This document shows positions 1 to 64,000 of a DNA stretch of 64,000 bases, piece by piece. The notes beneath the pieces were generated by a model, which had not been told where the DNA came from, searched no databases, and saw nothing but the letters and a program-made list of their open reading frames with translations. Where the stretch lies: assembly GCF_034044635.1 (NCBI RefSeq), contig NZ_JAXCLX010000001.1:868001-932000 (forward strand), written 5' to 3'. The DNA is from Dongia rigui. GTDB lineage: Bacteria > Pseudomonadota > Alphaproteobacteria > Dongiales > Dongiaceae. A program made the position numbers and the translations under genes. How positions within the stretch are numbered: the first letter of the stretch is position 1; each line of letters opens with the position of its first letter.

Positions 1-428
1 AGCGCCAAGGCAATGCCGCCCAGCCAGCCATAGATGCGCCCACCCAGGCGCCCTTCGAAATCCTTGGGGGCAGCGGGTTCCGGAGTCGCCGGCGCAGCCA
101 CGGGTTCTTCGACGCTAGGGACGTGAGGGACAGCGGCCACAGCAGCGACCGCTACCGCGGCGGGGATCTCGGCGGGCACGTCCAGAGGCACGTCAGGCCG
201 CACCTCGGGGACTGACACGACAACGGCTTCAGGCGCCGGCGCTGGAACCGGCACAGCGGCAACGCCGCGTTTGAGAACGGCCACTTCCTGGCGGAGGGCT
301 GCAAGTTCGCGGTCCAACCGCACGCCGCGCCGCCACGAGATGAAGGACACGAAGGGCATGACGAAGATGGCAAAGCCACCAACGGCAAAGCCGATCAGCC
401 CCAAGAGGATTTCCAAGGCGTCGTCCAT
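1..428 (-). CDS. DUF2339 family membrane protein, N-terminal part (runs off window)
   Basis: An open frame runs from an ATG at 428 leftward off the window edge without a stop, so only about 142 N-terminal residues are visible. It begins with a hydrophobic membrane segment (about residues 5–25), then a charged coiled-coil-like stretch (LDRELAALRQEV, residues about 35–46), an Ala/Pro/Val-rich linker, and then DFEGRLGGRIYGWLGGIALA. That last block matches the conserved entry into the multi-spanning part of DUF2339 proteins, which are large inner-membrane proteins of unknown role. The family assignment rests on this short block and the N-terminal layout. It points the same way as the two genes to its right, 100 bp downstream of the Sel1 gene's stop. 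Confidence 0.75.
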   Translation of the reverse strand, partial: MDDALEILLGLIGFAVGGFAIFVMPFVSFISWRRGVRLDRELAALRQEVAVLKRGVAAVPVPAPAPEAVVVSVPEVRPDVPLDVPAEIPAAVAVAAVAAVPHVPSVEEPVAAPATPEPAAPKDFEGRLGGRIYGWLGGIALA

Positions 429-528
429 GAATGCACCTGCGCCGGACCAGATTCGATTCCCGCAACACTACCACGCCGCCATGGCGTCCATGATGGCGTG
501 AATGCGAGAGCGATTCACATGGCGCTTG

Positions 529-1113
529 TCAGTTGTTGGTGGGTTGCCAGGCCTGTAGCAGGCCTTGCGCGCGTGCCTGCTCGGCAGGAGTCATTTCCTT
601 GGCGAGGACATTCACCATCTGCTGCCCTTCCGGATCGCCTTGCTTGGCTGCGAGGGCGGCGTAAAGGAAGCTCTGTGCCAGGTCGCGCGGCACGCCGAGG
701 CCGCCATAGAAGCGTTGCGCCATGAAGCGCTGCGACTGACGCACATTCTGATTGGCGGCCTTCAGCAGCCAATAGGATGCCTTCATCTCGTCCTGCGTTA
801 CACCCGTTCCCGTGGCATAGAGCGCGCCGATTTGCGCCCGGGCACGCGCATTGCCGCCGCCAGCCGCCTTTTCCAACCAGATCGCGGCCAGGGCCGGATC
901 CTGCGGCACGCCGTGGCCGTCGAGATACATCTGGCCGATAGCAGCCTGGGCCGAGGGCTGGCCGGCTTCGGCGAGGGGCACGAATTCCTTGAGTGCCGTC
1001 GCATAGTCGCCCGCCTCATAGGCCTTCAGACCGGCATTGCCGTCGGCCTGCGCCGACGGCGTCGAGAGTGCCAGGACGGCAAGGGCTGCAAGCGTTGCTT
1101 GGCGCAGCATCAT
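529..1113 (-). CDS. Exported Sel1-repeat protein
   Basis: 194 residues. A Sec-type signal peptide (residues 1 to about 23, ending SAQA) precedes several Sel1-like TPR units, recognisable from motifs such as AAIGQMYLDGHGVPQD, AQIGALYATGTGVTQD and AQRFYGGLGVPRD. Sel1 repeats form alpha-solenoid scaffolds for protein contacts, and exported versions often work in the envelope. The start codon overlaps the stop of the upstream L,D-transpeptidase gene (TGATG type; a second ATG follows at once), so the two are probably translationally coupled and may share an envelope role. The partner link is inference. Confidence 0.85.
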   Translation of the reverse strand: MMLRQATLAALAVLALSTPSAQADGNAGLKAYEAGDYATALKEFVPLAEAGQPSAQAAIGQMYLDGHGVPQDPALAAIWLEKAAGGGNARARAQIGALYATGTGVTQDEMKASYWLLKAANQNVRQSQRFMAQRFYGGLGVPRDLAQSFLYAALAAKQGDPEGQQMVNVLAKEMTPAEQARAQGLLQAWQPTNN

Positions 1114-2855
1114 TTACCCCTGCCCTCGTTCAGGTCCGGGGGGTTCAGTTTGGCCGCCGGCACCAGATTCACCGCCACCATCTGCTGGGTGATGTTGCTG
1201 GGCAACTTGGGCAGGTCGTCATAGCTGTAGGCATCCTTGCGGAACTGCATGACGCCATCCTCGTCGACCCAGGCGGTGACATAGGTGATGTGCACCGGCA
1301 GCGGGTTCTTCAACTTGACCAGCGTGGTCTTCGCCGTCTTCAGCACCTCGTCGATGCGTGCCGCCGGCCATTCCGGATCGTCCTTGAGGACGAATTTCGC
1401 AAGATCCACCGGCTTCTGCGTGCGCACGCAACCCGAGCTGAAAAAGCGATCCTGCTTGTCGAACAGCTTCACCGTCGGGGTGCCGTGGATGAAGACCGAA
1501 TGGTCATTGGGGAAATCGAACTTCACCGGACCCAGGGCATTCTCCGGTCCCGGGGCCTGGCGCAGGGTATAGGGGAAGTTGCCGGGACCGACCGAATGCC
1601 AGTCGATGGCATAGGGGCTGACGGGATTGCCGCTGCGGTCATAGATGGTGAAGCCCTTGGCTTCCAGGAAGCCGGGATTGTTCCGCTCGCGCTTCACCTC
1701 ATCGATCGCGGCGATCTTGGCAGGCGCGGTCCAGTCCGGATTGAGCTTCACCGTATGGATGACCGATGAGAGGGTCGGCGATTTGCGCTCGAGCTTCCCG
1801 AAGATGGCCTTGGTATAGAAGGTCACCTTGCCGTCCTCGATGATCTTCACTTCCTGCGAGGGAATGTTGGCAATGAGGTGGCGGTCTTCGAAGTTTGATC
1901 CGTCGGCGCGCATCCGCTCCAGGTTAAGGAGAATCTGGCGGACTCGCTCCTCGGCACTGACATTCAGCTCTTCGATCGTGCGGCCACCGATGACGCCATC
2001 GTCATTGAGACCGTGATTACGCTGGAAGAGCTCGATGGCAGCCACCAGTTTCGGGTCATAGACGTCGCCGCTGGCCACATCCGCTGCCGCCAGTTCGCCG
2101 GTGACGCTGAGGCGCGCACGAAGAGCGTTCACGGCCGGGTTGGTATTGCCGGGTTCCAGCTTCTTCACCGTTGGAACCTGCGGCCAGCCGCCATGCTCGA
2201 GATAGGCAACCTGCTTGGGCAGATAATTGGCGAGCGCCCAGAAGCGGTAATAGGTCGGCAGCTGTTCGTCGAGCAGGTCCTTGATGCCGATATCGCCCTT
2301 GGTTTGCGCGGCGCTGATCTGGTTCATCACCAGCGCGCCATGCGCATCCGCATCGCCCAGCACCGTATTGGCATCGACGGCTGTGGCGACGAAGGCTGCC
2401 GCAAGCAGCGCCTCGATCCGGCCCTGGCTATCCTGCGAAGCCGGCAGCGGCGCATTGGCGACCGCGGTCAGGATCTCGGACGGCACTTGCAAGCCAGCAG
2501 AGGCAGCCACCGGCAGCCGGTCATGGAATTGCTGGCCGAGCGCCGATAGGCCCGTCGGCGTCGTGAAGAGCGCCAGGCCACCATTCTCGGCATAGAAGTT
2601 GAGCAGGCCGGACCAATCGACCGTCATACCGTCGAAGAGCGGATCCTTCGCCAGTTCGGTGATCGCAGCATCGAGATTGGGAATATGCAGCAGGGCTGGT
2701 GCGACCGTCGCGGTCCCGGCCGGCGCGGATGGCGCTGTCACGGGGGCAGGTGGGTTTTCACCCTTGCGGTCCGCCCAAGCGGGCTGGCCAAGTCCCATCG
2801 TCACGGTGAGGGCCAAAAGCGCGGCCGAAGTCGATAATTTGATCCAACGCGTCAT
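1110..2855 (-). CDS. L,D-transpeptidase, YcbB/LdtD type
   Basis: 581 residues, the usual size of YcbB-type murein L,D-transpeptidases, which make 3-3 crosslinks in periplasmic peptidoglycan. A signal peptide covers residues 1 to about 28 (ends PAWA). A helical scaffold region follows, then a peptidoglycan-binding-1 segment near residues 265–300 (AIELFQRNHGLNDDGVIG), then the YkuD catalytic domain to about residue 510. The catalytic motif HGTP ... SSGCVR is intact, with Cys476 as nucleophile. It is first of a two-gene unit with the Sel1 gene. The 180 bp upstream hold an AT-rich patch near 2921–2930 that could be its promoter. Confidence 0.93.
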   Translation of the reverse strand: MTRWIKLSTSAALLALTVTMGLGQPAWADRKGENPPAPVTAPSAPAGTATVAPALLHIPNLDAAITELAKDPLFDGMTVDWSGLLNFYAENGGLALFTTPTGLSALGQQFHDRLPVAASAGLQVPSEILTAVANAPLPASQDSQGRIEALLAAAFVATAVDANTVLGDADAHGALVMNQISAAQTKGDIGIKDLLDEQLPTYYRFWALANYLPKQVAYLEHGGWPQVPTVKKLEPGNTNPAVNALRARLSVTGELAAADVASGDVYDPKLVAAIELFQRNHGLNDDGVIGGRTIEELNVSAEERVRQILLNLERMRADGSNFEDRHLIANIPSQEVKIIEDGKVTFYTKAIFGKLERKSPTLSSVIHTVKLNPDWTAPAKIAAIDEVKRERNNPGFLEAKGFTIYDRSGNPVSPYAIDWHSVGPGNFPYTLRQAPGPENALGPVKFDFPNDHSVFIHGTPTVKLFDKQDRFFSSGCVRTQKPVDLAKFVLKDDPEWPAARIDEVLKTAKTTLVKLKNPLPVHITYVTAWVDEDGVMQFRKDAYSYDDLPKLPSNITQQMVAVNLVPAAKLNPPDLNEGRGK

Positions 2856-3034
2856 AATGCTGTCATCCCACGATACGTCACGCGCCGGGATATCCCGGTC
2901 GCTTGTCGTCCCCCGCTATATATGAGCAGGAATGGGCCGTCAGCACCAGCCCCGCGACCTTGTGATGCGGCTCACGCCGCAAAAGTGGCAAGGTCACCGG
3001 ATGTGACGGATCGCACGATTTGCGCCACCCCGAA

Positions 3035-5104
3035 TCAACCCTGGGCGAGCGCCGGACGGCCGAACGCGGTCACAGAGACCAGCGATTCCATGAAAATCTT
3101 CAGCCCGCCGGGCTGTTCGAAGACCTTGTCGGCTCGCTCATGGGAAAGCTCGATATCACTTGCCCCGGCTTTTTTCGCCATCGCAGCTGCTTCCGCTTCC
3201 GCCGTGTCGCGTGCAAAGGCGGCAGCGGTCTCGAGATCGGTGAAGTCCTTGAGACCGCCGGGCAGATGGGCCCGGAACACGCCATCAATCGGCTGCGTGA
3301 TGGTAATGGCGACCTTCTGCATCACACCGCCCGCGACGGCGCCAACAGCATTGGAGACATCGGCATGAGGCGGAATGATGAGCTCGGTACGCAGACGCCG
3401 CGCAATCTCGCCGTAATAGGAACCCACCGGCGCACCGATGGCGACCAGCGGAAAATTGAGCTTCAACGCCACGTCGACGAGGGCGCTATCCGCCTGCGAC
3501 GGCGCCAGCGAACGATCGACAAGATAACGCCCCAGCGTACCCCAATGATGATGATCGATACCCGCCTGCTCGGCGATCGAGGTCTCGAGGATGACGCGAC
3601 CGGATTGCAGGACCACTTGCTCGACGATTGCCTCGGCCAGCGCCCGGCCGTTCTCAGGCGGGACCCAGCCGGCAAAGGGCGCACGGCGCAGAAACAACTC
3701 GGCACCGATCTCGGCTGCCTCGGTGCACCAACTCGACTGGCGTCCGAGGACATGCGCCGCATCCGAGGGCGTCAAGCCACTGATGATGACAAGGCCGCGG
3801 TCGACGAGGCGCGCCAGATGCCGCCCGATCGCCGGACTGAAGATGAGATCGGCGAGCGCCACCGGGCCGTCGGCCAGCGCCTCCCAGACCTTCATCTGCC
3901 CCTCGCTCAGCCCCTCCGCACCCGTGTCGAGCGGACGTTGGCGCAAGGCGAACTGGCCGCGATAGGCCATCATGTCTTCCGAGGCATATTGCGCGCGCAG
4001 CTTGTCCAGCACAGTGGGATAGAGATGCGCCAGCAGGCTCAAGGCGACGACGCGGCGCGGGCCAACGAGGAAGCCGTGGTGCTCGTCGATGCGGACTTCG
4101 CTGTCGCCGCCAAGCCCATAGGTATGGACCGCCACCGCCTCGACCATCGTGCGCCAGCCGCCGACGACCGCGCCTTCTTTGTTCAGCACCGGGCGGCCAT
4201 CGCGCAACATGGCGATATCGGTGGTGGTACCCCCCATATCGGAAACCATGACGCTTTCGGCACCCGACAAATGCCGCGCGCCGACCAGGCTGGCGGCCGG
4301 GCCGGACAGAATCGTTTCCACCGGGCAGGTCAGCGCCACCTGCTGGTCGATCAAGGAGCCGTCGCCCTTGACCACCATCAGCGGCGCGCTGATGCCTTTC
4401 TCGGTCAGCAGCGTGCCGACAGCGCGAATGAGCTGCTGCAATTGCGGGATGAGGCGGGCATTGAGGGCAACGGTGAGTGCCCGGCGCGGCGCATCGAGCT
4501 TCGAGGTCAGTTCATGGCCGCAACTGACCGGCTTGTCGGTCAAGTCGCGGATCATCTGGCGGACGGCGATCTCATGGGCGGGATTGCGCACCGAGAAATA
4601 GCCCGAGACGGCAAAGGCCGCGACCTTGGGCGCGTGTTCCAGGATCGCCGCCTTGACGGTCGCGACATCGAGCGGCGCCTGCTCGTCACCTGTCGGCTTG
4701 TGCCCGCCCGCCGCGAACACCACGGGATCCGTGCCCAGCGCCTGCTTCAGGCCGGCACGCTCCAGCGACTTCACATCATAGCCGAGAAGAATGAGGCAGA
4801 TCGGCGCACCATGGCCCTCGACGATGGCATTGGTCGCCAGCGTCGTGGACATTGAGACCAGCGCGATATCGGCCGGACGCACGCCTTCCGGCAGACGCGG
4901 CAGCACGGCTTCGATGGCCCCTTTAAGGCCGATCGACAGGTCATGCTTGGTGGTCAAGGATTTGGCCGTCGCCAACACACCGCCGTGGATGTGCGCGGCA
5001 TCGGCCGCCGTCGATATCCCCGGTCCCGACATGCCCTGGGCCTGATCGAACAAGACGGCGTCGGTATAGGTGCCACCGGTATCGAGGCCAAGCAGAATGG
5101 GCAC
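3035..5104 (-). CDS. Hydantoinase/oxoprolinase HyuA-type protein
   Basis: 689 residues from a GTG at 5104, chosen because AGAGG sits seven bases upstream and the protein then opens at the nucleotide-binding loop LLGLDTGGTYTDAVL. Longer starts add unrelated residues. The Hydant_A_N domain is followed by the hydantoinase A core with motifs TTLATNA, LSGPAASLVGA and DMGGTTTDIA, typical of ATP-dependent N-methylhydantoinase/5-oxoprolinase A subunits (actin-like ATPase fold). These enzymes open cyclic amides with ATP and normally work with a B subunit; no hyuB is adjacent or elsewhere in the window. The substrate cannot be told from sequence; a ureide or hydantoin link to the purine genes 10 kb away is only a thought. 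Confidence 0.85.
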   Translation of the reverse strand: MPILLGLDTGGTYTDAVLFDQAQGMSGPGISTAADAAHIHGGVLATAKSLTTKHDLSIGLKGAIEAVLPRLPEGVRPADIALVSMSTTLATNAIVEGHGAPICLILLGYDVKSLERAGLKQALGTDPVVFAAGGHKPTGDEQAPLDVATVKAAILEHAPKVAAFAVSGYFSVRNPAHEIAVRQMIRDLTDKPVSCGHELTSKLDAPRRALTVALNARLIPQLQQLIRAVGTLLTEKGISAPLMVVKGDGSLIDQQVALTCPVETILSGPAASLVGARHLSGAESVMVSDMGGTTTDIAMLRDGRPVLNKEGAVVGGWRTMVEAVAVHTYGLGGDSEVRIDEHHGFLVGPRRVVALSLLAHLYPTVLDKLRAQYASEDMMAYRGQFALRQRPLDTGAEGLSEGQMKVWEALADGPVALADLIFSPAIGRHLARLVDRGLVIISGLTPSDAAHVLGRQSSWCTEAAEIGAELFLRRAPFAGWVPPENGRALAEAIVEQVVLQSGRVILETSIAEQAGIDHHHWGTLGRYLVDRSLAPSQADSALVDVALKLNFPLVAIGAPVGSYYGEIARRLRTELIIPPHADVSNAVGAVAGGVMQKVAITITQPIDGVFRAHLPGGLKDFTDLETAAAFARDTAEAEAAAMAKKAGASDIELSHERADKVFEQPGGLKIFMESLVSVTAFGRPALAQG

Positions 5105-5379
5105 GATCAATCCTCTGGAAAGTTGAGCAGTTTGGTCAGATATAGCCTGGATATGGCTGCAAAGCCGCTTGTCGGTCAAGCCGTCCTGCGGCGCAATCTG
5201 GCCAAAATAGGCCGCCTTCGCTCACGGCCAGAGTCTTGTTTGGCTTTGCAAAACCGGTGCGGTGCGGCGACCGAGCGCGTAAAGTGGGCGGATCGGCACT
5301 GGACAAGGTGATTCGGTCGGGGGACGAGCCGGCCGGATGGCTCAGGTGTCGAGACACGGCAACAGGGGATGGCTTCATC

Positions 5380-6750
5380 ATGCGCGCTCGCCCGCAGCGA
5401 CGAGAGAAAACTCGTTCGAACAGACCGGCCGTTATCGGCGCCACGCTCCTTCTCCCCCTTTTCATCCTCAGCGTCGGGCCGGCCTGCGCCGAAACGGCAG
5501 ACGGGTTGCCGACCACCAGCGACGTGACCTATGACCAGGTCCTGGCCGATCCCGACAATGTCGAGCTTGGCTATCTTTATGCGATCACCCAGATCCGCAA
5601 ATCGGACCTGCTGGGGGCGTCGGCGACGCTCGACAGACTGATGCTGCTGGCACCCAAGGAACCGAATATCCGGGCATTGCGCGCCATTGTCCTTTACCGC
5701 CTGGACAACCTGCGCGAGGCGCAGAAGGAATTCGCCGAGTTGATGAAACTCGACCTCGACCCGGCGCTGCGCCGCGGCATCGCGCGCTACGCCGACGAGC
5801 TGGAGCGGCGCGACAAGGTTACGCGCATGTCGGTCTTGACGAGCATCGGCTATCAATACGACACCAACCGCGCAGGCGCCCCCAATTCGGGACAGGTGCG
5901 CACCTTTCTCGGCACATTCGACCTGACCAGTGGCAAGAAGGAAGACGACCACAGCATCACCAGCATGGTGCGCTTCAACATCGAACATGACCTGCCGGGC
6001 CAGAATCGCAACACGCTGTTCGCGTCGGTGGGGGCCTATGGCGCGGATCAGTTCAAGCTCGACGAATTCGACACGCTGGACATCACGGCCCAGGCCGGCG
6101 GCCGTTTCGAATTCGGCGCTGTGTTCCTCACGCCCACTATCACTTACGATCACCTGTTCCTCGACCGCGACAGCTATATCGACAGCATCGGCGCCAGCCT
6201 GCGGGCCGACATGCGCATCAACGATCCCGTCAACCTGTGGCTGCGCGGTGACATGAACTGGATCGATTACGACAACACCGACCTCTATCCGACCGGCGAC
6301 CTGCAATCGGGCGGCGATGTCGGCATTACAGTCGGCGCCGATTTCTACATCGGCACCAATCACCGCCTGACCATCAGCGCCGGCCATCACGGCTTCAACT
6401 CCGATTCTGATTGGGAGAGCTATGTCGGCGAGCGCGTCAACATCAACCACACCTGGCTGATCGGCGGCGGCGCCTTCCTGATGACCGACCTGTTCGGGGA
6501 ATACGACAATTACGACGAGGCCGATCCCATCACGGGCGAGAATGATCGCGACGACTGGATCTATCGCGCCCGCATGACACTGGGCGTGCCGGTCCAGACC
6601 CTGTTCGGCGCCGAGGAATGGCCGCAAGCCCTGGAGGGCCTCACCGTCTCCATATACGGCGAGTATTACCGGGCCGATTCAAACATCACGAACTATGAAT
6701 ACGACAATACACGGGGCGGGATGACCATCAGCAAGCGCTGGGAGTTCTGA
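5380..6750 (+). CDS. TPR plus outer-membrane beta-barrel protein, Slam/DUF560-like
   Basis: 456 residues from ATG 5380 (AGGGG 13 bases upstream); earlier in-frame starts would put a non-export sequence ahead of the signal peptide (residues about 18–36, ending ACA). Residues about 50–125 form TPR-like helices (NVELGYLYAITQIRKSD, PNIRALRAIVLYRLDNL). From about residue 145 the chain alternates polar and hydrophobic residues in barrel strands rich in Asp, Asn, Tyr and Gly, and ends in SKRWEF, a C-terminal aromatic expected for outer-membrane barrels. This layout is that of surface lipoprotein assembly modulators (Slam, DUF560), which move proteins across the outer membrane. The adjacent FecR-domain protein is a candidate substrate. 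A generic TPR porin is the alternative. Confidence 0.7.
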   Translation: MRARPQRREKTRSNRPAVIGATLLLPLFILSVGPACAETADGLPTTSDVTYDQVLADPDNVELGYLYAITQIRKSDLLGASATLDRLMLLAPKEPNIRALRAIVLYRLDNLREAQKEFAELMKLDLDPALRRGIARYADELERRDKVTRMSVLTSIGYQYDTNRAGAPNSGQVRTFLGTFDLTSGKKEDDHSITSMVRFNIEHDLPGQNRNTLFASVGAYGADQFKLDEFDTLDITAQAGGRFEFGAVFLTPTITYDHLFLDRDSYIDSIGASLRADMRINDPVNLWLRGDMNWIDYDNTDLYPTGDLQSGGDVGITVGADFYIGTNHRLTISAGHHGFNSDSDWESYVGERVNINHTWLIGGGAFLMTDLFGEYDNYDEADPITGENDRDDWIYRARMTLGVPVQTLFGAEEWPQALEGLTVSIYGEYYRADSNITNYEYDNTRGGMTISKRWEF

Positions 6751-6782
6751 ACATGCCCAGGCTTGCACCCATCGCCTTCGCT

Positions 6783-6806
6783 CTGCCAGACTGTGAAGTC
6801 AGGCAG
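6783..6806 (+). other. Hairpin between barrel and FecR genes
   Basis: A ten-base-pair stem with one A·A mismatch closes a GTGA (GNRA-type) loop in the 93 bp gap between the two genes. No T-tract follows, so it is more likely an mRNA processing or stability element than a terminator. Confidence 0.45.
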
Positions 6807-6843
6807 GACGGCCGCCAAATCTCCGCTTTGAGGAGTTGCTGAC

Positions 6844-8064
6844 ATGCGACGCATGCAATGGATGACTGTTCTGGCCCTGGGCCTTGCTGCGGCGATGCCC
6901 GCTTATGCCGAGGTCGGAACCCCAGCGGGCATCGCCGGGGCCGTCTCGGGTACCGTCGATCTCATATCGCCCGCCAAGCAGATTGCGACACCCACGGCCG
7001 TCAATTCGGGCGACGGCCTGGTCATGGGCGACGGCGTTACCACCGGGGCAGCCTCGCGGCTGCAGATCATGCTGCTGGATGAATCCGCCATCACGTTGGG
7101 CCCGGACGCCAATCTCACCATCGACGAATTCGTCTACGACCCCAATAACGCCAACAGCGCCCTCCTCAATGCCAGCATCGCCAAGGGTGTGTTTCGCCTG
7201 GTAACGGGTGCCATCGCGCGGCAGAACCCCGAGGGGACTTCGCTGAAATTGCCGAATGCCGTGCTGACCATACGCGGCACGACCGTGATGGGTGCCTGCG
7301 CCGCCACCTGCGTGGTGGCCTTGGCGGGTACGGGCGATGGCAACACGGCCGGCAAGAAGCCGAGCACCGTGACATTGAAATCGGCCAAGAATGAAGTCGT
7401 GCTGAAGCGCGCCGGCTATTACGTCGAGATTGGCGCCGACGGCACGATCAGCGATCCGCGCGCTCTGACCGACGCCATCGATCAGCGCTTTGCCGGTCTG
7501 TTCCTACCGCTGGATGCGCCGGGTGGCCCCACCGGGAACTTCCGTCCCGACGCTGGCGGCGTCATCGGTCAGTCTGGCCAGCCGACACAAGACGGTCGCC
7601 CACTTGCGGTCAACCAGCGCGAATTCGAGGACGCCGGCAACATCGGTGGCCTCGACCTGAACGAGACCACCAGCAACCTGCCGCTGGGCGAGGTCAACTA
7701 TGCCAGCGCACCGATTGCATTTGTCGGCGGCTCGGGCGATGGCGAATATTCCCTCAACGCCACGCTGAGCCTGGCCTCGCGCAGCCTGGACGGCACGCTC
7801 ACGATCAACCATCAGGACGAGGGTTTCGTCTCGCAATTCGCCTTGCCGTCGCAATCGCTCGACCAAGGCGTGAGCTTCAGCGCCACCGGCGGGGTGCCGG
7901 GCGCCCTGCTCAGCAGCGCCTCCAATCCGAATGCCACCTATACGCTCGACTACACGCTCGGGCAGAGCGCCATAGGCACGAACTTCCAATATGATGCCGA
8001 TGGTCCAGGCGGTACGGCCTTCGGTCCATCGACCGGTTCCGGCGACGCGCCTTTGGTGCAATAA
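6844..8064 (+). CDS. Secreted FecR-domain protein
   Basis: 406 residues with a clear Sec signal peptide (residues 1–22, ending AYA) and no lipobox. The start has a good GAGGAG about nine bases upstream. Residues about 25–150 are a FecR domain: GAVSGTVDLISPAKQ, LQIMLLDESAITLGPDANLTIDEFVYDP and LPNAVLTIRGTTVMG are the usual blocks. Such domains in exported proteins resemble anti-sigma receptor plugs but here there is no membrane segment or sigma factor. Residues about 270–406 are low in charge, Gly/Ser/Asn-rich and strand-like, which could form a small beta-barrel or adhesin-like domain. It lies 93 bp after the barrel gene on the same strand, supporting a secretor–substrate pair. Function unknown. 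Confidence 0.8.
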   Translation: MRRMQWMTVLALGLAAAMPAYAEVGTPAGIAGAVSGTVDLISPAKQIATPTAVNSGDGLVMGDGVTTGAASRLQIMLLDESAITLGPDANLTIDEFVYDPNNANSALLNASIAKGVFRLVTGAIARQNPEGTSLKLPNAVLTIRGTTVMGACAATCVVALAGTGDGNTAGKKPSTVTLKSAKNEVVLKRAGYYVEIGADGTISDPRALTDAIDQRFAGLFLPLDAPGGPTGNFRPDAGGVIGQSGQPTQDGRPLAVNQREFEDAGNIGGLDLNETTSNLPLGEVNYASAPIAFVGGSGDGEYSLNATLSLASRSLDGTLTINHQDEGFVSQFALPSQSLDQGVSFSATGGVPGALLSSASNPNATYTLDYTLGQSAIGTNFQYDADGPGGTAFGPSTGSGDAPLVQ

Positions 8065-8100
8065 CCAAATTCTTCCACCTCATCTTTTTCGGGACACATC

Positions 8101-9696
8101 ATGCGTGATTTTCATAAGGCCGGCCGCTCGCCGATCTACGCCAGCGAGGGCGCGGCAGCGACGTCGCATCCGCTCGCCACGGCCGCGGCAATCGACTGCC
8201 TGCGCGCCGGCGGCAACGCCATCGACGCAGCGGTCACCGCCTCGGCCGTGCTGGCCGTCGTCGAGCCGGCCATGACCGGCATCGGCGGCGATTGCTTCGT
8301 CCTGATGTCAAAGGGTGGCAGCGACGACATCATCGCCTATAACGGCAATGGTGCGGCACCCTTGAAGGCGGATGTCGGCTATTTCCAGGAACGCGGTATC
8401 GGCGAGATCGCCGCTGATTCCATTCATGCGGTCACGGTGCCTGGCGCCATCGAGGCCTGGTGCCGCCTGGTGCAGGATCACGGAAAATTCGGCATCGACA
8501 AGCTGCTCCAGCCGGCGATTTATTATGCCGAGAACGGCTTTCCGGTGGCCCCGCGCGTCGCCTATGACTGGGCGCAGGAAGAAGAGAAACTGTCCCGCGA
8601 TGCAGCCGCTGCCGGCAGCTATCTGGTGGCTGGCAAGGCACCCAAGATCGGCGACCGCGTGAAGCTGCCGCTGCTCGCCAAGACCCTGCGCGAGATCGCC
8701 GCCAAAGGCGCCGCAGGCTTCTATCAAGGCTGGGTCGCGGAAGACATGGCCAGCGCCATGGCGGCCCAAGGTGGCCTGCATGCGCCTGAGGATTTCGCGC
8801 GCCACAAGGGCGATTACGTCACGCCGATCTCGACCGCGTATAAGGGTGTGAAGCTGTGGGAATGCCCGCCGCCGGGCCAGGGCCTCACGGCCCTCCTCAT
8901 GCTCAACATCCTGTCGGCCTACGGCCCGGAGAAGGCCGGCAGCGACCCCCTCGGCGTCGATCGCTTCCATTTGCAGCTTGAAGCCGCAAAGCTTGCCTAC
9001 CGCGAGCGCAACGCCCATATCGCCGACCCGGCCTTTGCCAAAGTACCGGTGGGGGGGCTGCTGTCGGGCGCGCATGCCAAAGCACTGGCCGGCCTCATCA
9101 AACAGGACAAGGCGATCGACCTCGGCGCCATCGGTCAGTTCCCAAAGCATCCCGACACCACCTATCTCACGGTCGTCGACAAGGATCGCAACGCGGTGAG
9201 CTTCATCAACTCGGTCTATTACGGCTTCGGCAGCGGGCGCATGGCGCCGAAATCCGGCGTCCTGATGCAGAACCGTGGCGCCTGCTTCGTGGTCGATCCC
9301 CAGCACCCCAATTGCATCGGTCCAGGCAAGCGCTCTATGCACACCATCATCCCGGCGATGGTCACCAAAGACGGCAAGGCCGTGATGCCCTATGGCGTCA
9401 TGGGCGGCGATTACCAGCCGGTCGGCCAGGTTCATGCGCTCACCAACATGCTGGAATACGGCATGGATTCGCAGGCAGCCCTCGACGCCCCCCGGGCGTT
9501 TTATGACGAGGGGACGTTGTGGGTTGAATCCGGCATTCCGGCCGCCACGGTTGCGGGCCTCGCCGCCCGCGGCCACAAGGTTCAGCCCATCGCCGACCCA
9601 CTGGGCGGCGGTCAGGCCATCTGGATCGACTGGCAGAAAGGCGTGCTGGTAGCCGGGTCGGATCCCCGCAAAGACGGTTGCGCCCTCGGTTATTGA
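8101..9696 (+). CDS. Gamma-glutamyltransferase family protein
   Basis: 531 residues covering the whole Ntn-hydrolase family. The N-terminal region has ATSHPLATAAAIDCLRAGGNAIDAAV and GIGGDCFVL; the autoprocessing site is DTTYLTVVD with Thr353 as probable nucleophile, followed by NSVYYGFGSG and the C-terminal GGDYQPVGQVHAL block. Family members cleave or transfer gamma-glutamyl groups, or act as cephalosporin/glutaryl acylases. No signal peptide is visible, unlike periplasmic Ggt of enterobacteria, so a cytoplasmic role is likely. It begins 36 bp after the FecR gene and could be cotranscribed, but the functions do not obviously connect. A strong hairpin follows the stop. Confidence 0.9.
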   Translation: MRDFHKAGRSPIYASEGAAATSHPLATAAAIDCLRAGGNAIDAAVTASAVLAVVEPAMTGIGGDCFVLMSKGGSDDIIAYNGNGAAPLKADVGYFQERGIGEIAADSIHAVTVPGAIEAWCRLVQDHGKFGIDKLLQPAIYYAENGFPVAPRVAYDWAQEEEKLSRDAAAAGSYLVAGKAPKIGDRVKLPLLAKTLREIAAKGAAGFYQGWVAEDMASAMAAQGGLHAPEDFARHKGDYVTPISTAYKGVKLWECPPPGQGLTALLMLNILSAYGPEKAGSDPLGVDRFHLQLEAAKLAYRERNAHIADPAFAKVPVGGLLSGAHAKALAGLIKQDKAIDLGAIGQFPKHPDTTYLTVVDKDRNAVSFINSVYYGFGSGRMAPKSGVLMQNRGACFVVDPQHPNCIGPGKRSMHTIIPAMVTKDGKAVMPYGVMGGDYQPVGQVHALTNMLEYGMDSQAALDAPRAFYDEGTLWVESGIPAATVAGLAARGHKVQPIADPLGGGQAIWIDWQKGVLVAGSDPRKDGCALGY

Positions 9697-9706
9697 CCCC
9701 TCCCCG

Positions 9707-9734
9707 CCCTTGGATTCTTGATTGAATCCAAGGG
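9707..9734 (+). terminator. Hairpin after the gamma-glutamyltransferase gene
   Basis: A perfect 11-base-pair inverted repeat (arms 9707–9717 and 9724–9734, loop TTGATT) begins eleven bases after the stop codon. There is no T-run, so it is a likely but non-classical terminator or mRNA end stabiliser. The remaining 240 bp up to the next gene hold no gene; they should contain that gene's promoter. Confidence 0.6.
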
Positions 9735-9974
9735 GATGGCGCGATTTCGTGAATTTTACTTTGCATTTGCAGCAAGGCTGTGTCAGCTTTGCTGCATACC
9801 GGTGTCCAAAACCGGGCGGCGTTTGGGGATAATTGTCATTTCATGAGGTTGATGCCTGGTTGGGCCAGGCAAAGTGGCGTTGAATTCGTGGGGACGATTC
9901 ACGCCGGTCTTACCTAGCAACGCGATCAAAGTGGCCTCCGGAGGCAATCCGGGCGCCTAGGGAGATTGGATAGA

Positions 9975-10547
9975 ATGTCATCACGTAACCAACCGGCCGC
10001 AGATCTTGGCCGTCGCGCCTTCCTCAGCCTCGGTGCCGGTCTTGTCGGTACGTGCGCCCTTACATTCCTGCCCCGCGCCGTCATGGCGAAGACGACCGCT
10101 GTCGACAGCCGTACCCTCGGCTTCTTCAACACCCATACGAACGAAATCCTGAAAGCCACCTATTGGCAGAACGGCGCCTATGACCGGGCGGCGGTCCAGG
10201 ACATCAATTACATCCTGCGTGACTACCGCAATGGCGAAGTCTTCGGCATGGATGTGAAGCTGTTTGACTTGCTGACCGCCCTCCACCGGCGCACCGACAG
10301 CAAGAAGCCGTTCGAGATCATTTCCGGCTACCGCAGCCCATTGACCAATGCAAAGCTCGCCGCCGCCAGCAATGGCGTTGCCAAGAAGAGCATGCACATG
10401 GAAGGCAAGGCGATCGATATCCGCCTTCGCGACGTCCAACTCGCCGATCTCCGCCTCGATGCCATGGCGATGAAGGCGGGCGGCGTCGGCTTCTATCCCA
10501 AATCGGACTTCGTCCACGTCGATACCGGCCGCGTCCGTCACTGGTAA
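9975..10547 (+). CDS. Tat-exported DUF882 / YcbK-type peptidase M15 family protein
   Basis: 190 residues from ATG 9975, which has AGGGAG ten bases upstream; a TTG at 9966 lies on top of that site and is rejected. A twin-arginine signal (GRRAFLSLGAGLVG, residues about 13–40) is followed by the M15A/DUF882 fold. Zinc-ligand motifs are intact: SGYRSPLTNAKL, HMEGKAIDIRL and FVHVDTG. The family is related to D-Ala-D-Ala carboxypeptidases and probably acts on periplasmic peptidoglycan. It is monocistronic, with a strong terminator immediately after. Confidence 0.9.
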   Translation: MSSRNQPAADLGRRAFLSLGAGLVGTCALTFLPRAVMAKTTAVDSRTLGFFNTHTNEILKATYWQNGAYDRAAVQDINYILRDYRNGEVFGMDVKLFDLLTALHRRTDSKKPFEIISGYRSPLTNAKLAAASNGVAKKSMHMEGKAIDIRLRDVQLADLRLDAMAMKAGGVGFYPKSDFVHVDTGRVRHW

Positions 10548-10576
10548 CGCGGCGTTAGGCTTTTTCCTCGACACTC

Positions 10577-10612
10577 AAAGGCCCGCGGCCGATCATGGCA
10601 GCGGGCCTTTTT
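10577..10612 (+). terminator. Rho-independent terminator after DUF882 gene
   Basis: Ten-base-pair GC-rich stem (AAAGGCCCGC with GCGGGCCTTT, 10577–10586 and 10601–10610), 14-base loop, continuing into T residues. It ends 17 bp before the next gene's start, so that gene's ribosome-binding site lies just downstream. Confidence 0.75.
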
Positions 10613-10629
10613 GATGTCTGGAGCATGCC

Positions 10630-11367
<738 letters not shown>

Positions 11368-11391
11368 TCAACGAAGATCAGCGGCCGCCGA

Positions 11392-12369
11392 TCAAGGATT
11401 GAGCGCGCAATAGACCTTCTTTGCCTTGAGGGCGGCGCAGATCTTGGCGATCTCAGCCGGTTCGGCGCCAGTCGCATAAAGGCGGATCATCTCGCCTTTA
11501 CCCGGCACGTCGACATTGACATAAAGCGGCGACAACGGGTCCAGCTCATCATATTCGCCGAGCAGAATCTTCCAGCCGCGCTTGGCAGCACTTTGCCCCT
11601 TATAACTGGCAAGATGCATCGCCGTGCCGGCTGCCGGCAGATTGCCATGCGCCGCTTTGGCACCGGTCTTTGCCGCCGGCTCGGCAGTCGATGCCTCGAC
11701 TGGGCCTTCGGTCATCGGCGTCGGCGCTGTTTTTGCGGCCTCAGCCTTCTTGGTTTCATGGGCCTTGGGCGCCAGTTCGACCGGTGCCGCATGTGCAACC
11801 GGCGTCGCAGCCTCCGGCTCTTCGTGAACCGGTGCCGTCATGGCGGCAGCCGTTTGCGTCTCGGCCGCTTCATTGGTGCGCCGATGCTGCAACGCCGCCG
11901 CCTGTTCGAGGAGATAGAGCCCTTCCGGGCGTTGCTGCAGCAGGGCCGGGCCATCACCGGTCCGGTCCGGCAGGCGCAGATAGGTGGCAAAGGCGCGCCC
12001 GTCGCAGGTGACTGACAACCGGTCCCACGGGGCATCGCCGCCGAGCTTGGCGCCCGTTGATTCCGCGGCAACAGTGTCCATTGCAAAGGTCGGGCTGATG
12101 CAGCGCTGGCCGTTGACGTCGCTGACCTCGGCATCGCCAATCACCAGCGCGCTGCCAAGATGCGGGTCGGCGACACTGGCTGCACGCGCCGCCGACGGGA
12201 ACACGCCGCTCACATACCAAGTCCCGGCAAAACGCGCATCGAGCGCCGGTACCGCGGCGGTATCACCGTCCGCGGGGATGGCCGGGCTTGCCGGCGCATC
12301 GGCACGCTTTGCCGTGGCACATCCGGCAAGCGCCAACAGGGAAACAGTGATCACAAGCAGGCGACGCAT
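11392..12369 (-). CDS. Lipoprotein with C-terminal SPOR domain
   Basis: 325 residues from ATG 12369 (GAGGACC seven bases upstream). A lipoprotein signal has lipobox LAGC near residue 16. Residues about 45–165 contain FAGTWYVSG, reminiscent of the G-x-W motif of small lipocalin-like barrels; this is a weak resemblance. A long Ala/Glu/Pro/Lys linker follows. The last about 80 residues (HLASYKGQSAAKRGWKIL to VYCALNP) match the SPOR domain, which binds denuded septal peptidoglycan. It starts ten bases after the carbonic anhydrase stop and is surely cotranscribed with it. The role of the pairing is unknown. Confidence 0.8.
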   Translation of the reverse strand: MRRLLVITVSLLALAGCATAKRADAPASPAIPADGDTAAVPALDARFAGTWYVSGVFPSAARAASVADPHLGSALVIGDAEVSDVNGQRCISPTFAMDTVAAESTGAKLGGDAPWDRLSVTCDGRAFATYLRLPDRTGDGPALLQQRPEGLYLLEQAAALQHRRTNEAAETQTAAAMTAPVHEEPEAATPVAHAAPVELAPKAHETKKAEAAKTAPTPMTEGPVEASTAEPAAKTGAKAAHGNLPAAGTAMHLASYKGQSAAKRGWKILLGEYDELDPLSPLYVNVDVPGKGEMIRLYATGAEPAEIAKICAALKAKKVYCALNP

Positions 12370-12379
12370 CGGCCGGTCC

Positions 12380-13174
12380 TCAGAAGAGGTCCAGCGCGAT
12401 GCCGCGCTGGAAACCTTGTTGCAGCGGTCGCGCATTCATCGGGAACATCCGAGCAAAGCTCTCGATCTGCCCGACCGCCGCCTCGATCGGCTCCCGAAAG
12501 ACCAGCCAGCTGACGATCTCGCTGCAAGGCGGCGTCGTCAAAGATCCGGCATAGCGATAGGTAGCAGCCGAGGTCGGCAGAAACCGCGTCATGTCGATGG
12601 CTCGCGGAATGGCCGCTTTACCCTTGCTGGCCGGGGCCTGCGCCAGGACGCGGCCCAGCGCGTCATTCTCGCGCCCCGGTCGGAAGAGAATGCCGGTCAC
12701 AGCCAGGTCGCCGGCCTCGCTCTTGTGGACCATATGCACTTCGAGCGGCCAGCGCCCGCCGCCGACGGCATGCTCGCTGGGATGGTGAAAATGAAACTGC
12801 AGGAAGGCGTATTTCTTGCCCCCCAGCGTGAGCGCGCTGTCGGTATGGTCAGCGGGTGCAACTTGCAAGGTGTGACCGTTGTTCTCGACGACCGCCTCGA
12901 ATGGCTGCCAGGCAACGCTGAGGTCCGGCGCATTGTCCAACCCGGCGCCGGCAAGGTCGATCGGCGATTGCCGCTGACCGCTGCTGCAGGCGCCGAATTC
13001 CGGCGAGAGCTGGCCCCAATGCGCTGGCCCTTCGGGACCTTCATAGGTCCAATGCGGGGCGTTCTCGGCACGGGCGGCACTGGACCAGGGCAGCCCCAGA
13101 CCGGAAGCCGCCGCAAGCGATCCTACGGCCATGGTCCCAAGCAGGCTACGGCGGCTGACGGAACGTTCTGACAT
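12380..13174 (-). CDS. Tat-exported alpha-class carbonic anhydrase
   Basis: 264 residues from ATG 13174 (AGGGGA upstream; the TTG at 13180 is less likely). A twin-arginine signal SRRSLLGTMAVGS ends near ARA (residue 36). The alpha-carbonic anhydrase domain follows: HWGQLSPEF, QRQSPIDL, and zinc ligands His128 and His130 in QFHFHHPSEH plus His147 in EVHMVH. It interconverts CO2 and bicarbonate, here in the periplasm. All key residues are present. First gene of a two-gene unit with the SPOR lipoprotein, divergent from the histidine kinase across 203 bp. Confidence 0.93.
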   Translation of the reverse strand: MSERSVSRRSLLGTMAVGSLAAASGLGLPWSSAARAENAPHWTYEGPEGPAHWGQLSPEFGACSSGQRQSPIDLAGAGLDNAPDLSVAWQPFEAVVENNGHTLQVAPADHTDSALTLGGKKYAFLQFHFHHPSEHAVGGGRWPLEVHMVHKSEAGDLAVTGILFRPGRENDALGRVLAQAPASKGKAAIPRAIDMTRFLPTSAATYRYAGSLTTPPCSEIVSWLVFREPIEAAVGQIESFARMFPMNARPLQQGFQRGIALDLF

Positions 13175-13377
13175 CGGCAAATCCCCTGTTTCGGTGACTT
13201 TATCGAAGCGTGTCGATTCGCCCCAAGACCGGAATGGCCGATGGAATCACACCTGCCAGCAACCTTTGCGGGCGCCCACCCTGGATTGCGCGCCGGAAAC
13301 ATGGAAAATGCTGCGCATAGGGCGGCTTTAGGTCAAAATACATACTCTGTTAACCGCGTTCGGCTCATTCTCCGACC

Positions 13378-15393
13378 ATGAACAAACGCTGGCGAGGATT
13401 CGGACTCAAGACCAGGGTGGTGCTGGCTTTGGCCGTCGTCATCCTGGCGATTCAGGCTGCCTATGTGGCCCTGGAAAACCAGCGCTTCGTGGACCGGCAA
13501 TCGGCGGCGTTGCAGGACAGCGCCGACAATCTCGCCTTGCTCTATTCGGGCGCCGTCGCCAACGCGGTCTGGGAATATGATCGCGAAGCGGCACGCGACC
13601 AGTTGCAGGCCATGCGCGTCGTCGGCGGCTTTGCCAGGGCGGTGATCCAGGAATCGAGCGGCCTTGAATTCGTCTCCGTCGACGCCGCCACGGAAAATGA
13701 CAGCCCGGTTGCCGTCGACGCAGGCGGCACCGTACTGGGACGCGCCGACATTCTTGTCGAGGGTCGCGCGGTCGGGAATATCAGCGTGACCCTGTCCAAA
13801 GCGCCGCTCGAAATTGCGCGCGCCGCCTACCTGCGCTCTATGCTGGTGACGAACGGGGCTCTCGCCGGCGTGTTGCTGGGCCTCACCCTGCTGGCGCTCC
13901 ATCTGGTCAGCCGGCCGCTTGATCGGATGACGGCGCTGATGCAGCGATTTTCGGCGGGCAATCTCAATTCCCTGGTGCCCTATACCGACCGCACGGACGA
14001 AATCGGCCGCATGGCCCGTGCGCTCGAGGTCTTCCGCGGCAACGCGATCGAGCGCCGGCTGGCCGAAGAAGCCTTGACCCGGCGCAGCGAGGAACTCGCG
14101 ATCCTCAACCAGGATCTGCGCAAGGCGCGGGACGTCGCCGACACGGCCAACCGCGTCAAATCCGAATTCCTGGCCTCGATGAGCCATGAGATCCGCACGC
14201 CCATGAACGGCGTCATCGGCATGATCCACATGCTGAAGAACACGCCGCTCAGCGAGGACCAGCAGGAACAGCTGATGACACTGGAAAGCTCGGCCCGCGG
14301 CCTGCTCTCCATCCTCAACGACATCCTCGACATCTCGAAGATCGAAGCTGGGCGCCTCGACCTCAATCTGGCCCCGTTCTCGGTGGCGGAGATGATCGAG
14401 GATCTGGTCGCCTTGTGGCGGCCATCGGCCATTTCCAAGCGCCTTGATCTTACCTATGAAATCGCACCGCATGTGCCCAAGGCGATGTATGGCGATTCCG
14501 CTCGCATCGCCCAGGTGCTGGCCAATTTCCTCGGCAATGCCGTGAAGTTCACCCATAAGGGGGCCATTGTCGTCAAGGTCGATGCAACGCCCCAGGGCGA
14601 TATGAGCTGGGAATTGGATGTCAGCGTCGCCGATACCGGCATCGGCATCGAGAAGGACGTCCAGGCGCGGCTGTTTCAGAAATTCACCCAGGCCGATGCC
14701 TCGATGACGCGGCGCTATGGTGGGACCGGGCTCGGCCTCGCCATCTGCCGCGAACTGATGCAACTCATGGGCGGCGCGGTCGGCGTCGATTCACAGATTG
14801 GCCGCGGGTCCAATTTCTGGATGCGTCTGAAATTGAAGGAAGCGCATACGATTCCCGAGGCCGCAAGCCATCTGCGCAGCAAGGACCAGGCATTGCTAGA
14901 CAACCCCGGCACGCGCAAGCTGCGCCTGCTGGTGGCCGAGGATAATCTCATCAACCAGAAAGTCATCCGCGCGATGCTGGAGGCGGTCGGCCACACGACC
15001 GATCTCGCCAGCGACGGCATCGAAGCGGTGGCTGCGGTCCAGCGCGGCGATTTCGACGCCGTGCTGATGGATGTGCAGATGCCGAACATGGACGGCATCA
15101 TGGCGACGCGCGAAATTCGCAATTTGGGCGGCGATTTCAAGACGCTGCCTATCATTGCGCTGACGGCCAATGCCATGGCCGGCGATCGCGAACGCTATCT
15201 CAACGCCGGCATGTCGGCCTATGTCTCGAAGCCGATCGATTCCAAATTGCTGTCTTTGGCGCTGCGGCAAACCTGCGGCAAGGATGTCGCCATCCTGCAC
15301 AGCGGCATGGCGCCGGCCGCAAAGCCAGAGCCGATTATATCACCCTCGGCAGAACAGGAAGCAGCGCTCTCGGCCCTGCTCTCCAAGCTCTAG
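13378..15393 (+). CDS. Hybrid sensor histidine kinase / response regulator
   Basis: 671 residues. Two membrane segments (about 13–32 and 158–180) enclose a periplasmic sensor of about 125 residues with no recognised domain. HAMP (about 181–235), a short coiled coil, HisKA with the phospho-acceptor His270 in SHEIRTPMNG, HATPase (DTGIGIEKD, GGTGLGLAI) and one receiver domain with Asp565 in LMDVQMP follow. There is no Hpt domain, and no partner regulator gene is nearby, so it is an orphan that must pass phosphate elsewhere. Its stop codon overlaps that of uraD on the other strand by four bases. Confidence 0.94.
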   Translation: MNKRWRGFGLKTRVVLALAVVILAIQAAYVALENQRFVDRQSAALQDSADNLALLYSGAVANAVWEYDREAARDQLQAMRVVGGFARAVIQESSGLEFVSVDAATENDSPVAVDAGGTVLGRADILVEGRAVGNISVTLSKAPLEIARAAYLRSMLVTNGALAGVLLGLTLLALHLVSRPLDRMTALMQRFSAGNLNSLVPYTDRTDEIGRMARALEVFRGNAIERRLAEEALTRRSEELAILNQDLRKARDVADTANRVKSEFLASMSHEIRTPMNGVIGMIHMLKNTPLSEDQQEQLMTLESSARGLLSILNDILDISKIEAGRLDLNLAPFSVAEMIEDLVALWRPSAISKRLDLTYEIAPHVPKAMYGDSARIAQVLANFLGNAVKFTHKGAIVVKVDATPQGDMSWELDVSVADTGIGIEKDVQARLFQKFTQADASMTRRYGGTGLGLAICRELMQLMGGAVGVDSQIGRGSNFWMRLKLKEAHTIPEAASHLRSKDQALLDNPGTRKLRLLVAEDNLINQKVIRAMLEAVGHTTDLASDGIEAVAAVQRGDFDAVLMDVQMPNMDGIMATREIRNLGGDFKTLPIIALTANAMAGDRERYLNAGMSAYVSKPIDSKLLSLALRQTCGKDVAILHSGMAPAAKPEPIISPSAEQEAALSALLSKL

Positions 15394-15908
15394 CGACAGA
15401 GATCGCCCAGACGCAGATAGGCGATGCGGTGGACCTGATCGAGCGCTGTGCGAAATTCGACGGCAGGGTCATGGGCGACCCGCGTTTCGAACGCTGCCAA
15501 AATCTCCGCGCGCGTCTTGCCTTTGACCGCCAGGATGAACGGAAAGCCGAATCGCCGCGTATAAAGCGTGTTGAGTTGCTGAAAGCGAGCGAACTCGGCC
15601 GCTGAACATCGATCGAGGCCGGCACTCGCCTGCTCGCCGCGCGACTCAGACGTCAGCTCGCCCGCCATCGCGAGTTTCCCGGCCAAGTCGGGATGCGCGC
15701 GCAGCAGCGCCAGTTGCCGTGTCGCACCCCCATCCTCGACAACCTCACGCATGGCCGCGGCAAGACCGTCCAGCGTCTCGTGGGCAGCGGCAAGACCGCG
15801 ATCGTAAAGCGCTTCCGCAATCCAGGGCGAATGCTCGTATACCCGCCCGAAGGTCGCGACAAAGGCATCGCGCGTCAGCGACGTCGGCACCGGTTCCAGG
15901 GCAGCCAT
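15390..15908 (-). CDS. uraD: OHCU decarboxylase
   Basis: 172 residues, the normal size. UraD converts 2-oxo-4-hydroxy-4-carboxy-5-ureidoimidazoline to S-allantoin, the last step of urate breakdown to allantoin. Visible family signatures are LLRAHPDLAGKL (with the catalytic His) and FQQLNTLYTRRFGFPFILAVKG. The start at 15908 is two bases after the puuD stop with a purine-rich site inside puuD, so puuD and uraD are coupled. The 3' end overlaps the convergent histidine kinase gene by four bases. Confidence 0.93.
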   Translation of the reverse strand: MAALEPVPTSLTRDAFVATFGRVYEHSPWIAEALYDRGLAAAHETLDGLAAAMREVVEDGGATRQLALLRAHPDLAGKLAMAGELTSESRGEQASAGLDRCSAAEFARFQQLNTLYTRRFGFPFILAVKGKTRAEILAAFETRVAHDPAVEFRTALDQVHRIAYLRLGDLCR

Positions 15909-15909
15909 G

Positions 15910-17115
15910 TTACTGCCCCCCGCCGTGATCGGCGGCACCGGTGATCCACGCCCCCAGCAACGCCCGTTCTTCATCGGTCATGCCGGTCTTGTTTCTGAGC
16001 GGCATCATCTTGGTGGCGACGGCAACGCGTTCGATCATCGGCGCATAGCGGCGAATCTCTGCGGCACTGTCGAAGGCGATGCCCTTGGGCGGCGCCTTGA
16101 AGAACGCGTCGGTCGGCGTGGTCGAATGGCAGGCAAGACATCGCTGCTGGATGATGGCGGCGGCTTCGGTCAGATCGACACGGCGCGCGACCGCCACGCC
16201 GGACTGGCCCTGCAACGCCGGCAGAACCGCCAGGCAAAGGCCCAGTCCAGCGGCAACAACGAGCAGATGGTCGACTTTGCGCGATGGCGTCCCCGCATTC
16301 CTGGCATTGGCATAGGCGCGCAGCAGCCCGCTCAGGATGACGGCACCCATGACGAAGAGCCAGCGATAGGGGCTTTCATACATGATCGGATAGTGGTTGC
16401 TGATCATCATCAGGACGACCGGCAAGGTGAGGTAGTTGTTGTGGAGCGAACGCTGCTTGGCCTGCTTGCCGAGCGCCGGGTCCGGCGCCTCGCCAGCCAG
16501 CAGCGCCTTCACGACTTTCCTCTGATTGGGAATGATGATCATGAAGACGTTGGCCGCCATGATCGTGCCGATGAAGGCCCCGACATGGAGATAGGCGGCG
16601 CGCCCGCTGAAGGCCTGCGTCGCGACATAGGCCGCCAGCGCCACCAGCAGGAAAACGCCGCAGGCCAAGGCCCCCGTATGGCGGCCGATGGGTGAGCGGC
16701 AAAGCAGATCGTAGATGACCCAGCCCCCGGCCAGCAGGGCAAGGCTCACCAGGATCGCTTGCGACCCCGTCAACGAACTCACCGACGGGTCGATGAGATT
16801 CTGCTCGGCACCGTAATAATAAATGAGCGCCAGCAGGAGGAAGCCCGACAGCCAGGTGAAATAGGCTTCGTATTTGAACCAGTGCAGTTCCGCCGGCATC
16901 GTGCCGGGCGCCACCAGGAACTTCTCGACCGCATAGAAGCCGCCGCCGTGGACCAGCCAACTTTCACCGGCGATGCCGGGCTTTGGCGTCTGGTAATGGC
17001 GCAGGCTGGCGTCCAGCCAGATGAAGAAGAACGAGGTGCCGATCCACATGATGCCGGTCATCACATGGACCCAGCGTATGGCAAGGCTCAGCCACTCGGC
17101 CAAGATCGGGTCCAT
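15910..17115 (-). CDS. puuD: Urate hydroxylase PuuD with C-terminal cytochrome c
   Basis: 401 residues from ATG 17115 (GGAG upstream), the length expected for PuuD. The N-terminal part has about eight membrane helices, starting WVHVMTGIMWIGTSFFFIWLD, and includes the conserved LHNNYLTLPVV block. The C-terminal domain carries a haem c motif CLACH (Cys326, Cys329, His330) and a possible distal Met in KMMPL. The protein oxidises urate to 5-hydroxyisourate and, by family precedent, passes electrons to the respiratory chain rather than making hydrogen peroxide. It is coupled to uraD and divergent from a LysR gene. Confidence 0.94.
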   Translation of the reverse strand: MDPILAEWLSLAIRWVHVMTGIMWIGTSFFFIWLDASLRHYQTPKPGIAGESWLVHGGGFYAVEKFLVAPGTMPAELHWFKYEAYFTWLSGFLLLALIYYYGAEQNLIDPSVSSLTGSQAILVSLALLAGGWVIYDLLCRSPIGRHTGALACGVFLLVALAAYVATQAFSGRAAYLHVGAFIGTIMAANVFMIIIPNQRKVVKALLAGEAPDPALGKQAKQRSLHNNYLTLPVVLMMISNHYPIMYESPYRWLFVMGAVILSGLLRAYANARNAGTPSRKVDHLLVVAAGLGLCLAVLPALQGQSGVAVARRVDLTEAAAIIQQRCLACHSTTPTDAFFKAPPKGIAFDSAAEIRRYAPMIERVAVATKMMPLRNKTGMTDEERALLGAWITGAADHGGGQ

Positions 17116-17182
17116 GCGGCGCTCCGTTCGTCCGGTCGGGAACGGGCAGGATATCAAAGCAGCCGCCCTTGCCAGCGCTGCA

Positions 17183-17197
17183 ATCATGGATAATGAT
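17183..17197. promoter_or_regulatory. Candidate LysR operator between puuD and lysR
   Basis: ATCAT and ATGAT form a perfect inverted repeat with a five-base spacer in the 126 bp divergent gap. It contains the T-N11-A pattern typical of LysR binding sites. The position, between the regulator and puuD, is where a shared operator is expected. Confidence 0.45.
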
Positions 17198-17241
17198 CTT
17201 CAAGAAACCGGATAAAATGGCGCCAAAGGCCAAGGAGGCCC

Positions 17242-18174
17242 ATGCCGCATACCGAGGACCTTTCCATCTTCGCCCGCGTGGTCGAATTGGGCAGCCTGTC
17301 TGCCGCAGGGCGCGATCTGCGCCTGTCGCCGGCCGTCGTCTCCAACCGCATCGCCCGGCTGGAGGGCGACCTCAATGCCCGCCTCCTCAACCGCACCACC
17401 CGCCGGGTGAACCCGACCGAGGAGGGTGCCGCCTTCTATCAGCACTGCCTCTCCATCCTCAACGAGCTGGAACAGGTCGAAAATCTGCTCTCGCAACGCA
17501 CGGACGAGCCGCGCGGGCCGATCAAGGTGTCCTTGCCGGTGGCCTTCGGGCGGCAATATGTGGCGCCGCATATCGGCGCTTTCCTCGCCCGTTACCCACA
17601 GATGCAGGTACGACTACAGCTGACCGACCGATTTTCCGACCTCATCCAGGAGCGGATCGATCTGGCGATCCGCATCGGGCCGCTGGAGGATTCGACGGCG
17701 ATCGTGCGCAACCTCGCGACCGACCGGCGCGTGATCGTCGGTTCTCCACGCTATCTGAAGGTCCGCGGCGTGCCGAAGACGCCTGAGGATTTGCTTGAGC
17801 ACAACTGCCTGCTGCTGCGCTTTCCCGGCTCCAAGCAATATCGCTGGACGCTCCAGGCCCCGGATGGGCCGCAGACCCTGCGCGTCGCCGGCAACATGGA
17901 CAGCGACAACAGCGAAGTCCTGCTCGACTGGTGCCTCGCCGGTCACGGCCTCGCGCTGAAATCGATCTGGGAGATCATCGACCATCTCAACGATGGCAGC
18001 CTGCAGATTGTGCTGCGCGACTTTCCGCCGGTCTCCGATGCGATCCATGCCCTCTATCCGCACGGTACGCATGTGCCGGCGCGCGTGCGGGCCTTCATCG
18101 ACTTTCTGGTCGAGACTTTCGGGCCAAAACCGGTCTGGGAGCGCAAGCTTAAGGCCAAGATCCTCGACAAATGA
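17242..18174 (+). CDS. LysR-family regulator, probable purine catabolism control
   Basis: 310 residues with a very strong AAGGAGG before the ATG. The N-terminal winged helix-turn-helix (FARVVELGSLSAAGRDLRLS, VVSNRIARLE, LLNRTTRRV) and C-terminal effector domain are of standard length. Divergent orientation next to puuD and inside the purine cluster suggests that it senses urate or a related purine and controls these genes; that is context-based inference. A strong hairpin lies immediately after its stop. Confidence 0.88.
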   Translation: MPHTEDLSIFARVVELGSLSAAGRDLRLSPAVVSNRIARLEGDLNARLLNRTTRRVNPTEEGAAFYQHCLSILNELEQVENLLSQRTDEPRGPIKVSLPVAFGRQYVAPHIGAFLARYPQMQVRLQLTDRFSDLIQERIDLAIRIGPLEDSTAIVRNLATDRRVIVGSPRYLKVRGVPKTPEDLLEHNCLLLRFPGSKQYRWTLQAPDGPQTLRVAGNMDSDNSEVLLDWCLAGHGLALKSIWEIIDHLNDGSLQIVLRDFPPVSDAIHALYPHGTHVPARVRAFIDFLVETFGPKPVWERKLKAKILDK

Positions 18175-18208
18175 AAGGCCCGGCGCGCTTGGCGGCGCGC
18201 CGGGCCTT
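18175..18208. terminator. Bidirectional terminator between lysR and the BMP operon
   Basis: A perfect 14-base-pair stem (arms 18175–18188 and 18195–18208, loop TTGGCG) begins right at the lysR stop and lies 18 bp from the stop of the convergent binding-protein gene. The A/T-flanked GC stem can serve both strands. Confidence 0.8.
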
Positions 18209-18226
18209 CAAAACGAGAACTCTGGC

Positions 18227-19300
18227 TTACTTCGGCAGATCGCCTTCGACGCCTTCGGCCAGCCAGTTCATGCCGGCGATATCGCCGTCATTGAGAGTTT
18301 GGCCGGCCGCCACCTTGGCGCTGCCGTCCTGGGCGTTGATCGGGCCTTTGAAGATGACGATCTTGCCGTCGCGAATGCCCTGCTCGGTCTCGATCGCCGC
18401 CTTGCGGACATTGTCCGGCATGTTGGCATAGTTCGCCATCTTGAGCATGCCGCTCTTCAGGCCGCCCCAGGTGTCGCCGGTCTTCCAGGTGCCGTCCATC
18501 GCCGCCTTGGTGCGGTCGATATAGTAATTGTCCCACTGGTCGATCGAAGAGGTGAGCTGCGCGTTGGGTGCGAACTTGATCATGTCGGAGGCCTGGCCGA
18601 AGCCTTTCAACCCGCGCTCGGCCGCGACCTGCAGCGGCGCCGGTGAATCGGTGTGCTGGGCGACGATGTCGGCTCCCTGGTCGAGCAGCGCCTTCGCGGC
18701 GTCGGCTTCCTTGCCCGGGTCGTACCACGAGTTGATGAAGACCTGCTTGATCTTGGCATTGGGGTTGATCGAGCGCATGCCCAGGATGAAGGCGTTCATG
18801 CCCATGATGACTTCGGGGATCGGGATCGAGCCGATATAGCCGACGACACCGGCCTTCGACATCATGCCGGCGATGATGCCCTGGATGTAGCGGCCCTCAT
18901 AGAAGCGGATGTTATAGGTCGCCATGTTGTCGGCGCGCTTGTAGCCAGTCGCATGCTCGAAATAGACATCCGGATAATCGCGGGCGACCTTCAGCGTCGC
19001 GTCCATGAAGCCGAACGAGGTGGTGAAGATGATTTTGTGGCCATCATCGGCAAGGCTGCGGATGACGCGCTCTGCATCGGCGCCTTCGGGGACCTTCTCG
19101 ACATAGGTCGACTTGACTCCCAGCGCCTTTTCGGCCGCAAGTCGCCCTTGATCGTGCTGGTAGGAATAGCCGAAATCGCCAATCGGACCGACATAGACAT
19201 AGCCGGCCTTGAACTCGTCCGCCGCAGCGGTCCTGCCCAGCAACGGCAAAGTGCCGGCAGCCGCGCCGGCTTTAAGAAAAGTTCTACGTTTGATCAGCAT
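18227..19300 (-). CDS. BMP-family ABC transporter substrate-binding protein
   Basis: 357 residues from ATG 19300, with AGGAGG at good spacing; longer starts overlap this site. A Tat-like signal KRRTFLKAGAAAG ends near AAA (residue 26). The rest is the Bmp/PnrA fold (GYVYVGPIGDFGYSYQHDQGR, VGYIGSIPIPEVI, FINSWYDPGKEADAA), which in known members binds nucleosides or purines. It is the most distal gene of the four-gene importer and is embedded in purine degradation genes, so a purine base or nucleoside is the likely ligand. Confidence 0.92.
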   Translation of the reverse strand: MLIKRRTFLKAGAAAGTLPLLGRTAAADEFKAGYVYVGPIGDFGYSYQHDQGRLAAEKALGVKSTYVEKVPEGADAERVIRSLADDGHKIIFTTSFGFMDATLKVARDYPDVYFEHATGYKRADNMATYNIRFYEGRYIQGIIAGMMSKAGVVGYIGSIPIPEVIMGMNAFILGMRSINPNAKIKQVFINSWYDPGKEADAAKALLDQGADIVAQHTDSPAPLQVAAERGLKGFGQASDMIKFAPNAQLTSSIDQWDNYYIDRTKAAMDGTWKTGDTWGGLKSGMLKMANYANMPDNVRKAAIETEQGIRDGKIVIFKGPINAQDGSAKVAAGQTLNDGDIAGMNWLAEGVEGDLPK

Positions 19301-19346
19301 GACGAAAGCCTCCTTTTGTTTTGGCAAAGCGGAAAGTCGCAGCACC

Positions 19347-20273
19347 TCAACCCGTCACATGAAATGACCGGCCGAGACAGGCCGGTGCATTGAGACGGAT
19401 CTTGGAGCGGTCGGTGGAAATGACGACAAGAACGGCGATGGTCGCAAGATATGGCAGCATGGAAACGAATTGTGCCGGGATGCCGAAACCCATGGTCTGG
19501 ACATGGAACTGCAGAATGGTGATGCCGCCAAAGAGGTAGGCGCCGAGCAGCAAACGCAGCGGCCGCCATGTGGCAAAGACAACCAGCGCCAATGCGATCC
19601 AGCCGCGCCCGGCCGTCATGTCCTCGGCCCACATCGGCGTATAGGAGAGCGAAAGATAAGCCCCGCCCAGCCCGCTCATGGCGCCACCGAACAGCGCCGC
19701 ACCGTAGCGGATGGCGATCACCGGATAGCCGATGGCATGGGCGGCGTCATGCGAGTCACCGACCGCGCGCAGCACAAGGCCGGCATGGGTGTGAAACAGG
19801 AACCAGATCGTCCCGCCCAGAGCGAGGAAGGAGAAGTAGACCAAGCCGTCCTGGCCGAACAAGATGCGCCCGACGATCGGCAGATCGGTGAGAAGCGGGA
19901 TGTAGAGCGACGGCAGCTTCTCGACCGGCTGGCCGACGAAACTCGCCCCCATCATCGCGGCGAGACCGATGCCGAAGATGGTCAGCGCCAGGCCCGTCGC
20001 CACCTGGTTGGCGAGCAAGGTCAATGTCAGCACCGAGAAGATCAGCGCCATCAGGGCACCGCCCAGGGCAGCTGCAACAACGCCCAGAAGCGCGCTGCCG
20101 GTGGTGAGCGTCACCGCAAAGCCGACGACCGCGCCGACCAGCATCATGCCCTCGACGCCAAGATTGAGGACGCCGGATTTCTCCGTGACCAGTTCACCGG
20201 TCGCCGCCAGCAAGAGCGGCGTCGCCGCTGAGATGACAGAAAGAACGACCGAGACGAAGACGGCGTTATCCAT
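19347..20273 (-). CDS. BMP-type ABC transporter permease
   Basis: 308 residues, very hydrophobic, with about eight to ten membrane segments. The block EKSGVLNLGVEGMMLVGAV is the hallmark of permeases that pair with Bmp-type binding proteins, and AIGYPVIAIRYGAALFGGAMSG is the cytoplasmic coupling region. Its ATG overlaps the stop of the other permease by one base (TAATG). The two permeases form the heterodimeric channel. Confidence 0.92.
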   Translation of the reverse strand: MDNAVFVSVVLSVISAATPLLLAATGELVTEKSGVLNLGVEGMMLVGAVVGFAVTLTTGSALLGVVAAALGGALMALIFSVLTLTLLANQVATGLALTIFGIGLAAMMGASFVGQPVEKLPSLYIPLLTDLPIVGRILFGQDGLVYFSFLALGGTIWFLFHTHAGLVLRAVGDSHDAAHAIGYPVIAIRYGAALFGGAMSGLGGAYLSLSYTPMWAEDMTAGRGWIALALVVFATWRPLRLLLGAYLFGGITILQFHVQTMGFGIPAQFVSMLPYLATIAVLVVISTDRSKIRLNAPACLGRSFHVTG

Positions 20274-21349
20274 TATCCGGCCCTCCGCTTCGACGGCACC
20301 ACGCGCAAGCGATAGCGGATGAGAAGGTCGCAGCCCAAGAGATAGAACAGCAGGATGCCCTGGTTGATCTTGGTGACCGCCGCTGGCAAGCCCAAGGCGA
20401 TCTGCGCCTTTTCACCACCCAGATAGGAGAGCGCCAGCACGAGCCCACCGAACAGCACGCCAACCGGATGCAGGCGCCCGAGGAACGCCACGATGATCGC
20501 GGTAAAGCCGTAGCCTGTCGGCAATGCCGGGGTGAGCTGGCCGATCGGCCCAGCCACCTCGAACATGCCGGCAAGGCCCGACAACCCGCCACCCACCAGC
20601 AGCGACAGCCAGGTGAGCGACTTGGTCGAGAAACCGGCATAGGCGGCGGCACGCGGCGCCTGGCCCGCGACCTTGAGTTTGAAACCGAGCAGCGATTTCG
20701 AGAGCAGGAACCAGCCCAGCGCCACAATGATGAGAGCCGCCACAACGCCGACATGAATGCGGGTGCCCGGCACGAGGTGCGGCGAACTGGCGGCTGCCGT
20801 CAGCAGCCTTGTCTGCGGAAAGCCATAACCTTCCGGATCCTTCCACGGGCCAACCACCAGATAAAGCAGCACGAGATTGGCGACATATGTCAGCATCAGG
20901 CTGGTGAGAATCTCGCTGGCATTGAACTGCGTCTTCAGGAAGGCCGGAATGGCGCCCCAGAACATGCCGCCCAAAATGCCGGCCGGGATCATCAGCATCC
21001 AGACGGGGAAGGTTTCGACGTCATAGAAATAGAGGGCGACACCGGTGGCGAAGATGGCACCCATGACGTATTGCCCTTCGGCACCGATGTTCCAGACATT
21101 GGCGCGAAAACCCAGCGACAGGCCGACCGCGATCATGATGATCGGCGCGCCCTTGACGAAAAGCTCGGAAATGCCGCGCTTGGCCGTCAATGGGTCGATC
21201 CACATGACGCGCAGCGATTCCAGCGGATCCTTGCCGAGCACGGCGAAGATCACCAGCGTGGTCAGGAGCGTGAGGGCGATGGCAAGGATCGGCGAGCCAT
21301 AGGCCCACCATCTGGAACGTTCGCCGCGCGGGACCACTTCAAGCCGCAT
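20273..21349 (-). CDS. BMP-type ABC transporter permease
   Basis: 358 residues, second permease of the importer. It has an N-terminal membrane anchor, the conserved FRANVWNIGAEGQYVMGAI block that pairs with EKSGVLNLGVEG of the partner, and LKVAGQAPRAAAYAGFS in the coupling loop. The ATG lies eleven bases inside the end of the ATPase gene, so translation is coupled. Confidence 0.92.
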   Translation of the reverse strand: MRLEVVPRGERSRWWAYGSPILAIALTLLTTLVIFAVLGKDPLESLRVMWIDPLTAKRGISELFVKGAPIIMIAVGLSLGFRANVWNIGAEGQYVMGAIFATGVALYFYDVETFPVWMLMIPAGILGGMFWGAIPAFLKTQFNASEILTSLMLTYVANLVLLYLVVGPWKDPEGYGFPQTRLLTAAASSPHLVPGTRIHVGVVAALIIVALGWFLLSKSLLGFKLKVAGQAPRAAAYAGFSTKSLTWLSLLVGGGLSGLAGMFEVAGPIGQLTPALPTGYGFTAIIVAFLGRLHPVGVLFGGLVLALSYLGGEKAQIALGLPAAVTKINQGILLFYLLGCDLLIRYRLRVVPSKRRAG

Positions 21350-22931
21350 CGACTGCCTCCGCGCCAGCCGCCATCGGAATGCCGCCCATCAGCCGGCCGA
21401 TTTCCTCCACCGTGGCACTCGCTACCGGCATGGCGGGGGACAGGCGCCCACCGGCAATGACCGCGATGCGGTCGGCAATCGTCATGATCTCGTCGAGGTC
21501 CTGCGAGATGATCACGATCGCTGCACCCTGCGCCGCCAGATCGAGCAGCGCCTGATGAATGGCCGAAGCAGCGCCGGCATCGACCCCCCAGGTCGGCTGC
21601 GCCACTACCAGCAGGGCCGGCTTTTGCAGGATCTCGCGACCGACGATGAATTTCTGCAGATTGCCGCCGGACAGCGAACGTGCCTCCGCCTTCGGCCCGG
21701 TGGTGCGCACGTCGAACCCCTTGATGACCTCGCCGGCAAAACTTGTCGTGCGGCTGTCATCGATGACGCCGATCTGCACCAGGCCGCGCCGGCGGTAGCC
21801 GGACAGCAGGGCGTTTTCGGCCAGCGTCATGTCACGCACCGCGCCGTGGCCGTTGCGTTCTTCCGGCACGAAGCAGCCGCCACTGGCGCGCCGCCCGTCG
21901 GGGCCGAGTTTCCCCACCGCCACGCCGTCGAGCGAGATCACATCTGGCGCTGGCGCCAGGGTCTCGCCCGAGAGGGCCGCCATCAACTCGTTCTGCCCGT
22001 TGCCGGCAATGCCGCCGATCCCCAGGATCTCGCCGGCCTTGACCGCAAAGCTGATGCCTTTGAGGTCGGTGCCGAATTGCTGATCCGATTTCACCGACAG
22101 ATCGCGCACCTCGAGGCGCGTCGCCGCCCCTTCATCCGCCTGGCGGCCATGGATGGGCGCCTTCAGCGACATGCCGATCATGAGTTCGGCAAGGTGCTTG
22201 GCGCTCTCCTGTCGCGGGTCGCATTCAGCCACCACTTTGCCGAGGCGCATGATCGTGGCCTTCTCGCACAAGGCCCGGATCTCGTCGAGCTTGTGGCTGA
22301 TATAGAGAATGGCGCAGCCTTCGCTGGCGAGGCGGCGCAACGTCGCAAAAAGCTTCTCGACCTCCTGCGGCGTCAGCACCGAGGTCGGCTCGTCCATGAT
22401 CAGCAGCTTGGGCTTCTGCAGCAGGCAGCGGACGATTTCGATGCGCTGGCGCTCGCCGACCGAAAGGTCGTGCACGGCGCGGTTGGGATCGAGCGGCAGG
22501 CCATAAGCCTCCGAGACCTCGACAATGCGCGTGGTCAGGTCTTTGCGCAGTTTCTTGTCGTTGATGCCGAGCGCAATGTTTTCGGCAACCGTCAAAGCCT
22601 CGAACAGCGAGAAATGCTGGAACACCATGCCGATGCCCAGATCGCGGGCCACCGATGGGCTGCCGATGACCGTCGGTGTACCTTGCCAGACGATCTCGCC
22701 GGCGTCGGGTTGCTGGACGCCATAGATGATCTTGACCAGGGTCGATTTGCCGGCACCGTTCTCGCCCAGCAGGGCATGAATCTCCCCCGGCCGGATGGCG
22801 AGATCGACATGGTCATTGGCAAGACAGCCGGGGAATTGCTTGACGATGCCGGAAAGGGACAGCAGGGACTGACGCGCCAAAGGCTCTGCGCCCGGCGCCC
22901 CACCCGCTCCTGTCTGCCCGACCAAAACCAT
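21339..22931 (-). CDS. BMP-type ABC transporter ATPase, two fused ABC domains
   Basis: 530 residues from ATG 22931 (GGAGGA seven bases upstream); a longer frame to 23153 has no export or family similarity. Domain one has Walker A GENGAGKSTLVK, signature LSVGERQRIEIVR and Walker B LLIMDEPTSVL. Domain two has the degenerate Walker A GIAGNGQNELM and signature LSGGNLQKFIVGRE, an arrangement usual for this RbsA-like subclass. It powers the importer and probably starts a transcription unit with the permeases, 86 bp after xdhC. Confidence 0.92.
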   Translation of the reverse strand: MVLVGQTGAGGAPGAEPLARQSLLSLSGIVKQFPGCLANDHVDLAIRPGEIHALLGENGAGKSTLVKIIYGVQQPDAGEIVWQGTPTVIGSPSVARDLGIGMVFQHFSLFEALTVAENIALGINDKKLRKDLTTRIVEVSEAYGLPLDPNRAVHDLSVGERQRIEIVRCLLQKPKLLIMDEPTSVLTPQEVEKLFATLRRLASEGCAILYISHKLDEIRALCEKATIMRLGKVVAECDPRQESAKHLAELMIGMSLKAPIHGRQADEGAATRLEVRDLSVKSDQQFGTDLKGISFAVKAGEILGIGGIAGNGQNELMAALSGETLAPAPDVISLDGVAVGKLGPDGRRASGGCFVPEERNGHGAVRDMTLAENALLSGYRRRGLVQIGVIDDSRTTSFAGEVIKGFDVRTTGPKAEARSLSGGNLQKFIVGREILQKPALLVVAQPTWGVDAGAASAIHQALLDLAAQGAAIVIISQDLDEIMTIADRIAVIAGGRLSPAMPVASATVEEIGRLMGGIPMAAGAEAVDAA

Positions 22932-23017
22932 CCCCGATCCTCCGCCCGATTCGCCGATTTTACCATCCAACGCGACGGTGCCGGCCCGGGTCTTCGCTCC
23001 AGCGATCTTATAGGCGA

Positions 23018-24031
23018 TCAGCCGACCGATTGCACCCCCGTCACGGCCCCCTCCTGCTCCCTCGCCTGCGTCAGAACCAGCAATTCCGCCGCCACGGCAA
23101 TGGCGATCGCCGCCGGCACCTTGCTCTTGATGCCCGGGATGCCGACCGGGCATTGCAGACGGGCCAGATCCCCAGGCGCCACGCCATCGGCGCGCAATCG
23201 CTGCAGGAATCGTGCCTTCTTGGTGTCGCTGCCGATGAGGCCCAGGCTGCCGAAGCGTTCCTTGGCCAGGACCGCCGCCACTAGGTCGAAATCGAGCGCA
23301 TGGCTGTGGGTCATGATCAGAAAATGGGCATCCGCTGGCGCGCCTTTGATCAACGCGTCAATATCGGCGGCAGCATCGCAGCGCGTGTTCATCGGGATCT
23401 CGGCTGGGAATATGTCCTCCCGCCCATCGCACCAGGTGACGTGGAACGGCAGATCGCCAAGGAGTCGGACCAGCGCTCGCCCGACATGGCCGGCGCCGAA
23501 CAGATAGAGCTGCGGCCAGGGCCGACCCGACATCTCAACCAGCTCAGCGCCGTCCACCGATTTCACCAGCCGGGCCGTGCCGGGTTCCGACGGGGCACCT
23601 TCGAGGCGGTGGAGGCGCCGGGCGGAACTCGGATCCCCCACTGCCAGGCGCCCCTCCCAGAACGCACCCTCAAACTCCCAATCCAGTACTTGCTTTAGCC
23701 AAGGGAGCGATTCCGGCATCAGCCGCTCCAGCACGATGTCGAGCGCGCCGCCGCAACATTGGCGCAGATCGGGACCCAAGATGAAATGCTGACAGCGTGT
23801 CGCGGAAGCATTGGAAGCCAGCAAGTCGCGCGCGCTGGCGATGATTTCGAATTCCAATTGCCCGCCACCCACCGAACCAACGATCCCGGTCGCATCGACC
23901 AGCATGCGCGTCCCGGGAACGCGCGGTGTCGACCCACGGGTTGCCGCGATGGTCGCCAAGACAGCCGGCATCCCCTCCTGCAGTCGCTTGAGAGCCGCAG
24001 CCAGAACAGGATCGGCCGGCCGGCCGCTCAT
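23018..24031 (-). CDS. xdhC: Xanthine dehydrogenase accessory protein XdhC
   Basis: 337 residues. XdhC binds molybdenum cofactor, supports its sulfuration and inserts it into xanthine dehydrogenase. The N-terminal XdhC/CoxI domain has VLATIAATRGSTPRVPGTRM and GSVGGGQLEFEI; the C-terminal Rossmann domain has YLFGAGHVGRALVRLLGDLP. Its ATG overlaps the xdhB stop by four bases (ATGA). Confidence 0.93.
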   Translation of the reverse strand: MSGRPADPVLAAALKRLQEGMPAVLATIAATRGSTPRVPGTRMLVDATGIVGSVGGGQLEFEIIASARDLLASNASATRCQHFILGPDLRQCCGGALDIVLERLMPESLPWLKQVLDWEFEGAFWEGRLAVGDPSSARRLHRLEGAPSEPGTARLVKSVDGAELVEMSGRPWPQLYLFGAGHVGRALVRLLGDLPFHVTWCDGREDIFPAEIPMNTRCDAAADIDALIKGAPADAHFLIMTHSHALDFDLVAAVLAKERFGSLGLIGSDTKKARFLQRLRADGVAPGDLARLQCPVGIPGIKSKVPAAIAIAVAAELLVLTQAREQEGAVTGVQSVG

Positions 24032-26352
24032 GCGTCACGCTCACGCAAGGCGTCGATCGCGGCCAGGACACGCTCCGGCGTTGCCGGCGCCGCGAGCTCC
24101 GGCAGGTATCGATAATCGGCAACACTGGCGATCGCATCGGATAATGCGCGGAACACCGAGATCGCCAGCATCAAAGGCGGTTCGCCCACGGCCTTGGACC
24201 GATGGATGGCGTCCTCCCGGTTCTCGGCAAAATCCTGCAGCTGGACACGAAAATCCGGCGGGCGATCACTCGCCGTCGGAATCTTATAGGTGCTGGGGGC
24301 ATGGGTCTTGAGTTGCCCCTTCTCGTCCCACCACAATTCCTCGCTGGTCAGCCAGCCCATACCCTGAATGAAGCCGCCTTCGATCTGGCCGAGGTCGATC
24401 GCCGGATTGAGCGAGCGGCCGACATCGTGAAGGATATCGACGCGCGTCACACGGTACTCACCGGTCAGCGTATCGACCGCGACCTCGCTCACCGCTGCAC
24501 CATAGGCGAAGTAGTAGAAGGGCCGACCGCGCGCCGTCTTGCGGTCGTAGTCAATCTTGGGCGTTTTGTAGAAGCCGGTGGTCGAAAGAGAAACGCGATC
24601 GAGATAAGCGAGCTTTACCAAGGCATCGAACGTGATCTCCTCGGCACCCGCGCGGATGCGGTTGGGCAGGAAAGCGACGTCCGCTGCTGGCACATTGAAA
24701 TGGCGGGCGGCGAAGTCGATCAACCGCTCCTTCAGGATAATGGCAGCCGCCTGCGCCGCCTTGCCGTTCATGTCGGAACCGGACGACGCGGCAGTGGCGG
24801 AGGTGTTGGGCACCTTCCCCGTATGTGTCGCCGAAATCTTGATCCGGTCCAGATCGATCTGAAGCTCCGCGGCCACCACCTGCGCCACTTTCTGGAACAG
24901 CCCCTGCCCCATCTCGGTACCGCCGTGATTGAGGTGGACCGAGCCGTCGTTATAGATATGGAGCAGCGCGCCGGCCTGATTGAGGAAACTGGTGGTGAAG
25001 GAGATGCCGAACTTGACCGGCGTCAAGGCAAGGCCCCGTTTGACGATGGAACTGGCCGCATTCTGCGCCGCGATCACCAGGCGGCGGTGCCGGTAGTTGC
25101 TGCTCTCCTCCAGGCGCCGCACCAATTCGTCGATGATGTTGTCTTCCACGGTCATGTGATACGGCGTCATATTGCGCTCATCCGTGCCGTAGAAATTCAC
25201 CTGCCGTATATCAAGGGGATCGCGCCCGAGTTCGCGGGCGATGGCATCGATCACCTCTTCGATGCCCAGCATTCCCTGCGGCCCGCCGAAGCCGCGGAAC
25301 GCGGTATTGGACACGGTATGCGTCTTGCACCGATGCGACAGAATGCTGGCATGGGGAAAGTAATAGGCGTTGTCGGCGTGAAACATCGCCCGGTCGGCGA
25401 TGGCGCCGCTGAGGTCGGCCGAGAAGCCGGCTCGCGCCGATTGCACGAAATCGATCCCCTGGATGCGACCGTCTTCATCGAACCCCACCTGCCAGTCGAT
25501 GATGAAGTCGTGGCGCTTGCCGGTCATCACCATGTCGTCGTCGCGGTCCAGGCGGAACTTGGCTGGGCGTCCTGTCTTCAACGCCGCCAACGCTGCCAAG
25601 GCGGCCCATTGCGTCGCTTGCGATTCCTTGCCGCCGAAACCACCGCCCATGCGCCGCACTTCGACCGTGACGGCGTTGGCAGGCCTGTCCAGCACCTGGG
25701 CGACATTCATCTGAACTTCGGTCGGGTGCTGCGTCGAACAAAAGATATGGACGTCGCCATCTTCGCTCGGCACGACCAGCGAGACTTGCCCCTCAAGGTA
25801 AAAATGATCCTGCCCACCATGGCGGAAACGGCCGGACAGCCGGCGCGGGGCAGATGCGATGGCAGCAGCGGCATTGCCCTTGGTGAGCCGCTGGTCCTCA
25901 AGCACATAGCTCTTTTCCGCCAGTGCCGCGTCGATACTCAAGATGGCCGGCAGATCCTCATAGACGGTTCGTGCCAGCCTCACCGCCGCCTGCGCCGCCG
26001 CGCGTGTCTCGGCCGCCACACAGAACAGCGGTTGGCCCCAGAACATGACCTCGCCCGCGCATAAGAGCGGGTCGTCATGGGCATGGATGGGGCTGATGTC
26101 GTTAACGCCGGGAATATCCGCAGCCGTCAGCACACAGACCACGCCAGGGGCCTTCCGCACAGCGGCAAGATCCATTTCAACGACACGCGCATGCGCACGC
26201 GCTGCACCACCGGCGACGAGGTGCAGACAGCGCGCTGGCTCCGGCAGGTCGTCGATGTAAAGCGCCTCACCGGTCACATGCTTGCGCGCCGAATCATGCG
26301 CCAGCGCATCGCCGACAGAACCATGAATGCGGGCCGTGCCGATATCAGCCAT
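24028..26352 (-). CDS. xdhB: Xanthine dehydrogenase, molybdopterin subunit
   Basis: 774 residues from ATG 26352, the usual XdhB length; longer starts only read through xdhA. Aldehyde oxidase/xanthine dehydrogenase domain one is near the N-terminus (HVTGEALYIDDLPEP) and the molybdopterin-binding domain follows, with RMGGGFGGKESQA, AFRGFGGPQGML, NHGGTEMGQGLFQKV and the VGEPPLMLA block holding the catalytic Glu. It hydroxylates hypoxanthine and xanthine to urate with XdhA. The start overlaps the xdhA end by eight bases. Confidence 0.95.
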   Translation of the reverse strand: MADIGTARIHGSVGDALAHDSARKHVTGEALYIDDLPEPARCLHLVAGGAARAHARVVEMDLAAVRKAPGVVCVLTAADIPGVNDISPIHAHDDPLLCAGEVMFWGQPLFCVAAETRAAAQAAVRLARTVYEDLPAILSIDAALAEKSYVLEDQRLTKGNAAAAIASAPRRLSGRFRHGGQDHFYLEGQVSLVVPSEDGDVHIFCSTQHPTEVQMNVAQVLDRPANAVTVEVRRMGGGFGGKESQATQWAALAALAALKTGRPAKFRLDRDDDMVMTGKRHDFIIDWQVGFDEDGRIQGIDFVQSARAGFSADLSGAIADRAMFHADNAYYFPHASILSHRCKTHTVSNTAFRGFGGPQGMLGIEEVIDAIARELGRDPLDIRQVNFYGTDERNMTPYHMTVEDNIIDELVRRLEESSNYRHRRLVIAAQNAASSIVKRGLALTPVKFGISFTTSFLNQAGALLHIYNDGSVHLNHGGTEMGQGLFQKVAQVVAAELQIDLDRIKISATHTGKVPNTSATAASSGSDMNGKAAQAAAIILKERLIDFAARHFNVPAADVAFLPNRIRAGAEEITFDALVKLAYLDRVSLSTTGFYKTPKIDYDRKTARGRPFYYFAYGAAVSEVAVDTLTGEYRVTRVDILHDVGRSLNPAIDLGQIEGGFIQGMGWLTSEELWWDEKGQLKTHAPSTYKIPTASDRPPDFRVQLQDFAENREDAIHRSKAVGEPPLMLAISVFRALSDAIASVADYRYLPELAAPATPERVLAAIDALRERDA

Positions 26353-27787
26353 GTGCCCGCCTGCCCGCAAAGGTGATGCGCGTCTCGCCGCCACCCGCAC
26401 TGAGTTCGAGAAAGCATTTGCGCAACAGGTTGCCGGCAACCTTCTGGCGATAGGCGGCACTGGCCCGCATATCGCCGATCGGCTGGTAATCCTCGGCCAG
26501 TACCGGAATCGCGGCGACGATAGATGCTTCCGACCAGGGCTTGCCCCGCAATGCCGCCTCCGTGGCGCGGGCACGCTTGGGTATCGCCGCCATGCCACCA
26601 AAGGCAATGCGCAGATCGGCAACCACGCCACCCTCGATCTTCACGTGAAAGGCACCCAAGAGCGCCGAGATATCCTGGTCGAAACGCTTCGATATCTTGT
26701 AGGCGCGAAAAGCCCAGCCGCGCCGTGGCTTGGGCAACTCAATGCATTCGACAAACTCGCCCGGCCGGCGGTCCTGCTTGCCATAGGCGATAAAGAAATC
26801 TTCAAGCGGCAGCGAGCGGCGCGTCTTGCCCTGTCGCAGGACCAGCGCCGCGTCGAGGGCGATGAGGCAGGGCGGGCCATCGCCGATCGGCGAACCGTTG
26901 GCGATATTGCCGCCGATGGTCGCCACATTGCGGATCTGCGCCGAACCCAACCGCCGCACCACCTCGGCGAAATCCGGCCACAGCGGCGCCAGGACCGGCA
27001 ACAACTGCGCATAGGTGACCGCGGCGCCAAGGCTCAGATGGGTCGATGTCTCGACAATATTCTGCAGATCGGCCACGCCGCTCAGCGCAATCACCTCAGC
27101 CAGGTTGCGATGTTGTTTCGTGACCCACAACCCGACATCTGTGCCACCGGCAACCAAAGTCGCCTGTGGGTGGGCCGCGTAGACCTCGGCCAACTCGTCC
27201 GCACGGCGCGGCGCAAAGTAGCCGCTGGCTGATCCAGCGGCGCTGATGTGCTTCAGCATCGCAACCGTTTCGTTTTTTTGGGCATCGAATGAATCATCCT
27301 GGCGCTGCGCCAGCGCTATTTCTGCCGCTTTGAGGATCGGCCCATAGCCGGTACAGCGACAGAGATTGCCGGCCAGCGCATCGGCCGTTTCCTGCGCGTC
27401 ACCCCTGCGACGGTTGCGATATTGCGCAAAGAGCGACATGACGATGCCTGGTGTGCAGAAGCCGCATTGCGAGCCATGGGCATCGACCATCGCCTGCTGC
27501 ACCGGATGCAGGCTGCCATCCGGCTGCCGCAGATCCTCCACCGTGATCAACTGGCGGCCATCAAGCGTGCCCGCGAACTGGATGCAGGCATTGACCGCAC
27601 GATAGGCGATCGCATCGCCCTGCAGTTCCCCCAGCACCACGGTACAGGCGCCACAATCCCCCTCGGCGCAGCCTTCCTTGGTGCCGGTGCGGTGGCAGCC
27701 GAGACGCAAGTGGTCGAGCACCGTCTCGGTCGGCGATGCCAGTTCGACCGAACGCAGTTCTTGTCCCAGGAGATAGCGGATCGCCAT
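26345..27787 (-). CDS. xdhA: Xanthine dehydrogenase, iron-sulfur and FAD subunit
   Basis: 480 residues from ATG 27787 (GAAGAAGG upstream); a GTG at 27805 would sit on the uraH stop. Two 2Fe-2S sites are intact: plant-type EGCAEGDCGACTV (Cys40, 45, 48) and the second QCGFCTPGI with NLCRCTGY. The FAD domain (VAGGTDVGLWV, TIGGNIANGSPIGD) and CO-dehydrogenase flavoprotein C-terminal domain complete it. Electrons from xanthine pass through this subunit to NAD. It overlaps xdhB and follows uraH by 14 bases. Confidence 0.95.
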   Translation of the reverse strand: MAIRYLLGQELRSVELASPTETVLDHLRLGCHRTGTKEGCAEGDCGACTVVLGELQGDAIAYRAVNACIQFAGTLDGRQLITVEDLRQPDGSLHPVQQAMVDAHGSQCGFCTPGIVMSLFAQYRNRRRGDAQETADALAGNLCRCTGYGPILKAAEIALAQRQDDSFDAQKNETVAMLKHISAAGSASGYFAPRRADELAEVYAAHPQATLVAGGTDVGLWVTKQHRNLAEVIALSGVADLQNIVETSTHLSLGAAVTYAQLLPVLAPLWPDFAEVVRRLGSAQIRNVATIGGNIANGSPIGDGPPCLIALDAALVLRQGKTRRSLPLEDFFIAYGKQDRRPGEFVECIELPKPRRGWAFRAYKISKRFDQDISALLGAFHVKIEGGVVADLRIAFGGMAAIPKRARATEAALRGKPWSEASIVAAIPVLAEDYQPIGDMRASAAYRQKVAGNLLRKCFLELSAGGGETRITFAGRRAHG

Positions 27788-27801
27788 CGAGAGACCCTTC
27801 T

Positions 27802-28152
27802 TCACGACCCGCGATAAGTCGAATAGGCAAAGGGCGATACCAGCAGCGGCACATGATAATGCTGCGCCGGATCGCTGACGCCGAAGCGCAAGGTCACGAC
27901 GTCGAGGAAGCGGGGTTGCGGCAGGGCGATCCCGCGCGCTGCGAAATAGTCGCCGGCGTGAAAATCGAGTTCATAGGTGCCGGCAACGAAGGTAGCGCCG
28001 TCCAGCAGCGGCCGGTCGCAGCGGCCGTCGGCATTGGTCGTGACATCCGCCATTTGTTGGCGCGATCCAGCGACGCGCCACAGGATCACCCGCATGCCGC
28101 CACCCGGCACGCCATGCGCCGTGTCCAGAACGTGGGTGGTGAGCCGCCCCAT
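27802..28152 (-). CDS. uraH: 5-hydroxyisourate hydrolase
   Basis: 116 residues from ATG 28152 (GGAGA upstream). UraH is the transthyretin-like enzyme that opens 5-hydroxyisourate, the product of PuuD, to OHCU, the substrate of UraD. Its signatures are TTHVLDTAHGVPG at the N-terminus and the diagnostic C-terminal tetrapeptide YRGS, both present. It is first in the uraH–xdhA–xdhB–xdhC run, so its upstream region should hold the main promoter. Confidence 0.95.
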   Translation of the reverse strand: MGRLTTHVLDTAHGVPGGGMRVILWRVAGSRQQMADVTTNADGRCDRPLLDGATFVAGTYELDFHAGDYFAARGIALPQPRFLDVVTLRFGVSDPAQHYHVPLLVSPFAYSTYRGS

Positions 28153-28249
28153 GCCCGTCTCCTGCCGTCTTCGGTGGCGACGTTCCGCCATTTTGCTGGC
28201 CAGCATGGCACAGCCGGTCGAGCCATCATCTCGGAAACTGCTCATAAAC

Positions 28250-28272
28250 ATTATCAAGCAACGCTAGATAAT
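28250..28272. promoter_or_regulatory. Inverted repeat upstream of uraH
   Basis: ATTATC and GATAAT form a perfect inverted repeat with an 11-base spacer, about 98 bp upstream of the uraH ATG. The size and AT-rich arms fit a regulator binding site in an otherwise GC-rich region. The LysR protein of the cluster is the natural candidate, but the link is not shown. Confidence 0.45.
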
Positions 28273-28285
28273 GCTGCCGGCGACA

Positions 28286-28555
28286 TTATTGGCTCTGGCC
28301 GTCTTCCTCGAAATGGCCTGGCACGACCTTGCCGTCGACGACGCTGGGCGGAATGTACTTCCCGCTGGGCGGCTCGCTGCCCCCCAGCCAGCCAGCGCCG
28401 AGCACGATCAGCACGAAAAAGACACCGATTGCCGCCAGCCACGAGACCGGCACTTCCCGGACAGGCCGGCCACGCTTCTCCTGCAGGCGCAGATAGAGCC
28501 AGTAGAGCAGCGCGGGCAGCAGCAGTGGAATGGCAATTTCGAGAATGGCGCGCAT
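28286..28555 (-). CDS. Small membrane protein, DUF6111-like
   Basis: 89 residues from ATG 28555. Two hydrophobic segments (about 4–20 and 38–58) flank a basic loop (RLQEKRGRPVREVPVSW), and the tail SGKYIPPSVVDGKVVPGHFE is soluble. This is the pattern of DUF6111, a short alphaproteobacterial family of unknown function usually found beside CoA pyrophosphatase. Its ATG overlaps the Nudix stop by one base (TGATG). Confidence 0.7.
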   Translation of the reverse strand: MRAILEIAIPLLLPALLYWLYLRLQEKRGRPVREVPVSWLAAIGVFFVLIVLGAGWLGGSEPPSGKYIPPSVVDGKVVPGHFEEDGQSQ

Positions 28556-29184
28556 CAGGCGGCACTCAGGACTTCGGCGAGATTGTTGAGCATGCCGGCC
28601 GTAGCCCCCCAGATATAATAATCGGCATAAGGATAGGCATAGAAATACCGCCGCCGACCCTGCCATTCGCGGCTTTCCATGCGGCGATTGGCGGGATCGA
28701 GGAAGAAGGCCAGCGGCACCTCGAATACTTCCGCCACCTCGAACGTGTCTGGATTGAGAGTGAAGCCGGGGCGTACCAGGCCAACCACGGGCGTCACTTC
28801 GAAACCGGTGCGCGTCACATAAATGTCGAGCTGCCCGACGAGGTCGATATGTGCCCGCGGCAAGCCCGTTTCCTCTTCCGTCTCACGCAAGGCGGCGGCA
28901 ACGGCATCGGCATCTTCGGGATCGACCCGGCCACCTGGAAAGCTGATCTGCCCGGCATGGTCATGAAGATGATCTGTGCGCTTGGTGAGCAGCACGGTCA
29001 TGCCCTCCGGCCGATCGACCAGTGGCACCAGGACGGCGGCCGGCACCAGCTTGCGCCCGGCCATGTCGGCGCGCATCTCGGGGTTGAGATCGTCATCGCC
29101 GCGCGGCGTCGGCGCGCCGCGGCGCCCCGGAACCAGTCCGGGGACGACATCGCGAAAGCGCGTGAGAACCAGATCGCGCGGCAT
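28555..29184 (-). CDS. Nudix CoA pyrophosphatase
   Basis: 209 residues from ATG 29184, directly overlapping the DUF1285 stop. The Nudix box is visible as GRVDPEDADAVAAALRETEEETGL (residues about 93–116), preceded by DHAGQISFPGG, the extension typical of CoA-hydrolysing members. It probably cleaves CoA or acyl-CoA pyrophosphate bonds as housekeeping. It is the middle gene of a three-gene run. Confidence 0.9.
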   Translation of the reverse strand: MPRDLVLTRFRDVVPGLVPGRRGAPTPRGDDDLNPEMRADMAGRKLVPAAVLVPLVDRPEGMTVLLTKRTDHLHDHAGQISFPGGRVDPEDADAVAAALRETEEETGLPRAHIDLVGQLDIYVTRTGFEVTPVVGLVRPGFTLNPDTFEVAEVFEVPLAFFLDPANRRMESREWQGRRRYFYAYPYADYYIWGATAGMLNNLAEVLSAA

Positions 29185-29708
29185 CAGGCGGCCTCGGCAA
29201 AGCCGAGCGGAAAATACGTGCCAGCGCTCCAGATGCCCAGTTCCGAGCGGCCGCCATCGGCGCGGGTTTCGGCGAGGTCGACCAACTGATAGAAAACAGG
29301 CCGAGAAATGAGTGCATCCAGCGCACCACGCACCCTTATATAGGGGCTGGGAGCGCCATCTGCGCCGAGATCGACCCGAATGGGGTGCGCCGCATCCGCC
29401 GTCACCCACTCTTCGACATTTGTCCGAAATGCCAGGTGCTGCTCCTGGCCGGAACCCCGAACCTCCATCTCCACGGCGACGAAGGGGGCATCGTCGACCG
29501 TGATCCGCCCGCGTTCGACCGGCGTCACCAGCCAGAAGGAACCGTCATCTTCTCGCCGCAATACCGTGGAAAATAGCCGTACCAAAGGTTTACGTCCGAT
29601 CGGCGAGCCGCGATAGAACCAGGTGCCGTCCCGGGCGATGCGAAAATCGAAATCGCCGCAGGAGGGCAATTTGCTGAAATCGGGATTGCTCAAATCGAGG
29701 TTGGACAT
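29184..29708 (-). CDS. DUF1285 family protein
   Basis: 174 residues from ATG 29708. The DUF1285 blocks are clear: DFDFRIARDGTWFYRGSPIGRKPLVRLFSTVL, WLVTPVERGRI, and IRVDLG...PYIRVRGALDALISRPVFYQLVDLA. The family is cytosolic with a known fold but no settled function. It is first of the DUF1285–Nudix–DUF6111 run and divergent from moxR across 77 bp. Confidence 0.9.
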   Translation of the reverse strand: MSNLDLSNPDFSKLPSCGDFDFRIARDGTWFYRGSPIGRKPLVRLFSTVLRREDDGSFWLVTPVERGRITVDDAPFVAVEMEVRGSGQEQHLAFRTNVEEWVTADAAHPIRVDLGADGAPSPYIRVRGALDALISRPVFYQLVDLAETRADGGRSELGIWSAGTYFPLGFAEAA

Positions 29709-29785
29709 CGCCCGGTGCCTGGCGCTACGCTTCTGAAATCTAAAGAAAAGATAAGCCATTATCATACGAGTGCAAGGAGGCCGAC

Positions 29786-30844
29786 TTGGCAAGTACCGAT
29801 TCCAGCCTTTCCGCGACCCCCGGCCTTAATCCCGGCGCCGTTTCCAGCCAGCCAGGCGGCAATCCCGGCGCCGACCTTGGCGCGGAGATCGAGACACTGA
29901 GCCGCCGACTCGGTCAAGTGCGCAACAATATCGGCCAGATCATCTTCGGCCAGGAAGAAACGGTCGAACAATCGCTCATCAGCCTGCTGGGCGGCGGCCA
30001 TGTGCTGCTGGTGGGTGTTCCGGGCCTTGCCAAGACCCGCCTCGTCGACTGCCTGGGCAAGGTCTTGGGCCTCGATGCCAAGCGCGTTCAGTGTACGCCG
30101 GATCTGATGCCGGCCGACATCATCGGCTCGGAAGTGCTGGAGGAAAGCGATTCCGGCAAGCGCGCCTTCCGCTTCATCAAGGGTCCCGTCTTCAGCCAGC
30201 TGCTGATGGCCGACGAAATCAATCGCGCCAGCCCGCGCACGCAATCGGCACTGCTGCAGGCGATGCAGGAGCACAAGGTCTCGGTCGGCGGCCAAACCCA
30301 CGCCCTGCCGCAGCCATTCCATGTGCTGGCCACCCAGAACCCCTTGGAGCAGGAAGGCACCTACCCTCTGCCCGAAGCACAGCTCGACCGCTTCCTGCTG
30401 CAGATCGACGTACATTATCCCAGCGTCGAGGCCGAGCGGCAGATGCTGATCGTCACCACCGGTGCCGCCGATGCCGAACCGGAGACGGTGCTGAGTGCAG
30501 CCGAATTGATGGCCGCCCAGCGCCTGGTGCGCCGCATTCCTGTCGGCGACAAGGTGGTCGAGGCGATTCTGCGTTTGGTGCGCGCCGGAAGGCCTGAGAC
30601 GAGCGAGATCGATGCCGTGAAATCGAGCCTCGCCTGGGGCCCCGGACCGCGCGCTGGCCAGGCCCTCATGCTGGCCAGCCGCGCCCGTGCATTGATGCAG
30701 GGCCGCTTCAGCCCCTCGATCGACGATGTCGCGGCCCTTGCCCATCCGGTGCTGCGCCACCGCGTCGCACTCAATTACGGCGCCCGCGCCGAGGGCGTCA
30801 CCTTGGGCGGCATCATCGATAAACTGACCGAGCAACTGAACTGA
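29786..30844 (+). CDS. MoxR-family AAA+ ATPase
   Basis: 352 residues from a TTG at 29786; AAGGAGG lies five bases upstream and no ATG competes. After a low-complexity N-terminus, the AAA domain has Walker A VGVPGLAKTRL, Walker B LLMADEINRASP, a sensor segment VLATQNPLEQEGTYPLPEAQLDRF and the C-terminal lid. MoxR proteins act as chaperone ATPases that mature or insert metal- or VWA-containing partners. It leads a run of four genes whose other members carry VWA-like domains. Confidence 0.93.
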   Translation: MASTDSSLSATPGLNPGAVSSQPGGNPGADLGAEIETLSRRLGQVRNNIGQIIFGQEETVEQSLISLLGGGHVLLVGVPGLAKTRLVDCLGKVLGLDAKRVQCTPDLMPADIIGSEVLEESDSGKRAFRFIKGPVFSQLLMADEINRASPRTQSALLQAMQEHKVSVGGQTHALPQPFHVLATQNPLEQEGTYPLPEAQLDRFLLQIDVHYPSVEAERQMLIVTTGAADAEPETVLSAAELMAAQRLVRRIPVGDKVVEAILRLVRAGRPETSEIDAVKSSLAWGPGPRAGQALMLASRARALMQGRFSPSIDDVAALAHPVLRHRVALNYGARAEGVTLGGIIDKLTEQLN

Positions 30845-30852
30845 GCGATCGC

Positions 30853-31782
30853 GTGGCGCTGACCGGTACCGACCCGAACGTCACCCTGCAGATCGCGCGC
30901 GACCGCCAGAAGGCGGAAGCGGCGGCGATCGCCGAACGTCTGCCGCCCTTGCTGCTGGCGGCCGAACGGATTGCTGCGACCGTCGAGCAGGGGGTACATG
31001 GCCGCCGGCGTACTGGGTCCGGCGAGGTGTTCTGGCAATACCGTCCCTATTACGCCGGCGATGAACTGAAGCGCCTCGACTGGCGCGCCTCCGCCAAGAC
31101 CGACAAGCTTTACCTGCGCCAGTTGGAATGGTCGGCCTCGCAAAGCGTCTATCTGTGGTGCGATCACTCGCCCTCCATGACCTATGGCAGCCGGCGCGAT
31201 CTCCCCACCAAATTGGCGCGGGCACAGGTGCTGGCCCTGGCCCTTTCTAGTGTGCTGGCGCGCGCCGGCGAACGCGTCGGCCTGCTCGGTCACCCTGAAC
31301 CGCCCAGCGCCGGACGCGGTGTCACCGAGCGCATCGCCGAACGCCTCTTTGTCGATGCGCGCGATCCGGCCAAGGCGCCCAGCGTGCCGCCGCAGGCGGA
31401 TCTGCCGGCCCATGCCCATGCGCTCATCATCAGCGACTTCCTGTCGCCGGTCGATGCCTGGCAAGAGGTCATCGCCCGCTTTGCCGCGCGCAATGTGCAC
31501 GGTCACCTGCTGCAAGTGCTGGACCCGGCAGAACAGAGCATGCCCTTCACCGGCCGCGTAAGATTCTTAGGTCTCGAGCGTGAGGGCGACGTGCTGATGA
31601 GCCGTGCCGAAGGTATCCGCGACCAATATCTCGAACGCCTCACCGCCCATCAGCAGGCTTTGCGCGATCTCGCCCGCCATGCCGGCTGGAGCATGACGGT
31701 GCATGTGACCGATGGCCCGGCGGCAACCTCCGTGCTGCAGCTCTATCAATGGCTCGCCGCCGATCGCGGGATGCGGCGATGA
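30853..31782 (+). CDS. DUF58 protein with VWA-type metal site
   Basis: 309 residues from GTG 30853, nine bases after the moxR stop. The DUF58 core is RRTGSGEVFWQYRPYYAGDE and RLDWRASAKTDKLYLRQ. A MIDAS-like DxSxS motif is present (CDHSPSM: Asp104, Ser106, Ser108), as in VWA folds. There is no signal or membrane segment. DUF58 proteins are standard partners of MoxR ATPases. Its TGA overlaps the ATG of the next gene by four bases. Confidence 0.9.
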   Translation: MALTGTDPNVTLQIARDRQKAEAAAIAERLPPLLLAAERIAATVEQGVHGRRRTGSGEVFWQYRPYYAGDELKRLDWRASAKTDKLYLRQLEWSASQSVYLWCDHSPSMTYGSRRDLPTKLARAQVLALALSSVLARAGERVGLLGHPEPPSAGRGVTERIAERLFVDARDPAKAPSVPPQADLPAHAHALIISDFLSPVDAWQEVIARFAARNVHGHLLQVLDPAEQSMPFTGRVRFLGLEREGDVLMSRAEGIRDQYLERLTAHQQALRDLARHAGWSMTVHVTDGPAATSVLQLYQWLAADRGMRR

Positions 31783-34556
31783 ATATCGGCAGCCTCAGCA
31801 TCCTCGCCCCGGCGCTGCTTGCGGCCTTCCTGGCGCTTCCCATCCTGTGGTGGCTGCTGCGCTTGACGCCGCCAAGTCCCAAGCGCATTCCCTTCCCGGC
31901 CATCCGCCTGCTCTTCGGCCTCATCCCGCATGAGGAGACGCCGCATCGCACGCCCTGGTGGCTCATCCTGCTGCGCGTCGTCATCGCTGCGCTGGTAATT
32001 GCCGCGCTCTCGCATCCGGTCTGGAATGCCGGCGCCAATTTCGGCCGCAGCGGCCCGCTGCTGCTGCTGGTCGACAACGGCTGGTCGGCGGCACCGCATT
32101 GGCGCGAAGCCAACCTTGCCGCCGACAACCTCATCGACCAGGCGGCGCGCGAAGGCCGCGACGTGCTTTTGCTGCCGACCGCGCCAGGACTGGGGCAGAC
32201 CGGCCTTAACCCGCCCGACCGCCTCGCCCCCGCGCAGGCCAAGGCAGCGCTGGCCAATTTGGCGCCGCAACCCTGGCCGGGCCGGCGCGACCTGGTGCTG
32301 GCCATGCTGGAGCGGACGGCCGGCAGCAATGCCCTGCCGACCGATCTCAACACCACCTGGCTCAGTGACGGTGTCGGCCTTCCCGGCGACGCTGATGCTG
32401 AACTGGCGGCCCGGCTCGAGAAACTGGGCGACCTCAAGATCGTCGGCCCGCGCGATCTGCCGGTCATTTTGCGGCCGGCCAAGATCGACGCCGCCGGCCT
32501 GAAGATCAATGTCGAACGGCCGATGGTCGGGGCTGCCCAAAGCATCGCCCTGCGCATCCTCGATCACGACGGCCGCACCATCAGCCTTGGCAAGGCCGGG
32601 TTCGCCGCCAGCCGCAATGCCGTCGAGGCCAACGTGCCGCTGCCACTCGAACTGCGCGGCCGTGTGGGCGCGGTCATGCTGCAATCCGTTGTTGAAGGCG
32701 ATAACGGTCAGGCCGGTGGCATCGTTCTGCTGGATGACAGCGCCGGATCAAAGCCCATCGGCGTCATCACAGACAATGCCGCGGCGGCGCGCCAGCCCTT
32801 GCTGGGCGAGCTCTATTATGTCGAGCGTGCCCTGCAGCCCGGCAACGAACTTCGCGTCGGCACCGTGGCGACGCTGGCCAAGCAGCCGCTCTCTGTCATG
32901 ATCCTGCCCGATGGCAGCAAGATCAGCGATGGTGAGCGCGCAACGCTCGCCGCCTGGGTCGAAGACGGCGGCACGCTGATCCGCTTTGCCGGCGACCGGC
33001 TGGCGCTGGCGGCAGATGACAGCTTGCTGCCGGTGCGCCTGCGCCAGGGTGACCGCGTGCTGGGCGGCGCCTTGAGCTGGTCGAAGCCGGCATCGCTCGC
33101 CCCTTTCCCGGCGGCCTCGCCTTTCATCGGCCTCGATGTGCCAAAGGATGTGACAGTCAACCGCCAGGTGCTGGCGCAGCCCGACATCGACCTCGGCGCC
33201 AAGACCTGGGCGCGGCTCAGCGACGGAACGCCGCTGGTGACCGGCACCAAGCGCGGCGACGGCTACATCGTCCTCTTCCATGTCAGCGCCAATACCGCCT
33301 GGTCGAACCTTGCCCTCTCTGGCCTCTATGTCGACATGCTCAACCGCCTGCTGATGCTGGCAGCCGGCGTTCCCGGCACCGCCCAGGACAAGGCGACGCC
33401 ATTGCCGCCCGCCCAGATCATCGACGGCTTCGGTCGTCTGATGCCGGCGCCGTCCAGCCTGACGCCGCTCTCCGCCGCGGATCTCAAAGATCAGATCAGC
33501 GGCCCGTTGCATCCGCCGGGGCTCTATGGCCCGCCGGAAGGGCGCCGCGCGCTCAACCTCACGGCGCATTTGCCGGCCGTCACGCCGCTTGCCCTCTCGC
33601 TCGACCCCTTGGCCCCCTCGACCGCGATCGATTGGAAACCCTGGCTGCTGTTGCTCGCCGCGATGCTGCTTGCCGCCGATATCGCGATCGGCCTCGCGAT
33701 GCGCGGATTGTTGTCGCGCCATCGCGCCGCGACGGCGATGAGCCTGGTGGTCGCATGCCTCGTTATCCTGGCGCCCAGCCCGCGCGCCCTGGCGCAGGAC
33801 AGCACCACGCCGCCAGCGGCCGTGCAGCCGATGACGGATGACGAGATCATCGCGGCCGCCGACACGACGCATCTCGCTTATGTGCGGACCGGCATCCCCA
33901 ATGTCGATGCCACCAGCCGCGCCGGTCTCTTCGGCCTCACCACCAAGCTGCTGGAACGAACTTCGGCCGATATGGGCGAACCGGTCGGCATCGATCTTGA
34001 TGTCGACACGCTCGATTTCTATCCCATCCTCTATTGGCCGATCGCCGGCTCCAGCGGTAGCTTGAGCGACCGCGCCGTTACCGAGATCAACCGCTATCTT
34101 GCCGGCGGCGGCATGATCCTGTTCGACACGGCGGACCAGAATGTCGTCGGCATCACCGGCGGCCTCGGTCCAGGCGCCATGCGTCTGCAGGAACTGACCG
34201 GTGGGCTCGACATACCGACCCTGGCGCCGGTCGGACCGGAGCATGTGCTCACGCGTTCCTTCTATCTGCTGAAGGACTTTCCCGGTCGCTGGGTCGGCGG
34301 CACGCTCTGGGTCGAAAGCGCGCAGAACCGCCTCAATGACGGCGTCGCCTCGGTCATCGTCGGCAGTAACGACTATGCCGCCGCCTGGGCAACCGATGAC
34401 TACGGCCAGCCGCTCTTTCCGGTGACGCCGGGCGGCGAGAAGCAACGCGAATTCGCCTATCGTTTCGGCATCAACCTGGTCATGTACGCGCTGACCGGCA
34501 AGTACAAGGAAGACCAGGTCCATGTCCCGGCCATCCTCGAAAGGCTGGGGCAATGA
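31779..34556 (+). CDS. BatA/DUF4159 membrane protein
   Basis: 925 residues from ATG 31779; an upstream in-frame ATG at 31749 lies inside the DUF58 gene. N-terminal BatA-type region: membrane helices at about 8–27 and 60–78, then a degenerate VWA segment (LLLLVDNGWS, Asp99, first Ser of the MIDAS replaced by Gly). A large periplasmic-type region follows, with another helix at about 628–650 and a signal-like hydrophobic stretch near 660–680. The C-terminal DUF4159 domain (LAYVRTGIPNVDATSRAGL, YPILYWPI, GGGMILFDTAD) is related to glutamine-amidotransferase-like folds. Function unknown; its end overlaps the next gene by four bases. Confidence 0.88.
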   Translation: MNIGSLSILAPALLAAFLALPILWWLLRLTPPSPKRIPFPAIRLLFGLIPHEETPHRTPWWLILLRVVIAALVIAALSHPVWNAGANFGRSGPLLLLVDNGWSAAPHWREANLAADNLIDQAAREGRDVLLLPTAPGLGQTGLNPPDRLAPAQAKAALANLAPQPWPGRRDLVLAMLERTAGSNALPTDLNTTWLSDGVGLPGDADAELAARLEKLGDLKIVGPRDLPVILRPAKIDAAGLKINVERPMVGAAQSIALRILDHDGRTISLGKAGFAASRNAVEANVPLPLELRGRVGAVMLQSVVEGDNGQAGGIVLLDDSAGSKPIGVITDNAAAARQPLLGELYYVERALQPGNELRVGTVATLAKQPLSVMILPDGSKISDGERATLAAWVEDGGTLIRFAGDRLALAADDSLLPVRLRQGDRVLGGALSWSKPASLAPFPAASPFIGLDVPKDVTVNRQVLAQPDIDLGAKTWARLSDGTPLVTGTKRGDGYIVLFHVSANTAWSNLALSGLYVDMLNRLLMLAAGVPGTAQDKATPLPPAQIIDGFGRLMPAPSSLTPLSAADLKDQISGPLHPPGLYGPPEGRRALNLTAHLPAVTPLALSLDPLAPSTAIDWKPWLLLLAAMLLAADIAIGLAMRGLLSRHRAATAMSLVVACLVILAPSPRALAQDSTTPPAAVQPMTDDEIIAAADTTHLAYVRTGIPNVDATSRAGLFGLTTKLLERTSADMGEPVGIDLDVDTLDFYPILYWPIAGSSGSLSDRAVTEINRYLAGGGMILFDTADQNVVGITGGLGPGAMRLQELTGGLDIPTLAPVGPEHVLTRSFYLLKDFPGRWVGGTLWVESAQNRLNDGVASVIVGSNDYAAAWATDDYGQPLFPVTPGGEKQREFAYRFGINLVMYALTGKYKEDQVHVPAILERLGQ

Positions 34557-36637
34557 GCGATTTCAGCTGGAACGGCCTCTCCGTCGTCCTCAACCCACTG
34601 CTGCCCAAGCCCTTGCTGGTGGCGCTGGCAGTGCTCTTTGCAGCCCTCTTTCTGCTCTCGCTCTGGCGCCGGGCACGGGGGTCGGTCTTGCGCCTGCTCG
34701 CTGTCCTCAGCCTGTTCGCGGCGCTGCTCGACCCCAGCATGGTGCAGGAGAAGCGCGCCTATCAGAAAGACATTGCCGTCATTCTCATCGACCACTCGCC
34801 CTCGCAATCGATCGGCGCGCGGGCTGAGGAAACAGCGCGGGCTGTGAGCGAACTCAATCAGCGCCTCGGCAAGTTCGGCGATCTTGAAATCAAGGTGATC
34901 GATGCCGGCGCCGGTCCCGATACGGCTGAGAAGGGTACCGAGCTGTTCACGGCGCTGCGCCGCGGCATGGCGGATCTGCCGCTGGCACGCATCGCTGGAA
35001 TCATGATCGTCTCGGATGGCCAGGTGCATGACGTGCCGCAGACCTTCGCTGACCTTGGCATCGATGCGCCTGTGCATCTGCTCCTGAGCGACGACCCGGC
35101 CAAGGGCGACCGCCGCATCGCGTTGATCGAGGCGCCGAGCTTCGGCCTGGTCGGCAAGCCGGTCGAGGTGAAGCTCCGCGTCGACGATCTCGGCGCCAAT
35201 CCCGGCGCCGCCGCCAATATCCGCATCAAGCGCGATGGTGTCGCCCTCGATCCCGTGCCGGTGGTGACCGGTCGCGAGACCACCTTGTCACTGGGCCTGG
35301 AGCATGGCGGCCAGACCGTATTCGAGATCGAGGCCGATGACGGACCGGCCGAACTCACCCGCATCAACAACCGCGCGGTCCTGTCCGTCAGCGGCGTGCG
35401 CAGCGAGTTGAAGGTCCTGCTGATCTCCGGCGAGCCTTATCCCGGCGAGCGCAGCTGGCGCAACCTCCTGAAATCCGATCCTTCCGTCAGCCTCATCCAT
35501 TTCACCATCCTGCGGCCGCCCAACAAGCAGGACGCAACGCCGATCAACGAGTTGGCGCTGATCGCCTTCCCCTATGACGAGTTGTTCGACGTCAAGCTGA
35601 AGGAATTCGACCTCATCATCTTCGACCGCTTCGAACATCTTGGCATCCTGCCGGACGAATATTTCACGCATATCGCCGATTACGTGGCGAATGGCGGCGC
35701 CGTCCTCGAAGCGGCTGGCCCCACCGCTGTCGGGCAGTTCAGCCTCTATCGCACACCCCTAGCACCGATCTTTGCCGCGATGCCTACCGGCGAAATCCTG
35801 GAACAGGGCTTCAAACCGGCCTTAAGCGATGTCGGCAAGCGTCACCCGGTGACCGCCGATCTTCTCGCGGATCTCAATGTGCCGCCGAATTGGGGCCGTT
35901 GGTTCCGCCAGATCGCCGCCACGACCGACAACGGTGAAGTGCTGATGAACGGGGCACGCGACCTGCCGCTGCTGGTGCTCAACCGCGTCGGCAAGGGCCG
36001 CGTCGCACAGATATTCTCCGATCACATGTGGCTGTGGTCGAAAGGCTTCGAAGGCGGCGGGCCGCAAGCCGAACTCGTCCGCCGCACGGCCCATTGGCTG
36101 ATGCAGGAACCGGATCTGGAGGAAGAAGACCTCCGCGCCACCGCGATCGACGGCAAGCTGGAAATCGAGCGCCGTTCGCTCTCGCCCCAGGACAATGTCA
36201 ACGTCACCGTCTTCCGCCCGGACGAAAAGAACGAGACCGTGCGCCTCACCGATATCGGCCGCGGCCGCGCCACCGCCACCGTGCCGGCCGTCGATCAGGG
36301 TCTCTACCGCGTCAATGACGGCACGCGCGATGCCTTCGCGGCATTGGGCGAAATCAATTCCAAGGAGTTCAACGATCCGCGCGCCAGCGCCCAGCCGCTC
36401 AGCGCCCTCATCGCCGCATCGGGTGGTGGTGTCGGCATCCTGCCAGATCACGCCTTGCCCGACATACGCCGCGTCGGCAAGAAGGGCGAGCGCGCCGGCA
36501 ACAACTGGCTGGGTCTCACCCGCAATGAAGACTACATCGTGACAGGCATCAGCCAGGCGCCCTTGCTGCCGCCCTGGGCCGCCCTCGCCCTTTCCATCGG
36601 CCTAGTGCTCGCCGCCTGGCGCCGCGAAGGACGCTAA
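34553..36637 (+). CDS. Membrane protein with VWA-like domain, MoxR-cluster partner
   Basis: 694 residues. Two membrane helices (about 19–38 and 45–60) are followed by a VWA-like domain with an intact DxSxS motif (IDHSPSQS: Asp80, Ser82, Ser84) and IAGIMIVSDGQVHD. A beta-rich middle region and a glutamine-amidotransferase-like region (LKVLLISGEPYPGERSWRNLL, VANGGAVLEAAGP) come next. A final helix (PWAALALSIGLVLAAW) anchors the C-terminus. It resembles the large membrane proteins commonly found last in MoxR/DUF58/DUF4159 clusters. No enzyme activity can be assigned. A 104 bp palindromic repeat follows its stop. Confidence 0.85.
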   Translation: MSDFSWNGLSVVLNPLLPKPLLVALAVLFAALFLLSLWRRARGSVLRLLAVLSLFAALLDPSMVQEKRAYQKDIAVILIDHSPSQSIGARAEETARAVSELNQRLGKFGDLEIKVIDAGAGPDTAEKGTELFTALRRGMADLPLARIAGIMIVSDGQVHDVPQTFADLGIDAPVHLLLSDDPAKGDRRIALIEAPSFGLVGKPVEVKLRVDDLGANPGAAANIRIKRDGVALDPVPVVTGRETTLSLGLEHGGQTVFEIEADDGPAELTRINNRAVLSVSGVRSELKVLLISGEPYPGERSWRNLLKSDPSVSLIHFTILRPPNKQDATPINELALIAFPYDELFDVKLKEFDLIIFDRFEHLGILPDEYFTHIADYVANGGAVLEAAGPTAVGQFSLYRTPLAPIFAAMPTGEILEQGFKPALSDVGKRHPVTADLLADLNVPPNWGRWFRQIAATTDNGEVLMNGARDLPLLVLNRVGKGRVAQIFSDHMWLWSKGFEGGGPQAELVRRTAHWLMQEPDLEEEDLRATAIDGKLEIERRSLSPQDNVNVTVFRPDEKNETVRLTDIGRGRATATVPAVDQGLYRVNDGTRDAFAALGEINSKEFNDPRASAQPLSALIAASGGGVGILPDHALPDIRRVGKKGERAGNNWLGLTRNEDYIVTGISQAPLLPPWAALALSIGLVLAAWRREGR

Positions 36638-36640
36638 CAC

Positions 36641-36744
36641 ACCCTCACCCCACCCCCTCTCCCCGGAGGGGCGAGGGGCCTGGAGACAAGGCTCGGCTAA
36701 AGCTCCCTCGCCCCGCTTGCGGGGAGAGGGGTGGGGTGAGGGGC
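36641..36744. repeat. Palindromic intergenic repeat, copy A
   Basis: About 104 bp starting four bases after a stop codon. The ends are inverted (CCCTCACCCC with GGGGTGAGGG), and each half contains its own hairpin of the type CTCTCCCCGGAGGGGCGAG. Copy B at 56215–56318 is the same element in reverse orientation. It resembles the mobile REP/BIME-class repeats that sit between genes in many proteobacteria. Confidence 0.85.
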
Positions 36745-36752
36745 AACCCGCA

Positions 36753-37334
36753 TCAGCCGATCTCCGCTGCCTTGGCGATTTCCCCGCGCCAAAGATAGAT
36801 GGCGGCCAGGGAGGCATCGCCGCTCTCGGTCGCATGACCGCACATGGGCGGATGATGGATGACATCGCCGGCGTTCCGCGATTGCCAGCCTTGGCCTTCC
36901 TTCCACCAGCGGCCTGGGCCTAGCGGCAGATAGATTTCCTCGGCCGGATGATGATGGGTCGGATAGAGCGTGTGCGGCCCCAGCAGCAACAGGCCCACTC
37001 GCAGGGCCGGCGAGCGATAAGGGGCTCCCGGCCCGGCGCATTCGAGATAGCCGTAACTGTCCAGGAAGCGGGCGCTGGGCGGTTTGGCGCGGTAATTGGG
37101 ATTCTGCCGCCAGCCTTCCCCGAGGGCGCCTTCGATCTCCGCCATCAAGCGACCGAGCGGGTCGCTGCTCCCTGCTGCCGGCCAGAAGCGCTGGACCGGT
37201 AGGATCGACTGATCGCCACGGGAAACCTGTGGGGCGAGTTCACGCAGAACGGTGAAGCTGTCGGCGAATCCCGCGTGGCCTCCGAGCCGCGCAGCGATGC
37301 CGTTCAGCAGGCTTAACCAGGCTTCCGTGCTCAT
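36753..37334 (-). CDS. DMSP-lyase-family cupin protein
   Basis: 193 residues, the size of DddL/DddQ-like cupins that cleave dimethylsulfoniopropionate to dimethylsulfide and acrylate. Metal-site motif one, YPTHHHPAEEIYLPL, keeps the H-x-H-x4-E-x-Y pattern. Motif two appears as VIHHPPMCGHAT, followed by LAAIYLWRGEI. All expected ligands are present, but many members of this family have other or unknown substrates, so I assign the family rather than the reaction. The gene stands alone, convergent with the MoxR cluster and divergent from a small hypothetical gene. No DMSP transporter or acrylate genes are nearby. Confidence 0.75.
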   Translation of the reverse strand: MSTEAWLSLLNGIAARLGGHAGFADSFTVLRELAPQVSRGDQSILPVQRFWPAAGSSDPLGRLMAEIEGALGEGWRQNPNYRAKPPSARFLDSYGYLECAGPGAPYRSPALRVGLLLLGPHTLYPTHHHPAEEIYLPLGPGRWWKEGQGWQSRNAGDVIHHPPMCGHATESGDASLAAIYLWRGEIAKAAEIG

Positions 37335-37476
37335 GTCTAACCGTCGCTCCTGCCCGGACTGTGAAGGAGATCACAAACCTAAACGCCCCTCACCCCCACT
37401 CATAAGACAAGTCGTTCTTGCTGTCGCCACCCGGAAGATCACCCGGAAGCTCAGCAAACAAAGAGTGGAGAGCATG

Positions 37477-37755
37477 ATGGGTATGGCGGTCGATTTCATG
37501 GCGGATCCGCGCTTGCCGCAGGCAATGAACAGCGCCAGTCTGAATGCCTCGCTGGCCAGCCTGCCGCCGGCACCTAAACGCAGCCCAATCCTGCGCTTTG
37601 CCGACTTCTTCATCGATGGCTGCGATGTCCGCCTGTTTCAGGGGGTCGATTGCCACACGCAAGCGGCCCTGCCTGACGGCACGCTGATCGACCTCGGCGG
37701 CGTCTATCGCGGCCGGTCGCGTCTGGCAGAATTCGGCTTCGAGAGCGCCGCTTAG
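37477..37755 (+). CDS. Small hypothetical protein
   Basis: 92 residues from ATG 37477, with GGAG six bases upstream; ATGs at 37474 and 37483 are alternatives, and the open frame extends upstream without better starts. It has no signal peptide or membrane segment. The C-terminal half (PILRFADFFIDGCDVRLFQGVDCH) looks like folded beta structure, and the N-terminus is Ala/Met/Ser-rich. I do not recognise it. Its stop overlaps that of the Lrp gene on the other strand by four bases, which supports the 3' end being real. Confidence 0.5.
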   Translation: MGMAVDFMADPRLPQAMNSASLNASLASLPPAPKRSPILRFADFFIDGCDVRLFQGVDCHTQAALPDGTLIDLGGVYRGRSRLAEFGFESAA

Positions 37756-38258
37756 ATATCCTCGCCCTTGGGCTCTTCGCCGCCTTCGATATCGATCGGC
37801 ACGCCGGGTTCGTTCTTCGCCGTGCGGATCGCCAGCGCCGATTTCACATGGCTGACATTGGGCGCCGCGGTGAGGCAGGTGGTCAGAAACCGCTGATATG
37901 AATCCCAATCGTGGGCGACGATCTTCAACAGGAAATCCGTTTCGCCGGCCAGCATGTGGCACTCGCGCACCTGCGGCCAGGTGAGGACGCGCGCTTCGAA
38001 GGCTTTGAGATCCGCTTCGGCCTGGCTTGAAAGACCGACCTGCGCAAAGACCGTGACCCCGAAGCCCAGCGCCTCGGCATTGACGTCGGCATGATAGCCT
38101 TTGAGGAAGCCGGCCTTTTCGAGCGCACGGACACGACGCAGGCATGGCGGGGCCGAAATGCCGGCGCGCTTGGCGAGATCCACATTGGTCATGCGGCCGT
38201 CCGCCTGCAGATCGGCCAGGATTTTCAGGTCGATCTTGTCGAGTTTCGCGCGCCGCAT
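37752..38258 (-). CDS. Lrp/AsnC-family transcriptional regulator
   Basis: 168 residues from ATG 38258 with GAGGGGG upstream. The N-terminal helix-turn-helix (KIDLKILADLQADGRMTNVDLAKRAG, PCLRRVRALEKAGFLKGY) and C-terminal RAM ligand domain (VRECHMLAGETDFLLKIVAHDWDSYQRFL) are complete. Members sense amino acids. No neighbouring transporter or amino-acid gene points to a target. The acidic C-terminal tail (IEGGEEPKGEDI) is longer than usual. Confidence 0.92.
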   Translation of the reverse strand: MRRAKLDKIDLKILADLQADGRMTNVDLAKRAGISAPPCLRRVRALEKAGFLKGYHADVNAEALGFGVTVFAQVGLSSQAEADLKAFEARVLTWPQVRECHMLAGETDFLLKIVAHDWDSYQRFLTTCLTAAPNVSHVKSALAIRTAKNEPGVPIDIEGGEEPKGEDI

Positions 38259-38339
38259 GCAATGATCCCCCTCGAATCGGAGTTGATCACGCAATTATAT
38301 TGCAGGACATTTTATTTCGCCAGAGTCTGTTGCGGCTGC

Positions 38340-39191
38340 TCACAACGTGGCTAGACGTCCCCAAAGCCGGTCCAAATCCCCGCTGGTAAGCGTCAAACCG
38401 AAGATTTCTTCCAGCTGTGCGCCGAGATCCCGGCGGTCGCCCAGCAGGCGCACCGCCTCGCTGCGGTCCCGTGCGCGCCGGGTCGATTTCCGGTCCTGCA
38501 GCACATGGCGCCCCTCTCCGAAGGGCATCGCCACGATCATGGCCTGGGTGAAGAACGAGGCCGGATGGGTTGAGACATACCAGTTGGCGAGGTTGAAATC
38601 GGGCAAGGGGACGGGCTGCGGCAGAAACGAATAGAGCCGCTGCCAGCCACCATCGATCTCGGCCTCCAAGAGGGTCTCGCCCGCCGCCGGCCCGTCGCGC
38701 ATCTCGCGCAGGCGATAGGTCTCATGGGTCGTTGGCTGTGTGAGATCGAGCACCCAGCGCAACGGGCTGACCGGCGTCATGCCGCCGAAGCCGACATCGC
38801 AAAGATAGGCGTCGTCGCCGATCCCGACGCGCAAGGTCATATGCGTGCGCGGTGGCAGGCTTGGGTCGGTTCGCCCCCACCACACCCGCGCCGCCAGGGC
38901 CTCTGCCTTGAAACCGAGTTGCTGCAGCATGGCGAGGTACAAGCCGTTCTGCTCGAAGCAATAGCCGCCGCGCCGGGCGCCAATCAGCTTGGCCGCAATC
39001 GCCGCCGGGTCGAGATCGACCTTGCGGCCCAAGATGACGTCGAGATTCTCGAACGGAATGCTGCTGACATGGTGCCAGTGCACATCGGCCAAGACCGCCG
39101 CGCTGGCACCTGCCGCGCCGCCATAGCCGATGCGATTGAAATAGGCCGCCAGGTTCCGGTTGCTGTCGGAGATCGAAGTCATTCTGTCCAT
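38340..39191 (-). CDS. Arylamine N-acetyltransferase
   Basis: 283 residues, standard for the family. It moves an acetyl group from acetyl-CoA to arylamines or hydrazines through a Cys-His-Asp triad. The triad is intact: Cys78 in RRGGYCFEQNGL, His117 in RTHMTLRV and Asp132 in YLCDVGFGG. ATG 39191 has GGGGAGGG just upstream; an internal ATG at 39182 is possible. Monocistronic by spacing, with 81 bp to the Lrp start and 39 bp to the next gene's stop. Confidence 0.94.
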   Translation of the reverse strand: MDRMTSISDSNRNLAAYFNRIGYGGAAGASAAVLADVHWHHVSSIPFENLDVILGRKVDLDPAAIAAKLIGARRGGYCFEQNGLYLAMLQQLGFKAEALAARVWWGRTDPSLPPRTHMTLRVGIGDDAYLCDVGFGGMTPVSPLRWVLDLTQPTTHETYRLREMRDGPAAGETLLEAEIDGGWQRLYSFLPQPVPLPDFNLANWYVSTHPASFFTQAMIVAMPFGEGRHVLQDRKSTRRARDRSEAVRLLGDRRDLGAQLEEIFGLTLTSGDLDRLWGRLATL

Positions 39192-39230
39192 GTCCCTCCC
39201 CGCGATCCAGCCGCCATCGCGACGAGTCGG

Positions 39231-39824
39231 TCAACTGGCGAGCAGCGCCGCAATGCGCTGGCGCAAGACCGGCAGCATCTCCTCTTCGAACCAGGGATTG
39301 AGTTTCAGCCAGCGATTATTATGCCAGCTGGGATGCGGAAGCGGCACCATGTCACCCTGGTGGCGCCGCCACGCGGAAACCGCCGCGGTGACGTCGGTGA
39401 AAGCCGGCAGATAGGCTTTCTGGGCAAGCCCGCCCACCAGCAGCGTCAGGCCGACATGGGGCAAGGCTGCCTGCAATCTCGCCTGCCACGTGCGGGCACA
39501 GATCGGGTCCGGCAGCTTGTCGCCACCGTTGCCGCTACCGGGATAGCAGAAGCCCATGGGGGTCACGGCGATACGCGCCGCGTCATAGAAGATCGCCTTC
39601 TCGACACCCATCCAGGCCCGTAACCGGTCGCCGGACGCATCGGCAAACGGGATGCCGGCAAGATGAGCCCGGCGCCCCGGCGCCTGTCCGATCAGCCGCA
39701 AGCGCGCCGTCGGGCTGCCGGTAAAGACCGGCCGCGGCCCCAGCGGCAGCCGATCGCTGCACAAGCGGCACTGCATGATTTCGGCCGATAAGGATGACCA
39801 AGACGTTGGTTTCATATTGGGCAT
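39231..39824 (-). CDS. Uracil-DNA glycosylase family protein with likely 4Fe-4S site
   Basis: 197 residues from ATG 39824 (39815 also possible; neither has a good ribosome site). Motif A reads GQAPGRRAHLAGIPFADASG and motif B HPSWHNNRW, as in the UDG superfamily. Cysteines at 19, 22, 93 and 109 have spacing C-x2-C ... C-x15-C, close to the 4Fe-4S ligands of family 4 thermophile-type UDGs. It may remove uracil or another damaged base. It is divergent from the Ku gene across 73 bp, placing it next to double-strand-break repair. Substrate not determinable. Confidence 0.82.
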   Translation of the reverse strand: MPNMKPTSWSSLSAEIMQCRLCSDRLPLGPRPVFTGSPTARLRLIGQAPGRRAHLAGIPFADASGDRLRAWMGVEKAIFYDAARIAVTPMGFCYPGSGNGGDKLPDPICARTWQARLQAALPHVGLTLLVGGLAQKAYLPAFTDVTAAVSAWRRHQGDMVPLPHPSWHNNRWLKLNPWFEEEMLPVLRQRIAALLAS

Positions 39825-39897
39825 GGGAACTGTGTTCAGATGAGCGGGTTTCTGAAAATTGGAGACTGAGACCGCGAACGGCAAGGACATCCGCCCC

Positions 39898-40860
39898 ATG
39901 GCCACCCGAAAAACCACCGCCAAACCGGCTGGAAAGCGCTCCGCCGACAAGAAATCCGCCGCAAAATCGGCAAAGCCCAAGGCAACGCCGCCTCGCCACG
40001 GCGCGCGGTCCAAGCGCACGGCCGCGCCCCAGGGCGGCGGCAGGCCGGTCTGGAGTGGCAATCTGCGCCTCGCGCTGGTGATGGTGCCGGTCAATATCTA
40101 TCCCGCCACCAAATCCGGCGCGCGCATCAGCTTTCATCAGGTGCATAAGCCCAGCGGCAAACGCATCCGCTACGAAAAAGTCGTGCCGGGCCTAGGCGCC
40201 GTCGATGCCGACGAGATCGTGAAGGGTTACGAAATCTCCAAAGGCCACTATGTCCTGCTGGAGCCAGATGAAGTCGATGCCGTGAAACTCGAGGCGAAGA
40301 AGACGCTCGATCTCATCCAGTTCGTGAAACAGGGTGACATCGATCCGATCTGGTTCGAACGCCCATACTACGTCGTCGCCGAGGAAGGGCCTGCGGAAGA
40401 GGCCTACGCGGTCCTCCGCGATGCCCTGCGGTCTTCCGGCCGCATCGGGCTCGGGCAGTTCGTCATGCGGGGCCGCGAATACATTGGCGCGCTGAAGCCC
40501 TGCGGCAAAGGTATTCTGCTCGAAACGCTGCGCTTTGCCGACGAAGTGAGCAGCGCGGCGCCCTATTTCGCCGAAATGGATGTCGAGAAGCCGGATAGCG
40601 AGTTGCTGAATCTCGCGACCGAGCTCATCGACCGCAAAAGCGCCCCCTTCGATCCGAAGAAGTTCGAGGATAAATACACCGAAGCCTTGCAGGAACTCAT
40701 TGAGCGCAAACGCAAGGGCAAGGCGCCGGTGGAGATCGACGAGGAGGAAGCGCCGAGCGGCGGCGCCAAGGTGATCGATCTGGTCGAAGTGCTGAAGCGC
40801 AGTGTGCGCAGCGCTGAATCCGGCAGAGCCAAGGCCGCACCGAAGCGAAAGGCCGGTTGA
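39898..40860 (+). CDS. ku: Non-homologous end joining protein Ku
   Basis: 320 residues from ATG 39898 (AAGGA upstream). A Lys/Ala/Pro-rich N-terminal extension of about 60 residues precedes the Ku core: WSGNLRLALVMVPVNIYPAT, RYEKVVPG, LLEPDEVDAVKLE, and GKGILLETLRFADEV. Bacterial Ku is a homodimer that rings DNA ends and recruits LigD. The C-terminus is basic (GRAKAAPKRKAG). ligD starts directly after the stop, so the two form one operon. Confidence 0.95.
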   Translation: MATRKTTAKPAGKRSADKKSAAKSAKPKATPPRHGARSKRTAAPQGGGRPVWSGNLRLALVMVPVNIYPATKSGARISFHQVHKPSGKRIRYEKVVPGLGAVDADEIVKGYEISKGHYVLLEPDEVDAVKLEAKKTLDLIQFVKQGDIDPIWFERPYYVVAEEGPAEEAYAVLRDALRSSGRIGLGQFVMRGREYIGALKPCGKGILLETLRFADEVSSAAPYFAEMDVEKPDSELLNLATELIDRKSAPFDPKKFEDKYTEALQELIERKRKGKAPVEIDEEEAPSGGAKVIDLVEVLKRSVRSAESGRAKAAPKRKAG

Positions 40861-40861
40861 C

Positions 40862-43369
40862 TTGGGCCGCGCCACCGACACTCTCGCGACCTACAACGCC
40901 AAGCGCCGCTTCAATGAAACGCCCGAGCCGCGCGGAAAAGCAGGCAAGCCGCGAAAAGCTCAGGGCGGCCTCTACACCATCCAGAAACATGAAGCCACTC
41001 GCCTGCATTATGATCTGCGGCTTGAGCTGAATGGAGTCCTCAAAAGCTGGGCGATCACCCGCGGCCCCAGCCTTGATCCTTCGCAAAAGCGGCTGGCTGT
41101 CCGCACCGAAGACCACCCGATGAACTACGCGACTTTTGAAGGGCGCATTCCGGAAGGAAATTACGGGGCCGGCACCGTGCTGCTCTGGGACAAGGGCCGT
41201 TGGGAGCCTGAGGGCGATGCCGAAGCGGGCCTCAGGGAAGGCAAGCTCGCCTTCACCCTTCGCGGCGAGCGCTTGAAAGGCCGCTGGGCGCTGGTCCGGA
41301 TGCGACCGAAGAAAAAGGAAAAGCGCGAAAACTGGCTGCTGATCAAGGAACACGACAACAATGTCGAACGCGATCGGCCCGAAATCACCGAGGATCACCA
41401 GAACAGCGTGGCGAGCGGGCGCGGCCTCAAGGAGATCGCAGCGGCACCCGAAGCGATGTGGAAGAAAGGTGCCGCGCGCAAGACCGCCAAGGCGCGGAAG
41501 AGCCGCCACGCAAAGCTGCCCGCCTTTCATGCCCCAGCGCTGGCCACGCTGGTCGACGAGGTCCCCACGTCGGGCAATTGGCTCTACGAGATGAAACTCG
41601 ATGGTTACCGTGCCATTGCTGCTGTCTCGGCCGACAACGTCAAGATCTTCACCCGCAATGGCCTCGATTGGACGCGGAAATTCGGTGGTGTCGCTGACGC
41701 CCTCGCAGCACTCGATCTCGACGGTGCGCTGCTGGACGGCGAAATCTGCGCCATAAACGAGGATGGCCGCGCTGATTTCAGCCTGCTGCAGCAGGGCATC
41801 AAGGAAGGCAATGTCCCGCTCGCTTATTTCGTGTTCGACCTTCTGGAACTCGCGGGTAAATCCCGCCGCAACGAGCCGCTGACGGCGCGCAAAGCTGCGT
41901 TGCAGAAGCTTCTCAATTCCGCGCCGCGCCAGGGGCCGGTTTTCTTCAACGATCATGTCCGCAATCATGGGCAGGAGATGTTGAAATCACTGTGCGACAA
42001 AGGCTTCGAGGGCATCATCGCCAAACGTGCCGATGCCACCTACCCGCAAGGCCGCAGCACGTCCTGGCTCAAGATTAAATGCGAGAAGGCGCAGGAATTC
42101 GTCATTGTCGGCTGGTCGCCCTCCAGTCGCGGCCGCAGCTTCTCATCCATCCTGCTGGGGCTCCATGAAGGCGGCGAACTGCGCTATGCCGGTCGGGTCG
42201 GATCCGGTTTCGGCGACAAGGACCTGGCCGATCTCGCCGCCCGGTTCAAGAAACTGGCGCGTGACAAGCCGGCTTTCACGGGAGAGGTGCCGGCGGCCAT
42301 CAAGCGCCACGCACATTGGCTGGATCCGAAGCTCGTTGCTCATATCGCCTTTGCCGAGTTCACGCGCGACCGTGTGGTGCGTCAGGGCCGCTTCGTCGCT
42401 TTGCGCGCAGACAAGAAGGCCAAGGAAGTGGTGGCCGAAATGCCCAAGCCGACAAAGAAACTGACCGGTGGCAAGATTGTCGGCAACAAGGTCGCTGGCA
42501 TCGCGCTGTCGCACCCGGGCAAGATCCTGTTCCCGAAGCAAGGCGTCACCAAGTTCGACCTTGCCACGTATCTGGAGGCGGCAAGCCCCCGCATGCTGCC
42601 TTTCCTTGCGGGCCGCCTGCTGAGCCTGGTGCGCTGCCCGGAGGGGCAAACGAAGCAATGCTTTTTCCAGCGCCATGCCGGCGCGGGATTGTCGGCAGAA
42701 TTCCACCGCCTCAAAGTGAAGGAAAAGGACGGCGGCACCGACGAGTACCTTTATTTAAAGGACGCCAAAGGCCTCGTTGCCGCCGCGCAGATCAGCACTC
42801 TGGAGTTTCATGTCTGGGGCTCTAGGGTGAAAAACCATGAGAAGCCGGAGCGCGTCGTCTTCGATCTCGATCCCGACGAGGGATTGGACTTCACAGCGGT
42901 CAAACGGGCAGCGCTCCGCGTCCGCGATCTCCTGGATGCGCTCGGCCTCACCAGCTATCCACTCATCACGGGCGGCAAGGGCATCCATGTCGTCGCCCCC
43001 ATCCGGCCGCGGCATGAATGGCCCGTCGTGAAAGCCTTTGCGGGGGAATTGGCAGCGCGCATTGCCGCCGATGCCCCGGATGACTTTGTCGCCACCATGA
43101 GCAAGGCCAAGAGGCGCGGCCGCATTTTCATCGATCATTTCCGCAACGAGCGGGGTGCAACCGCCATCGCCCCCTATTCGCCGCGCGCCCGCGATGGCGC
43201 GCCGGTCGCCTGGCCGGTTTCCTGGAATCAACTGGCACGACTGAACAGCGCCGCCAGCGTTACCTTCGCCAATTATCGCGACTGGCTAGAGAAACCGGAT
43301 GGATGGCGGGGTTATCGCCCCCAAATCCTCAAGGCCAGCGCGTTAGAGGCCCTCAAAATCGATTTCTGA
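40862..43369 (+). CDS. ligD: DNA ligase D, three-domain NHEJ enzyme
   Basis: 835 residues if started at TTG 40862, one base after the ku stop; a GTG at 40802 inside ku would add 20 residues of poor similarity. Domain order is 3'-phosphoesterase (residues about 35–170; KHEATRLHYDLRLEL, EGRIPEGNYGAG), ATP-dependent ligase (about 215–510; motif I MKLDGYR with Lys245, DGEICAI, EGIIAKRADATY), then polymerase/primase (about 545–835; catalytic FDLDPDEG, TGGKGIHVV, RNERGATAIAPYS). It trims, fills and seals broken ends with Ku. All three active sites look intact. Confidence 0.95.
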   Translation: MGRATDTLATYNAKRRFNETPEPRGKAGKPRKAQGGLYTIQKHEATRLHYDLRLELNGVLKSWAITRGPSLDPSQKRLAVRTEDHPMNYATFEGRIPEGNYGAGTVLLWDKGRWEPEGDAEAGLREGKLAFTLRGERLKGRWALVRMRPKKKEKRENWLLIKEHDNNVERDRPEITEDHQNSVASGRGLKEIAAAPEAMWKKGAARKTAKARKSRHAKLPAFHAPALATLVDEVPTSGNWLYEMKLDGYRAIAAVSADNVKIFTRNGLDWTRKFGGVADALAALDLDGALLDGEICAINEDGRADFSLLQQGIKEGNVPLAYFVFDLLELAGKSRRNEPLTARKAALQKLLNSAPRQGPVFFNDHVRNHGQEMLKSLCDKGFEGIIAKRADATYPQGRSTSWLKIKCEKAQEFVIVGWSPSSRGRSFSSILLGLHEGGELRYAGRVGSGFGDKDLADLAARFKKLARDKPAFTGEVPAAIKRHAHWLDPKLVAHIAFAEFTRDRVVRQGRFVALRADKKAKEVVAEMPKPTKKLTGGKIVGNKVAGIALSHPGKILFPKQGVTKFDLATYLEAASPRMLPFLAGRLLSLVRCPEGQTKQCFFQRHAGAGLSAEFHRLKVKEKDGGTDEYLYLKDAKGLVAAAQISTLEFHVWGSRVKNHEKPERVVFDLDPDEGLDFTAVKRAALRVRDLLDALGLTSYPLITGGKGIHVVAPIRPRHEWPVVKAFAGELAARIAADAPDDFVATMSKAKRRGRIFIDHFRNERGATAIAPYSPRARDGAPVAWPVSWNQLARLNSAASVTFANYRDWLEKPDGWRGYRPQILKASALEALKIDF

Positions 43370-43605
43370 AATCGATAAAATGCGAGCGATCCAATGCGCC
43401 CTTATCCACCAATGACATAGCTGATTTGGGGGGAATTTCCGCAGGTTAGCAGGCCTCTTTTTGCCCCATGACAGCAACGCATGGCTTGGAATTGGGGGTT
43501 CCAACCCCTATTCTTGAGAGACCTTTTCAGCGGGATTCCGAGTCTGGCGCCTGACATATGGCGAAAATCGGCTTTCTGCCCTCGATTTTGCCCAAGGAAC
43601 GCGCC

Positions 43606-44574
43606 ATGACCCAGGAAATCAAAACCAAAGTTCTCATCATCGGCTCTGGCCCGGCCGGCTACACCGCCGCCATCTACGCCGCGCGCGCCAATCTGAAGCC
43701 GATCCTGGTCCAGGGCATCCAGCCGGGCGGGCAGCTGACCATCACCACCGATGTCGAGAATTATCCGGGCTTTGCCGACGTCATCCAGGGCCCCTGGCTG
43801 ATGGAGCAGATGCAAAAACAGGCCGAGCATGTCGGCACCCAGACCATTTTCGACACCATCCTCGAGGTCGATTTCTCGCGCCGCCCGTTCCGCGCCATGG
43901 GCGATTCCGGCGACACCTATGTGGCCGAGACGCTGATCATCGCGACCGGCGCCCAGGCCCGCTGGCTGGGTCTTGAATCGGAAAAGAAGTTCCAGGGCTT
44001 CGGCGTCTCCGCTTGCGCCACCTGCGACGGCTTCTTCTTCCGCGAGAAGGAGGTCGTCATCGTCGGCGGCGGCAACACGGCGGTCGAGGAGGCGATCTAC
44101 CTCACCAATCATGCCAGCAAGGTGACGCTGGTGCATCGCCGCGACCATCTGCGCGCCGAGAAGATCATGCAGGACCGCCTGTTCCGCAATCCGAAGATCA
44201 AGCTGGTCTGGAATTCGGTGGTCGAGGAAGTGGTCGGCGACAGCGATCCCATCGGCGTCACGGGCGTCAAGGTCAAGAACGTCATCACCGGCGAGCTGTC
44301 GACCATCCCCGCCGACGGTTTTTTCGTGGCGATCGGCCATTCGCCGGCGACCGCGCTGTTCAAGGGCAAGCTGGAATTGGACAATGAGGGTTACCTCATC
44401 ACCAAGCCGGACAGCACCGCCACCAACATTCCCGGCGTCTTTGCCGCCGGCGACGTGAAGGACAAGGTCTTCCGCCAGGCGGTCACCGCCGCCGGCATGG
44501 GCTGCATGGCGGCACTCGAGGCCGAACGCTTTATCGCCGCCCACGAACACGAAACTGCCCAAGCTGCTGAGTAA
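43606..44574 (+). CDS. trxB: Thioredoxin-disulfide reductase
   Basis: 322 residues from ATG 43606 with AAGGA upstream; the ATG at 43558 would add 16 residues. FAD-binding GSGPAGYTAAIYAARA, NADP-binding VVIVGGGNTAVEEA and redox motif CATC (Cys137, Cys140 in SACATCDGFFF) are intact. It keeps thioredoxin reduced using NADPH. A LysR gene follows at 105 bp on the same strand. The 236 bp upstream are non-coding and hold a tight palindrome GGGGTTCCAACCCC at 43495–43508. Confidence 0.96.
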   Translation: MTQEIKTKVLIIGSGPAGYTAAIYAARANLKPILVQGIQPGGQLTITTDVENYPGFADVIQGPWLMEQMQKQAEHVGTQTIFDTILEVDFSRRPFRAMGDSGDTYVAETLIIATGAQARWLGLESEKKFQGFGVSACATCDGFFFREKEVVIVGGGNTAVEEAIYLTNHASKVTLVHRRDHLRAEKIMQDRLFRNPKIKLVWNSVVEEVVGDSDPIGVTGVKVKNVITGELSTIPADGFFVAIGHSPATALFKGKLELDNEGYLITKPDSTATNIPGVFAAGDVKDKVFRQAVTAAGMGCMAALEAERFIAAHEHETAQAAE

Positions 44575-44679
44575 CTGGCTGCCGAATAAGGCAGCTGCCA
44601 CGCGGCTGCCCGGGGGGCCGCCGCCATAGCGTGAAAGGGGACGCCGGTTTTCGCGGACAGCCGCCACCGGTGAAATCAG

Positions 44680-45582
44680 ATGTCGATGGATTGGGACAAG
44701 CTCAGAATCTTCCACGCCGTGGCCGAAGCCGGCTCCTTCACCCATGCCGGTGAGGTGCTGAACCTCAGCCAATCGGCCGTATCGCGCCAGATCTCCTCGC
44801 TGGAGGAGAGCCTCAACGTCGCCCTCTTCCACCGTCATGCCCGCGGCCTGATCCTCACCGAGCAGGGCGAGTTGCTCTATCGCACGGCACACGAAGTCTT
44901 TTCGAAGCTCGCCATGGCCGAGGCGCAGCTGGCAGAGTCGAAGGATCGCCCCAAGGGTCAGTTGAAGGTCACGGCGACGCAGGCCTTCGGCTCATCCTGG
45001 CTCACTCCCGTCCTCCTCGAATTCATCGACCTCTACCCCGATGTCGAGGTGGACCTGGTGCTTGAGGACCGCGAACTCGATCTTTCCATGCGCGAAGCCG
45101 ACGTTGCCATCCGCATGGCGCCGCCGCGCCAGCCGGAACTCATCCAGCGCCATTTGATGACGGTGCATCTCAACATCTATGCCGCACCCTCGTATTTGAA
45201 GCGCCACGGCATCCCCAAGGTGCCGGAGGACATCGACCAGCACCGCGTCATCGTCTACGGCAACGACATGCGCCCGCCGGTCGAGGATATCGACTGGCTG
45301 CTGCGCGCCGGCACGCGCAAGGACAAGCCGCGTCGGCCGATCCTGCGCGTCAATTCGGTCTATGCGATCCTGCGTGCCGTGCAATCGGGCCTTGGTCTTG
45401 CAAGCCTTCCCGAATTCATGATCACGGAAGGCACCAGCCTAGTGCGCGTGCTGCCGGAACTGCAGGGTCCGCGCATCGACGCCTATTTCGTCTATCCGGA
45501 AGAACTCCGCAATTCGAAGCGCATCCAGGTCTTCCGCGACTTCCTGCTGCGCAAAGTCGCCGAAAGCAAGATGCAGAGCTGA
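44680..45582 (+). CDS. LysR-family transcriptional regulator
   Basis: 300 residues; ATG at 44680, with another at 44686. The N-terminal helix-turn-helix (WDKLRIFHAVAEAGSFTHAGEVLNLSQSAVSRQISSLE) and C-terminal LysR substrate domain are full length. It lies downstream of trxB on the same strand, an arrangement I associate with alphaproteobacteria, and may respond to redox state; this is inference. Its 3' end is four bases from the convergent phosphatase gene. Confidence 0.92.
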   Translation: MSMDWDKLRIFHAVAEAGSFTHAGEVLNLSQSAVSRQISSLEESLNVALFHRHARGLILTEQGELLYRTAHEVFSKLAMAEAQLAESKDRPKGQLKVTATQAFGSSWLTPVLLEFIDLYPDVEVDLVLEDRELDLSMREADVAIRMAPPRQPELIQRHLMTVHLNIYAAPSYLKRHGIPKVPEDIDQHRVIVYGNDMRPPVEDIDWLLRAGTRKDKPRRPILRVNSVYAILRAVQSGLGLASLPEFMITEGTSLVRVLPELQGPRIDAYFVYPEELRNSKRIQVFRDFLLRKVAESKMQS

Positions 45583-45586
45583 CGGC

Positions 45587-46237
45587 CTACCACCAGCCCG
45601 GTTCGGCCGCGTCCGCCCAGTCATCAACATCCAGCCGTGCCACCACGGTAACACCGCCTTTGCCGTCAGGCTTCAGCAGCGCCACCTCGGCAAAACCGAG
45701 ATCGACACCGGTCAGATCGCGCAGCTGTGAATCGCTGCCGACGATGACCGTATTCGTGCCGGCCGGCACTGGCTGCAGCGTCAGCTGCCTTAGAAAATCG
45801 ACATCGAACAGGCGCGGATCGACTTCCGCTGCACCAAAGGCCAGGATCGCCGTGTCGCGGGTGCGGCAGGGGGCATTGGCAATGACCCGCTGCACCGGGA
45901 TGCGCAACATGCGCCAATAGGCGCCGATCTCGCGCGCCTGTACCTGCCCTTCGGGTGTCAAATTGCGCTGCCTGCGGCAATCGGCAAATTGGGCGGCGCT
46001 CGACCAGCGATCCAGCTTTTCTCGCGGCCCGGCGAAGCGCGCGGCATGGCGCAGATAAACGACGTTGCCGCCCCGCTGTAGTTCGGCAATGGCATGGGCC
46101 TCGTCGAGCTCGTCCTCGATCGCCATGGCAGCGCAGCCCAGCGCCAGCAAGGCAACGAGGCCACCCGCCAAACGAAGGGCACCGAGCCACCAGGGATTGG
46201 GAAAGCAGCGGCCAGCGCCGCGACGCAAAAGAGACAT
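45587..46237 (-). CDS. Histidine phosphatase superfamily protein, altered active site
   Basis: 216 residues with an N-terminal membrane or signal segment (LRLAGGLVALLALGCAAMA, about 20–39). The first catalytic motif is VVYLRHAAR, keeping Arg and His, and CRTRDTA supplies a second Arg. In the place where the second catalytic histidine normally sits (VGH-type), the sequence reads VGSDSQLRDLTG. Either another residue does the job or the protein no longer acts as a classical phosphatase. It is exported or anchored facing the periplasm. No operon partner. Confidence 0.78.
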   Translation of the reverse strand: MSLLRRGAGRCFPNPWWLGALRLAGGLVALLALGCAAMAIEDELDEAHAIAELQRGGNVVYLRHAARFAGPREKLDRWSSAAQFADCRRQRNLTPEGQVQAREIGAYWRMLRIPVQRVIANAPCRTRDTAILAFGAAEVDPRLFDVDFLRQLTLQPVPAGTNTVIVGSDSQLRDLTGVDLGFAEVALLKPDGKGGVTVVARLDVDDWADAAEPGWW

Positions 46238-46439
46238 ATGAAAATTCGGCCCGCGATGAATACGCTAAGCCCGCTTTCCTACCCGCCCTTCGTGACGTCA
46301 CGCTGACAGCTCCGCGTCATTTCTCCGAGAACGCACATTTCATCGGTGATGACACCACATCGGTCGCCTTGCGGTCAGCTTCTGGCCAGTTGGGCGCAAC
46401 CTCACTGTCCAGGCATCAACGCGGGACGGCGCCAATCCA

Positions 46440-46688
46440 TCAGCCGCGCTGGCCGCTACCCAGGATCGCCGCCGCCCGAGCATTCTTCTTGGCGTCATTG
46501 ACCACCAGAATCGCATGCAATGCCGCGATGAGCCACAGCACGAAACCGGGCGACCCGCCCAGGAACAGGCTGAAGACGAAGACCACCCAGGCAAGGATAT
46601 AGATGACCAGGTTGATGATGGCCTGGAACACCTTGCCATAGAGCAGCAGCGCCAGCGGCGGCAGGACCAGGGCAACGAGGTAGATCAT
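46440..46688 (-). CDS. Pmp3/YqaE-like small membrane protein
   Basis: 82 residues from ATG 46688 (AAGGAG ten bases upstream). Two hydrophobic helices (about 2–18 and 25–50) and a third partial one carry VLPPLALLLYGKVFQAIINLVI and FVLWLIAALHAILVV, which match the LPPL and W-IAALHA landmarks of the Pmp3/YqaE family, followed by a short basic tail. Family members affect membrane potential and ion tolerance. Longer than the usual 50–60 residues. Confidence 0.72.
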   Translation of the reverse strand: MIYLVALVLPPLALLLYGKVFQAIINLVIYILAWVVFVFSLFLGGSPGFVLWLIAALHAILVVNDAKKNARAAAILGSGQRG

Positions 46689-47276
46689 CGGCGCATCACT
46701 CCTTCGTGGGACGGCATCATTAGATAGGCCGCCCAACGCCCTGCGCAATCCGTCTGCCCCCGGAACCCGGCCGTCAACAGAGAGACACAACCGGCAGCGA
46801 CCTGTGCGGTGGGCGGCATTTCTGCCTATTCAACGGGCGCTGCGATGCAGCAAAATCAGGCATTTCTGCGCTATCGCGACACGGACGTCGCTGCTTGAAA
46901 ACCCTGCCGACTCGATAGGGAAATCAAGCTTGCAACAGTGATCGCGCTGTCAGAGGTCCGGGAAAAGTGCAATCGCGCACCCTGCGACAGATTCGCACGA
47001 CCCCCACTTCGGCAGTGCAGCAAACAACCTAAATGTATGAAATATATAGCTTTGTACGCTATGCAGCCAATGCATGCCCTATCTGTGAATTTGACTCTGG
47101 TGGCCACCGCCAATTCCTCTATTCTCCCCCTGTGCCGGGCAGCCACACTGTTGCATAAAAGCAACAGACGGAACGTTTCAATCCGCCGGTGGTTGAATGG
47201 TCACGATGGCGCCTTATTTGGCAGACATGGTGATCACCGATCACAGAGTTTCGAAGCGATAGCTTCACACTGAATT
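46689..47276. other. 588 bp without a protein gene, lower GC
   Basis: No convincing frame is present; the longest (46938–47273, plus) has no family features. The stretch is noticeably richer in A and T around 47025–47070. It holds two copies of GGCATTTCTGC (about 46815 and 46857), a perfect inverted repeat at 47148–47167 (CTGTTGC, six-base spacer, GCAACAG) and the palindrome GGTGATCACC at 47229–47238. It should contain the promoter of the downstream RNA. Confidence 0.6.
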
Positions 47277-47373
47277 CGGGCGCGACGCCCGGATGGGGTC
47301 TTCGGACCCTACGTCTCCCAGACGTAAAGCCTCCCTGTTTAACTTGCCGGGCCTCGTGCCCGGCAGTTTTTTT
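47277..47373 (+). ncRNA. Structured small RNA candidate, MmgR/suhB-like
   Basis: Four consecutive helices: CGGGCG/CGCCCG (47277–47291), GGGTC/GACCC with a TTCG loop (47296–47309), ACGTCT/AGACGT with a CCC loop (47311–47325), and a terminator TGCCGGGC/GCCCGGCA followed by seven T (47345–47373). Between helices three and four lies an unpaired AAAGCCTCCCTGTTTAACT, whose CCUCCCU can pair with Shine-Dalgarno sequences. A CCUCCC single-stranded core before the terminator is a known feature of the alphaproteobacterial MmgR/suhB RNA family; I assign this by memory of that feature, not by alignment. The 5' end is estimated. Confidence 0.65.
47345..47373 (+). terminator. Rho-independent terminator of the small RNA
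   Basis: Eight-base-pair GC-rich stem (47346–47353 with 47358–47365), short CTCG-containing loop, then G and seven T. A textbook terminator with no protein gene in front of it, which is the main argument for an RNA gene. Confidence 0.88.
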
Positions 47374-47397
47374 ATGGGCCTTTTCTTGGTCGGGCGC

Positions 47398-48222
47398 CTA
47401 TTGCCCCTGCCAGGCCTTGATCGCCTCCGCAATCAGCCCGTCCATGACCTTTGCATCACGGAACTTCATCATCGCCTTGGCGAGCTTGCCGCGCATCGCG
47501 CCGTCATTGCAGGCCGAGCGGTGCGAGAGGGTCAGGTAGAGGTCTTCATTGCTGATCGAGGCCTTGGCCTCCTTGAGGTGCTTGATGCCAAGGCGGGCGG
47601 CAAAGGCGCGGGCTGGGGCATCCTCATAAACCAGGTAATCGGCGCGACCATGCGAAAGGAGTTGCAGCGCGTTGTCGAGCTTGCCGACTTCTTCGATCTT
47701 CAGGTTTTCCTTGGCGTAGCGGTCGAAGGCCTCGCCAAAACTGTTGTTGATGACGGTGACCCCCTTATGCGCAACGAGGTCCGGCCACTTGGCATATTTC
47801 AGCCGGCTGTCCTCGCGCGTGATGACGACCGAGCGCGTGGTTGCGATGATGGGGTGGACATAGTCCATGTAGTCGAGGCGCGGCTGGGTCAGGAAGGCGC
47901 CGGCGATGAGATCGATGCGGCCGTTCTTCATCTCCTCCTGCACCCGTGCCCAGGAGCTGATATAGCGCACCTCGATCGGCAGACCGATCTCCTGCGACAG
48001 CAGCGTCATCAATGCGGCATTGGCGCCGATCAATCGATTGCCATTGGCAGGGTCGCGCCACAGATAGGGCGGGTAATCCGGATTGCCGGAAGCGATGAGG
48101 CCGCTGCACGCCGCATGGGCCGCTTGGCCGAACAGCGACATCGCTGCCAATGCGATGGCGAACCAGGCAGATCGCGCGTGACGGCGCCCGCAAAGCCAGC
48201 GCGACCAGACCGACTGCGCCAT
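47398..48222 (-). CDS. Family 3 periplasmic solute-binding protein
   Basis: 274 residues from ATG 48222 (AGGAGGGGG upstream). A signal peptide ends near AHA (residue 30). The SBP_bac_3 fold shows as GNPDYPPYLWRDPANGNRLIGANAALM, EVRYISSWARVQEEMKNGRIDLIAGAF and NNSFGEAFDRYAKENL. Such proteins bind amino acids or serve as sensors, but no ABC permease is adjacent, so it is an orphan. The Cys in HAACSG may pair with Cys of RSACNDG. Convergent with the small RNA, 24 bp apart. Confidence 0.88.
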   Translation of the reverse strand: MAQSVWSRWLCGRRHARSAWFAIALAAMSLFGQAAHAACSGLIASGNPDYPPYLWRDPANGNRLIGANAALMTLLSQEIGLPIEVRYISSWARVQEEMKNGRIDLIAGAFLTQPRLDYMDYVHPIIATTRSVVITREDSRLKYAKWPDLVAHKGVTVINNSFGEAFDRYAKENLKIEEVGKLDNALQLLSHGRADYLVYEDAPARAFAARLGIKHLKEAKASISNEDLYLTLSHRSACNDGAMRGKLAKAMMKFRDAKVMDGLIAEAIKAWQGQ

Positions 48223-48441
48223 AAGCCCCCTCCTAACCCCCAACCGACGTGCCTTAGTCTAGGCAAGCGGAAGCCGTTAGAAAATCCCAATCTCACGTGA
48301 CATGCCGGCAAAATGTCATCGCTGCACGCAAACGCTGCGCATCAACACGTCCTGATTGCGGGGGCGAGCAGTGTTTCATCAGCGCAGTAGCATTGCATTC
48401 ATGGCGCTGGCACGCGCCCCATACTTCCGGCAGTGTGCCGC

Positions 48442-48470
48442 GCCTGCGCCGACGTCAAGGCGGCGCAGGC
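48442..48470 (+). other. Strong hairpin just upstream of an MFS gene
   Basis: A perfect ten-base-pair stem (GCCTGCGCCG with CGGCGCAGGC, nine-base loop) ends nine bases before ATG 48480 and 27 before GTG 48498. It makes the ATG an awkward start and may be a leader structure or attenuator. Confidence 0.55.
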
Positions 48471-48497
48471 ATTTCGTTTATGGGGCAGTGCAGCATT

Positions 48498-49670
48498 GTG
48501 ACCGACCACAACACATCCGACACCATCAACTGGCGCAACCTGATTGCCGCCTGCGCCGCCGTGTGCGTTTTTGCTTTTTCGCTGGGCGAGATGTTTCCGC
48601 TGCTGGCACTCACCATGCGCAGTTGGGGTGTGAGCGAGACGGTGAACAGCCTCAACGCCGCCATGGCGCCGGTGGGCATTCTCATTGCCGGCCTGATCAT
48701 CCCGAAGCTGTCGCACAGCTTTGGCGCCAAGCCGGTCGCCATCTTCATGGCGCTGGCGACTGCCGGGGTGTTTCTGCTCTATCCGGTTTTTCCAACTCTT
48801 CTCGCCTGGTTCCCGTTGCGCTTGGCACAGGGCATTTTCGTTGCCACCCTCTTTGCCTTGAGCGAGGCCTGGGTGCTGGCCAACGCGTCCGGCCGCTCGC
48901 GCGGGCGCGTTGTCGGCATCTATGCGACCTGCATTTCGGCGACCTTCGGCATTGGCCCTATCATCGTCGCCTGGACGGGCATCGGCAGCTATCTGCCCTT
49001 CCTGATCGGCGCCGTGGTGCTGTGCCTGGCGACGATTCCGATCTCGCGCGTTTCGACCGATGCGGCTGGCGGCCATGAGGACGACCCGCATGTCTCGATC
49101 TTCGCCTTCTTCGGCAAGGCCCCGCTGCTGTTGCTCGCCATCGGCGTCCACGCCATGTTCGACGGCGGCATGCTGGCGCTTCTCGCCGTCTATGGTGCCC
49201 AGATGGGCATGAGCGAGAGCGTCGCGGCACTCACCATCACCGCCTTGTCGCTTGGCAACGTCTTCTTCCAGATACCGATCGGCTGGATCGCCGACCACAC
49301 CTCGAAACGCAAGACGATGATCGGCTGTTTCCTGACCGTAGCCTTGTGCATGGGGCTGCTGCCCGTCGCCATTACCACGATCTTTGCCTGGCCGCTGATC
49401 ATGGTCAGCGGCGCCGCGGGCTTCGGCATCTATACGGTGGGCCTCTCCGAGCTCGGCGATCGCTTCCGCGGCACCGATCTCATCGCCGGCACCTCGGCAT
49501 TCTCCACCATGTGGGGCTTCGGCGCCCTGCTCGGATCTGTTATGTGCGGTGCTGCCATGGATTTCTTCGGTCCGCACGGCTTCCCGGCGGTCCTGTTCCT
49601 GGTCTTCGTCCTCTTCATCGCCGTCCAGGCCGTCCGCAGCTACCGTCAATCGGCACGGGCGGCGGTGTAG
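48498..49670 (+). CDS. MFS transporter
   Basis: 390 residues from GTG 48498, preferred over ATG 48480 because GGGGCAG is well placed and a strong hairpin abuts the ATG. Twelve membrane helices are predicted by eye, starting LIAACAAVCVFAFSLGEMFPLL. The inter-helix loop QIPIGWIADHTSKRKTM is the major-facilitator motif in the C-terminal half. It resembles drug or small-molecule exporters of the YcaD-like type, but the substrate is unknown. Divergent from the solute-binding protein and convergent with the chemoreceptor gene. Confidence 0.85.
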   Translation: MTDHNTSDTINWRNLIAACAAVCVFAFSLGEMFPLLALTMRSWGVSETVNSLNAAMAPVGILIAGLIIPKLSHSFGAKPVAIFMALATAGVFLLYPVFPTLLAWFPLRLAQGIFVATLFALSEAWVLANASGRSRGRVVGIYATCISATFGIGPIIVAWTGIGSYLPFLIGAVVLCLATIPISRVSTDAAGGHEDDPHVSIFAFFGKAPLLLLAIGVHAMFDGGMLALLAVYGAQMGMSESVAALTITALSLGNVFFQIPIGWIADHTSKRKTMIGCFLTVALCMGLLPVAITTIFAWPLIMVSGAAGFGIYTVGLSELGDRFRGTDLIAGTSAFSTMWGFGALLGSVMCGAAMDFFGPHGFPAVLFLVFVLFIAVQAVRSYRQSARAAV

Positions 49671-49715
49671 CCTTTGGCGGTGAGGGCGACCAAGCTTGCT
49701 TTGATCCGCCGCCCC

Positions 49716-51824
49716 TTACGCGCCCTTCACGCCTTCCAGGAAGTGCTTCACGTGCTGGCGCAAAGCGTCGGATTTGTCGGTCAGCTCCTTGGCGGCACTG
49801 AGGACCTGCTGTGCCGCGACACCTGTCATGTCGGCCGCCTGGTTGACGCCCGAGATGTTGGCATTGACCTGGTTGGTCCCGTCGGCCGCTTCCTGGACAT
49901 TGCGGGCGATCTCCTGCGTCGCGGCTCCCTGCTCCACCACGGCCGAGGCGATGGTACCGACAATCTCGTTAATGCTGGAAACCGTGCCGGCAATGGTGCG
50001 GATGGCATTCACGGCTTCCGAGGTTGCCGATTGCACGGCCTGGATCTGCCCGGCGATCTCATCGGTCGCATTCCCGGTCTGCGTAGCAAGGTTCTTCACC
50101 TCCGACGCCACGACCGCGAAGCCCTTGCCGGCATCCCCGGCCCGTGCCGCCTCGATCGTCGCATTGAGCGCCAGCAGATTGGTCTGGCCGGCAATGTCGT
50201 TGATCAGTTGCACGACGGCGCCGATCTTGTCGGCGGCGGCATAAAGCCCTTCGACCAATTGGTTGGTGGCCGCGGCCTGGCTCGCCGCGTCACCGGCGAT
50301 GCGCGCACATTCATTCACCTGGCGTGAGATCTCTGCAACCGACGCGTTGAGTTCCTCGGTCGCCGAGGCGACAGTCTGGACATTGGTGGTGGCTTCCGCC
50401 GAGGCCGTCGCCACCGCGCCGGCGCGGGCCGAGGTGTCGCTGGCCGTCTCGGTCATCGAATTGGCAGTGCCCTGCATGCGCTGGGCAGCGTTGGCCAACG
50501 TTTCGAGGATGCCGCTCACGGCCGTCTCGAAATCCTCGGTGAGCGTGTTGATTTTTTTGACGCGCGCCTCGCGCAGCGCCTGCGAGGCTGCTTCCTTGGC
50601 GGCCAGGTCGCGGGCCTGGATCATGCCGTCCTTGAAGACGCTGACCGCCTGCGCCATGGCACCGATCTCGTTCCTGAGCTCGGTATCCGGCACGGCCACG
50701 TCGAGATGGCCTTGCGACAGTTCGCCCATCACCGCCGTCATGCGGCCGATCGGGCGCGACGTGACGCGGATGATCCAGACCGCGATGCCGAAGCCCGCGA
50801 CGAGGCCCACCAGCAGCAGGATCAGCATCACGACCTGCAGGTTGCGGGCGGCCGAAAGCGCGCTGCTGCCGTCGCTGCCCAGCAACGTCACCTGTCGGTC
50901 GACCAGGCCACCGCGCCGAACGCCATCATCGCCGCGCGTGCCGGAAAGCAGATCGAGAATCTGGTTCCCCTGCGGCGTCACCGTGCCGTTCAGCAGTTCC
51001 TGCGCCAGGTTCCAGCCGGGCGACTTGCGGATCTCGATCATTTGTGGGGGCAGCGGCGTGAATTTCTCGTAACTCGATTTCAGTGTCGCGAAGGCCGATT
51101 TCTGGCCGATGGTGAACAAGGCCGCCATCTTCTCGACAGTCTTCAAACGGCTGCCACTGACCTTGAAGTTCTTCTCGAACTCCTTCTGGAACTGCTCGTT
51201 GCCGGTCATCACCATGGCGCGAAGCGAGGCTTGCGCCAGCGAGAAAGCGTTGCGCAGATCAGAAAGCGCAATAAGGAGTTCCTTGCGCTCTTCCGTGGCC
51301 GCTTGGGCGAGCTCCTCGTTCATCATGCCGGAGACGCTCTTGACGATGGTTTGGATCAGCTTCTCGCCCTGCTCGTTCATGAGCTTGAGGGCCGGCTGTT
51401 CGTCCTTGCTGTTGGCCAGTGCCTCGGCTTTCCCTTGTGCCTCGGCAAAGCCGGTCAGCAGCGCCTTCACCTGGTTCCAATCATCTCGGTCGCGGGCTTC
51501 ATCCCAATCCGCCGCCAGCGCGTCGATCTGGCTCACATTGGTGTTGATCTGGGTCCAGACATCGGCGCGGTCGTGCTTGAAAACCTCGTTGCCGGTCAGC
51601 ATCCAGTCGCGCAAGGCAGTCAATGAGTTTTGCACGTTGGCGACCAGGGCATTGCCGGCCGTCGTCGTCGGCAGGCGCTCGGCCACCATGCGCTGCGTTA
51701 TGTCGGCATTGCTGCGCACCTGCCAGAGATTGACGGCGATGACGATGACCAGCAGACCAGAGACACTGCTGAAGCCGACCAGCAGCCAGGTGCGTATACG
51801 GAAATTCGCCAACCAATCGAGCAT
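49716..51824 (-). CDS. Methyl-accepting chemotaxis protein
   Basis: 702 residues. Membrane helices at about 11–31 and 332–355 enclose a long, wholly helical periplasmic sensor (about 300 residues), suggestive of a helical bimodular rather than a Cache domain. HAMP (about 356–410, [18 protein letters not shown]) and the signalling domain follow, with the conserved hairpin tip near [40 protein letters not shown]. It ends in HFLEGVKGA, with no CheR-binding pentapeptide. No che genes are nearby, so it is an orphan receptor. Confidence 0.93.
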
Positions 51825-52128
51825 CGGCCCCAGACCCTTTTCGATGATGTCTCCCGGGCTAAAGCTAATGGGAAACTATTAACAGAATTTTTGCGCGCCC
51901 CGCCCGAACCGATTGCATCAGACGGAGGGCATTGGACGGAAGGCTGTCAGGCTCAACCCTTTCGGCGGGAAAGACATGCCTGAAGGCGCCGCCGCGCCGG
52001 GTCTATGCCAACGCGGTGGGGGCGTAAATTATTCCCAAAAAACACACACGATACTATGATTAACTGGGGATCCAGCATCGATTTCGGCGCGTACCAAGTC
52101 GAACAGCAAATTGTTAACAGGACCGAAC
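51825..52128. other. 304 bp divergent intergenic region
   Basis: Separates the chemoreceptor and the PAS gene. No convincing gene. It is AT-rich on both flanks (around 51868–51892 and 52025–52070), where the two promoters probably lie. I see no clear operator. Confidence 0.5.
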
Positions 52129-52635
52129 ATGTTGCAAGCCGAATTCGCCCAGTCAGTGCGACAACACCGCGACATCCCGCTGACAGAGATCGGGCGCTAT
52201 CCTGATCTTGCCGATGCATTGCAGGCTTGGCAGCAATCCGATGGACGGCGCGCGCCGCGCAGCATCGATCCAGGGGCGATGCCCAAGGCATTGTTGCCCT
52301 ATGTGATGCTGCTCGATCTTGAAGAGAACCCAGACCGACTGCGCGTGCGTCTGGCCGGCACGCATGTTTGCCAGAAATATGGCGGCGAATTGCGCGGCCG
52401 GACCACCGACGACTTCTTCTCCCCGACCGATGCGCGCCATGTCGTCAACGCGGCGCTGACGGTTGCTCAGTTGGGCATTCCAAGTCTTGCGGAACGGACA
52501 TATGTGAATTTGGACGGCGGCTTGTGGTCATATGTGCGGCTCATCGCGCCGCTTTCTCGCAACGGCACGAGGATCGACAGCTTCTTTAAGGTGCTGGACC
52601 CCAGCAGCCTGCAGAACCATGTCAGCGCTGCTTAA
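52129..52635 (+). CDS. PAS-domain protein (PAS_5 type)
   Basis: 168 residues from ATG 52129, with AGGA eight bases upstream. The protein is essentially one PAS_5-type domain, common in Rhodospirillales: YPDLADALQAWQQSDGRRAPRSIDPG, LPYVMLLDLEENPDRLRVRLAGTHVCQKYGGELRGRTTDDFF. There is no output domain, so it may act through protein contacts. Its stop overlaps that of the TetR gene within a 14-base perfect palindrome (52627–52640). Confidence 0.82.
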   Translation: MLQAEFAQSVRQHRDIPLTEIGRYPDLADALQAWQQSDGRRAPRSIDPGAMPKALLPYVMLLDLEENPDRLRVRLAGTHVCQKYGGELRGRTTDDFFSPTDARHVVNAALTVAQLGIPSLAERTYVNLDGGLWSYVRLIAPLSRNGTRIDSFFKVLDPSSLQNHVSAA

Positions 52636-53327
52636 GCAGCTGGCCGGCTGTCGGGACCATAGGCACGCAGGAATACCTCGACCGCGCCATCGACCACTGT
52701 GTCGACCGACAGCGATTCCGGGTCATCGACGATCCCCAGCAGGACCTGCATGTAAAGCGGTCCGCGCACCATCTGGCAGAATTGCTCGGCGGCAAGGCGT
52801 GGGTTGTCGATCTTGAGATCGCCGTGGCCAACCGCCTCGGTCAGATATTGGGTGAGCAACCGCTTGAAGGTGCGCGGGCCGGTCTCGTAATAGCGCCGGG
52901 CGAGATCGGGGAAACGCGGCCCCTCCGCCACGATGACGCGATAGATCGCCATGGTGCGGGGCGCGGTGAGGAAACCGGCAATGGACCTGCCGATCCGGGT
53001 CAGCGCTGCCCGCATATCCATGGCATCGCGCACTTCCGGCATGACGTTCTCGGCATAGGACAGGCAGGCCGCGCGCACGATGGCGACGAACAACTGCTCC
53101 TTGCTTTGGAAATGGGCGTAGACGGTGGCCTTCGAGACGCCAGCGGTCTTGGCCACCTGGTCCATGCTCACGGCGCCGAAACCGTGCTCGGTGAAGAGTT
53201 TGGACCCTGCCTCCATGACCTGCGCGGCCTTGGCAGGCATTTCTTCCCCTGTCTCCGGGTCGCGCACATGCTCGAAGCAGGCGGCGGACGGGTCGGGGAT
53301 CGCTAAAGCGGCAATGGGCTTCGTCAT
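52632..53327 (-). CDS. TetR/AcrR-family repressor of the adjacent efflux operon
   Basis: 231 residues from ATG 53327 with GAGAAG upstream. An N-terminal extension of about 30 residues precedes the helix-turn-helix (AGSKLFTEHGFGAVSMDQVAKTAGVSKATVYAHFQSKEQLF). The C-terminal ligand domain is of AcrR-C type (IYRVIVAEGPRFPDLARRYYETGP). It is divergent from emrA/emrB-like genes, with two matching operator-like sites in the gap, so it very likely represses both the pump and itself. Confidence 0.93.
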   Translation of the reverse strand: MTKPIAALAIPDPSAACFEHVRDPETGEEMPAKAAQVMEAGSKLFTEHGFGAVSMDQVAKTAGVSKATVYAHFQSKEQLFVAIVRAACLSYAENVMPEVRDAMDMRAALTRIGRSIAGFLTAPRTMAIYRVIVAEGPRFPDLARRYYETGPRTFKRLLTQYLTEAVGHGDLKIDNPRLAAEQFCQMVRGPLYMQVLLGIVDDPESLSVDTVVDGAVEVFLRAYGPDSRPAA

Positions 53328-53343
53328 CAATTCTTCTCGAAAC

Positions 53344-53359
53344 TAGACTGATCGGTTCA
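53344..53359 (+). promoter_or_regulatory. TetR operator candidate 1
   Basis: TAGACTGATCGGTTCA, matching the reverse complement of site 2 at 13 of 16 positions. The core ACTGATCGGT is an imperfect palindrome. It lies 17 bp upstream of the tetR start codon, where binding would block its own transcription. Confidence 0.6.
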
Positions 53360-53406
53360 GTTTACCCTTGACAGGTAGGCCAAGGCAATCCATTTTCAAG
53401 GCGAAT

Positions 53407-53422
53407 TGAACTGGACAGTCTA
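53407..53422 (-). promoter_or_regulatory. TetR operator candidate 2
   Basis: Minus-strand TAGACTGTCCAGTTCA with a perfect ACTG-nn-CAGT palindromic core. It is about 120 bp upstream of the emrA-like start and in inverted orientation to site 1. An extra overlapping CTAGTCTAG follows at 53419–53427. Confidence 0.6.
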
Positions 53423-53543
53423 GTCTAGCCTTGTCAAAGGCCGGTCTGGCTCCGCCAAGGGGCGATTTGGGACCGCTGACAGACCCCGAAGCGACCCTCT
53501 CCGGCACGTGTTTGCCGGCAGAATTTGAATGAGGAATTGCCCC

Positions 53544-54641
53544 ATGCGCAAGTTGATCCTGCGATCCGTCGTCTCTCTCGCCGCCATCGCCGCCGTCTCC
53601 GGTGGCTGGTACTGGTGGCAGACCGCGCGCTTTATTGAATCGACCGACAATGCCTATGTCGAGGGCGACATCTCGATCATCAGCCCGCGCATCGAAGGCT
53701 ATGTGGCGGTGGTGGCAGTCGGCGACAACCAGGCGATCCGCGCTGGTGACGTCCTCCTCACCATCGAGGATTCCGATTTCCGCGCCAAGGTGGCCCAGAA
53801 GCAAGCCAACGTCGCCGGCGCCGAGGCCAGCCTTGCCACGATCGACAGCCAGATCACCTATCAGAACGCGCGCATCGCGCAGATGGTAGCGGCGCAAGGG
53901 TCGGCCGGTGCCGAACTCAACCGCGCCAGGCAGATGTTCGACCGCTACAAGAAGCTGGTCTCTGGCAAGATCATCGGCACGCAGGAAATGGATGACGCCA
54001 CCGCCGACAAGCTGAAGGCGGAAGCGGAATCGAGCCGTATCAATGCCGAACTGGTGGCCGAACGCGCGCAGATCGGCGTTCTCAACGCCAACCGTGCCGA
54101 AGCGGTGGCCAAGCTTGCCGAAGCCAAGGCGGAGCTGATGCTGGCGCAGAACGATCTCGACAAGACGGTCATCCGCGCGCCCATCGACGGCGTCATCGGC
54201 AACCGCGCCGTGCGCGTCGGCCAGTTCGTGAGCCCCGGCACCCAGCTTTTGTCGCTGGTCCCCAATGACGTCCATGTCGTTGCCAATTTCAAGGAAACGC
54301 AGATCGGCCACATGCAGCCGGGCCAGAAGGTGAAGGTCGAGATCGACGCCTTTCCGGGCCAGGAGCTCGAGGGCACGATCGACAGCTTCTCGCCGGCATC
54401 GGGTGCCGAATTCAGCCTGCTCCCGGCCGAGAACGCTACCGGCAACTTCACCAAGATCGTGCAGCGCGTCCCGGTCCGCATCGCCTTGCCGCAAGACTCG
54501 ACACTGCACGGCCTGCTGCGCCCCGGCCTGTCGGTCGAGGTGGCCGTTGACACCGCCACGGTCGCAGCACCCGCCCTGGCGCAGGCCGGCGGTTGGCTGT
54601 TCGGTGCGGCCAATGCGGCACCCAAGGCCAAGCAGCCGTAA
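53544..54641 (+). CDS. HlyD/EmrA-type membrane fusion protein
   Basis: 365 residues from ATG 53544, since GAGGA sits eight bases upstream; ATG 53529 would place that site inside the gene. One N-terminal helix (about 8–26) anchors it. The EmrA-like order follows: TDNAYVEGDISIISPRIEGYV, a long coiled coil (about 90–190), lipoyl half LDKTVIRAPIDGVIGNRAV, and a beta-barrel domain with VVANFKETQIGHMQPGQKV. It bridges the inner-membrane EmrB-type pump to an outer-membrane channel. No TolC gene is nearby. Confidence 0.93.
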   Translation: MRKLILRSVVSLAAIAAVSGGWYWWQTARFIESTDNAYVEGDISIISPRIEGYVAVVAVGDNQAIRAGDVLLTIEDSDFRAKVAQKQANVAGAEASLATIDSQITYQNARIAQMVAAQGSAGAELNRARQMFDRYKKLVSGKIIGTQEMDDATADKLKAEAESSRINAELVAERAQIGVLNANRAEAVAKLAEAKAELMLAQNDLDKTVIRAPIDGVIGNRAVRVGQFVSPGTQLLSLVPNDVHVVANFKETQIGHMQPGQKVKVEIDAFPGQELEGTIDSFSPASGAEFSLLPAENATGNFTKIVQRVPVRIALPQDSTLHGLLRPGLSVEVAVDTATVAAPALAQAGGWLFGAANAAPKAKQP

Positions 54642-54668
54642 CAAACGACCGAACAAGGCCTGACGATC

Positions 54669-56210
54669 ATGGAAAGACCGCTGACGAGCCGCGACTGGAT
54701 CGGCTTCATGACCATGGTCGTCGGCATGTTCATGGCGATCCTGGACATCCAGATCGTCTCAAGCTCGATCTCAGATATCCAGGCGGGCCTCGCCGCCAGT
54801 TCCGACGAGGCCAGCTGGATTCAGACGTCCTACCTCATCGCCGAAGTGGTGATGATCCCGCTCTCAGGCTTCCTCACGCGCCTGGTATCGACGCGGGTGC
54901 TGTTCACGATTTCCGCCGCCGGCTTCACTATCACCAGCATGCTCTGCGCCCTGGCGTGGGACATCAATTCGATGATCATCTTCCGCGCCCTGCAGGGCTT
55001 CATCGGCGGCGCGATGATCCCCACCGTCTTTGCCGCCTGCTACACCGTGTTTCCGCCGTCCAAACGCAACATGCTCTCGGTGCTGATGGGCCTCGTTGCC
55101 ACCATGGCGCCGACCTTGGGTCCGACGCTCGGCGGCTACATCACCGAGATTTCCAGCTGGCACTGGCTGTTCCTGGCCAACCTGCTGCCAGGCGCCATCG
55201 TCACCATCACCGTCTGGACCCTGGTTGATTTCGACAAGCCGGATTGGTCACTGCTGCCGGGCTTCGATTACCTGGGCCTTGCCTTCATGGCGATATTCCT
55301 GGGCTCGCTCGAATTCGTGCTGGAAGAAGGCCCGCGCGACGATTGGTTCGACGACCGGACGATCTTCACTTTCGCCGTCGTGGCAGCGATCGCCGGCGTG
55401 CTGTTTACCTGGCGCGTCTTGAGCTACCGTCAGCCCATCGTCGATATCCGCGCCTTCGCCAATCGGAACTTCCTGATCGGCTGTACCTTCAGCTTCATCA
55501 TCGGCATCGGCCTTTATGGCTCGACCTATCTGATGCCGCTGTTCCTTGGACGCGTGCGCGATTACACGGCGCTCGATATCGGCCTGGTCATGTTCGTGAC
55601 TGGCTGTTTCCAGTTCATGTCGGCGCCGATCGCCGGACGCCTTGCCGGCGTGCTCGATCCGCGACTGATGCTGGCCTTCGGCCTCGGCATGTTCGGCCTC
55701 GGCACGCATCTTCAATCCCTCATGACGTCGGAATGGGGCTTCTGGGAATTCTTCGTGCCGCAGGCCTGCCGCGGCTTCGCGCTGATGTTCCTGTTCATCC
55801 CCGTCAATGCCGCGGCTCTTGGCACGCTGCCGCCGGAGCGTATCAAGAATGCGAGCGGCCTTTACAACCTGATGCGCAATCTGGGTGGGGCCATCGGCCT
55901 TGCCGCCATCAACACGGTGCTGACCGAGCGCATGTCGCTGCACTGGACGCGCCTGGTCGAGAACATGCCGGCAGGCGACCCGGTGGTGCAGAGCTTCCTG
56001 GAAAATGCGCGTCACGGCATGGCTGGCGCCATGGGCAGCGTTGCCGAGAATGCCGCCATCAAGATGCTGGCCAACACGGTTTACATGCAGGCCGAGGTTT
56101 TGACGATGGCCGATGCCCAATTCCTGCTCAGCGCCATCTTCCTTGCCGCCATCGTCCTGGTGCCGATCATGCAACGCCCGCGCGGGGCACCTGCGGCCGC
56201 AGATCACTAA
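54669..56210 (+). CDS. DHA2-family MFS efflux pump, EmrB-type
   Basis: 513 residues with about 14 membrane helices. DHA2 signatures are visible: MAILDIQIVSSSISDIQAGLAAS, ASWIQTSYLIAEVVMIPLSGFLTR and LGPTLGGYI. It starts 28 bp after the emrA-like gene and forms with it a tripartite drug or organic-anion pump, under the divergent TetR protein. The substrate is not predictable. Its stop is followed by palindromic repeat copy B. Confidence 0.93.
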   Translation: MERPLTSRDWIGFMTMVVGMFMAILDIQIVSSSISDIQAGLAASSDEASWIQTSYLIAEVVMIPLSGFLTRLVSTRVLFTISAAGFTITSMLCALAWDINSMIIFRALQGFIGGAMIPTVFAACYTVFPPSKRNMLSVLMGLVATMAPTLGPTLGGYITEISSWHWLFLANLLPGAIVTITVWTLVDFDKPDWSLLPGFDYLGLAFMAIFLGSLEFVLEEGPRDDWFDDRTIFTFAVVAAIAGVLFTWRVLSYRQPIVDIRAFANRNFLIGCTFSFIIGIGLYGSTYLMPLFLGRVRDYTALDIGLVMFVTGCFQFMSAPIAGRLAGVLDPRLMLAFGLGMFGLGTHLQSLMTSEWGFWEFFVPQACRGFALMFLFIPVNAAALGTLPPERIKNASGLYNLMRNLGGAIGLAAINTVLTERMSLHWTRLVENMPAGDPVVQSFLENARHGMAGAMGSVAENAAIKMLANTVYMQAEVLTMADAQFLLSAIFLAAIVLVPIMQRPRGAPAAADH

Positions 56211-56214
56211 AAGA

Positions 56215-56318
56215 CCCCTCACCCCGACCCTCTCCCCACTTCGTGGGGCGAGGGAGTTTCCAGCGAGATCTGCTTTGAGCCCCTCGCCCCTCCGGGGAGA
56301 GGGGTTGGGGTGAGGGGC
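56215..56318. repeat. Palindromic intergenic repeat, copy B
   Basis: About 104 bp, beginning five bases after a stop codon, with ends CCCCTCACCCC and GGGGTGAGGGG and internal hairpins. Its reverse complement aligns along its length with copy A at 36641–36744 (both carry CTCTCCCCGGAGGGGCGAG and CTCCCTCGCCCC in the same order), diverging mainly in the central spacer. Confidence 0.85.
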
Positions 56319-56328
56319 CTCTCAACCG

Positions 56329-57618
56329 CTAAAAGGCCCGCTCTCCCAGCACATAGGTCGCAGCCACCGCGCGGTCGTCGCCGAGAATCATCAGCGCAAA
56401 GAGACGCTCGGCGAAGTCGCGGGCGATGTCGGCGCGGTGCTTCAGGATCGGGATGGCGGCAAAATCGAGCACGGTGAAATCCGCTTCCTTGCCGGGCATG
56501 AAATTGCCGATATGGGCATCGAGCGAGAGGGCCTCCGCGCCGCCCAAGGTGGCGAGGTAGAAGGCACGCCACGGATTGAGATGCTGGCCTTTGAGCTGCA
56601 GCACCTTATAGGCGTCCGCCATGACCTGGAGCATGGAGAGCGAGGTGCCGCCGCCGACATCGCTCGCCAAGCCGACGCGAATGCCGGCTGCCTTCGCCTG
56701 TTCGAAATCAAAGAGGCCGGACCCGATGAAGAGATTGGAGGACGGGCAGAAGGCGATGGCTGTGCGTGTTTCCGCCATCCGGGCGCGATCGGCCGCATCG
56801 GTATGGATGCAGTGGCCGTAAATGGCCCGCCCGCCGAGCAGGCCGAAATGGTCGTAAACATCAAGATAGGAACGCCGGTCGGGAAACAGTTCGTGCACCC
56901 ATTTGATCTCATGGACATTCTCGGCGAGATGTGATTGCAGATGCAGCCCCGGCACCTCATTGAAAAGACGTCCCGCCATCGCCAATTGCGCAGGCGTCGA
57001 TGTCGGCGCAAAACGCGGCGTCAGCGAATAGCCAAGACGCCCCTTGCCATGCCAGCGCTGGATGAGGTCCCGGCAATCGACCTCGGCACTGATGACATCG
57101 TCGCGCAGATAGCCCGGACAGTTGCGATCCATCAGGATCTTGCCGGCCAGCATGCGCATGTTACGGGCATCAGCTGCGGCGAAGAATGTTTCCGCCGATT
57201 GCTTGTGCACGGTCGGATAGACCGAGGCCGTGGTGGTGCCGCTGGCCAGCAGCCGGTCGAGAAACATATTCGCCATGCGGGCGCCGTGATCGGCGTCCTC
57301 GAAGCGCCGCTCCGACGGGAAGGTATAGCGCGTCAGCCAGTCGAGCAGCTGTGTTCCATAAGATGCAATCACATCAAGCTGCGCCGAATGCACATGGGTA
57401 TCGACGAAGCCCGGCAGGATCAGCTTGCCGCGGTGATCGACGATCTCGGTGCTTGGCGCCTGGTCCGCGCGCAAAGTCGCCGCATCGCCGACACGCATCA
57501 CCTTGCCGTTTTCGACCAGGAGAGCGCCGTCTTCGAACAGCTGCCAGCTGCCGGGGGCGGGTTCCGCACCGGGATCCGACAGGAAGTGCAAGACAGTACC
57601 GAGGAAGAGGCGTTGCAT
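56329..57618 (-). CDS. guaD: Guanine deaminase
   Basis: 429 residues from ATG 57618. GuaD hydrolyses guanine to xanthine, feeding xanthine dehydrogenase. Amidohydrolase metal motifs are complete: GFVDTHVHSAQLD, LQSHLAENVHEIKWV, YGHCIHTD and GLASDVGGGTSLSM, with the guanine-binding ALTP-type region as YSLTPRFAPT. It is 28 kb from the main purine block and alone on its strand, with an emrB-type gene converging on it. Complete and probably active. Confidence 0.93.
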   Translation of the reverse strand: MQRLFLGTVLHFLSDPGAEPAPGSWQLFEDGALLVENGKVMRVGDAATLRADQAPSTEIVDHRGKLILPGFVDTHVHSAQLDVIASYGTQLLDWLTRYTFPSERRFEDADHGARMANMFLDRLLASGTTTASVYPTVHKQSAETFFAAADARNMRMLAGKILMDRNCPGYLRDDVISAEVDCRDLIQRWHGKGRLGYSLTPRFAPTSTPAQLAMAGRLFNEVPGLHLQSHLAENVHEIKWVHELFPDRRSYLDVYDHFGLLGGRAIYGHCIHTDAADRARMAETRTAIAFCPSSNLFIGSGLFDFEQAKAAGIRVGLASDVGGGTSLSMLQVMADAYKVLQLKGQHLNPWRAFYLATLGGAEALSLDAHIGNFMPGKEADFTVLDFAAIPILKHRADIARDFAERLFALMILGDDRAVAATYVLGERAF

Positions 57619-57769
57619 GTCGTGCGACCCTAGCAATTCGTCATGGTACGCGAAGGCGTACCATCCACGGGTTTGTCGCAGCGAGGCACAATCCCGCTAA
57701 ATGAAACGCGTGGATGGGCGGCCTGCGCCGACCATGACGACGGAGACGAAGAATACGGCGAACAATCGC

Positions 57770-58462
57770 TCACGGATACCTGTTCTCCAGCACCAGGAAC
57801 CAGGGCCGATCCGCATTGGTGCCGAGGCGGCCATCGGCGCCCAGTTTGCGTTCGGATTTCGAGACCGAGTTGCGCACATTGCCGCCGATCGATTCAAGAA
57901 ACCCCGCGCCGACATGTACAACGATGTCGCAATGGAGTGTGGCACCCAAGGGCACGTCGTCATAGCGCGCGACCTTCTGTCCGGCCCGTGTGGCGCAGAT
58001 GAGATCGCCGGGTTGCGGGGCGTAATCGGCCGGCGGATGCGGCCGCCAATGGCTGTCATCAGCGCCGATGGCGGCACGCAGGTAACTGGCATGCGTGGCG
58101 GAAGCCGGCATCTCTTCCGGCGGGACGCCGGCCTGGGCCATCACCCAGGAGATGAAGGCCGCAGACCAGGGCTTGTCGCCATCGACGCCCGTCCAATCCT
58201 CGCCGATGCCGCGCCAGTATTTGGCAACCAGCGCCGAGCCCTTGCGGTCATCCTCCCAGACGCCGACGGGGTCGATGATTTCATGCCGGTCGGGTGCCCG
58301 ATAAACGGTCTGCCTGCCAAAGGCCTGCCATTCCTGATCAGCGAGGCGCAGGATGTTGCTGCGGATGTCGGCCGGCGGCGCCAGGTTGCGCGGCGGCAGA
58401 CTGGCACAGGCCGCCAGCGATAACGTGAGGATCAGGCGCGGCAGAAACCGGAAAACGTGCAT
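57770..58462 (-). CDS. DUF2272 lipoprotein
   Basis: 230 residues from ATG 58462; the longer frame to 59017 only shadows rlmH. A lipoprotein signal has lipobox SLAAC (Cys near residue 19). The DUF2272 core is WSAAFISWVMAQAGVPPEEMPASATHASYLRAA, YAPQPGDLICATRAG and HCDIVVHVG, which recalls amidase/CHAP-like cysteine folds. The enzymatic role is untested. It is divergent from rlmH across 93 bp. Confidence 0.85.
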   Translation of the reverse strand: MHVFRFLPRLILTLSLAACASLPPRNLAPPADIRSNILRLADQEWQAFGRQTVYRAPDRHEIIDPVGVWEDDRKGSALVAKYWRGIGEDWTGVDGDKPWSAAFISWVMAQAGVPPEEMPASATHASYLRAAIGADDSHWRPHPPADYAPQPGDLICATRAGQKVARYDDVPLGATLHCDIVVHVGAGFLESIGGNVRNSVSKSERKLGADGRLGTNADRPWFLVLENRYP

Positions 58463-58555
58463 TCGTAGGGCCACATCATTGAGCTTGGCCGATAGTCGTC
58501 GCACTATAGCCGCCTTCGCCACCACGACGCCACCGCCCGGAAAGCCGACACCTCC

Positions 58556-59026
58556 ATGAAGATTCGCATCATCGCGCTGGGCCGCGCCAAGGCCGGCCCC
58601 GAGAAATCGCTGGTCGAGACCTATATGAAGCGCCTCACCTGGCCCAGCGAGATCGTCGAGCTGGAGGCCAAGAAAGGCATCAGCGGTGCGGAACTGATGG
58701 CAGCCGAGGCCGATCTTATCGAGAAGGCGCTGAATGCCAAGGGCGGCGCAAAGCGCGTCATCATTGCCCTTGATGAACGCGGACAGAATCTCCCCAGCCG
58801 CGACTTCGCCAAGCGCATCACGGCACTGGGCAACCAGGGCTATAGCGAGATCACCTTCATCATCGGCGGCGCCGATGGCCTGGCGTCCGCCATTCGCGAC
58901 CGCGCCGGCCTGCTGCTTTCCTTCGGCGCCATGACATGGCCGCATATGCTGGTACGGGTGCTGCTGATGGAACAGATCTACCGCGCCCAGACCATCATCG
59001 CCGGACATCCCTATCATCGGGATTGA
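58556..59026 (+). CDS. rlmH: 23S rRNA pseudouridine-1915 N3-methyltransferase RlmH
   Basis: 156 residues, the normal RlmH size. It is a SPOUT-class enzyme that methylates pseudouridine 1915 in helix 69 using SAM on assembled ribosomes. The C-terminal knot is clear: LDERGQNLPSRDFAK, ITFIIGGADGL, FGAMTWPHMLVRVLLMEQIYRA and the final AGHPYHRD. It heads the housekeeping run that continues with gpmI after a 230 bp gap containing a REP-like repeat. Confidence 0.96.
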   Translation: MKIRIIALGRAKAGPEKSLVETYMKRLTWPSEIVELEAKKGISGAELMAAEADLIEKALNAKGGAKRVIIALDERGQNLPSRDFAKRITALGNQGYSEITFIIGGADGLASAIRDRAGLLLSFGAMTWPHMLVRVLLMEQIYRAQTIIAGHPYHRD

Positions 59027-59035
59027 AGGCCCCTG

Positions 59036-59120
59036 ATGTCGTCATCCCCGGGCGAAGAGCCGGGGATACACTGATTACCTGGAAAGACTGGCTGCCCTGG
59101 TCAAGCCCGGGCATGACGAA
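59036..59120. repeat. REP-like inverted repeat
   Basis: GTCATCCCCGGGC near 59041 and GCCCGGGCATGAC at 59105–59117 are inverted copies, with an internal short hairpin (CCCCGGGCGAAGAGCCGGGG, 59046–59065). Repeats ending in TCGTCATnCCCGGGC are widespread between genes in alphaproteobacteria. This family differs from copies A and B. Confidence 0.7.
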
Positions 59121-59256
59121 GAAGCTATTTGATAGGGTGTCAATTACCTGAATCAATTGAGTAATGTTCTGCCACCGCCGGCCCGTGCCACCGTCAACGC
59201 ACTGGCGAAAGGGACCTGTTCGGGTTACATCTGGGGCCACGCAACTTTCAGCCAAG

Positions 59257-60846
59257 ATGAGTTCCCGCCCGATGACCGACAAGCGCCCGAAACCCGTCGT
59301 CCTGTGCATTCTGGATGGTTGGGGGCATCGGCATGAGCATGAGGACAATGCCGTTGTCCTCGCCGACACGCCGAACTGGGACCGGCTGACGGCGGAAAAT
59401 CCCTGGAGCCTGGTCGACGCGTCGGAGCTTTATGTGGGTCTGCCCGAGGGCCAGATGGGCAATTCCGAGGTCGGCCACATGAATCTCGGTGCCGGCCGCG
59501 TCGTCATGCAGGACTTGCCGCGCATCGACCGCGCCATCGCCGACGGCTCGATCGCCAAGATTCCGGAACTGGAAGATTTCGTCACCAAGGTACGTGCCGC
59601 CAAGGGCGATGTGCAATTGCTGGGCCTGTTGTCGCCGGGCGGCGTGCATTCGCACCAGAACCACATGGTGGCCTTGTGCAAGATCCTGTCGGGCCTGGGC
59701 CTGGGCGTCGTTGTGCACGGCTTTCTTGATGGCCGCGATACGCCGCCCCAGAGCGCCAAGGGTTTCGTCGCCGATTTCGAGGCGAAGATTGCGAACCTGC
59801 CCAATGTGCGCATCGGCACGCTGGGCGGGCGCTATTACGCGATGGACCGCGACAAGCGCTGGGAACGGGTGACCCTGGCCTATGACGCCTTCCACGGCGA
59901 TGCACCGCGTGTCGCCACCGCGCAGGCCGCGATCGACGAAGGTTATGCGCGCGGCGAAACGGACGAGTTCATCAAGCCGACGCTCATCGGCAACTTTCCA
60001 GGCTTTCGCAATGGCGACGGGCTGCTGATGGCAAATTTCCGCGCCGACCGCGCGCGGCAATTGCTGACAACCCTCATCGATCCGGCGTTCAAGGATTTTG
60101 CGCGCAAGAAGGTGACGAGCTTCTCCGCGATCCTGGGCATGGTCGAGTATTCAGCCGAGCTTGCCAAGCTGATGCCCTGCCTGTTCCCGCCGGTGGAACT
60201 GACGCGCACCTTGGGCGAGATCATCGCCGACCATGGCATGACGCAGCTTCGCATAGCGGAGACCGAGAAATACGCCCATGTCACCTTCTTCTTCAACGGC
60301 GGCGAGGAAAGCCTCTTTCCCGGCGAGGAACGCATCCTGGTGCCGAGCCCCAAGGTTGCGACCTATGACCTGATGCCGGAAATGTCCGCCTATGAGCTGA
60401 CCGACAAGCTGGTCGAGGCGATCGGTTCGGGCAAGTTCGACCTCATCGTCGTCAACTACGCCAATGGCGACATGGTCGGCCACAGCGGCAATCTCAAGGC
60501 TGCGATGAAGGCCGTCGAAGTCGTCGACGCGTGCTTGGGCCGCGTGCGCGAGGCCGTCGTCAAACAAGGCGGCGCCCTGCTCATCACCGCCGATCACGGC
60601 AATTGCGAAATGATGAAGGACCCCATCACCGGCGAGCCGCACACCGCCCATACGCTCAACCGCGTGCCCTTCATCCTGGTCAATGCGCCGGCATGGGTCC
60701 ACAAGCTGCATGACGGGCGCTTGGCCGATGTGGCGCCGACCATCCTGGCACTGCTCGGCATCATCCAGCCCAAGGAGATGACCGGCCAGTCGCTGGTGAC
60801 GGATCCCGCACCAGACGGCCACAATGCCGGTGCGGCTTCGGCGTGA
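59257..60846 (+). CDS. gpmI: 2,3-bisphosphoglycerate-independent phosphoglycerate mutase
   Basis: 529 residues from ATG 59257; ATG 59272 is equally possible, and neither has a strong ribosome site. It interconverts 3- and 2-phosphoglycerate using two Mn ions and a phosphoserine. The first metal site is VVLCILDGWG, the nucleophile Ser70 is in GNSEVGHMN, and the second domain closes with NYANGDMVGHSG and TADHGNCEMM. The stop overlaps the next gene by four bases (GTGA), so the glycolytic gene is coupled to a cell-division gene. Confidence 0.95.
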   Translation: MSSRPMTDKRPKPVVLCILDGWGHRHEHEDNAVVLADTPNWDRLTAENPWSLVDASELYVGLPEGQMGNSEVGHMNLGAGRVVMQDLPRIDRAIADGSIAKIPELEDFVTKVRAAKGDVQLLGLLSPGGVHSHQNHMVALCKILSGLGLGVVVHGFLDGRDTPPQSAKGFVADFEAKIANLPNVRIGTLGGRYYAMDRDKRWERVTLAYDAFHGDAPRVATAQAAIDEGYARGETDEFIKPTLIGNFPGFRNGDGLLMANFRADRARQLLTTLIDPAFKDFARKKVTSFSAILGMVEYSAELAKLMPCLFPPVELTRTLGEIIADHGMTQLRIAETEKYAHVTFFFNGGEESLFPGEERILVPSPKVATYDLMPEMSAYELTDKLVEAIGSGKFDLIVVNYANGDMVGHSGNLKAAMKAVEVVDACLGRVREAVVKQGGALLITADHGNCEMMKDPITGEPHTAHTLNRVPFILVNAPAWVHKLHDGRLADVAPTILALLGIIQPKEMTGQSLVTDPAPDGHNAGAASA

Positions 60847-62165
60847 CCTCGCCCATCTTCCTGCATCGACTCTTCACGGCAGCCTGTGTGCTGGCGCTCG
60901 GTGCTGCCTGCCCGGCAGCAATGGCCCAGAGCACCAACGATTTGAAGAACGTGCAGCAAGAGATGGAATCCAACCAGAAGAAGGCCGAGGAATTGGCCAA
61001 CAAGGCCGCAGCCCTCGACAAGGAAGTGGCCGACCTGCAGACAGCGCTGATCTCGGCCGCCGCAGATGTGCAGAAGCGCGAGCGCGAGGTGACCGAGATC
61101 GAGGAGACGTTGGGCAGTCTGGGCGAATCCGAGCAGGAGAAGGAAGCCGCCCTGATGCGCGGTCGCAGAGAACTGTCGGCCACATTGGTGGCGCTGCAGC
61201 GCCTTTCCACCATGCCGCGCCAGGCCTTGCTCTTCGGGTCGGAGAAGCCCATCGACATGGCCCGCTCGGCGCGGCTCTTGAGCCTTACCACGCCGGTGCT
61301 CGATGCGCGGGCCCGATCGCTGCAGAGCGAGCTCAACGAGATCAAGGAGCTGCGCCAGGAGATGGCGCTCCGGCGCGATGACCTCACGGCGGCGCTGGCT
61401 CAGCTGGCGGGGGAGAACAAGCGCCTTTCGGACCTCGTCGCCAAGAAGTCAGGCTTGCGCCAATCGACCCTGGCCGAGACAGATGCCACCAAGCAGCGCC
61501 TGCAGCGCCTGGCGGATCAGGCCAAGAATCTGCAGGACCTGATTGCCCGCCTGGAGCACACCCAGGCGGAAAACCCGACAGATCAGGGGTCCGACGACGA
61601 CGCCGAGCCCGCCGAATCGGATGACGCCCAGGTGGCGGCCCTCACTCCGGATCCCCCCAAAAAGGCAGCGCGCCTCAAGAAACCGGCCGATTTGCGCGCT
61701 TTTCCCAAGGATATCAGCAAGCTGACACGGCCGGTCAGCGGTAAAATCGTGACCAAGTTCGGGTCCGCCACGGAAACCGCCGGCAGCATGAAGGGGACCG
61801 AGGTCGAGACCCGACCCGGCGCCCAAATTGTGGCCACATTTGACGGCCAGATTGTTTTCGAAGGCCCGTTTCGCGGCTATGGGCAAATATTGATCATAGA
61901 GCATACGGGTGGGTATCATACGATTTTGGCGGGTCTCGACCGGGTGGTCGTCGAGGTCGGCCAATGGCTGAAAGCCGGCGAACCGATCGGTCGCATGGGC
62001 GCAGCAGGTAGACTGGAAACCGCGTCGGCGGCCGAGGCAGGATCGGCCGGGGACGGAAGCGGCAGTAATTTGGGAGATGGGCGGCCTCGGCTTTACGTAG
62101 AACTGCGCCATAACGGCCAGCCATTCGATCCGGCGCCGATTTTCAAAACCAACAACAGCAACTAA
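60843..62165 (+). CDS. envC: EnvC-like murein hydrolase activator
   Basis: 440 residues from GTG 60843, overlapping the gpmI stop. A signal peptide ends near AMA (residue 28). A long coiled coil (about 32–110 and 165–245) is followed by an acidic/Pro linker and a C-terminal LytM domain (about 300–435). The LytM active site is degenerate: the usual H-K-G-x-D is MKGTEVE, and HxH is reduced. That matches EnvC-type proteins, which do not cut peptidoglycan but activate amidases at the division site. ctpA follows 15 bp later. Confidence 0.9.
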   Translation: MTSPIFLHRLFTAACVLALGAACPAAMAQSTNDLKNVQQEMESNQKKAEELANKAAALDKEVADLQTALISAAADVQKREREVTEIEETLGSLGESEQEKEAALMRGRRELSATLVALQRLSTMPRQALLFGSEKPIDMARSARLLSLTTPVLDARARSLQSELNEIKELRQEMALRRDDLTAALAQLAGENKRLSDLVAKKSGLRQSTLAETDATKQRLQRLADQAKNLQDLIARLEHTQAENPTDQGSDDDAEPAESDDAQVAALTPDPPKKAARLKKPADLRAFPKDISKLTRPVSGKIVTKFGSATETAGSMKGTEVETRPGAQIVATFDGQIVFEGPFRGYGQILIIEHTGGYHTILAGLDRVVVEVGQWLKAGEPIGRMGAAGRLETASAAEAGSAGDGSGSNLGDGRPRLYVELRHNGQPFDPAPIFKTNNSN

Positions 62166-62180
62166 AGGTCATTTACGCAC

Positions 62181-63596
62181 ATGTTCCGCCAATCGCTCCT
62201 CGTCGCCACCGCGCTGGCCGCCGGCATCATCATCGGCACCGTCGCTTTCGGCCCTGCACTGGTCCAGGCAGAATCCAACGCCACGACCGACGCGCCGCCG
62301 GTCAACACCTATGAGCAGCTGAACCTGTTCGGCGAAGTGTTCGAGCGCGTGCGCGCCGCCTATGTCGAGCCGGTGAAGGACGACCAGCTCATCGAATCCG
62401 CCATCAATGGCATGCTGACCTCGCTGGACCCGCATTCGAGCTATATGAATGCGAAGGAATACCAGGACATGCAGGTGCAGACCAAAGGCGAATTCGGCGG
62501 TCTCGGCATCGAAGTCACCATGCAGGACGGCCTCATCAAGGTCGTGACGCCGATGGACGATACGCCCGCGGCCAAGGCCGGCATGCAGCCCGGCGACCTC
62601 ATCGCCCAGATCGACGGCCAGCCGGTACAGGGCCTGTCGCTCAACGAAGCGGTCGAGAAGATGCGCGGCGAAATCGGCAGCAGTGTGACCCTCACCGTGC
62701 TGCGTGGCGACCAGGATCCGTTCGAAGTCACCCTGAAGCGCGACGTCATCCAGTTGAAGTCGGTGCGCTGGGAACTTGAGGACGGCAATATCGGCTATGT
62801 CCGCATCACCTCCTTCAGCGAGAAGACCGATAGCGGCCTGCGCGCCGCGATCGACGAACTGAAGAAGGCGACCAAGAACGACCTGCAAGGCCTGGTGCTG
62901 GATCTCAGGAACAACCCGGGCGGTCTGCTCGACCAGGCGATTTCGGTCTCTGACGACTTCCTTGAAAAGGGCGAGATCGTTTCGACCCGCGGCCGCGATC
63001 CCAATGATGCCCAGCGCTGGAACGCCGAGAGCGGCGACATCATCGGTGGCAAGCCGATCATCGTGCTCATCAATGGCGGTTCGGCCTCGGCCTCGGAAAT
63101 CGTTTCCGGCGCCTTGCAGGATCACGGCCGTGCCGTGCTGATCGGCACCAAGTCGTTCGGCAAAGGCTCGGTACAGTCGATCATGGCGATCCCCGGCCAC
63201 GGCGCCATGCGCCTCACCACGGCGCGCTATTACACGCCGTCGGGCCGCTCGATCCAGGCCACTGGCATCGACCCCGACATCTTGGTGGAGCAGGCCAAGG
63301 TCGAGAAGCTCGGCGCCGAGAACCGGCCGCATGAATCCGATCTCAAGGGCGCCCTTGCCAACCCGGGCACGGGCGAAGGCCAGGAAGGCAAGAAGGACAC
63401 CGTGCCGGCGCAAGCGGTTGACCAGGCGCCCGGCACCGACACCAAGAAGGACGGCGAGAAGAAGGAAGACGCGACACCCTTCGTCGGTTCGGAACGTGAG
63501 CAGATCGCGCGCCCGGATGACGACTTCCAGCTGGCGCGTGCGCTCGATCTGCTCCGGGGTCTCAACCTCATCCAAGGAAAGTCAGCGGCGAACTGA
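62181..63596 (+). CDS. ctpA: Carboxy-terminal processing protease, S41 family
   Basis: 471 residues. A signal/anchor segment (about 5–30) leads to the CtpA fold: FGEVFERVRAAYVEPV, a PDZ domain (about 85–185, FGGLGIEVTMQDG) and the peptidase domain with Ser303 in GGSASASEI and Lys328 in SFGKGSVQ as the catalytic dyad. The C-terminal 70 residues are Lys/Asp/Glu-rich and variable. It processes periplasmic proteins. EnvC–CtpA order is usual in alphaproteobacteria, so the pair likely acts on septal peptidoglycan enzymes. Confidence 0.95.
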   Translation: MFRQSLLVATALAAGIIIGTVAFGPALVQAESNATTDAPPVNTYEQLNLFGEVFERVRAAYVEPVKDDQLIESAINGMLTSLDPHSSYMNAKEYQDMQVQTKGEFGGLGIEVTMQDGLIKVVTPMDDTPAAKAGMQPGDLIAQIDGQPVQGLSLNEAVEKMRGEIGSSVTLTVLRGDQDPFEVTLKRDVIQLKSVRWELEDGNIGYVRITSFSEKTDSGLRAAIDELKKATKNDLQGLVLDLRNNPGGLLDQAISVSDDFLEKGEIVSTRGRDPNDAQRWNAESGDIIGGKPIIVLINGGSASASEIVSGALQDHGRAVLIGTKSFGKGSVQSIMAIPGHGAMRLTTARYYTPSGRSIQATGIDPDILVEQAKVEKLGAENRPHESDLKGALANPGTGEGQEGKKDTVPAQAVDQAPGTDTKKDGEKKEDATPFVGSEREQIARPDDDFQLARALDLLRGLNLIQGKSAAN

Positions 63597-63613
63597 CCCC
63601 GCCAGCGCGACAG

Positions 63614-64000
63614 ATGCGCGCCAAGCGAGACGAGCCCGGTGACATGCCGGGTCGCGATACTGGGCCGCTCGATCCCTACCCACCCGTGACCAGCGGGCGT
63701 GGTGGCTGGATCGGCGGCCCAGGCTTTATCTTCCTCGTCCTCATCCTGCTGATCCTTGCTGGCGCAGGGCTCTATCTGCAGGCGACCGGCCAGTTGGCTG
63801 GCCTGCTGGCACAAGGCGGCCAGATCATCGATCTTGGCCGCACGCCGGATCCGGCCACGACATCAGCCTCGGAAGATGGACCGGCACTGCAGTCGATGGC
63901 GTCGATGGATGCGGCGCCAGCCCCGGCGGCACCGGTGAAGCCGCTGGTGCTGGCGGCGATGGGCCCGGCCGAGTTGCTGGAGAAGCGTCCGCCGCCCAAA
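63614..64000 (+). CDS. Divergent polysaccharide deacetylase family protein, N-terminal part (runs off window)
   Basis: An open frame from ATG 63614 continues off the right edge (129 residues visible). It has a short polar N-terminus, one membrane anchor (GGPGFIFLVLILLILAGAGLYL, about residues 37–58) and an Ala/Pro-rich linker; the catalytic domain is outside the window. Identification rests on position directly after ctpA, where such a gene is normally found, and on the anchor-linker layout, so it is provisional. Confidence 0.6.
   Translation, partial: MRAKRDEPGDMPGRDTGPLDPYPPVTSGRGGWIGGPGFIFLVLILLILAGAGLYLQATGQLAGLLAQGGQIIDLGRTPDPATTSASEDGPALQSMASMDAAPAPAAPVKPLVLAAMGPAELLEKRPPPK

Follow-up and report, generated by a model that had tools for sequence, protein, structure and literature searches.

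A conserved anti-Shine-Dalgarno small RNA downstream of trxB-lsrB in Dongia rigui, a probable LsrB-controlled counterpart of AbcR in Rhodospirillales

Main finding

A 64,000-nucleotide stretch of the Dongia rigui genome (contig NZ_JAXCLX010000001.1, positions 868,001 to 932,000; hereafter the window) encodes a small RNA that, judged from sequence, is probably a trans-acting anti-Shine-Dalgarno regulator under the control of LsrB, the Rhodospirillales counterpart of AbcR and a sequence relative of SorX and SorY. The basis of this reading is conservation, gene order, operator enrichment and target complementarity. In the mechanism we propose, an LsrB/VtlR-type LysR protein would bind the box ATGC-N7-GCAT, which precedes the predicted start by about 64 nt, and LsrB, sensing the redox state, would activate transcription of the sRNA. 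The RNA would expose CCUCCCUGUU between hairpin HP3 and the terminator, along with CUCCCA in the HP3 loop region, and through both motifs it may base-pair with ABC-transporter mRNAs at their ribosome-binding sites, chiefly with those of two PotD-like (polyamine-type) genes. This pairing is predicted to block translation of the transporter mRNAs. By covering transporter ribosome-binding sites, the sRNA would probably shut down the import of polyamines and of other nutrients. An earlier note on this DNA had proposed a stand-alone sRNA whose anti-Shine-Dalgarno core is fit to mask ribosome sites, and this proposal is supported by the conserved core and stems and by the specific predicted targets. 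The features are collected in Table 1. Statements on published systems follow the available excerpts of the papers cited.

Table 1. Features of the sRNA locus and of the upstream trxB-lsrB genes, in window coordinates
Feature	Position	Strand	Remarks
trxB, thioredoxin reductase	43558..44574	+	TIGR01292, 419.3 bits vs cut-off 343.45
lsrB/vtlR-type LysR regulator	44680..45582	+	phmmer E 1e-100 to PDB 9HH1
LsrB-type operator ATGC-N7-GCAT (predicted)	47061..47075	+	enriched upstream of sRNA copies
-10-like TATTCT (predicted)	47120..47125	+	by reading; by eye, many relatives have TAT-like hexamers at a similar spacing from the box
Primary transcript of the sRNA (predicted)	47132..47373	+	inferred from box, -10 and terminator
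Hairpin HP1, CGGGC-GCGAC-GCCCG	47277..47291	+	window sequence
Hairpin HP2, GGGTC-TTCG-GACCC	47296..47309	+	stem with differing arms across relatives
Match to covariance model R1	47309..47373	+	78.2 bits; the window sequence is itself in the model
Hairpin HP3, TACGTCT-CCC-AGACGTA	47310..47326	+	near-invariant in alignment A1
CUCCCA (AbcR M1 motif) in HP3 loop region	47315-47320	+	motif per excerpts of PMC5461406
Stretch AAG-CCTCCCTGTTTAAC	~47327-47343	+	between HP3 and terminator
Anti-Shine-Dalgarno core CCUCCCUGUU	47330..47339	+	predicted seed for PotD-like mRNAs
Intrinsic terminator	47344..47373	+	stem 47344-47366, seven T 47367-47373

Structure of the RNA and its predicted ends

Between 47277 and 47373 the letters hold what the earlier note had described, namely hairpins, a CU-rich core and a strong terminator, and the RNA carries CCTCCCTGTT beside the small hairpins. 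The 97-nt piece folds at -48.1 kcal/mol, against an average of -33.35 for 200 shuffles (z -4.54), none of which folds as well. A scan of 3 kb found four terminator-like sites where 2.3 were expected, and the sRNA terminator has the longest stem of them, with nine pairs. Within the core, CCUCCCUG is invariant in alignments A1 and A2, and the base that follows is mostly T. As for CUCCCA, C47315-U47316 and A47320 belong to the stem ends of HP3.

Two structural claims, an exposed core and three stems in the 5' part, are confirmed in the sequence, with caveats on folding. All three stems are present in the sequence, and HP2 is backed by relatives; HP1, however, is absent from the minimum-energy fold of the 97 nt, in which the terminator takes up its arms, and the same fold places the core in a weak four-pair hairpin. 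When HP1 is omitted from the folding, the local hairpins, an open core and the terminator all form. The evidence from relatives for HP2 is that, of 146 distinct copies, 109 have a gap-free stem of at least six pairs, G-U pairs included, immediately before HP3, whereas 30 dinucleotide shuffles gave 24.2 such copies on average. Stems of at least five pairs comprise 62 distinct arm pairs.

The box and the TATTCT hexamer, taken together, lead us to predict a start near 47132. It is thus probable that 47277 is not the true 5' end, the conserved promoter-like elements lying well before it, and that the transcript is about 242 nt long in the genus Dongia unless it is processed, which makes the length of 95-100 nt given in the earlier note doubtful. 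A generic sigma-70 scan did not report a promoter at TATTCT. An inverted repeat resembling TGTTGC...GCAACA (47149-47166 in the window) recurs across distant taxa near the predicted 5' end, as in L011, L089 and other loci, and could represent a 5' hairpin under conservation. An ORF of small size within the leader was rejected, since by eye it is not kept in genome G001, and so was, as a gene, a mechanically called 111-aa ORF on the forward strand (46938-47273), which has in-frame stops in loci L002, L003, L004, L005 and L006. PMC7685610 on Azospirillum and PMC5107571 on Paracoccus gave no usable transcript evidence.

Gene order and the predicted LsrB-type operator

The LysR gene is encoded 1.5 kb upstream of the sRNA and follows trxB, an order as in Agrobacterium tumefaciens, where the genes run trxB-vtlR-abcR1-abcR2 and AbcR1 requires VtlR (PMC7486931). 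In S. meliloti, SMc01226 and lsrB flank AbcR1/2 (PMC3712013). The best solved relative of the window LysR protein is 9HH1, the structure of A. tumefaciens LsrB, a regulator that senses the redox state (PMC11975290). Neither the upstream trxB-lsrB pair nor the LsrB-type operator had been mentioned in the earlier note. Two likely genes on the opposite strand, 45587-46237 (-) and 46440-46715 (-), lie between lsrB and the sRNA, and the nearest likely genes on either side of the sRNA are both on the opposite strand.

When gapped words were counted upstream of 144 sRNA copies, ATGC-N7-GCAT ranked first, with 92 copies, and the box is found within 450 nt upstream of 98 of 151 copies. Of the 133 distinct copies whose upstream 450 nt are complete, 92 have the box and 41 lack it, while 50 dinucleotide shuffles averaged 1.28 and never exceeded 4. 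The initial shuffle controls (for gapped words, for the 98/151 box count and for HP2 arm pairs) kept base composition only, and two were redone with dinucleotide shuffles. The density of the box is 1.89 per kb upstream of the sRNA versus 0.014 per kb in the remainder of these loci, a 132-fold difference; the flanks of suhB contain it in 1 of 24 cases. Of 40 further stretches from the class sample, each covering about 620 nt after lsrB, 17 contain the box as well.

ATGC-N7-GCAT has the T-N11-A layout of LysR-type sites, and the VtlR/LsrB box of the literature, GCAT-N3-TG-N3-T (PMC7486931, PMC8844928), coincides in part with its right half. That published box lies at -61 to -49 of PabcR1 (PMC8844928). 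The published form fits exactly in 19 of 97 boxes. The box of the window fits ATGC-N7-GCAT, and its right half, GCATGCCCTATCT, is without the published TG. A second word, TTGC-N2-7-GCAA, recurs upstream of 28 of 144 copies (shuffle mean 3.06). A PhaR-type operator was considered for this repeat and set aside, because the window copy of the repeat forms an RNA hairpin and because several relatives have it close to the predicted start.

Distribution and linkage to lsrB

Of 61 relatives searched by BLASTN with the 201-base locus, 32 carry the RNA, and these fall in 22 of 51 genera. The genome of D. rigui itself gave one match, that is, a single copy, and two of the 16 relatives in its own family (G007 and G011) gave none. 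The CCUCCC core and the stems, on whose conservation the earlier note had staked its reading, are kept across relatives. An exact core pattern with 25 specified bases matched at least 119 stretches in public contigs, and among the matches listed are titles of Azospirillum, Roseomonas, Reyranella, Thalassospira, Magnetovibrio, Kiloniella, Belnapia and Nisaea, as well as two metagenome bins titled Rhizobium sp. Q54. Azospirillum brasilense is one of the species with the RNA (locus L089). Loci chosen by this pattern carry no information on the conservation of that core, while loci found by BLASTN do. The 151 copies that were fetched include three repeats and so represent 148 distinct ones.

A covariance model, R1, was built from 47 sequences, some from genomes of the class sample on which it was then run, and it retained five base pairs only, those of HP3. 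R1 matches 91 of 192 sampled alphaproteobacterial genomes, matches that inform on conservation only in part because the model was built from pattern-chosen as well as BLASTN loci.

Among the relatives, 30 of the 32 with a BLASTN match have an LsrB match as well; as read by eye, the RNA lies downstream of lsrB in 28 of these 30, in the same orientation and no more than about 5 kb away. In the class sample, the RNA is downstream of lsrB, on the same strand and within 6 kb, in 74 of the 82 genomes that have both, with a median gap of 225 nt; 16 of the 74 rest on weak R1 matches below 45 bits, and the count becomes 74 of 84 when omitted weak LysR rows are added. The genes are unlinked in the other eight genomes, in six of which they are on different contigs, and 25 of 43 weak R1 matches do not adjoin lsrB. 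Nine R1-positive class genomes have no typed LsrB row, and 32 genomes with a typed LsrB have no R1 match. In the fetched loci a LysR gene is found upstream of 117 of the 151 copies, always on the same strand. The upstream span of the other 34 is below 700 nt in 11, about 1 to 1.6 kb in 11 and at least 2 kb in 12, so that these last 12 are truly without a close lsrB.

Predicted targets

The reverse complement of the core placed before a start codon, ACAGGGAGG-N3-10-ATG, has exactly two matches in the 4.66-Mb genome, and the reversed-pattern control has one. Both matches belong to genes for PotD-like substrate-binding proteins, for which the best NCBIfam model is PotD, at 162.1 and 95.3 bits and hence far under its cut-off of 582. 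The duplexes predicted between the sRNA and these two mRNAs reach -32.1 and -29.7 kcal/mol, compared with an average of -14.8 and a best value of -27.2 for 141 control ORF starts, a comparison that favours the two targets, themselves picked by complementarity. These controls are mechanical ORF starts, many of them not real genes, from which some starts bearing CAGGGAG had been removed.

For the orthologues of the two genes, 8 of 17 and 10 of 17 genomes keep at least 8 nt of AACAGGGAGG in the 28 nt that precede a possible start, counting the best match per genome and the best of all possible starts, and fewer than 8 nt are kept in 9 of 17 and 7 of 17. Out of 1000 shuffled decamers, one reaches the count of 8 and three reach at least 10, none reaching both, and those that score best closely resemble the real word. 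When the pattern is widened to CAGGGAG-N4-10-ATG, the genome yields 47 matches versus 5 for the reversed control, as is to be expected of a word that resembles a Shine-Dalgarno site. Among the 30 of these 47 that were fetched are, besides the two PotD-like genes, genes for a PotC-like permease and for a binding protein of the oligopeptide type, together with non-transport genes such as those for a GatZ-like protein and an amino acid kinase. The convergent substrate-binding gene at 47398-48243 was dropped as a target, its printed start contexts containing no ACAGGGAGG.

Relation to known small RNA families and other readings

Every Rfam family stays below its cut-off over the whole window. The system closest in arrangement is AbcR1/AbcR2 (alpha-r15, RF02345), described from Rhizobiaceae and Brucellaceae (PMC3712013). 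The window RNA shares with it the position downstream of trxB-lsrB/vtlR (PMC7486931), a palindromic LsrB-type box upstream, here a predicted one, the motif CUCCCA in a hairpin (PMC5461406) followed by a second CU-rich single strand between hairpins, and, as predicted, ABC substrate-binding genes as targets. In contrast, M1 (CUCCCA) is in the first hairpin of AbcR (PMC5461406) and in HP3 of the window RNA; M2 of AbcR, between hairpins, is GUUCCC or UUCCCCUC, where the window RNA has CCUCCCUGUU; and AbcR is present in several copies per genome, unlike the single RNA of D. rigui. The ar15 model has no match up to E 10 in 47100-47500. It matched none of the 192 sampled genomes, and since no control genome was matched either, this is weak evidence of absence. 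Because the ar15 model gives no match and M2 differs, we regard the window RNA as a counterpart of AbcR and do not file it as AbcR.

With relaxed thresholds, the best Rfam match in 47100-47500 is SorX (RF02784), at 43.8 bits with E 1.6e-9; JA04, SorY, anti-hemB and suhB follow, all far below their cut-offs. SorX and SorY (RF02651) of Rhodobacter share with the window RNA a hairpin, then CUCCCUGUU-GGAC, then a terminator. The target of SorX is a subunit of a spermidine transporter and that of SorY is a malate transporter, and both are controlled by stress sigma factors (PMC8307010). The window RNA might be a strict member of the SorX family, with induction in photooxidative stress depending on heat-shock-type sigma factors and not on LsrB, and it is consistent with this that the sRNA locus is the only match of the SorX model in the genome at E 0.001. 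We consider this unlikely, since the score is under the cut-off of 46.6 (as it is under that of SorY), since SorX is derived from a 3'UTR whereas the window RNA stands alone between likely genes of the opposite strand, and since the LsrB-type box and the linkage to lsrB speak against it. In two genomes of one family, L202 and L203, the SorX and SorY models match directly downstream of lsrB, SorX in L202 at 52.3 bits, above its cut-off, and SorY in L203 at 62.1 bits, below its cut-off of 111. Locus L162 (G038:C3:381885-382107) has two tandem SorX copies, at 69.8 and 64.8 bits, with lsrB on another contig.

The frequent spacing of only about 225 nt after lsrB would also suit a terminator and leader without activity in trans, the linkage then reflecting the 3' end of the lsrB transcript. 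This seems very unlikely to us: two likely genes on the opposite strand intervene in the window, the box precedes the RNA, the near-invariant core lies outside the terminator and is not needed for termination, and the RNA is also found unlinked to lsrB.

The remaining resemblance, to MmgR/SisA (alpha-r8), was the one the earlier note had drawn from the core. The window RNA is like this family in having a CCUCCC anti-Shine-Dalgarno core and a terminator, but the alpha-r8 core is UUUCCUCCCU and in most species it adjoins an FGase gene (PMC12559287), so that both the core flanks and the usual neighbours differ. That the window RNA is an MmgR/suhB RNA acting on carbon storage is scarcely credible and largely refuted, as the covariance comparison that the note had suggested gave a weak 22.6 bits for suhB (RF00519) in 47100-47500, under the cut-off of 41, and a separate suhB RNA scores 59.9 bits elsewhere in the same genome, from which it follows that the window RNA is not the alpha-r8 RNA. 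CcnA was also rejected, its pairing motif being CCCC in a loop (PMC8959179).

Possible origin and variants of the locus

AbcR has been described from two Rhizobiales families, and SorX/SorY from Rhodobacter. Open-access literature, including that on AbcR1 in Rhodobacterales and on VtlR/LsrB in Rhodospirillales, yielded no paper that describes the window RNA or that links AbcR1 with Rhodospirillales or AbcR with SorX. Whether an LsrB-type regulator and a neighbouring anti-Shine-Dalgarno sRNA form an ancestral module of the Alphaproteobacteria is, in our judgement, evenly balanced; AbcR in Rhizobiales, SorX/SorY in Rhodobacterales and the window RNA in Rhodospirillales would then be divergent descendants, and the redox signal of LsrB would throttle the import of polyamines and amino acids throughout the class. 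If there is one such old module, the riboregulation of ABC transporters in plant- and animal-associated bacteria would be a general alphaproteobacterial circuit tied to the redox state. It would also mean that Rfam lacks a family and that LsrB has a class-wide operator, and it would supply testable targets.

Among the copies listed, L037 (Thalassospira australica), L117 and L119 have two tandem sRNA copies, each with its own ATGC-N7-GCAT box, and these pairs resemble the tandem AbcR pair. Loci L213, L232, L214 and L231, which neither R1 nor Rfam matches, have CU-rich stretches after lsrB, most of them with terminators, and these are possible diverged counterparts of the sRNA. Downstream of lsrB, L200 and L201 have several CU-rich RNAs in tandem that bear CCUCCCUGUU and are accompanied by terminators, with three copies in L200.
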